A stretch of DNA of 32,602 nt, taken from positions 1 to 32,602 of the forward strand of contig MGKD01000020.1 in the NCBI GenBank assembly GCA_001794605.1, written 5' to 3'. The notes under the pieces were generated by a model that saw only the letters and a list, made by a program, of their open reading frames with translations, was not told the DNA's origin and did no database searches. Origin of the DNA: Candidatus Yanofskybacteria bacterium RIFCSPHIGHO2_12_FULL_45_19b (lineage in GTDB: Bacteria > Patescibacteriota > Minisyncoccia > 2-02-FULL-40-12 > IGHO2-12-FULL-4). A program made the translations under genes and the position numbers. Numbering within the stretch: the stretch's first letter is position 1; each line of letters opens with the position of its first letter. This document shows, in pieces, positions 1 to 32,602 of the stretch.

Positions 1-1
1 C

Positions 2-88
2 TTTCGGGTCGCCATTTTTACTCTCGGCTTTACAGCCCAGGCAGTTAATCGGGAAGATTATATCGGCCAAATAGTTTCTCCGCACTAA
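2..88 (+). CDS. C-terminal fragment of an upstream protein (truncated by window edge)
   Basis: Open frame from position 2 to TAA 86-88 (FRVAIFTLGFTAQAVNREDYIGQIVSPH*); precedes pilM; no domain recognised. Confidence 0.3.
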   Translation, partial: FRVAIFTLGFTAQAVNREDYIGQIVSPH

Positions 89-119
89 TCAATTGTGGTA
101 TAATTCTAGGCAACAGACA

Positions 120-1202
120 ATGGCTTTTTCTTTATTCGGAAATCTTTTAGGTAAAAAAGGCGTCATCGGTCTTGATATTGGCACCGCCTCAATTAAGTTA
201 GTCGAGCTAGCCCATGACGGTGGCCGCTTTAATCTGCTTAACTATGGAATTTTTGAGTTAAGTAACCAGGAGGAGGCAATTGAGACCAGTCATGCTGGCA
301 AGCTACCAGAAGAAAACATTGTCGCTGGTATTAAAGAATTGTTGACTCGGGCCAATATCAAGAGCAAAAAGGTAATTGCCTCAGTGCCCTCCTTCTCTAC
401 CTTTTCCACGGTGCTATCGATGTCTTACTTATCGGAAAAAGATTTAGCCAAGACGATACCACTAGAGGCAAAAAAATACATTCCTATTCCCCTGGAGGAG
501 GTGGACATGGATTGGACTATTATTGATACCAAGCCAGCCACCGGGCAGGGAACACCAATGGTGGATGTTTTTTTGGTGGCGATGGCTAAGGCTGAAAAAG
601 AAAAGTATAAGCGTATCATTCAGGCGGCTGGTCTGGAGCTAATCTCTTTCGACCTAGAAAGTATTGGCTTGATCCGTTCTTTATTAGGCAACGATCTTAG
701 TCCAATGGCGGTAGTAAACATTGGGGGACGCAGTAGTTCGATCATGGTAGTGGATCGTGGTTATGAGAGAATTAACCATAATTATGAAATTGGCGGCTTT
801 GAGATTACGCGCTCGATTGCTCGTTCCATGGGGGTTAATTTAGCACGGGCCGAAGAGTTAAAACGTAGTATGGGTCTACTGCAAGATAACAAGGGTGGTA
901 CCAAAATTGTCAGCGAAGCAATGCGTTCGTTGTTGGATATGATTGCGTTTGAAACCCAAAAAACTATCACCAACTATGAAACTGGCAAAACCATTAAGGT
1001 ACAAAAAGTTTTTTTGGTGGGCGGCATGGCCAATATGCCGGGCCTCGCTGACTATATCAAAGGCAAGTTACAAATCGATGTTTCAGTCGGTAACGCTTTT
1101 GCTCGGGTAGTATTTACCCCCAAATTACAACCAATTATTGCTGAATTAGCTCCGACCTTGGCCATTGCTACTGGGGTAGCAATGCGCGAAGTGAACATCT
1201 AA
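120..1202 (+). CDS. pilM: Type IV pilus assembly protein PilM (actin-like ATPase)
   Basis: MAFSLFGNLLGKKGVIGLDIGTASIKLVEL; PilM/FtsA-like fold signature; ATG at 120 preferred over the TTG at 93; followed by pilN/pilO. Confidence 0.93.
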   Translation: MAFSLFGNLLGKKGVIGLDIGTASIKLVELAHDGGRFNLLNYGIFELSNQEEAIETSHAGKLPEENIVAGIKELLTRANIKSKKVIASVPSFSTFSTVLSMSYLSEKDLAKTIPLEAKKYIPIPLEEVDMDWTIIDTKPATGQGTPMVDVFLVAMAKAEKEKYKRIIQAAGLELISFDLESIGLIRSLLGNDLSPMAVVNIGGRSSSIMVVDRGYERINHNYEIGGFEITRSIARSMGVNLARAEELKRSMGLLQDNKGGTKIVSEAMRSLLDMIAFETQKTITNYETGKTIKVQKVFLVGGMANMPGLADYIKGKLQIDVSVGNAFARVVFTPKLQPIIAELAPTLAIATGVAMREVNI

Positions 1203-1245
1203 CTAGAGTACCGATAGTTTTGTTGGTATAATATTATCATCACCC

Positions 1246-1830
1246 ATGAATAACCCAACTGAATCAATCCAATTTTTACCGGAAAGCCGACGCCGGATAG
1301 AGATTGATAAACCGGGAGAAAACAAGCTACTCTACTGGGCGCTTGGTTTTATAGCACTAGTGTTATTGATTTGGGGTGGTTTAAAAGTTTGGGAGTATCA
1401 ATTAGCTAAACAGATCACCGATCCGGCCACTGGTTTAGATAAGCAAATTGAAGATCAAGACAAGTTGCGTGATCGAACCTACGAAGAGCAATCCCTACTC
1501 CTAAGTCAAAAGCTTAATCTGGTTGGGGGTTTAATAGATAATCATATTATCTGGTCCAACGCCTTGCGCCGTTTGCAAAATCTAACACCGGCTCAGATTC
1601 AGTTGGTGAATTTGGGGGCTAAGGTTTACGAAAACAAAATGCAAATAGAAGGATTGGCGGCAGATTATGGCACCATTGCCAGACAGATCAAGAGTTACCT
1701 AAGCGAGGCTGGTATCGTTGATGTGTTAGTACAACAAATTAAACTAATGCCAACTGGCAGATTGCAATACCAGATGTTCATTACCATCGATAAGAATAAA
1801 TTTCTTTTAGCTAAACCAGTCAAACCATGA
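1246..1830 (+). CDS. pilN: PilN-like type IV pilus assembly protein
   Basis: Position after pilM, single N-terminal TM helix (LLYWALGFIALVLLIWGGLKVW) followed by coiled coil. Confidence 0.8.
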   Translation: MNNPTESIQFLPESRRRIEIDKPGENKLLYWALGFIALVLLIWGGLKVWEYQLAKQITDPATGLDKQIEDQDKLRDRTYEEQSLLLSQKLNLVGGLIDNHIIWSNALRRLQNLTPAQIQLVNLGAKVYENKMQIEGLAADYGTIARQIKSYLSEAGIVDVLVQQIKLMPTGRLQYQMFITIDKNKFLLAKPVKP

Positions 1831-2351
1831 ATTTTCGTAAATTAATATCAGCCGGGGTTATCAGTTTGGCGGTAGTGATAGCTTTTGTCTTGCTTTGGCC
1901 AACCTTCAACCACACCAGTCTTTTACGCACCGCTATTCAAGAGCGTCAAGTGATTCTGCAGAAACGCGCATCCTTAGTGAGTAAGGTTAAGCAATGGCAA
2001 GCACAACAGAAAAAAGATCAATCCAAGATCGATAAATTAAGTACTTTGTTACCCAGTCAAAATGCCAACGAAGAGATTTTGGTTTCGCTTGAACAAATTG
2101 CCAAACAAGCTGGGGTGGTAATGCAAAAGGTGGAAATATCCAACGGTGATATAAATAACGCGACAAGTTATGAGAATTTGTTAGTGACGGTTGTAAGTAG
2201 CGGACAGTATGTAAATTTTCGTGAGTGGCTGGCCTTATTGGAAAAAAATCTAAGAATTTTTGATGTCCAAGAATACGTTATTGGCAAGGATATCGCCGGT
2301 AATAATTTAAACTTTACCATAAAATTTAATAGCTATTATCTAAACAAATAA
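1827..2351 (+). CDS. pilO: PilO-like type IV pilus assembly protein
   Basis: Overlaps pilN stop (ATGA), N-terminal TM, coiled coil, ferredoxin-like C-terminal half; gene order. Confidence 0.8.
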   Translation: MNFRKLISAGVISLAVVIAFVLLWPTFNHTSLLRTAIQERQVILQKRASLVSKVKQWQAQQKKDQSKIDKLSTLLPSQNANEEILVSLEQIAKQAGVVMQKVEISNGDINNATSYENLLVTVVSSGQYVNFREWLALLEKNLRIFDVQEYVIGKDIAGNNLNFTIKFNSYYLNK

Positions 2352-2354
2352 TCC

Positions 2355-2651
2355 ATGGAAGCAAACAAGCCAAAAACCAAAGCTAATACTGATAATCTTT
2401 TTGCTGGTTTGATTATTTTTGTTGGTTTGGTTTTGGGCTATCTATTGTATTCTAGTTATCCCGATGGTTTGTTTGGGGCAGTAGCCGTTCCACCCGCTCC
2501 TAAACTAGATGATCTGGGTCAAAAAGTAGAGAAGCTAGACTTAAGGTTTACAGTACTGGATAGAATCGCCTCTAGCCAACTGGAGATTTTCGGTGAAATT
2601 CCAGTAACGCCTGGTACTACTGGCAAAGAGGATCTGTTTAGTCCATTTTAG
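2355..2651 (+). CDS. Small membrane-anchored protein in the PilP position of the pilus operon
   Basis: 98 aa, one TM helix, C-terminus ...GKEDLFSPF; lies between pilO and pilB. Confidence 0.7.
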   Translation: MEANKPKTKANTDNLFAGLIIFVGLVLGYLLYSSYPDGLFGAVAVPPAPKLDDLGQKVEKLDLRFTVLDRIASSQLEIFGEIPVTPGTTGKEDLFSPF

Positions 2652-2659
2652 TTTCTCCT

Positions 2660-4432
2660 ATGGCAGTAAAAATTCCGATCACCCTAATCAACGAGTTGAT
2701 TCAGCGCAAGCTGTTAACCGCCGAACAGGCGGAGCTTTATCAAAAACAGGCCCGGGAAGAGGGCAAAGACTTTGGTCGAATTTTATTGGACCAGGGTATC
2801 GTTAAAGATGAGGAATTACTAAAGATAAAGTCGGAGCTTTACCATTTGCCAGCGGTTAATTCAGCCGAACTAGAAATTAACAAAGAGCTTTCTAAAACCA
2901 TCTCAGAGGATGTTATAAATTTCTATCAGATCATTCCGGTAGCACGCCAAGATACCACCCTTAGTGTGGGGGTGCTTAATCCCGAAGACCTGGACGCGCT
3001 AGAAGCACTGAAGTTTATCGGTCAAGATCAAGGTCTGACTTTGGGGAAATTGGTGATTAGTTATCGGGATTTTGACAAGGTCTTTAAGAGTTACTCCTCG
3101 ATTACCGAAGAAGTAGGGGAAATTCTTCAGCCATTAACCACGGAGGATAAAAAGCCGCAACTAGATTTGGCAGAAAGTGGTAGTCTGGAGCAAATTACCG
3201 CTGATTCGCCAATTACTAAAGTAGTGGCGATTATTGTTAAGCATGCGGTAGAAAGCAAGGCCTCTGATATTCACATTGAACCATTTGAAAATAATATTCG
3301 CGTGCGCTTTCGTATTGATGGAATTTTGCAGTCGGCCCTGGCTTTGCCTAAAAATCTGCTAGCGGCCATTGTTACCCGCATCAAGATTCTGTCAGAAATG
3401 AAGATTGATGAAACCCGCCTGCCGCAAGATGGGCGGTTTAGTACCTTTCTTGGACGTAAAATTGACTTTCGTGTTTCCTCACTGCCTACGCGTAATGGAG
3501 AAAAGATTGTGATGCGTATTCTCGACCCCTTGGTTGGCAATATTGATTTACCAGATTTAGGTCTGGCTGGACACTCTTTAGAATTAGTAGAAAAGAGCAT
3601 TGCCAAGCCTTTCGGCCAGATTTTGGTTACCGGTCCAACTGGTTCTGGCAAAAGTACCACACTATATTCTTTATTGCGTCGATTTAATAACGACGGTATC
3701 AATGTCATTACGTTAGAGGATCCCATTGAATATTTTATTGATGGCGTGAATCAGTCACAGACCCATGAGGAGATCGGCTACACTTTCGCTAGCGGTTTAC
3801 GTACCATTTTGCGCCAAGACCCGGATGTTATTATGGTGGGTGAGATTCGTGACCGTGAAACTGCTGGGCTGGCTACTAATGCCGCTTTGACTGGGCATAT
3901 TGTGTTAGCTTCACTACATACTAACGATGCGGTTGGTGTAATCCCGCGCTTGATTGATATGGGGGTGGAGAAGTATCTAATTGCGCCTACTTTAAATTTA
4001 GCCATTGCCCAAAGGTTGTTACGTAAACTCTGTAACAGCTGTAAGGTAAAGAGCGAACCAAATGCGGGAGAGAAGCACATCATTGCTGAGGCGATTAACA
4101 ACATCCCCGAAGTTTATAAGGCCGAGTTACCCGAGACGGTTGATTATATCTATAAACCATCTGAGCAGGGTTGTAAGGAGTGTGGTGGCAAGTCTTACAG
4201 AGGGCGTATCGCTATCTTTGAAGTCTTGGAAATGACGGATGAGTTGGAACAGCTGGTCTTAACCGATATCTCAGAGAGTAAAATTCGGGCTGAGGCCAAG
4301 CGGCAAAATATGATAATTATGTTCCAGGATGGTATAATAAAAGTACTGCAGGGGGTTACTTCGTTAGAAGAGTTGTTGCAGACCGCCCAACAAGAGGAAC
4401 CAGTGGCAGAAAAAGCCAAAACTAAAGTTTAA
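2660..4432 (+). CDS. pilB: Type IV pilus extension ATPase PilB/GspE
   Basis: N-terminal MshEN-like domain, Walker A GPTGSGKST, Asp box RQDPDVIMVGE, His box GHIVLASLHTND, tetracysteine CNSC...CKEC. Confidence 0.96.
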   Translation: MAVKIPITLINELIQRKLLTAEQAELYQKQAREEGKDFGRILLDQGIVKDEELLKIKSELYHLPAVNSAELEINKELSKTISEDVINFYQIIPVARQDTTLSVGVLNPEDLDALEALKFIGQDQGLTLGKLVISYRDFDKVFKSYSSITEEVGEILQPLTTEDKKPQLDLAESGSLEQITADSPITKVVAIIVKHAVESKASDIHIEPFENNIRVRFRIDGILQSALALPKNLLAAIVTRIKILSEMKIDETRLPQDGRFSTFLGRKIDFRVSSLPTRNGEKIVMRILDPLVGNIDLPDLGLAGHSLELVEKSIAKPFGQILVTGPTGSGKSTTLYSLLRRFNNDGINVITLEDPIEYFIDGVNQSQTHEEIGYTFASGLRTILRQDPDVIMVGEIRDRETAGLATNAALTGHIVLASLHTNDAVGVIPRLIDMGVEKYLIAPTLNLAIAQRLLRKLCNSCKVKSEPNAGEKHIIAEAINNIPEVYKAELPETVDYIYKPSEQGCKECGGKSYRGRIAIFEVLEMTDELEQLVLTDISESKIRAEAKRQNMIIMFQDGIIKVLQGVTSLEELLQTAQQEEPVAEKAKTKV

Positions 4433-4435
4433 TTT

Positions 4436-5509
4436 ATGGATCTATTGAATTATCGTCAGGCAGTCGAAGAGCTACTTACTACTACCGCTAAAGAGCACGG
4501 CTCGGACTTGCATCTCTCGCCGGGAGTTTACCCAACTATGCGCGTGGATGGTCGCCTAATTGCGCTTAATCAGCGGCCGATTCTGGATCCGCAGACGTTG
4601 GAGGGGTATGCGTTAGCCTTGTTGGGTGAAGAAAATAAGGAAAAATTTTTACAAGAAAAAGAGGCTGACCTAGCCTATACGGTTGGGGATAAAGCACGTT
4701 TTCGTATAAATATTTATTTAACACGTGGTCAGTATGCCATTGCTTGCCGCTTTATTCCTTACACTATCAAAACGATTGAGGAGTTAAAACTGCCCCCGAT
4801 TATTAAATTTTTTAGCAAGCTTTCCCAGGGTTTTGTTTTGGTGGTAGGGCCTAATGGTCACGGCAAATCTACTACCATGGCTTCTTTGATTGATTTAATT
4901 AACCATGAGCGCGTAGAAAAAATTGTTACCATTGAAGACCCGATTGAATATATGTTCATCTCTGACAAGAGTGTGATTGACCAACGTGAGGTCGGTAGTG
5001 ATACCAACTCCTTTAATGCCGCGCTGCGTTCTACTTTTCGTGAAAATGTTAATGTCATAATGGTGGGGGAGATGCGTGACTATGAGACTATTAGCACCGC
5101 GGTGTCGGCGGCCGAAACTGGCCACCTAGTATTTGCTTCCTTGCACACCAACAATGCTCCACAAACGATCGAGCGCATCATCGATAGTTTTCCACCCACT
5201 CAGCAACCGCAGATTATCTCTCAATTAGCTAATACTATCTCCGGAGTGATTTCCCAGCGTCTAATCCCTAGTGTCAATGGTGGACTGGTGCCCGCCGTGG
5301 AAATTATGATTGCTAATTCAGCGGTGCGTAATCTAATCCGTGAAAATAAAACTGAACAATTGGGCATCGTAATTGAAACTAGCGAAGACGCCGGTATGAT
5401 TTCATTAAACAAATCCTTGGCCGATCTAGTGCGCCAGGGGATTGTGGCGCGCGAGCAGGCCGAATTCTTCTCGCTCAATCCCAAAGAATTAAAAATCCTT
5501 CTTAGCTAA
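4436..5509 (+). CDS. pilT: PilT-like twitching motility ATPase (divergent Walker A and Asp box)
   Basis: GSDLHLSPGVYPTMRVDG, GPNGHGKSTT, ENVNVIMVGEMRDYETI, GHLVFASLHTNNA. Confidence 0.92.
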   Translation: MDLLNYRQAVEELLTTTAKEHGSDLHLSPGVYPTMRVDGRLIALNQRPILDPQTLEGYALALLGEENKEKFLQEKEADLAYTVGDKARFRINIYLTRGQYAIACRFIPYTIKTIEELKLPPIIKFFSKLSQGFVLVVGPNGHGKSTTMASLIDLINHERVEKIVTIEDPIEYMFISDKSVIDQREVGSDTNSFNAALRSTFRENVNVIMVGEMRDYETISTAVSAAETGHLVFASLHTNNAPQTIERIIDSFPPTQQPQIISQLANTISGVISQRLIPSVNGGLVPAVEIMIANSAVRNLIRENKTEQLGIVIETSEDAGMISLNKSLADLVRQGIVAREQAEFFSLNPKELKILLS

Positions 5510-6726
5510 TGGCTTTATTACAATTCCAATATGAGGCGAAGAACCGACGCGAAGAAATAGTAAGCGGTAGCGTCGAGGCAATCTCGGAAGAATCAGCGTT
5601 GGAGACGCTCCAGGAGCGTGGTTTAACTGTGCTTAGTTTGGTTGGTGAGGAACGCGGTTTGTTGAAAATGGATGTGGGGGGCTGGTTTAATCGACCCAAC
5701 AACAAAGATGTTGTAGTTTTTACGCGTCAGTTAGCTACCGTTATTGCGGCGGATGTGCCCTTGATTGAGGGTCTCAATACGATTGCTCGTCAATCCGAAA
5801 AACCGGTTTTTACCAAAATTGTCATGGATCTAGCCGAAGCGATTCGGGGCGGTAACTCACTTTCTGGTGCTGTAGCCAAATATCCCAAACTGTTTACCAA
5901 CTTCTATGTCAGCCTGGTACGTTCAGGAGAAGTTTCTGGTCGCATGGAAGAGACCTTGCTTTATCTAGCTGACTACCTGGAGCGTAACCAAAATATGAAT
6001 TCCAAAGTGAAGGGGGCTTTAGCCTATCCAGGTTTTATTTTGTTTGCTTTGGTAACGGTGATGATTATCATGGTTACCAGCGTATTGCCTAAAATGCTTG
6101 GCTTTATCACCGAAGCGGGGGTAGCAGACATCCCATTAATTACACGCATCCTAATTGCTTTAACTGACTTTGTTAACCGTTATCTTTGGGTAATATTGGC
6201 AGTAATGGTGTTTGGTATTTGGTTCGTGCGTCAGTATGCGCGTACTCTCGATGGGAAAAAGCGCTTGGACTATATCAAGATTTCCTTTCCACGCCTGGGG
6301 GTAGTGGCGCGTAATGTTTATATTGCTCGTATTGCTGAAACGCTGTCCACCTTAATTAAATCTGGCGTGCCAATTTTGGAAGGGTTAAAAATTACCTCAG
6401 AGATTGCCAATCACTCACTCTATCGCGAAATTCTGATTGAGGCGCAACAAAACGTGCAAAATGGCGGTACCATTTCCGAGGTGTTATTCAAATATCCCAA
6501 GGAAATCCCGCGTTTGGTGGCCTCAATGCTAACTATCGGCGAAAAGACCGGCAAAACTGACTTTATGCTAGAAAACATCTTTAAATTTTATAACGCCGAA
6601 GCCGAGCGGGATATCCAGAATTTATCGCAATTAATTGAGCCGATTCTGATCCTATTGTTAGGCTTAGGTGTGGCTCTACTCGTATCCGCTATAATGTTGC
6701 CAATGTTTAGTCTAGTGAACATTTAA
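5509..6726 (+). CDS. pilC: Type IV pilus inner-membrane platform protein PilC/GspF
   Basis: Two T2SSF repeats (FTRQLATVIAADVPLIEGL; IAETLSTLIKSGVPILEGL); C-terminus PMFSLVNI. Confidence 0.96.
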   Translation: MALLQFQYEAKNRREEIVSGSVEAISEESALETLQERGLTVLSLVGEERGLLKMDVGGWFNRPNNKDVVVFTRQLATVIAADVPLIEGLNTIARQSEKPVFTKIVMDLAEAIRGGNSLSGAVAKYPKLFTNFYVSLVRSGEVSGRMEETLLYLADYLERNQNMNSKVKGALAYPGFILFALVTVMIIMVTSVLPKMLGFITEAGVADIPLITRILIALTDFVNRYLWVILAVMVFGIWFVRQYARTLDGKKRLDYIKISFPRLGVVARNVYIARIAETLSTLIKSGVPILEGLKITSEIANHSLYREILIEAQQNVQNGGTISEVLFKYPKEIPRLVASMLTIGEKTGKTDFMLENIFKFYNAEAERDIQNLSQLIEPILILLLGLGVALLVSAIMLPMFSLVNI

Positions 6727-6841
6727 TTATGCTACTTGCCCGCCGAAGCCCCCTTGGGGCGTAGGAGGGCCTATGTTTAGTCTGGTTAATATCTAATCAT
6801 GTTGCTTGCCCGCCCGTAGCCCTTGGGGCTTAGGCGGGCCT
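6703..6841 (+). repeat. Tandem duplication (about 70 bp x 2) of the pilC 3' end plus its GC-rich hairpin
   Basis: Units 6703-6772 and 6773-6841; both begin with ATG TTT AGT CT. GT. AA. AT. TAA and continue with cttgcccgcc...ttgggg...gggcct. Confidence 0.9.
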
Positions 6842-6854
6842 GTGTATAACTAAT

Positions 6855-6883
6855 TTGCTAGTGACTGCTGACGGCGTTATAAT
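6855..6883 (+). promoter_or_regulatory. Sigma70-like promoter of the pilin gene
   Basis: TTGCTA (6855-6860), 17-nt spacer, TATAAT (6878-6883), ATG at 6912. Confidence 0.6.
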
Positions 6884-6911
6884 CAAGAAAAGTTTAAATA
6901 ATTAAGCAACT

Positions 6912-7448
6912 ATGAATATATTTGCAAGCAGAAACTCTCGGCCAGCCAATACCCTACGGCTCTCTCGTGGTTTCACTTTGGTTGAGTTGTTGGTCGTGAT
7001 CGCGATTATCGGTGTTTTATCCACACTGCTACTTTTGCAGTTAGGTACGGCGCGTGCCAAAGCGCGTGATACTAAGCGCATTACCGATGTTAGTGGCATT
7101 CGTACGGCAGTGGAGCTTTATTATGATGACTTTAATGGAGTCTATCCGACTGCCATCTCTACGGCTAATATTGGCAAATATTTGGCAGCACCAACTGTAC
7201 CAAATGATCCAGTAACCGCTGTAGCTTATTTTTACGCCTATAGCCCGGCCGCTAGTCCCACGAAATTTCACATCTGGACTGAGCTAGAGAATAAGAATAC
7301 TGCCGCTTTAGCGGGTGATGGTGATATGAATTCTACTGGTTGGTCCGGCAGTGCTTTTAATGCCAGTGTCGCTACTACCGAAGCTTGCACAGCGGCTTAC
7401 GCGGCTGGGGTGGCGCGTGATTGCGTTTACGATACTGGTCAAAAATAA
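6912..7448 (+). CDS. Type IV pilin (major pilin candidate)
   Basis: Prepilin motif SRG|FTLVELLVVIAIIGVLSTLLL, then ARDTKRITDVSGIRTAVELYYDDFNGVYP. Confidence 0.9.
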   Translation: MNIFASRNSRPANTLRLSRGFTLVELLVVIAIIGVLSTLLLLQLGTARAKARDTKRITDVSGIRTAVELYYDDFNGVYPTAISTANIGKYLAAPTVPNDPVTAVAYFYAYSPAASPTKFHIWTELENKNTAALAGDGDMNSTGWSGSAFNASVATTEACTAAYAAGVARDCVYDTGQK

Positions 7449-7469
7449 TTCCCTTTGATTTTTCTCTTG

Positions 7470-7519
7470 CCACCGTTAGCGTGCTAGAATGTAAGCATGT
7501 TAACGGTGGTTTTGTTTTT
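7470..7519 (+). terminator. Hairpin plus U-rich tract overlapping the pilD start codon (terminator/attenuator candidate)
   Basis: 15-bp stem CCACCGTTAGCGTGC (7470-7484)/GCATGTTAACGGTGG (7495-7509), two G-U pairs, then TTTTGTTTTT. Confidence 0.6.
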
Positions 7520-8327
7520 GGTTGGTCTAATAGTTGGTAGTTTTCTCAATGTTGTAATTTGGCGCTTGCCACGTGGAGAGGGAGTGACCGGTTTGGTTCG
7601 GGGTGAAAAAAAGGGCCAGGTTTCAACAGAGAGGCAATTTCGGTACTGGGACAATAGCCGTTCCAAATGTCCCAACTGCCAACGCCAAATCAATTGGTAT
7701 GACTTAATGCCGGTTATCAGTTTTTTTATTCTGCGTCGGCGGTGTCGTTTTTGTAAAAAGCCAATCAGTTGGCGCTACCCCTTAATAGAATTATCCATTG
7801 GGCTGCTCGCCTTACTGCTTTATTGGCTATTTCTGCCCGTCAGTTTAATCCAGTGGCTAAATTTTGCTTACTGGCTGGTGACATTGTCTGGTGTTTTCGC
7901 TATTGGTGTTATTGATTTTACCCATTTAGTTATTCCTGATAAAATATTGATAGTTTTGGGGGTGGTAGGTTTGGCGCATGCCATAAAATTTGATTTTTCC
8001 AGCCACCTGATTACTGCCCTAATTGGCGGCGTACTATTTGCGCTAGTCTATTGGATTACGCATGGTCGAGGGATTGGCTGGGGCGATGTGAAGTTTATCT
8101 TTGTCCTTGGACTATTATTTGGTTTTCCGGATATTTTGTTTGTTATCTATGGAGCGTTGTTTTTGGGGGTGATCTGGGGAGGGGCCTTGCTTTTAACTAG
8201 ACGAGCTAATATGAAAACCAAGTTACCTTTTGGTACAATGTTAGCCACCACTGCCATTCTTACCATCTTTTTACACAGTTGGCTGATTAGTTCCACTAGT
8301 GAGTATCTCTTTTATCTTTATCACTAA
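7497..8327 (+). CDS. pilD: Prepilin peptidase/N-methyltransferase (PilD)
   Basis: GLIVGSFLNVVIWRLP, CPNCQRQINWYDLMPVISFFILRRRCRFCKKPISWRYPLIE, GxGxGDVKF motif (GIGWGDVKF). Confidence 0.95.
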   Translation: MLTVVLFLVGLIVGSFLNVVIWRLPRGEGVTGLVRGEKKGQVSTERQFRYWDNSRSKCPNCQRQINWYDLMPVISFFILRRRCRFCKKPISWRYPLIELSIGLLALLLYWLFLPVSLIQWLNFAYWLVTLSGVFAIGVIDFTHLVIPDKILIVLGVVGLAHAIKFDFSSHLITALIGGVLFALVYWITHGRGIGWGDVKFIFVLGLLFGFPDILFVIYGALFLGVIWGGALLLTRRANMKTKLPFGTMLATTAILTIFLHSWLISSTSEYLFYLYH

Positions 8328-8896
8328 TGAGTAAGGCACAAAAAATTGGTAAGTTAATTGGTCAACACGGTTTTAGCTTGATAGAGGTAATCTTTATTAC
8401 TTTTTTTGTTGGTGTACTTTCTAGCCTGCTATTGGTAAATTTAAATGGGTCGCGTAATAACATCGTAATCGTGGAGCGTTCAGCCGCCGCTTTGGTGGGA
8501 GATATTAGACAGGCACAAAATTTGGCGATAGCCGGAAAAACCAGTGGCGGCGGAGCAGTGTGTGGTTTTGGTTTACACTATGTTAATACTACTAGCTACG
8601 CGCTTTATGCTGGCTCTACTTCAGTCGGTACCACTTGTGCTGGTGTCAATCGTAATTTTGATGTTAGTATTGATTCCATTCTTTCCACTAAGAACCTAAT
8701 CGAAACTAATGTGGAAATAAAAAGCTGGATCAGCGGGGACCTGTTCTTTGAGTCGCCCGATCCAAAAACTTTTATTAATAATTCCAATGCTGTTGGTCAA
8801 ACTATGCTTATTACTTTAGGTTTTAAAAATACCGCCTGTCCGACTAATTGCAAAACCATTACTATTTCTACCGGTGGCCGAATTGATCTTCCCTAA
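8327..8896 (+). CDS. Minor pilin/pseudopilin (GspH-like)
   Basis: Prepilin motif QHGFSLIEVIFITFFVGVLSSLLL. Confidence 0.8.
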   Translation: MSKAQKIGKLIGQHGFSLIEVIFITFFVGVLSSLLLVNLNGSRNNIVIVERSAAALVGDIRQAQNLAIAGKTSGGGAVCGFGLHYVNTTSYALYAGSTSVGTTCAGVNRNFDVSIDSILSTKNLIETNVEIKSWISGDLFFESPDPKTFINNSNAVGQTMLITLGFKNTACPTNCKTITISTGGRIDLP

Positions 8897-8899
8897 AGT

Positions 8900-9400
8900 A
8901 TGAAAAAAATGGAAAATGTGGCGGGTTTTACTCTGGTCGAAACTCTGACTGCTTTATTTATTTTATCTTTAGGTATTCTTGCGGCGCTAGCAATGATTAC
9001 CGCTAGTTTGAACTCAGCCATAGTGGTACAGGATAACTTAACCGCCAGCAACTTGGTGCAGGAGGGGGTGGAGGTGGTGCGTAATATGCGCGACCGTGAT
9101 TGGTTGGCGGGTAATAGTTTTGGTGCTTTTTTGGCGAGTGCTGGTGGTAACGGTGATTATCGGGTGCAATGGAATTCTACTAATTTATTGTCAGATCTCG
9201 GCAACCCAGTTTTGCTCCAAGATACTACCTCTGGTCTATATAGCTACGATTCTGGCAACAGCACAAAATTTAAACGTCGGCTAACTATTACTAAGCTGGC
9301 CAACAACATAGAGATAAAAATTATTAGCACAGTAAGCTGGAACAACCGTGGGGTTAGTAAGCAAGTCAGCGCCGAAGAACATCTTTTTGATTGGTATTAA
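8900..9400 (+). CDS. Minor pilin (PilV-like)
   Basis: AGFTLVETLTALFILSLGILAALAMITASLNSA. Confidence 0.8.
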   Translation: MKKMENVAGFTLVETLTALFILSLGILAALAMITASLNSAIVVQDNLTASNLVQEGVEVVRNMRDRDWLAGNSFGAFLASAGGNGDYRVQWNSTNLLSDLGNPVLLQDTTSGLYSYDSGNSTKFKRRLTITKLANNIEIKIISTVSWNNRGVSKQVSAEEHLFDWY

Positions 9401-9402
9401 AA

Positions 9403-9921
9403 ATGAAAAAAATGGCAAATGGCAAATGGCAAATGGCAAATGCGGCAGGCTTTACTTTAATCGAGGCGCTTACTGCCTTAGCGATCTTTGTGGTCATAGT
9501 TTCGGCCGCTGGTAGTTTGTTCGTGCAAATAGTAAACCTGCAACGGCGGGCACTAAATATTCAGCGAGTAGACGAAAATGCTGGGTTTATTTTGGAAACT
9601 GTAGCCAAGGAAATTAGAGTGGGAGAAGTTACTGATGCCGACTCTAGTTGTCCAGCTACGCCGGCCAATAGTTTAACGATAAATCATCCGGTCAACGGAA
9701 CGATTGCCTACAGTTTTTCTGGGCAGAGTTTGTTGCGCAATGGCGAGGCGCTTAACTCTGGCCTAGTTAAAGTAATCGCAGTAAATTTCTGTGTTAGTGG
9801 TCGTTCCAGCGGTTTACAGCCACGGGTAACACTGTGGCTTACGCTTCAGAGCGGATCGGGTAGTGGTTTGTTTAGCAGAACCGTTCAGACGACGGTTTCG
9901 CAACGAGTCATAAAATTTTAA
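9403..9921 (+). CDS. Minor pilin (PilW/GspJ-like)
   Basis: AAGFTLIEALTALAIFVVIVSAAGSLF; ATG at 9403 preferred over TTG at 9391, which overlaps the previous stop. Confidence 0.75.
   Translation: MKKMANGKWQMANAAGFTLIEALTALAIFVVIVSAAGSLFVQIVNLQRRALNIQRVDENAGFILETVAKEIRVGEVTDADSSCPATPANSLTINHPVNGTIAYSFSGQSLLRNGEALNSGLVKVIAVNFCVSGRSSGLQPRVTLWLTLQSGSGSGLFSRTVQTTVSQRVIKF
9411..9438 (+). repeat. 7-nt tandem repeat (AATGGCA x4) in the prepilin leader
   Basis: aatggcaaatggcaaatggcaaatggca followed by partial aatgc. Confidence 0.95.
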
Positions 9922-9922
9922 T

Positions 9923-10339
9923 ATGCCCAAAAAAACTTCTAACAATCAGGCCGGGGTGGCACTACTTTTTACCATTATTTTATTGTCGATCATGCTTTCT
10001 ATTTCGCTGGCCTTGGCGGCAATTTTTCTACCTAAAATTCGCATCTCCGCCGATACAAAAAATTCGGTGGGAGCTTTTTTTGCGGCCGACAGTGCGACGG
10101 AACTTTGTCTCTATGAAGCACGCAAACAAATAGTGCCAAATCCGACCCTAACCTTAATCAGCCCGGCCTATTATACTATTGCCAGTCCTTCTTCAACCGG
10201 CGCTGATGTTACTATTATTAGTACTAATCCAGTCAATCCAATCAGTGGCGATTGTCGTTTCTTCGGCACCGGTGCTTTTCGTTTTCGGGCCCGGGGTGAG
10301 CTACGCACCGTTAATCGGGCCATTGAAGCTAGTCAGTAG
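9923..10339 (+). CDS. Pilus-associated PilX-like membrane protein
   Basis: N-terminal QAGVALLFTIILLSIMLSISLALAAIF hydrophobic helix, ADSATELCLYEA; end of pilin cluster. Confidence 0.65.
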   Translation: MPKKTSNNQAGVALLFTIILLSIMLSISLALAAIFLPKIRISADTKNSVGAFFAADSATELCLYEARKQIVPNPTLTLISPAYYTIASPSSTGADVTIISTNPVNPISGDCRFFGTGAFRFRARGELRTVNRAIEASQ

Positions 10340-10362
10340 GCCTTAGTTGTGGAATCTGCTAA

Positions 10363-12480
<2,118 letters not shown>

Positions 12481-12493
12481 TTAATCTCATATT

Positions 12494-12850
12494 ATGGGAA
12501 GCAAAGCCTTAGCCGTGATCGCTCTGTTGATCGCCATCGCCGCTGGTTATTTTTCCTATGTTTCTTACCGCAAAATTGATGCCCTAAAACCAGCTAGCAT
12601 TGCCCGGACTATTTTAAGTATGCAAGCCGAACAACAACTGCTTAGCTCACTTAAGGGTAAATCCCGGGCTGAACAAGAGAAGGCGATTCAGAACTTCTTT
12701 GAGAAAAATAAAATTAGCACGATTAGTTTTTCTAGTGCCACGGCCAGTAACTCCGCCTGTGATATCTACTTAGAACGTGCCACTCTCTGGGGCGAAACCC
12801 CCTTGGGCAAAGACTATGCCGCTCTCTACCAAGCCAATTGTACTCAGTAG
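12494..12850 (+). CDS. Hypothetical membrane-anchored protein
   Basis: 118 aa, N-terminal TM helix ALAVIALLIAIAAGYFSYVSY; TATAAT at 12476-12481 overlaps ligA stop. Confidence 0.65.
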   Translation: MGSKALAVIALLIAIAAGYFSYVSYRKIDALKPASIARTILSMQAEQQLLSSLKGKSRAEQEKAIQNFFEKNKISTISFSSATASNSACDIYLERATLWGETPLGKDYAALYQANCTQ

Positions 12851-12898
12851 CCAACAGCAAAAAGTCCGCCTAACTAGGCGGACTTTTTGCTGTTGGCT
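12849..12898. terminator. Bidirectional intrinsic terminator between convergent genes
   Basis: AGCCAACAGCAAAAAGTCCGCC-TAACTA-GGCGGACTTTTTGCTGTTGGCT, perfect long inverted repeat. Confidence 0.85.
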
Positions 12899-14064
12899 AG
12901 GAACTCGTTACGAAACTGACGCAGACGCTGTTCTTTAATGGCTTGGCGGATCTGCGCCATCAGATTGTTAAAAAAAAATATATTGTGAACAATGGCATAT
13001 TGTCCGGCCAGGGTGTCTTTGGCTTTGAATAGGGTGTGTACCGTGGCTTGGTCAATACTTACACAGGCGTCGCAACTGCAGTCTTCTTCTAGTGGGTCTT
13101 TAGATTGGCTATAGATTGCTTTATGAATATCATAACGTCCACGTTTGGTCCAAATTCCACCGTGGCGTGCTTCACGCGTGGGGATTACGCAGTCAAAGGT
13201 ATCAATTCCGGCCAGCACACCGTCTAGCAAGTCTTCGATTTTTCCAATTCCCAAAAAGTGTCTTGGTCTGGCCTCATCCAAATGCGATATCGTCCAATTT
13301 AAAATATTAAAATCTCCGTCCGCTGATTTACTAAATGAACCACCAATGGCAAAACCGGGAAAGGGGAGTGCGTTGATATATTTAGCGCTGGCCTCGCGCA
13401 AGTCCTGAAATTCGCCGCCCTGCACAATCCCATAAAGTAACTGGTCAGAACGGGTTTGACTATCGAGGCAAACTTTTGCCCAACGATGAGTGCGTTTCAG
13501 AGCGATCTTGGTGTATTCATAATCATGTAATGGTGAGGTGCACTCATCAAAGGACATAATAATATCGGCACCAATTTTTTCCTGCAGAGCGATGGATAAT
13601 TCAGGGCCAAGGAAAACTTCTGGCTGGCCCGGAGTTTTTTTAAACCAAGCCCCTTCGTCCGTAATACGCACCAAGTTTCTCTCTGGTTTGTTCTGGTTAT
13701 TGGCCATTGTCTCTGAACTATGGTCTGATCTCAACCGTATTACCTTGCCGATACCGTGTTCACGCGAGAAGCCTAGGCTAAAAACCTGAAAGCCACCGCT
13801 ATCGGTCATGGTGGGGCCATTCCAATCCATCACCTTGGCCAAACCGCCAGCTTGAGCGATTTCTTCCGCCCGCCCCCAGAGATGGTAAGTGTTGGCAATG
13901 ATTAGTTGGGTTTTGGTGGCGGGGATCAGCTCGGGTGGCAAATGGCGTATCGATGCATAGGTGCCGACAATGGTATAAGCAGGAGTTTCTATTACTCCGT
14001 GCGGGGTCTCTAGTAACCCAGTGCGGGCTCGGGAGTTGGGATCTTTGTTTAAAATTCTAAACAT
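12874..14064 (-). CDS. tgt: Queuine tRNA-ribosyltransferase (tRNA-guanine transglycosylase)
   Basis: ANTYHLWGRAEEIAQAGG, MTDSGGFQVFSLG, GIVQGGEFQDLR, Zn site CSCDAC...H. Confidence 0.96.
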   Translation of the reverse strand: MFRILNKDPNSRARTGLLETPHGVIETPAYTIVGTYASIRHLPPELIPATKTQLIIANTYHLWGRAEEIAQAGGLAKVMDWNGPTMTDSGGFQVFSLGFSREHGIGKVIRLRSDHSSETMANNQNKPERNLVRITDEGAWFKKTPGQPEVFLGPELSIALQEKIGADIIMSFDECTSPLHDYEYTKIALKRTHRWAKVCLDSQTRSDQLLYGIVQGGEFQDLREASAKYINALPFPGFAIGGSFSKSADGDFNILNWTISHLDEARPRHFLGIGKIEDLLDGVLAGIDTFDCVIPTREARHGGIWTKRGRYDIHKAIYSQSKDPLEEDCSCDACVSIDQATVHTLFKAKDTLAGQYAIVHNIFFFNNLMAQIRQAIKEQRLRQFRNEFLANSKKSA

Positions 14065-14112
14065 TTATTGATACTAACCTAAGTGTTTGAAATTTGGTAG
14101 TTTTTAAGGTGC

Positions 14113-14140
14113 TTGCTTGCCTGGCCAATTTGGCTATAAT
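14113..14140 (+). promoter_or_regulatory. Sigma70-like promoter of the glutaredoxin gene
   Basis: TTGCTT (14113-14118), 16-nt spacer, TATAAT (14135-14140), ATG 14168. Confidence 0.5.
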
Positions 14141-14167
14141 TGAAGATACGATAAATTCAACTGTATT

Positions 14168-14410
14168 ATGAATGTCACCCACAAGATTGAGATTTTTACC
14201 ACCCCAACCTGTGCTTATTGCAAACTGGCTAAGGAGTATTTTAAATCTCTTAATCTGCCTTATGAAGAGTACAATGTTTTTTTGGATGAAAAGCGACGCA
14301 ATGAGATGATTGGTCTGACTGGTCAGATGGGCGTACCGGTTTTACGTATTAATGGCCAAGTGGTGTTAGGATTTAACAAAATGTTGATTAATAAAGCCCT
14401 GGGAATTTAA
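14168..14410 (+). CDS. Glutaredoxin-like protein (NrdH/GrxC type)
   Basis: IEIFTTPTCAYCKLAKEYFKSLNLPYEEYNV, CxxC, GVPVLRINGQVVLGF. Confidence 0.92.
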   Translation: MNVTHKIEIFTTPTCAYCKLAKEYFKSLNLPYEEYNVFLDEKRRNEMIGLTGQMGVPVLRINGQVVLGFNKMLINKALGI

Positions 14411-14428
14411 TTATAAACTATCACTCCT

Positions 14429-15013
14429 ATGAACAAACGTCTCCTCCCTCCGTTGGCATATGCTTATGATGCGCTCGAACCATATATTGATGCACAAACT
14501 ATGGAGTTGCATCATACTAAACACCACCAGACTTATATTGATAAGCTCAATGCAGTATTAGAAAAATATCCAGAAATTGCCGATGAGCCAGTAGAAGAGC
14601 TTTTGGCTGAATTAGATACTTTAAAGGTAGAAGAAACTGACCGTCTTGCTATTCGTAACCACGGCGGTGGACATGCCAATCACCTGCTTTTTTGGGAGAT
14701 CATGGGTCCAAACAAAGTGATTGATCAAAAATTAGTTAATGATATTAACGCCAAGTTTGGCTCTACGGAGGAGTTTAAAAAACAATTTACCGATTTAGCT
14801 ACTAAGCTCTTTGGTAGTGGTTGGGTGTGGCTAGCGCGTAATCGAGGCGATGGACTGGAGCTTTATACTACTGCTAATCAAGACTCGCCTTGGTTAAAAG
14901 GGCATACTCCTTTGATTGGTCTAGATGTTTGGGAGCATGCCCACTATCTTAAATATCAAAACCGACGGGCAGAATATATTGAGAACTGGTGGCAGGTTCT
15001 AAAGTTGATCTAA
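14429..15013 (+). CDS. Superoxide dismutase (Fe/Mn family)
   Basis: TMELHHTKHHQTYIDKLN, NHGGGHANHLLFWEIM, LDVWEHAHYLKYQNRRAEYIENWW. Confidence 0.96.
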   Translation: MNKRLLPPLAYAYDALEPYIDAQTMELHHTKHHQTYIDKLNAVLEKYPEIADEPVEELLAELDTLKVEETDRLAIRNHGGGHANHLLFWEIMGPNKVIDQKLVNDINAKFGSTEEFKKQFTDLATKLFGSGWVWLARNRGDGLELYTTANQDSPWLKGHTPLIGLDVWEHAHYLKYQNRRAEYIENWWQVLKLI

Positions 15014-15053
15014 AACAAACACCCACACTAGTTCAGTGTGGGTGTTTGTTTTA
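15011..15053. terminator. Intrinsic terminator hairpin after the SOD gene (bidirectional)
   Basis: TAAAACAAACACCCACACT-AGTTC-AGTGTGGGTGTTTGTTTTA. Confidence 0.85.
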
Positions 15054-15068
15054 GAGTTTAGTAGCTAG

Positions 15069-15359
15069 TTAATTACTATCACAAGTCCAGTCAATCCACC
15101 CCCAAATAGTGGCACAGTGTGCTCGGTGGGCCGCTTCTTCCTGCTCGATTATATAAGAATTCAACTGTGCTGTGCAGGTCGCAACATTGGACGCTCCCCA
15201 ATCCTGACACTCCGCCTGGGCGCTATCAGAATGGTCACTGGCATTGCTCTTGGAAAGACCAGCTGAAACACCCTGCGAATTAGTTGCTACAATTCCACCT
15301 AAAACAAAAGTAACAACTAGTAAGACTACTACAGTCGAAAAATTAAGGTTTTTTCTCAT
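15069..15359 (-). CDS. Small secreted Cys-containing protein
   Basis: N-terminal signal (NLNFSTVVVLLVVTFVLGGIVATNSQGVSA), four Cys in the mature part, terminator shared with the SOD gene. Confidence 0.6.
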   Translation of the reverse strand: MRKNLNFSTVVVLLVVTFVLGGIVATNSQGVSAGLSKSNASDHSDSAQAECQDWGASNVATCTAQLNSYIIEQEEAAHRAHCATIWGWIDWTCDSN

Positions 15360-15525
15360 ATTTTTGATGTTTTTAGAAAATTAACTCGACCGTTGGTTTA
15401 ATTGTAGTATTTTAATGGGGGGGCAAGGGAGTCTGTTGACAAAATTTCCAGCTTTCGTCAGCGCCAGTTCGAAAACCAGAAGAGTTTGTCTAGATCAGTT
15501 GTAGCCCCACTCAGTCCATAGGTCT

Positions 15526-15554
15526 CTACCCCCGAGGTTCGACCTTGGGGGTAG
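15526..15554. repeat. REP-like palindrome at the 3' end of the RAYT gene
   Basis: CTACCCCCGAGGT-TCG-ACCTTGGGGGTAG, 13-bp arms with one mismatch. Confidence 0.8.
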
Positions 15555-16203
15555 ACGTTAGCCAGTCTCGAGTTGTAGTCTTAAAATTATTTACGGAACT
15601 AAAGTATCGGGGTAGTACGTCTTTGTTGATTACTTTTCTTTCTGGGCGTGTCTTACCACAATAATCTAAATAACTTGAATAAAGATATTGATCTAAAAAA
15701 TTCTCTGCTCGTTTTTTATCTTTAATTCCTTCTTCTTTCCACTGTGAGTCAATTATTTTTATTGGGTTTAGATGAATGTAAGATATTAAATATTTTAAAT
15801 ACTCATCTTGGTTAGCATGGGTGGCTTTAAATTCCCCCTGAAAAAGTGCACCTGTTCTCTCATATCGTTTATTGAAATACATAGTATAACCAGTGATAAT
15901 TTTTTGCATAAATCGACTGATACCGTTATCTCCTCTCTCCTGTACTATCAGGTGAAAGTGGTTGGGCATTAAACAGTAGGCACCAATGTTTAATAGCGGG
16001 CTGACTCGCTCTAGTAAGAGTCTTTCGGCTAAATTTGAGCTTGGGCGGTCATTTAAATGAACGTTTTGTGTGTCATTGCATAGATACAACAGAGCAATAA
16101 ATCTTTCATAGTCAGCTTTAGCAGAGAATATTATCCGTTTTTCCGTGCCACGATTATATAGATGATAAAATTCATCTTGGCTAAATACTATACTTCTAGA
16201 CAT
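15526..16203 (-). CDS. REP-associated tyrosine transposase-like protein (Y1/HUH transposase IS200-like)
   Basis: YHLYNRGTEKRIIF, HUH motif YCLMPNHFHLIV, MQKIITGYTMYFNKRY, RTGALFQGEFKATHANQDEYLKYLISYIHLNPIK. Confidence 0.93.
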   Translation of the reverse strand: MSRSIVFSQDEFYHLYNRGTEKRIIFSAKADYERFIALLYLCNDTQNVHLNDRPSSNLAERLLLERVSPLLNIGAYCLMPNHFHLIVQERGDNGISRFMQKIITGYTMYFNKRYERTGALFQGEFKATHANQDEYLKYLISYIHLNPIKIIDSQWKEEGIKDKKRAENFLDQYLYSSYLDYCGKTRPERKVINKDVLPRYFSSVNNFKTTTRDWLTSTPKVEPRG

Positions 16204-16222
16204 TTAGTAATTATAACACAAT

Positions 16223-16242
16223 CTACCGAGGTTCGACCTTGA
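16223..16242. repeat. REP-like motif copy upstream of the RAYT gene
   Basis: CTACCGAGGTTCGACCTTGA shares GAGGTTCGACCTTG with the 3' hairpin. Confidence 0.75.
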
Positions 16243-16251
16243 TGGATGTTT

Positions 16252-17649
16252 CTATCGCCAACTACTAAACCAAAACAGTTGGTCTAATTGGGCGGTGGTG
16301 CGCTCTAGCCCGTAGCTAAGGGGTGCAAAGTAGAAAAATGCCAATACGGAAAGTAGCAAGATTGCTACCCAGGTGGCTTTTTTTGTTTTTCCTGAGGTGC
16401 CGTCAAGCACATAACTCAAGGCCAGCAGAGCAAAAATTAACGCGCTGAAGTAGTGATACAAGAACATTACCCGGGTGATACCAATGAAGGGGAGTAGGTT
16501 AAATAAGTAGCCGCCGGCCAGGAGTTTAGTAGTGGGGTCGTTGCCTGCGCGTAAGAACCACCGACTGAGGAGATTCAATAGGAGCCAAAGCATAGCGATG
16601 CTACTACTCCACCAAATTATAGGATTACCAAGCAGATAAATTCGGCCCTCCTGCCCATTGCCAAAGTTTTGATTCCAATAATAGATTGAGCGACCAAGCC
16701 AGGGCCAGGTATACCACTGACTGCCATAAGGATGGGTAGCGGTAAGATTTTGATTAGCGCGGTACATCTCAATGTTTAGTTGCACAAACTTGCTTAGTAG
16801 TCCAAGCGGTTTTGTATTAGAATCACCTTGATAAGAATTACCGATTAACCCGGCTTGAAATTCAGGAGACATAAAAGCATTGCCTGGGCCAGACTTTGGT
16901 AGCAGGGCAAAGTGAATTGCAAAGGTAGAGAAATATATTAAGCCAGCTAAGACTACTATTAAAATTGGGCCAAACAGTTTGCGTAAAATTTCAAGATGCC
17001 AATCTTTTTGTCTAAAACTTGACCAAAGTTGGCTAATAAAACCCGTCATCTCCCAAACCAAAATTATTCCCAGAAAACTAAAGCCAGTCCATTTCACACT
17101 GCCGGCTAAGCCAGCCAGTAGCCCAGTGCTGATGATATTTTTTATGCTAGGATTTTCTCGATAGCGTAAATACGAAAGTAGGGCTGAAAAACCAAAAAAC
17201 AACAGAAAGGAATCCAGGAGCATGAAACGCGACTGTACTAGTAGCGCGGCATCAATAGCGACCAGTAAGCCAAGGCCAGTGCTTGTAAAGGTAGAAAATT
17301 TTAATCGGCGAGCCAGCCAATAAATTATTAAGGGCAAAAATACACCGGCCAAGGTTGGTAACAGGCGCAAAGCTAGGTAGCTATGGTCAGGAAAGGCCTT
17401 GCCGATATTGCTAAACGAAAAACCGGCTCGAAAGCCGCCCCAATATCCGGCCAGACTCATTAAAAGCTTCGCCAAAGGTGGGTGAATGTCAAAAAAATAC
17501 TCACCGGTAAAATAGCCGGTGATAAACTTGCCAAAATGCACCTCGTCAAATACCGTTTGGTTGGGGTAGCCAAAATAGGCGAAATGTACTACCGCGCTTA
17601 CAACCAGAATCAACCACACCGGCCAGCTTTTGGGAAGATATTTACGCAT
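16252..17649 (-). CDS. Dolichyl-phosphate-mannose--protein mannosyltransferase family (GT39/PMT-like)
   Basis: FDEVHFGKFITGYFTGEYFFDIHPPLAKLLMSLAGYWGGF, multiple TM helices, YHYFSALIFALLALSYVL. Confidence 0.9.
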   Translation of the reverse strand: MRKYLPKSWPVWLILVVSAVVHFAYFGYPNQTVFDEVHFGKFITGYFTGEYFFDIHPPLAKLLMSLAGYWGGFRAGFSFSNIGKAFPDHSYLALRLLPTLAGVFLPLIIYWLARRLKFSTFTSTGLGLLVAIDAALLVQSRFMLLDSFLLFFGFSALLSYLRYRENPSIKNIISTGLLAGLAGSVKWTGFSFLGIILVWEMTGFISQLWSSFRQKDWHLEILRKLFGPILIVVLAGLIYFSTFAIHFALLPKSGPGNAFMSPEFQAGLIGNSYQGDSNTKPLGLLSKFVQLNIEMYRANQNLTATHPYGSQWYTWPWLGRSIYYWNQNFGNGQEGRIYLLGNPIIWWSSSIAMLWLLLNLLSRWFLRAGNDPTTKLLAGGYLFNLLPFIGITRVMFLYHYFSALIFALLALSYVLDGTSGKTKKATWVAILLLSVLAFFYFAPLSYGLERTTAQLDQLFWFSSWR

Positions 17650-17677
17650 ATAGGATTATGATATACTTAATTAAAAC

Positions 17678-18610
17678 ATGGAACAATACGACTTAATCAT
17701 CATTGGTGGTTCAGCGGCGGCTACTACGGCTGGGCTCTATGCCGCTCGGCGTAATCTTAACTTCAAGATCATTACCAAGGAATTTGGGGGAGAGGTAGCC
17801 ACCTCGGGCGAGATTGGTAACTGGCCAGGCGATGCCCAAACCGATGGTCTAACTTTGGCTCAGCGTTTTCGTGACCATCTGGATCACTACCAAGCCCCAA
17901 TTGAGGAGGGAGTGTGGGTAGAAAGGGTGGTTGTGCAACCAGATGGAACATTTGCAATTTTGGGGAAGGATTTCAACGGCGAAGCAACGTCGGCATCGGG
18001 GCGATCGGTGATTGTTGCCACCGGTGCCCACCCGCGTGAACTGACTATTCCTGGAGAAAAAGAGTTGCGCAATAAAGGAGTTAGTTATTGTACTACTTGT
18101 GACGGTCCGCTTTTTGTTGGCAAGACTACCACGGTGGTGGGTGGTGGCAACTCTGCTCTGGAGTCTGGGCTGATGTTGGCGGATATTTGTCAGCAAGTTT
18201 ATATGATTAACAAAAATTCACAATTTAAGGGCGATGCCGTGTTATTAGAAAAGCTACAGGCGAAACCGAACGTAAAAATTATTTACAATGTTTTGGCTAG
18301 TGCTGTAGTGGGGAATGGTTTTGTTAGTGCTCTGCGTTACAAAGATCAAGCCGGGGCCGAACAAGAACTCAAAACCGATGGCATTTTTGTACACGTGGGT
18401 ATGATGCCAAATAGCAATATCGTGCCAGCCGAGGTAAAAAAGAATCAGTATGGCGAAATTGTGGTCAATGAAAATTGTGAAACTAACTTACCGGGTCTCT
18501 ATGTGGCCGGTGATGTTAGTAACGTTCCCTTTAAACAAATTGTGATTGCGGCTGGCATGGGTTGCGTAGCAACACTATCAGCGGTGCAATATTTAAATCG
18601 AGCCAAATGA
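17678..18610 (+). CDS. trxB: Thioredoxin reductase-like FAD/NAD(P)-dependent disulfide reductase
   Basis: DLIIIGGSAAATTAGLYAARRN, SYCTTCDGPLF, VVGGGNSALESGLML, GLYVAGDVSNVPFKQIVIAAGMG. Confidence 0.92.
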   Translation: MEQYDLIIIGGSAAATTAGLYAARRNLNFKIITKEFGGEVATSGEIGNWPGDAQTDGLTLAQRFRDHLDHYQAPIEEGVWVERVVVQPDGTFAILGKDFNGEATSASGRSVIVATGAHPRELTIPGEKELRNKGVSYCTTCDGPLFVGKTTTVVGGGNSALESGLMLADICQQVYMINKNSQFKGDAVLLEKLQAKPNVKIIYNVLASAVVGNGFVSALRYKDQAGAEQELKTDGIFVHVGMMPNSNIVPAEVKKNQYGEIVVNENCETNLPGLYVAGDVSNVPFKQIVIAAGMGCVATLSAVQYLNRAK

Positions 18611-19080
18611 TCTATCTAGGGGCTGATCATCGCGGGTACGCACTGAAGGAAAAGCTCAAACTATGGCTTGAGCAACTGGGCTACCAATATGAAGATTGTG
18701 GGGCTTTAGAATATAATAAAGACGATGACTATCCAGATTTTGCAGAATTGGTGGGAGAAAAAATTGCTCAGTCCCAGCGAGGTTTAACCTCATACCTTGA
18801 GGTTAAACCTCAGGGTATCTTGATTTGTGGTTCCGGAATTGGCATGGCTGTAGCTGCTAATAAAATTAAGGGTATTCGGGCCGGTACGGCCATTAATCCT
18901 AAACAAATTGCCGAGGCGGTCAATGATGAGGATCTGAATGTGTTAACGCTCTCGGCCGATTTTATCTCTGAAGATCAAGCTAAAGCGATCATCAAAATCT
19001 TTTTAAAAACAACCTTTGCTGGCGCAAAGCGTTTTCAGCGGAGACTAGAGAAAATCAAAGAAATAGAAACTCGTAATTAA
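18608..19080 (+). CDS. rpiB: Ribose-5-phosphate isomerase B
   Basis: MIYLGADHRGYALKEKLK, YPDFAELVGEKIA, GILICGSGIGMAVAANKIKGIRAG; ATG at 18608 overlaps trxB stop, preferred over upstream 18562. Confidence 0.94.
18779..18811 (+). repeat. Nested palindrome inside rpiB coding sequence
   Basis: GAGGTTTAACCTCA-TACCT-TGAGGTTAAACCTC: perfect 14-bp arms; each arm is itself palindromic. Confidence 0.95.
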
Positions 19081-19142
19081 GCATGAAAATCAACCAAATT
19101 AAAAAAATTGATTGCTTGTTTCTTGTCGCTTGCCACTAATCT

Positions 19143-19811
19143 ATGTCCGAGATTGTTCCCTCTGTTTTAGTCAAGACTGGCCAGGAGTTTAAGGAAAAGC
19201 TAGAATTAATTAGCCCTTATTTCTTGGCCTTTCATCTCGATATTGCCGATGGAATCTTTGTTCCCAATACTACCATTGAAGGAGCACCCGAGCTTAACGC
19301 TAGCACTACTGATTTAACAGTCACGGTACATCTAATGGTCAGTAAACCGGAGAACCATATCGTGCGCTGGCTGGATACCGTGGTGCGTTGTATTATCTTT
19401 CATCTGGAGGCTACCAGCACTGACAAGGTCATCTCGATTATTAATGCCATTCATAACGGTGAACGTGAGGCCGGAATTGCTATCAATCCAGAAACGCCAA
19501 TTGATCAGCTGGCTGACTATGTTGATTTAATTGATCGCGTACATTTCATGACAGTTCATCCGGGTTTCTATGGCGGAGAATTTAATGAGAGCGTGATTGA
19601 AAAGATTCGTGAGTTCCACTATTTTTATCCGGATAAAAAAATTTCCGTAGATGGTGGAATTAACCCAGATAACGCTCCTAAATTAATTTCGGCTGGTGCC
19701 AATGAGCTAGTGGTGGGAAGTTATCTGTTTAAGGACAAAGACTTTAGCCAAGCCGTTGATATGTTGAAAAATGTTGTAGAAGGATCTAAAACCCAAATTC
19801 CTAATGACTAA
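19143..19811 (+). CDS. rpe: Ribulose-phosphate 3-epimerase
   Basis: VPSVLVKTGQEF, FHLDIADGIFVPN, VHLMVSKPENHI, FMTVHPGFYGGEF, ISVDGGINPDNAPKLISAGANELVVGSYLF. Confidence 0.93.
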   Translation: MSEIVPSVLVKTGQEFKEKLELISPYFLAFHLDIADGIFVPNTTIEGAPELNASTTDLTVTVHLMVSKPENHIVRWLDTVVRCIIFHLEATSTDKVISIINAIHNGEREAGIAINPETPIDQLADYVDLIDRVHFMTVHPGFYGGEFNESVIEKIREFHYFYPDKKISVDGGINPDNAPKLISAGANELVVGSYLFKDKDFSQAVDMLKNVVEGSKTQIPND

Positions 19812-19893
19812 CCAATGACTAAATCCAAAATCCAAATTAAGACTTTGTCATTTGAACTTGAATTGTCATTAGTCATTAGAAATTAGTCATTAT
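19799..19893. repeat. Inverted, heptamer-periodic repeat between rpe and the PfkB gene
   Basis: CCTAATGACTAACCAATGACTAA ... ATTGTCATTAGTCATTAGAAATTAGTCATTA; TGACTAA/TTAGTCA 7-nt phasing. Confidence 0.8.
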
Positions 19894-19897
19894 TACT

Positions 19898-20866
19898 ATG
19901 TACGACGTTATCACCATTGGTTCGGCGACCCGCGATGTTTTTTTGAGTGGCAAGGTGTTAGAAAAAAACACTTCTATTTCTGATAGCCAGATTACGTTGT
20001 CCTTGGGAGCAAAACTGGAAATGGAGAAAATCGTTTTGACTTCTGGTGGGGGAGCTACTAATGCCGCTGTTACCTTTGCGCGCCAGGGCATGAGGGTGGC
20101 CTGTCTAGGGGTGGTGGGGGATGATCTGGATGGACAGGAGATTATCACTGAGCTTGAGCATGAAGGGGTTGTCACCGATTTAATACAAAAACACCGGGAC
20201 GATCACACTGGCTACTCAACTATTTTGGTCCATCCCAAAGGTGAACGGGTGATCTTGAGTTACAAAGGCGAAGGCCAGCACTTTGATGCGACCAATATTC
20301 CTCTAAAAAAACTGGAGGCCACCTGGTTTTATATCAGCTCAGTTGGCGGTAACAGTAAACTTCTTAGTGAATTGTTTGAACATGCAAAAGCTAATAATAT
20401 TAAAATCGCCTTTAATCCTGGCCAAAAAGAGCTGGAACTTGGTTTAGACCAGTTGGCACTGTTTTTAAAACCGTTGGCGGTACTCACGCTTAATCGTGAA
20501 GAGGGGGCAGGTTTAGTGAGTTTGCCAGGTGCCACCGCCGCAGAGGTTTTGGATAAATTGGCTCCATTGTCAGATGGAATAATCATCGTGACTGATGGAG
20601 TCAATGGAGCAACCCTGCATCACACTGATGGCAGTCGCTATTTTGCTCCTGTGCCGGATTCGCCGGTAGTAGAACGTACCGGAGCAGGCGATGCCTTTGC
20701 CTCGGGTTTTGTGGCAGAACACCAGCACGCGGGTGACGTGGTTAAAGCATTACAGTTTGGAACGGCTAATGCCTCATCAGTGGTAACCCAATTTGGTGCC
20801 AAGGCGGGAATATTAAAAAAAGATAATTGGGGCGGGTGGCCCTTGGTAAAAGTTATTAAAAAATGA
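19898..20866 (+). CDS. PfkB-family carbohydrate/nucleoside kinase
   Basis: TSGGGATNAAVTFARQGMRVACLGVVGDD; C-terminal ERTGAGDAFASGFVA. Confidence 0.92.
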   Translation: MYDVITIGSATRDVFLSGKVLEKNTSISDSQITLSLGAKLEMEKIVLTSGGGATNAAVTFARQGMRVACLGVVGDDLDGQEIITELEHEGVVTDLIQKHRDDHTGYSTILVHPKGERVILSYKGEGQHFDATNIPLKKLEATWFYISSVGGNSKLLSELFEHAKANNIKIAFNPGQKELELGLDQLALFLKPLAVLTLNREEGAGLVSLPGATAAEVLDKLAPLSDGIIIVTDGVNGATLHHTDGSRYFAPVPDSPVVERTGAGDAFASGFVAEHQHAGDVVKALQFGTANASSVVTQFGAKAGILKKDNWGGWPLVKVIKK

Positions 20867-20897
20867 TGAAGTCCCGATAATCACACACTCTTGTCAG

Positions 20898-22160
20898 ATG
20901 CCAAAAACCTACGAAAAATTAAGCCAAATTTTAGGGCCTAAAGCCGAGCTTTTTGAACAGTTGGACGCTCGGATGTCCGCCTTATCGGGCAAGGCCTCAG
21001 TTTTTAGACATGTCTTAGAAGAGGGCGAGACGGCGGCTAATACTACCCTGGAACGTTTTGGTTTAACCTCTGAACAGCGCACAGCAGAGAATGTTTATAC
21101 TACTTTAACCAACCGCTTAACTGAACTTGATGCGGTGCTCTATCAGTATCTTGGTCAGCCTAGTCTGCTTGACCCGGCTAGTTGCGAAAAGATGCTAACC
21201 ACTGCTTTAGAGTTGGCCCAGCCACCGCAAGGATTTTTCATCAAAGAAGCCAAAGCTATCACGATGCTAGAAGCTAACCCGCCACAAAAATTGCTGGAGC
21301 ATATGGGCTATACCAATATTCGCGAGTTGGTAGAAAAGGAGGGATTGGTGTCAGTGATGGGAGCGCTACGCTTTGTGCAGGACAGCGCCTGGATGCACAA
21401 TTTTTTTGATCAGGCTTATAGCGACTTAATCGCGAGCGATTTTGAGGAACGAGCGGTACAAATTAAAATTCTTGACGCGAAATGGTTGGGCGAAACCGGT
21501 AAATTTGTTGAACACAAGTTTCATAATCTCAGTCACCTCAAAGAGTGGGGGATAATTTTTATTGTGCCACTAGAAATCGATACCCCCGGCGAAATGTTGC
21601 GTGTATTTTCGCTCCTGCTCCACTATTTAAACGAAGTACCGTTTTATTCCAGCCTCTTCCAGCGTTTTGCTAACCGTTCAGATTTTGCTGGCTGGGTTAA
21701 ATCGCTTTTGCGGGGTGATGTTTTAAGCGTTGAGCAGATTGCTAATAAAAAATTGGATTACGACTGGCTAATTATTCAACGTTACTTGGCCAAGGATGAT
21801 AGTAATGACCCTCGTCTCTTTCTTCCACATGTCAATCCGGAGACGATACATTGGCATCGGGTGGGAGAAAATTTCACGCGACTGAAACCATTAATTGGTG
21901 CCACTGGAGAGTATTTTGACGTTTGGCACAATCTGGATTGGGTAGCGGGGTGGTTTAATTCTTCTGCTACTACGACCGCTCAGTTGGTGAGTTTCAATAT
22001 TATTGATTTAGTGATGTCGCTGGTAGATCAAAACAAAAAGCGTTATCTTTATCATCAGTTTGAGGCGCTGTGGAATAAACTTTTCATTGCTCACCTGGGC
22101 AAAGAAAAACTAGACCAGCTAATTTCCGAACGGATTATCGACGGCTACATTAAATTTTGA
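20898..22160 (+). CDS. Uncharacterised 420-aa protein in a sugar-metabolism gene run
   Basis: Long ORF, stop overlaps ATG of the next gene (TGATG); no domain recognised. Confidence 0.8.
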   Translation: MPKTYEKLSQILGPKAELFEQLDARMSALSGKASVFRHVLEEGETAANTTLERFGLTSEQRTAENVYTTLTNRLTELDAVLYQYLGQPSLLDPASCEKMLTTALELAQPPQGFFIKEAKAITMLEANPPQKLLEHMGYTNIRELVEKEGLVSVMGALRFVQDSAWMHNFFDQAYSDLIASDFEERAVQIKILDAKWLGETGKFVEHKFHNLSHLKEWGIIFIVPLEIDTPGEMLRVFSLLLHYLNEVPFYSSLFQRFANRSDFAGWVKSLLRGDVLSVEQIANKKLDYDWLIIQRYLAKDDSNDPRLFLPHVNPETIHWHRVGENFTRLKPLIGATGEYFDVWHNLDWVAGWFNSSATTTAQLVSFNIIDLVMSLVDQNKKRYLYHQFEALWNKLFIAHLGKEKLDQLISERIIDGYIKF

Positions 22161-23020
22161 TGGATACACTTAAACAATATCTAGCCAAAGCTAAAACCGA
22201 ACACTGGGCGGTAGGGCATTTTAATTTTTCTACCGCCGAACAATTGAGGGCAATTGTTGAGGCGACTAGTGACCTGAAGGCCCCGGTGATGGTGGCCACC
22301 TCAGAAGGCGAAGCAAAATTTGTTGGTTATGAGCAGGCGGTGGCATTAGTGAAATCTTATCAAGTCGAAGGACATGTGGTTTGGCTAAACGCCGACCATC
22401 ACCATTCTTTTGCGTCATGCAAAAAGGCCATCGATGCCGGTTATGACACAGTTTTGATTGATGCTTCTAAATTGTCACTGGAAGAAAATATCACTTTAAC
22501 GAAACAGGTGGTTGATTATGCTCACTCAGTGAACCCGATGATGTCAGTAGAAGGGGAGCTGGGCTATTTGCGTGGTGCATCAGAAGTGCAGGAAAAGATT
22601 GAAATTAATTCTAATGACTATACTCAACCGGAAGCGGCAAAAGAGTTTGTTGTTGCTACTGGAGTAGATCGTTTGGCAGTGGTCTTTGGCAACATTCATG
22701 GCATTGTTACTGAACAAAGAGAAGCTTTAAACCTTGAACATTTGGGCAGTATTATCGAAGCCGTACCGGATACCAATCTGGTGCTACATGGTGCTTCCGG
22801 GCTATCTGACAACGACATTGCTAACGCCATTGCTGCCGGTGTCTGTAATGTGCATATTAATACCGAACTGCGACTAACTTTCCATGACTCTTTAATGGCC
22901 ACCCTACACAATGACCCTACCCAGTCTACTCCGTATAAATTTCTTGCTCCTAGTTTGGAGGCTATGAAAGAATTGATCAAAGCCAAAATCGTTCTTTTTG
23001 GCTCCGCTGGCCGCCTCTAG
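22160..23020 (+). CDS. Class II fructose-bisphosphate (or tagatose-bisphosphate) aldolase
   Basis: WAVGHFNFSTAEQLRAIVEAT, LNADHHHSFASCKKAIDAGYDTVLIDAS, VEGELGYLRG, VLHGASGLSDNDI, GVCNVHINTELR. Confidence 0.93.
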   Translation: MDTLKQYLAKAKTEHWAVGHFNFSTAEQLRAIVEATSDLKAPVMVATSEGEAKFVGYEQAVALVKSYQVEGHVVWLNADHHHSFASCKKAIDAGYDTVLIDASKLSLEENITLTKQVVDYAHSVNPMMSVEGELGYLRGASEVQEKIEINSNDYTQPEAAKEFVVATGVDRLAVVFGNIHGIVTEQREALNLEHLGSIIEAVPDTNLVLHGASGLSDNDIANAIAAGVCNVHINTELRLTFHDSLMATLHNDPTQSTPYKFLAPSLEAMKELIKAKIVLFGSAGRL

Positions 23021-23074
23021 ACAAAAAGCGTTATTTAGATTAGTATTAAGCCTCAATATTGAGTCAATTATTCT

Positions 23075-23779
23075 ATGAAAAAGATTACTCTAGGAGCAGA
23101 AACTCGTACTCAGGTTGGCAAAGGCCTAGCCGCTTTGCGCATGGCTGAGGTTTTACCGGCGGTAGTTTATGGTCAAGATTTTCCCTCCCAGTCAATTAGC
23201 GTCAAGTTAAAAGACTTCGCTGAGGCTTATAAGCAGGCGGGAGAGTCTAGTTTGGTTTATCTTGAACTGGGCGAGCAATCTCTGCCAGTGATTATTAGTG
23301 ATGTGTCTAAAGATCCGGTTTCGGATCTCTTTATGCACGCTGATTTTCACAAGGTCAGTCTAAAGGAAAAAGTAAAAGCCGAGGTACAGCTGGTCTTTAC
23401 GGGTGAATCACCAGCGGTTAAGGAGTTGGCCGGTATTTTATTGAAGAATCTTAATGCTATCGAGGTAGAGGCACTGCCACAGGATTTACCACACGAAATT
23501 TCCGTTGATATTTCTAATCTTAAGACTTTTGCCGATCACATCATGGTCAAAGACTTGATCTTGCCCAATGGAGTTACGGTTGAGTCAAGCCCAGATGAGG
23601 TCATTGCGTTAGTCCAGGAGCCGATCTCACAGGAGAAACTAGATGAGGGATTAGCGGCCGAATCTACCACTACCCCAGAAGAAGTAGAGGTTATCAAGCG
23701 TCCCGGTGCCGATGTTGAAGTTGGCGTTGAGCCAGCTGCAGGTGAAACCAAACCCGAAGTCAAAAAAGAGGAGAAGTAA
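23075..23779 (+). CDS. rplY: 50S ribosomal protein L25 (Ctc form)
   Basis: RTQVGKGLAALRMAEVLPAVVYGQ, LPHEISVDISNLKTFADHIMVKDLILPNGV, acidic tail. Confidence 0.93.
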   Translation: MKKITLGAETRTQVGKGLAALRMAEVLPAVVYGQDFPSQSISVKLKDFAEAYKQAGESSLVYLELGEQSLPVIISDVSKDPVSDLFMHADFHKVSLKEKVKAEVQLVFTGESPAVKELAGILLKNLNAIEVEALPQDLPHEISVDISNLKTFADHIMVKDLILPNGVTVESSPDEVIALVQEPISQEKLDEGLAAESTTTPEEVEVIKRPGADVEVGVEPAAGETKPEVKKEEK

Positions 23780-23781
23780 CC

Positions 23782-24276
23782 CTACTTCAAATAAGCCCGA
23801 TATTTGGCTAATTGGCTGGGGGTTAATTTTTGAGCGGCAGTAATTGCTATTAAAATATTGTCCGGATTGAATTCGAGCTTAGTCCCTGCAATCAATTGAT
23901 CGGCGGGGACTTTTGCTGCCAGAAGGTTTTCGGCATGCAATTTTTGTTCTGGGCTTAAATTAATGTCTGGGTTGGCGGTTAGATATAACGCTAAAGCGTG
24001 TCTGGCAACCAAAGTTTTACTATCGCCCTTGTTTATAGAGATAGTCATGAAGTCTATAAATGGAGTAGGCGATAGGGTTTGATTAGCGGTGTCCGCGGTC
24101 TGCTGGCTCGGTCGGTTTAGATAGGAGCCAATTATTAATAACAGTATCACTAACAAGGCCGTCGGTAACACCCACTGCCAGTTGGTATTTAGCCAGCTTT
24201 TCAACTGTCTGCCCCAACCGGGTCGAGGTTCAAAAATTGGTCCACTGGCGCTATATTTTTTTATTTCGCTCTCCAT
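23782..24276 (-). CDS. Hypothetical membrane protein
   Basis: 164 aa, TM helix WVLPTALLVILLLIIGSYL; start abuts prfA stop. Confidence 0.7.
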   Translation of the reverse strand: MESEIKKYSASGPIFEPRPGWGRQLKSWLNTNWQWVLPTALLVILLLIIGSYLNRPSQQTADTANQTLSPTPFIDFMTISINKGDSKTLVARHALALYLTANPDINLSPEQKLHAENLLAAKVPADQLIAGTKLEFNPDNILIAITAAQKLTPSQLAKYRAYLK

Positions 24277-25155
24277 TTATTTGGCGGTTTGTAGGGCTTC
24301 AATTACATCTTCCAGGTGGCCATTCATAATATTGGCCAAGTTGCCCCAATTTTCTTTAATACGATGATCGGTCAGGCGGTCTTGGGGGAAGTTGTAGGTA
24401 CGGATCTTTTCTGAGCGATCGCCGCTACCAATTTGTTCACGCCGGTTGGCACCCATCTTTTGTTCCTCTTGTTCACGTTGAAAACCCGCCAGCTTGGCGC
24501 GTAGCACCGAAAGGGCGCGCTCGCGATTCTGATTTTGGGAGCGCTCCTCTTGCGAGCGCACCACTAAGCCAGAAGGTTTATGTAAAATACGTACAGCGGT
24601 CTCGACTTTATTAACGTTTTGTCCCCCAGCGCCACCGGCGCGTGAAAAAGTAATCTCTAAGTCATCTGGTTTAAGCACAAACTCTGCCTCAGTTACTTTT
24701 GGTAAAACTGCTACCGTGGCGGTGGAGGTGTGGATGCGGCCACTTTTTTCGGTTTCTGGAACACGCTGTACTCTATGCACCCCACTCTCCCAGCGCAGTT
24801 GTTTAAAAATCTGCTCACCCTCCACTTCGGCTGTGATAATTTTGTAGCCACCCAGCGAATTTTGGTTATAGTCTAAGACCTTAACTTGCCAACCTTGGGT
24901 AGTGGCGTATTTCTTGTACATGTTAAATAGATCAGTAGCGAAGTGGGCCGCTTCGTCCCCACCGGTACCAGCGCGAATTTCTAAAATTACTGCATTGGTA
25001 GCAGCATCAGCGTCGCCCCCCGATTCTTGGAGTTTTTTAATTTGGGCGTAGCGCTTGCTTAATTCACCCACCCGGCGGTAGTCGCTAGCAATGGCCGGAT
25101 CAGATAGTTTAGCAGTGATCTCGGTTAGTTCTTGTTCTAGCTCCTCCATGGACAT
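24277..25155 (-). CDS. prfA: Peptide chain release factor 1 (shortened domain 1)
   Basis: [45 protein letters not shown] (PxT = PET), [18 protein letters not shown] (GGQ). Confidence 0.95.
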
Positions 25156-25167
25156 GGAATTGGGGAG

Positions 25168-25464
25168 TTACTTAGCTTTGGCTTTTTTGACCGTCTTCTT
25201 GGTTATTTTAGAGTCTTGTTTAATTTGACTTTTTTCGGCGCGTTTGCGGAACTTATCGACACGACCACGCGTATCTAAAATCTTCTCCTTGCCAGAGTAA
25301 AAAGGATGACAATTAGAACAAATTTCCACCTTGAGTTCAGGTAGGGTGGAACCAGTGGTCCAGCTTTGGCCACAAGCACAGCTGACCTTCGCTTCTGGAT
25401 AATAGGTTGGGTGCAGGCCCTTTTTCATACGCCCAAGCTTAACCGATTTGGTGGTTTTCGTCAA
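25168..25464 (-). CDS. rpmE: 50S ribosomal protein L31
   Basis: [56 protein letters not shown]; basic C-terminal tail. Confidence 0.94.
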
Positions 25465-25510
25465 CCCAGTATAATCACTTTGAGCTATACCGGATCAATC
25501 TTAGCTGAAT

Positions 25511-25538
25511 TTGACAAATTGCTCTGAGGGGGTATAAT
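25511..25538 (+). promoter_or_regulatory. Consensus sigma70 promoter upstream of nusA
   Basis: TTGACA (25511-25516), 16-nt spacer, TATAAT (25533-25538). Confidence 0.8.
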
Positions 25539-25555
25539 GCACTTAGTAAGGTTGA

Positions 25556-25582
25556 TGCTCGCCAGGTGCGAGCGCTTTTTTT
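25556..25582 (+). terminator. Leader terminator/attenuator candidate upstream of nusA
   Basis: GCTCGC-CAGGT-GCGAGC followed by GCTTTTTTT about 20 nt after the predicted start site. Confidence 0.65.
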
Positions 25583-25617
25583 AGAAATTTTAGCATAAAG
25601 AGTGTAAAATAATAAAC

Positions 25618-26850
25618 ATGATTGATACCAAACAATTTTTGTCGGCCATCCAACAGATTGCCGAAGAGAAGGGGATCCCGAAAGAAAAGATCGTTGAAAC
25701 GATCGAGGACGCGATTGCCGCCGCCTATAAGCGTGATTATGGCGAAAAGGGTTGGATTGTACGCTCCCAACTTAATGCCGATGATGGTGATATTAAGGTC
25801 TTCCAGATAAAGTACGTCGTTTCTGGGGTGGATGAGGAAGGCTACTTAACGGGCGAACTACCACAAAAAGTTGAGAAAGAAAAAGAAATTACCCCAGTTA
25901 ATCCCGGCGAGGAGGTTAAGATTAAATACAGTCCAGAAAAACACATCCTGTTGTCAGAGGCACAAGCCATAGATAAAAAATTGCAGGTGGGCGATGAACT
26001 GGTTACTCCGCTTGAGACCAAAACCGAGTTTGGTCGGATTGCGGCCCAAACCGCTAAGCAGGTAATTATCCAACGTTTACGCGAGGTAGAACGTGAGGCA
26101 ATTTTTAATGAATTTAAAGGTCGCGAGGGTGAGGTGGTGAGTGGTTTGGTACAGCGCCGTGAAGGTCCACTGGTCTATATTGATCTTGGTCGCACCAACG
26201 GTCTGCTTTTGGGTACCGAACAGTTGCCCAACGATAACTATCGCTTAGGCCAACGTTTGCGTTTCTATATTATGCGCGTTGAGGAGTCTCAACGTGGTCC
26301 GGCGGTGTTGCTATCACGGACGCATCCCCAGTTGGTAGCACAACTGTTTGCTCTAGAAGTACCAGAAATTGATTCCGGTAGTGTAATTATTAAAACTGTC
26401 GCGCGTGAAGCTGGCTCACGTTCGAAGGTGGCAGTCACCTCGCAAGAAGACGGAGTAGACCCGATTGGTTCGTTGGTTGGTCAACGGGGAGTCCGTGTCC
26501 AAACCGTGATTAATGAGTTGGCGGGTGAGAAGATTGACATCATTGAGTGGAGTGAGGATCCAATTAGATTTATTACTAACGCTTTATCGCCGGCTAAAGT
26601 ATCTGAGGTAAAAATATTAGATACTGATAACCACCATGCTCTAGCGGAAGTTAATGATGATCAGTTCTCTTTGGCGATCGGTAAGCGTGGTCAAAATGTT
26701 CGCTTGGCGGCCAAGTTAACCGGCTGGAAAATTGATGTCCGTTCACCGCAGGAGGAGATCTCTTCTGATAAGGCAGAGGAGGAAATTGTAGAGGAGCTTA
26801 AGGCAGAAACTAGGACCGAGGAACCAGCTGGGACAACTGTAGTAGAGTAA
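25618..26850 (+). CDS. nusA: Transcription termination/antitermination factor NusA
   Basis: S1 and KH domains: GLVQRREGPLVYIDLGRTNGLL, PIGSLVGQRGVRVQTVINELAGEKIDIIEWSEDP, FSLAIGKRGQNVRLAAKLTGWKIDVR. Confidence 0.96.
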   Translation: MIDTKQFLSAIQQIAEEKGIPKEKIVETIEDAIAAAYKRDYGEKGWIVRSQLNADDGDIKVFQIKYVVSGVDEEGYLTGELPQKVEKEKEITPVNPGEEVKIKYSPEKHILLSEAQAIDKKLQVGDELVTPLETKTEFGRIAAQTAKQVIIQRLREVEREAIFNEFKGREGEVVSGLVQRREGPLVYIDLGRTNGLLLGTEQLPNDNYRLGQRLRFYIMRVEESQRGPAVLLSRTHPQLVAQLFALEVPEIDSGSVIIKTVAREAGSRSKVAVTSQEDGVDPIGSLVGQRGVRVQTVINELAGEKIDIIEWSEDPIRFITNALSPAKVSEVKILDTDNHHALAEVNDDQFSLAIGKRGQNVRLAAKLTGWKIDVRSPQEEISSDKAEEEIVEELKAETRTEEPAGTTVVE

Positions 26851-26862
26851 GTAGCCAAAAAT

Positions 26863-27846
26863 ATGGAACACAAAATAACCGCGCGAAAAGGCGAGCGCTT
26901 AGAACTGACAGTTGAACTAGGTAAAAATGACCTGGAAAAATATCTAACTCAAGCAGAACAAAGACTGGCTCAGCAAGTCACTATTCCCGGTTTTCGTCCG
27001 GGCAAAGCGCCAGCGCGGGCCTTACACGAACATCTGGGTGACGCCGCTATCTTAGAGGAAGCGCTTAAGCTAGCTCTAAGTGGGAGCTTGGACCAAATTG
27101 TGGCTGAGGAAAAACTAGATGTACTACGTACTGCCGACTTGAAGATTAAAGAAAACACTGCCGAAAAACTAGACTACGAAGTAGTGTTGACAGTCTTCCC
27201 GGAAGTTAAACTGGGGCAGTATAAAGATCTGAAAGTGACTCGTCCGGAAATCACTGTTAGTGAACAAGAAATAGACGAAGCAGTTGAATATATTAAAAAA
27301 GCTAACGGGCAAAATCCCGCGGTGGATTCAACAACTACTAAGCCATTGAATTTGCCAACTGACATCCGCGAAAAACTGAACGTGGCCATTAGACAAGACA
27401 AAGAACGTGAGGCTAAAGAAAAGTACCGTCTCTTGGTGCTAGATCAAGTGGTAACTAATTCTGAGTTGGCACCATCAGCGGAAATGATTGATAGTCAACT
27501 AGAGGCAATGGTCGGGGAGCTGAAGCACAGCTTATCACACCAGAATTCTACGCTCGAACAGTATTTGGAAAAAATCAAAAAGAGTGAAAAGGAAATGCGA
27601 AACGAATGGCGTCAACGGGCGGAACGGGAAATTCGTCATGCGCTAGTAATGCGGGCTATTGCGCAACAGGAAAACATCCGAGCCGATGAAGATTGGGTGC
27701 GTAAGGAAAGCGAAGTAGTATGGGGTAAATATTTTGCCGACTTACCAGCTGACAAACAACCCGAACCAGCCGCTCTGCGTAGTCAGATTCGTGAACGACT
27801 TTTAAGCGAGGCGATTCTACATTGGCTAGAGCAGGCTAATAATTAG
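26863..27846 (+). CDS. tig: Trigger factor (short form without a visible PPIase domain)
   Basis: Ribosome-binding signature IPGFRPGKAPARAL; C-terminal chaperone-type helices; only 327 aa. Confidence 0.9.
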   Translation: MEHKITARKGERLELTVELGKNDLEKYLTQAEQRLAQQVTIPGFRPGKAPARALHEHLGDAAILEEALKLALSGSLDQIVAEEKLDVLRTADLKIKENTAEKLDYEVVLTVFPEVKLGQYKDLKVTRPEITVSEQEIDEAVEYIKKANGQNPAVDSTTTKPLNLPTDIREKLNVAIRQDKEREAKEKYRLLVLDQVVTNSELAPSAEMIDSQLEAMVGELKHSLSHQNSTLEQYLEKIKKSEKEMRNEWRQRAEREIRHALVMRAIAQQENIRADEDWVRKESEVVWGKYFADLPADKQPEPAALRSQIRERLLSEAILHWLEQANN

Positions 27847-27848
27847 CC

Positions 27849-29012
27849 ATGGCTAAAAAATTAAAATCGTCTTTAGTCTATTTAGACTATGCCTCTGCTA
27901 CGCCGTTAGCACCAGTGGTGCAAAAGGCGATGGTCAAAGCAGAACTAAATTGGGGGAACCCTTCTTCCGTACATCAGGTTGGCCAGTTGGCGCAGGTTGC
28001 TTTAGCTTCGGCACGCCGTCAGGTTGCTAAAATATTGGCCATTAAGCCAGAGGAGGTTATTTTTACTAGTTCCGGTACTGAGTCGGATAATTTGGCTCTC
28101 CTGGGGGTCGCTAAAACGCAACCAGCGGGGCAGATCATTGTTTCTGCCATCGAACATCCTGCCGTCATGGCGGTGACAGAATACCTGACTAAATTAGGTT
28201 GGGAAGTAGTTTGTTTGCCGGTTAACGAATTCGGACTAATTAGCGCCAAAGATTTAGCCGTCAAACTAACCGATAAAACTAGACTAGTTTCGGTGGCCTT
28301 AGCTAATGGTGAGATTGGTACGATCCAACCAATTCGCGAGATTTCCCAGATAATTAAAAAATGGCGTCTCCAGCACAATACCAGCTGGCCGGTTCTACAT
28401 AGTGACGTTTGTTCCGCCGCCGGCTATTTAAATATTCAACCGCATGCGCTGGGTGTCGACTTGATGAGTTTCAGCGCGCAAAAGATTTATGGCCCCAAAG
28501 GGATAGCGGTTTTGTATAAACGGGCCGATTTAGAACTCGAACCACTAGTCTATGGTGGTGGACAAGAACGTGGCTTACGCTCTGGTACCGAGAGTGTGGC
28601 GCTAGCTACTGGTATGGCTACGGCTTTGGCGTTAGCTATAAAACAACAGAAAAAGCAGTCGGTGCGTCTAAGTAAATTACGCGACTGGTTGATTGGTGAG
28701 ATTTTAAAACTTATCCCAAATAGTCGTTTGAATGGTGATTCGAAACAGCGTTTACCCAATAATATTAATATCTCTTTTTCTGGGGTGGATGGTGAACAGC
28801 TAGCATACGCTCTCAATCGTCAGGGGATTTATGTTTCCACCGGTTCAGCCTGTAGTGCTACCAAAAACGAAATTTCACCTGTGCTGAAGGCAATTGGTAG
28901 CCCAGCGGAGTGGGGGAACATTCGCATCACCCTGGGCAGAGAAACTACTAAGAAGGAGTTGCAACGTTTCCTGGGTAAACTGATAAGGATGGTGAACGAT
29001 TTTCATAACTAG
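27849..29012 (+). CDS. Cysteine desulfurase (IscS/NifS family)
   Basis: YLDYASATPLAP, WGNPSSVHQVGQ, FTSSGTESDNLALLG, SAIEHPAV, SFSAQKIYGPKGIAVLY, STGSACSA. Confidence 0.93.
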   Translation: MAKKLKSSLVYLDYASATPLAPVVQKAMVKAELNWGNPSSVHQVGQLAQVALASARRQVAKILAIKPEEVIFTSSGTESDNLALLGVAKTQPAGQIIVSAIEHPAVMAVTEYLTKLGWEVVCLPVNEFGLISAKDLAVKLTDKTRLVSVALANGEIGTIQPIREISQIIKKWRLQHNTSWPVLHSDVCSAAGYLNIQPHALGVDLMSFSAQKIYGPKGIAVLYKRADLELEPLVYGGGQERGLRSGTESVALATGMATALALAIKQQKKQSVRLSKLRDWLIGEILKLIPNSRLNGDSKQRLPNNINISFSGVDGEQLAYALNRQGIYVSTGSACSATKNEISPVLKAIGSPAEWGNIRITLGRETTKKELQRFLGKLIRMVNDFHN

Positions 29013-29045
29013 CTGTATTTGGCGTAGTATTTTTGAGTTGGTCCG
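29011..29045. repeat. Dispersed repeat, copy C (degenerate)
   Basis: agctgtatttggcgtagtatttttgagttggtccg aligns to copies A and B. Confidence 0.7.
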
Positions 29046-29058
29046 TATCACTAGCAAT

Positions 29059-29745
29059 TTAGATAGCCTTACGGCCGTAAAGTATCAATTTAAAAAATCC
29101 GATTATGCCAAACAAGGCACGGTATATGAGGAAGCCAATATTTTCTAGGCGGTGCACTGCGGAGTTTTTCTCTACCTTTTCAAAACAGGTGATAGTATCA
29201 ACTAGTTGTGGGTTTTTGATTCTAGACGAAGTCAATAAAAGAATGGCCGTTACTAAATATGGCCCAGCAAAGTGTAAATGCCAGGAGTCGTGGAAAGCTA
29301 AAATTCCCCCGTTTACTACCTTTGGAAACCAAAGATTAAAATCCAATTTAACAAATTTATACCCATGATGACCATCAATAAAAACAAGCTCTACTTGATG
29401 TTTGAAGTTTTCTGCTGCGTTTTCTGAAGTATCTCTGACCGGTTCAATATAGTGAGCAACCCCAGCCCTATCTATGTTTTGTCTAAACTCTTCGAATGTA
29501 TCAATTTTGCGAAATCTTTTTTGATGTTCAGGACTGCCGACATGAGGGTCAATGGCAAAGATTTTAGCTTTATTCCCATCTTTCGAGCCATTGCCTAAAC
29601 AAATTGCAGACCGTCCTTTCCAGGAACCGATTTCCACGATTACGTTTTCTGCTTTGACTTTTTTTGCAGTGTTGTACAAAAAAAGGCCTTCCGCCCTTGT
29701 TAGCCAACCGCCAACATTTTCGGTTGCTTTTTTAAAATCAAACAT
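29059..29745 (-). CDS. Class I SAM-dependent methyltransferase (Methyltransf_24-like), paralog 1
   Basis: VIVEIGSWKGRSAICLG, IFAIDPH, VFIDGHHGYKFVKLDFNLWFPKVVNGGILAFHDSWH. Confidence 0.88.
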   Translation of the reverse strand: MFDFKKATENVGGWLTRAEGLFLYNTAKKVKAENVIVEIGSWKGRSAICLGNGSKDGNKAKIFAIDPHVGSPEHQKRFRKIDTFEEFRQNIDRAGVAHYIEPVRDTSENAAENFKHQVELVFIDGHHGYKFVKLDFNLWFPKVVNGGILAFHDSWHLHFAGPYLVTAILLLTSSRIKNPQLVDTITCFEKVEKNSAVHRLENIGFLIYRALFGIIGFFKLILYGRKAI

Positions 29746-29749
29746 ACGT

Positions 29750-29866
29750 GGTGCAGTATTCTTGAATTAGTCCGAACGAAAATTCGGAAAGGTCGCGGCT
29801 TGTACTGAGCGAAGTCGAAGTGTGCCGAACCTCTGGCATGACAAGTTTTTCTTTGTCGGCAAGTTC
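29750..29866. repeat. Dispersed repeat, copy A
   Basis: ggtgcagtattcttgaattagtccgaacgaaaattcgga... with TCCGAA/TTCGGA inverted arms and ACTGAGCGAAGTCGAAGT core. Confidence 0.8.
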
Positions 29867-29879
29867 TTTGAAACTTTGA

Positions 29880-30035
29880 TTACTTGTTTGGACTTAATAA
29901 ATCATCGTGATAACTATCAAATTCCATATCGAAATCTTTATAGTTCTGAACTAATTCCTCATTTTCTATTATGTCCTTAAGTGCAATACACCTTTTTTCT
30001 TCACTGTCCTCGGTAAAGGTAACGCCAATGTTCAA
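29880..30035 (-). CDS. Candidate 51-aa acidic small protein
   Basis: TTG start, preceded in frame by a stop; M/LNIGVTFTEDSEEKRCIALKDIIENEELVQNYKDFDMEFDSYHDDLLSPNK*; absent from the ORF track because it is short. Confidence 0.4.
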   Translation of the reverse strand: MNIGVTFTEDSEEKRCIALKDIIENEELVQNYKDFDMEFDSYHDDLLSPNK

Positions 30036-30056
30036 AATCTCTTATTTTTTACTTTG

Positions 30057-30132
30057 TGGTCCGCCCGGTAGGAGTTGAACCTACAACTTTCGCCTTAAGA
30101 GGGCGCTACTCTGCCAATTGAGTTACGGGCGG
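30057..30132 (-). tRNA. tRNA-Lys (anticodon CTT), encoded CCA
   Basis: CCGCCCG...CGGGCGG acceptor, loop C-T-CTT-A-A, T-arm GTAGGTTCAACTCCTAC, ACCA end. Confidence 0.95.
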
Positions 30133-30863
30133 TCTAAATTAACTGCTGAAGTTCTCTCTACCTTGGTAAGTAAATACCATCTTTTCTTAACTTGTTTAAC
30201 ATGAGGAGCAATATCTTTGAAGGCGGCCGCCAGCCAGCCAAAGATTTTATGTTTGTTATCGACGCTCTTAGGCACATAAATCTGGGCGGTACCGTAGTAG
30301 AGATTATTCTTTTTATAGTCCTTATTTACTGGTTTAACAAAAGATTTGCCGAAGTTCTTGGTTGGTATACCAGTGATTTGTGACCAAAATTTTTTTAATT
30401 TTAGATCATCTTGCTGGGAGTAAATATTCAACCTGATTTTTAATGTCTTAGGAGATATAGCAAAAATTGATTCAAACCACTTAACCATAAAAGCTATTAA
30501 ATAGGGATCGGAGTTGGTTACCTCGCAAGCTCCTTTTTTGCTACCTTCGGCCCAGTAAAGTGCTGCCCCTAGGAGCTGTCGAGCTACTCTTGGTAGGGGT
30601 AGATTAATTTCATCCTCTGCTTTTTTTAGAATTTCCCAAACCTCACGCTGGCGTCTTTCTTTTTGACTTTGTGCCCCACGAGATAGAAATAAAATACGTT
30701 TTGTATAGAGGCGTTTACGATGTTCTGGTTTGAGGGGGACTGACTTTAACCAGAGGCTTAGGCTACTCTTGGCGACTGGGATTTGCCGCATTATTTCTCC
30801 GTAGCTAAGACCTCGACTTCTCAATCTTACCGCTAGAGCCCGTTCTTTTATCTTGGCATCCAT
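30123..30863 (-). CDS. LAGLIDADG-like (homing endonuclease-type) protein with N-terminal HTH
   Basis: RALAVRLRSRGLSYGEIMRQIPVAKSSLSLWLK (HTH); LLGAALYWAEGSKKG...VTNSDPYLIAFMVKWFESIF (LAGLIDADG-like); stop lies in tRNA-Lys. Confidence 0.6.
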   Translation of the reverse strand: MDAKIKERALAVRLRSRGLSYGEIMRQIPVAKSSLSLWLKSVPLKPEHRKRLYTKRILFLSRGAQSQKERRQREVWEILKKAEDEINLPLPRVARQLLGAALYWAEGSKKGACEVTNSDPYLIAFMVKWFESIFAISPKTLKIRLNIYSQQDDLKLKKFWSQITGIPTKNFGKSFVKPVNKDYKKNNLYYGTAQIYVPKSVDNKHKIFGWLAAAFKDIAPHVKQVKKRWYLLTKVERTSAVNLDRP

Positions 30864-30869
30864 ACCAAG

Positions 30870-30898
30870 ATTGTACCGTACATAACAGATGGACTCAA
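30870..30898 (-). promoter_or_regulatory. Sigma70-like promoter of the LAGLIDADG-like ORF
   Basis: Minus strand TTGAGT, 17-nt spacer, TACAAT, ATG 6 nt further on. Confidence 0.5.
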
Positions 30899-30912
30899 TA
30901 AGAAAGTTGATA

Positions 30913-31046
30913 AGTTGTATTGGTGCAGTATTCTTGAATTAGTCCGAACGCATTTCGCCGCTTGCGGCGGCGAGGAATTCCCCCCCGCGAAAATTCGGAA
31001 AGGCGACGAAGCCGCACCGCTGACAATTTCAAGTTTTTCTTTGACA
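30913..31046. repeat. Dispersed repeat, copy B with a 39-nt nested insertion
   Basis: ggtgcagtattcttgaattagtccgaacg[39 nt, 30951-30989]aaaattcggaaagg...caagtttttctttg. Confidence 0.8.
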
Positions 31047-31051
31047 GCAAT

Positions 31052-31771
31052 CTAAACAACATTATGACCCTGAAACACCAATCTTAAAAATCCAGTTATT
31101 CCAAGCAAAGAACGATACATGAGAAAACCAATATTTTTTAAACGATCAAATAAAGAAGTTCTCTCGGTTTTTTCAAAGTATGTTATCGTGTCGACCAGTT
31201 TTGGATTTTTAATTTTTGATGAAAATAATAAAGCAGTTGCCGTTACTAGACCTGGCCCAATAAAATGCAAGTGCCAGGAATCGTGGAAAGCTAATAATCC
31301 GCCGTTCACTACTTTTGGAAACCATTGATTGAAATCCAATTTAACAAACTTATATTCATGACGACCATCGATAAAAATAAATCCAACCGGATAGTTAAAA
31401 TTTCTGACCGCATTTACAGACGTGTCTCTTATGGGTTCAATATTTTCAGCAATGCCTGCCCTGGTTATATTTTGTCTAAACTCTTCAAATGTATCAATTA
31501 TACCAAACTGTCTCTGATGTTCTGGATTACCAACATGAGGATCAATGGCAAAAATTTTAGCTTTATTTCCGTCTTTAGAACCATTGCCAAGGCAAATAGT
31601 AGACCTTCCCTTCCACGAACCTACTTCTACAATTACATTTTCGGCTTTAATTTTCTTGGCAGTATTATACAAAGAAAGACCTTCGCCCTGGGTCAACCAA
31701 CCACCAACATTTTTAGTTTTATTATTAAAGTCAAACATGGAATTAAAAAATTTTCTTCCCCCAAAATCCAA
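31052..31771 (-). CDS. Class I SAM-dependent methyltransferase, paralog 2
   Basis: Near-colinear with 29059-29745: VIVEVGSWKGRSTICLGNGSKDGNKAKIFAIDPHVG...FIDGRHEYKFVKLDFNQWFPKVVNGG; MFDF at 31736 is the aligned start. Confidence 0.88.
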   Translation of the reverse strand: MDFGGRKFFNSMFDFNNKTKNVGGWLTQGEGLSLYNTAKKIKAENVIVEVGSWKGRSTICLGNGSKDGNKAKIFAIDPHVGNPEHQRQFGIIDTFEEFRQNITRAGIAENIEPIRDTSVNAVRNFNYPVGFIFIDGRHEYKFVKLDFNQWFPKVVNGGLLAFHDSWHLHFIGPGLVTATALLFSSKIKNPKLVDTITYFEKTERTSLFDRLKNIGFLMYRSLLGITGFLRLVFQGHNVV

Positions 31772-31849
31772 TACAAATTAGTCGCCGAGTCTCTCCTTCG
31801 TCGGGATAAACTCCGCGAGGCGAACCTTTCAAACTTGCAATTTCTTTTC

Positions 31850-31924
31850 TGGTGCGCCCGGAGAGAATCGAACTCCCATCCTCGGTTCCGAAGACCGGTA
31901 CTCTATCCGTTGAGCTACGGGCGC
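31850..31924 (-). tRNA. tRNA-Arg (anticodon TCG), encoded CCA
   Basis: GCGCCCG...CGGGCGC acceptor, loop C-T-TCG-G-A, T-arm GGGAGTTCGATTCTCTC, ACCA end. Confidence 0.95.
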
Positions 31925-31954
31925 TATAGCCTAATTAAATAACGAAACTAGCCA

Positions 31955-31986
31955 TAACACAACCCCACCGCGGCGGGGTTGTGTTA
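31955..31986. terminator. Hairpin terminator between the 3D-domain gene and tRNA-Arg
   Basis: TAACACAACCCCACCGCGGCGGGGTTGTGTTA inverted repeat with one mismatch. Confidence 0.65.
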
Positions 31987-31988
31987 AG

Positions 31989-32573
31989 TTACGAGACAAT
32001 CTCGATTTTTACCTGTTTAACACCGAACTCTTTAGCGGCCTGACGAGTGGCAAACCAGAGGTCAATTTTATATTGGTAGCGTTTATTCATGCGATCTTCC
32101 ACCACGAAAGTTTTATCACCATATAGTTCGGGGATTTTGATTACTGTACCTAGCGGCAAGAAGTTTGCGGCTATAACGCCATCGCGTACATGCGTACCCA
32201 TAGCGGTGATAAACGGAGTATCATCTGTCTGGTCGGGGGTAGAAGAATAGGCTGAAGCCGGAACGGTATAGTTTACTGCTTTATTGTTTATGCTACGGCG
32301 TTGAGTAACCGTGCTTTGGGTGGCCACCACCGCAGTATCATTCACCAAAGATAAATTTTCGACAGCTTTCGGGGTTGGAGTCTCAATTTGACCAATACCG
32401 AAGCTATCATAGGCGCTAGAAACATATAGCAAGGTGGAGCTGTTTGTGGAGTCCTGGTTGGAGCCGAAAAGATTACTCCAAAAGGAGGCTTGGGCCGTGC
32501 TAACAGTAGCAATATTTAATAGGGTAATAACCGCGATAGTTAGGGCTAATTTGCGCTTGTTTAGAATGTTCAT
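31989..32573 (-). CDS. Secreted 3D-domain (double-psi beta-barrel) protein
   Basis: Signal peptide LALTIAVITLLNIATVSTAQA; C-terminal LPLGTVIKIPELYGDKTFVVEDRMNKRYQYKIDLWFATRQAAKEFGVKQVKIEIV. Confidence 0.85.
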   Translation of the reverse strand: MNILNKRKLALTIAVITLLNIATVSTAQASFWSNLFGSNQDSTNSSTLLYVSSAYDSFGIGQIETPTPKAVENLSLVNDTAVVATQSTVTQRRSINNKAVNYTVPASAYSSTPDQTDDTPFITAMGTHVRDGVIAANFLPLGTVIKIPELYGDKTFVVEDRMNKRYQYKIDLWFATRQAAKEFGVKQVKIEIVS

Positions 32574-32602
32574 AGTGATTTAAAAAGCCTTTAAATAGGC
32601 CT

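Follow-up and report, generated by a model that had tools for sequence, protein, structure and literature searches.

A diverged tandem duplication of the pilC 3' end and its REP-like hairpin in a Candidatus Yanofskybacteria genome

Introduction

The att sites of integrative elements are integration sites in the 3' ends of genes. The locus described here resembles them in having a gene 3' end repeated nearby with synonymous changes, but differs in that only a hairpin lies between the copies and there is no integrase or element. It belongs to Candidatus Yanofskybacteria bacterium RIFCSPHIGHO2_12_FULL_45_19b, of which positions 1 to 32,602 of contig MGKD01000020.1 were analysed (this whole stretch of 32,602 nucleotides is referred to as the window).

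REPs mostly sit behind coding regions, and their clusters show tandem reiteration with segments of flanking DNA (PMC3733652). Like REP clusters of the GTAG and CGTC superfamilies (PMC3733652), the element found here is a short bulged G+C-rich palindrome 3' of a coding region, dispersed at a few genome sites and iterated head to tail along with the DNA next to it. Unlike them, it has a very low copy number (six) and no clear GTAG or CGTC tag, no copy lies beside a resident Y1 transposase, and a gene end forms part of the repeated flank.

Homology-facilitated illegitimate recombination, in which a homologous insertion is one-sided, is described in PMC3240628 for naturally competent bacteria and E. 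coli. It would give a diverged duplicate joined at a few common bases. No donor or mosaic is seen here, and synonymous-only divergence is the one feature from which such an event would be inferred.

Results

Layout of the repeat

pilC (5509-6726, plus strand) codes for a 405 aa type IV pilus/T2SS-F inner-membrane protein of the T2SSF/PilC-GspF type (PF00482, E 2.5e-56) and has a single match in its own genome. Reading and alignment of the sequence place a block of about 70 bases, doubled head to tail, at its 3' end (6703-6772 and 6773-6841). In the block, the seven last pilC codons and the stop (MFSLVNI*) are followed by a short linker, after which comes a bulged G+C-rich hairpin. The coding part of copy 1 (6703-6726, plus strand; ATG TTT AGT CTA GTG AAC ATT TAA) is in frame with pilC and forms its functional end, while the coding remnant of copy 2 (6773-6796, plus strand; ATG TTT AGT CTG GTT AAT ATC TAA) lies outside pilC. 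The preliminary description had read both 24-nt segments exactly as they stand, and its further statements, that both encode MFSLVNI* with four third-position differences and that a related, non-identical hairpin follows each copy, agree with the alignment and with the folding of both hairpins.

Gapped alignment of the two copies gives 10 substitutions and 2 indels in total. Four substitutions fall within the 24 nt of the coding part and all four are synonymous (CTA/CTG, GTG/GTT, AAC/AAT, ATT/ATC); the noncoding part carries six, together with one 1-nt and one 2-nt indel. Direct repeats 6699-6744/6769-6814 and 6751-6779/6820-6848 are 83% and 86% identical, and the best offset self-match of the window scores 26, far above chance (at most 15.0 in 60 same-length Markov nulls). 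The common block possibly begins at the GCC at 6699; this short GCC (3 nt) is common to both block ends and stands at the junction. There are no N bases at the join or anywhere in the window.

A near-tandem self-comparison covering about 582 of the genome's 604 kb, with N-runs left out, returned further hits that were classed by eye from their sequences: mostly repeats of protein-coding type, along with two tRNAs in tandem and a few repeats of other kinds. None of them resembled a second diverged gene end with a hairpin. Elsewhere in the genome (L085, G000:C21, 5191-5254) a 64-nt exact repeat with a spacing of 125 includes the hairpin GGTCCGCTTCGGCGGACC and has further repeats nearby.

The hairpins and their relatives

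Hairpin 1 (6738-6770, plus strand; GCCCGCCGAAGCCCCCTTGGGGCGTAGGAGGGC) was found by folding and by the palindrome type scan, and has one G/A mismatch in its outer stem. Hairpin 2 (6808-6839, plus strand; GCCCGCCCGTAGCCCTTGGGGCTTAGGCGGGC), identified by folding, has an outer stem of seven pairs. The predicted folds have energies of -22.1 kcal/mol (z -1.9) and -25.1 kcal/mol (z -2.5), respectively. Their core, GCC-GAA-GCCCC...GGGGC-GTA-GG, is a bulged palindrome. Since a simple CCGCC...GGCGG scan showed no excess over the control (37 vs 36 per strand), a bulge-aware pattern was adopted, which gave six matches in the genome, two of them hairpins 1 and 2, vs none for the control pattern. The palindrome type GCCGAAGC...GCGTAGGC thus occurs at four further places in this genome, three between ORFs and one inside an ORF. 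It is also present in other genomes of the class, where close matches extend into the flanks (e.g., CTTGCCCGCCGAAGCCC...GCGAAGGCGGGCCTA in L109). No Rfam family matched positions 6400-7000 up to an E value of 1.

We considered whether the hairpins could be plain intrinsic terminators, which is unlikely as no terminator-like T-run follows either of them on the 3' side. Mobility driven by a RAYT was rejected as well, since the flanks of the four resident Y1 genes bear hairpins of other sequence. For the same reason, and with the GTAG tetranucleotide absent from the hairpin ends (the minus-strand ends read ATAG and ACAG), hairpins 1 and 2 were not filed as GTAG REPs. These Y1 (REP-associated-like) tyrosine transposase genes are located at 15526-16203 of the window (minus strand) and at three other loci (L121, L122, L123), each flanked by hairpins of its own sequence, e.g., CTACCTTGAGGTT-AAACCTCAAGGTAG and CTACCCCCGAGGTTCGACCTTGGGGGTAG. 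A further palindrome, CCCGCCTAAGTTTTTCGGAGAAAAAATTGGGCGGG, is found within the ligA reading frame (10731-10769 of the window), where it resembles a palindrome inserted in frame into the adenylation domain.

The spacer and the pilin gene

The duplication is followed on the 3' side by a prepilin-like (GspG-type) pilin gene (6912-7448, plus strand; PF07963, TIGR02532). Its promoter-like site follows the second copy: the region 6841-6883 (plus strand) contains the TGTGTATAA element and then TTGCTA-17-TATAAT (6855-6883). Upstream of the pilin gene, a TGTKNATAW element (DnaA-box-like TTATNNACA on the opposite strand) precedes a TATAAT-like box by 33-39 nt in about 16 of 29 relatives (pilC-pilin spacers L026-L055). 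Within the genome itself, TATAAT-like partners of TGTKNATAW number six at a distance of exactly 37 nt, vs about one at other distances. In several relatives the pilC-pilin spacer contains other, unrelated hairpins, one of which (in G003) likewise has further copies; the spacer therefore seems to collect palindromes.

Relatives and the search for a donor

A PilC relative is present in all 58 genomes of the first comparison. In the family's five other genomes, PilC shares just 58-65% identity with the protein studied here and ends in VGAA, VGAG or VGAS, with VNI* in none of the five. None of these five has a repeated pilC end either (self-match score of at most 10, vs 15.5 here). As VNI* is common to both copies, the block must have been doubled or brought in after the split from the other genera of the family, or have come from a very close source.

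No donor candidate was found in 384 genomes of the class, which include no congener; what the DNA search returned was limited to weak hits in conserved parts of pilC and in the hairpin. A search of viral contigs for the degenerate coding pattern was negative. A single near-identical public record turned up: LCEX01000051.1, a contig of 9 kb from the Gottesmanbacteria bin GW2011_GWC1_43_10. It matches window positions 2509-5733 at 99.8% over 3225 nt with no diverged tract, the seven differences being five synonymous and two nonsynonymous. The match ends inside pilC at 5733, 970 bases before the repeat, and positions 5734-8400 have no match in the rest of that assembly. The same identity means that this Gottesmanbacteria bin (the contig being L056 in our set) is contaminated or that the labels disagree.

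Discussion

We lean towards an old event in which a REP-like hairpin and its flank were locally duplicated in tandem between pilC and the separate promoter of the pilin gene. About 70 bp, comprising the seven last pilC codons, the stop and the hairpin, would have been doubled after the lineage split from the other known genera of the family. The probable mechanism is slippage or unequal joining through a short match between GCCAATGTTTA at the block start and GCCTGTGTATA at the block end. Copy 1 would have remained the real pilC end, while copy 2 became an untranslated remnant. Both hairpins would most likely belong to the 3' untranslated region of the pil operon transcript and may stabilise or delimit its end, before the point where the pilin promoter takes over. 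We favour local duplication because the lineage-specific VNI* is present in both copies, no second pilC exists and relatives have a single end. The recurring hairpin type, the REP precedent for tandem reiteration (PMC3733652) and the short GCC at both block ends argue the same way, as do the pilin promoter-like site 3' of copy 2 and the lack of a terminator-like T-run.

Certain points count against local duplication. A tandem repeat of 70 bp would often be lost before it reaches about 15% divergence, and no intermediate or near-identical stage of the duplication was seen in our comparisons. The pattern of substitutions also counts against it. The preliminary description took synonymous-only divergence to suggest that both copies had diverged while functional, and the codon model gives this some support: with copy 2 neutral, four differences that are all synonymous have p ~0.014, and the likelihood ratio in favour of two constrained copies is 5 to 56, the range reflecting the assumed hairpin constraint. 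These values come from eight codons in a feature picked for the synonymous-only pattern itself, and constraint on copy 1 is expected whichever hypothesis holds; the signal for two constrained copies is real and modest, which makes it weak ground for calling both ends functional. Our confidence in the rival readings is a judgement that sets the likelihood ratios against simple local duplication, to which we gave a much higher prior.

Such a signal could be expected if a diverged congener had been the source of imported DNA and the junction were the scar of that import, an alternative that we hold to be, on balance, unlikely. Homologous crossover within or upstream of pilC, combined with an illegitimate join at GCC/GCCT linking the end of the donor hairpin to the pilC end of the recipient, would have placed the donor end and hairpin ahead of the recipient's own end and hairpin, as in homology-facilitated illegitimate recombination. 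The synonymous nature of all four coding differences, the likelihood ratio given above and the 3-nt GCC common to the junction agree with this, and one-sided insertion of the kind described for naturally competent bacteria and E. coli offers a precedent. However, import would need a same-genus donor, and the 384 class genomes, with no congener among them, contain none. No mosaic breakpoint is visible in pilC by GC3 or by identity to relatives, a comparison that has little power for a congeneric donor and would miss one of the same genus. The near-identical Rifle contig also runs to window position 5733 without a diverged tract. The fuller claim, that an uncultured small-genome bacterium took up the DNA by natural transformation and that the junction preserves this one-sided homologous import inside its own pilus operon, appears doubtful to us.

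An assembly artefact, with the draft fusing end to end the alleles of two strains or species that lived side by side, would explain synonymous-only divergence directly, and as well as import does. The genome is a draft of 32 contigs with N-runs at several places, the near-identical contig of another assembly ends inside pilC, and local assembly errors are described as common in metagenome assemblies (PMC7111523). The join and the whole window are nevertheless free of N, and the only second strain seen differs by 0.2%, vs about 15% between the copies. The roughly 582 kb of the 604 kb genome that were screened contain no other imperfect gene-end duplication of this kind. In PMC7111523, errors of the duplicate kind involve identical sequence, and none of the error types considered from it yields a copy about 15% divergent. 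We consider such an artefact improbable.

That copy 2 is a translated seven-codon leader peptide under selection, with its ribosome site in hairpin 1, is very improbable: it has an ATG...TAA frame with AGGAGG directly upstream (6764-6769, plus strand, by reading) and only synonymous differences from copy 1, but this AGGAGG sits within a stem (the 3' arm of hairpin 1), the second copy occurs in none of the relatives examined, and there is no Shine-Dalgarno enrichment ahead of starts. A Shine-Dalgarno-like tetramer precedes none of the 28 window genes, and over 438 ORFs the frequency is 8.7%, vs 10.5% in control stretches. As the genome makes no such use of Shine-Dalgarno sequences, the AGGAGG before copy 2 is probably fortuitous and translation of copy 2 unlikely.

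The 16S rRNA gene retains the anti-Shine-Dalgarno GGATCACCTCCTTTCT at its 3' end despite this lack of use. The gene itself (G000:C23, 29600-33551; L101-L103) appears interrupted, as model positions 9-546 were matched apart from the rest; there is a further insertion after GGATCTTGTACTC, and the likely true 3' end lies about 1.5 kb lower.

Were the junction the scar of an import, it would document directly, at sequence level, that close relatives take up DNA and recombine in a lineage represented by draft genomes alone. Read as a plain duplication, which we prefer, the locus only illustrates how a short palindrome 3' of a gene can multiply and carry the gene end with it, and it cautions annotators against taking 6773-6796 for a gene end.
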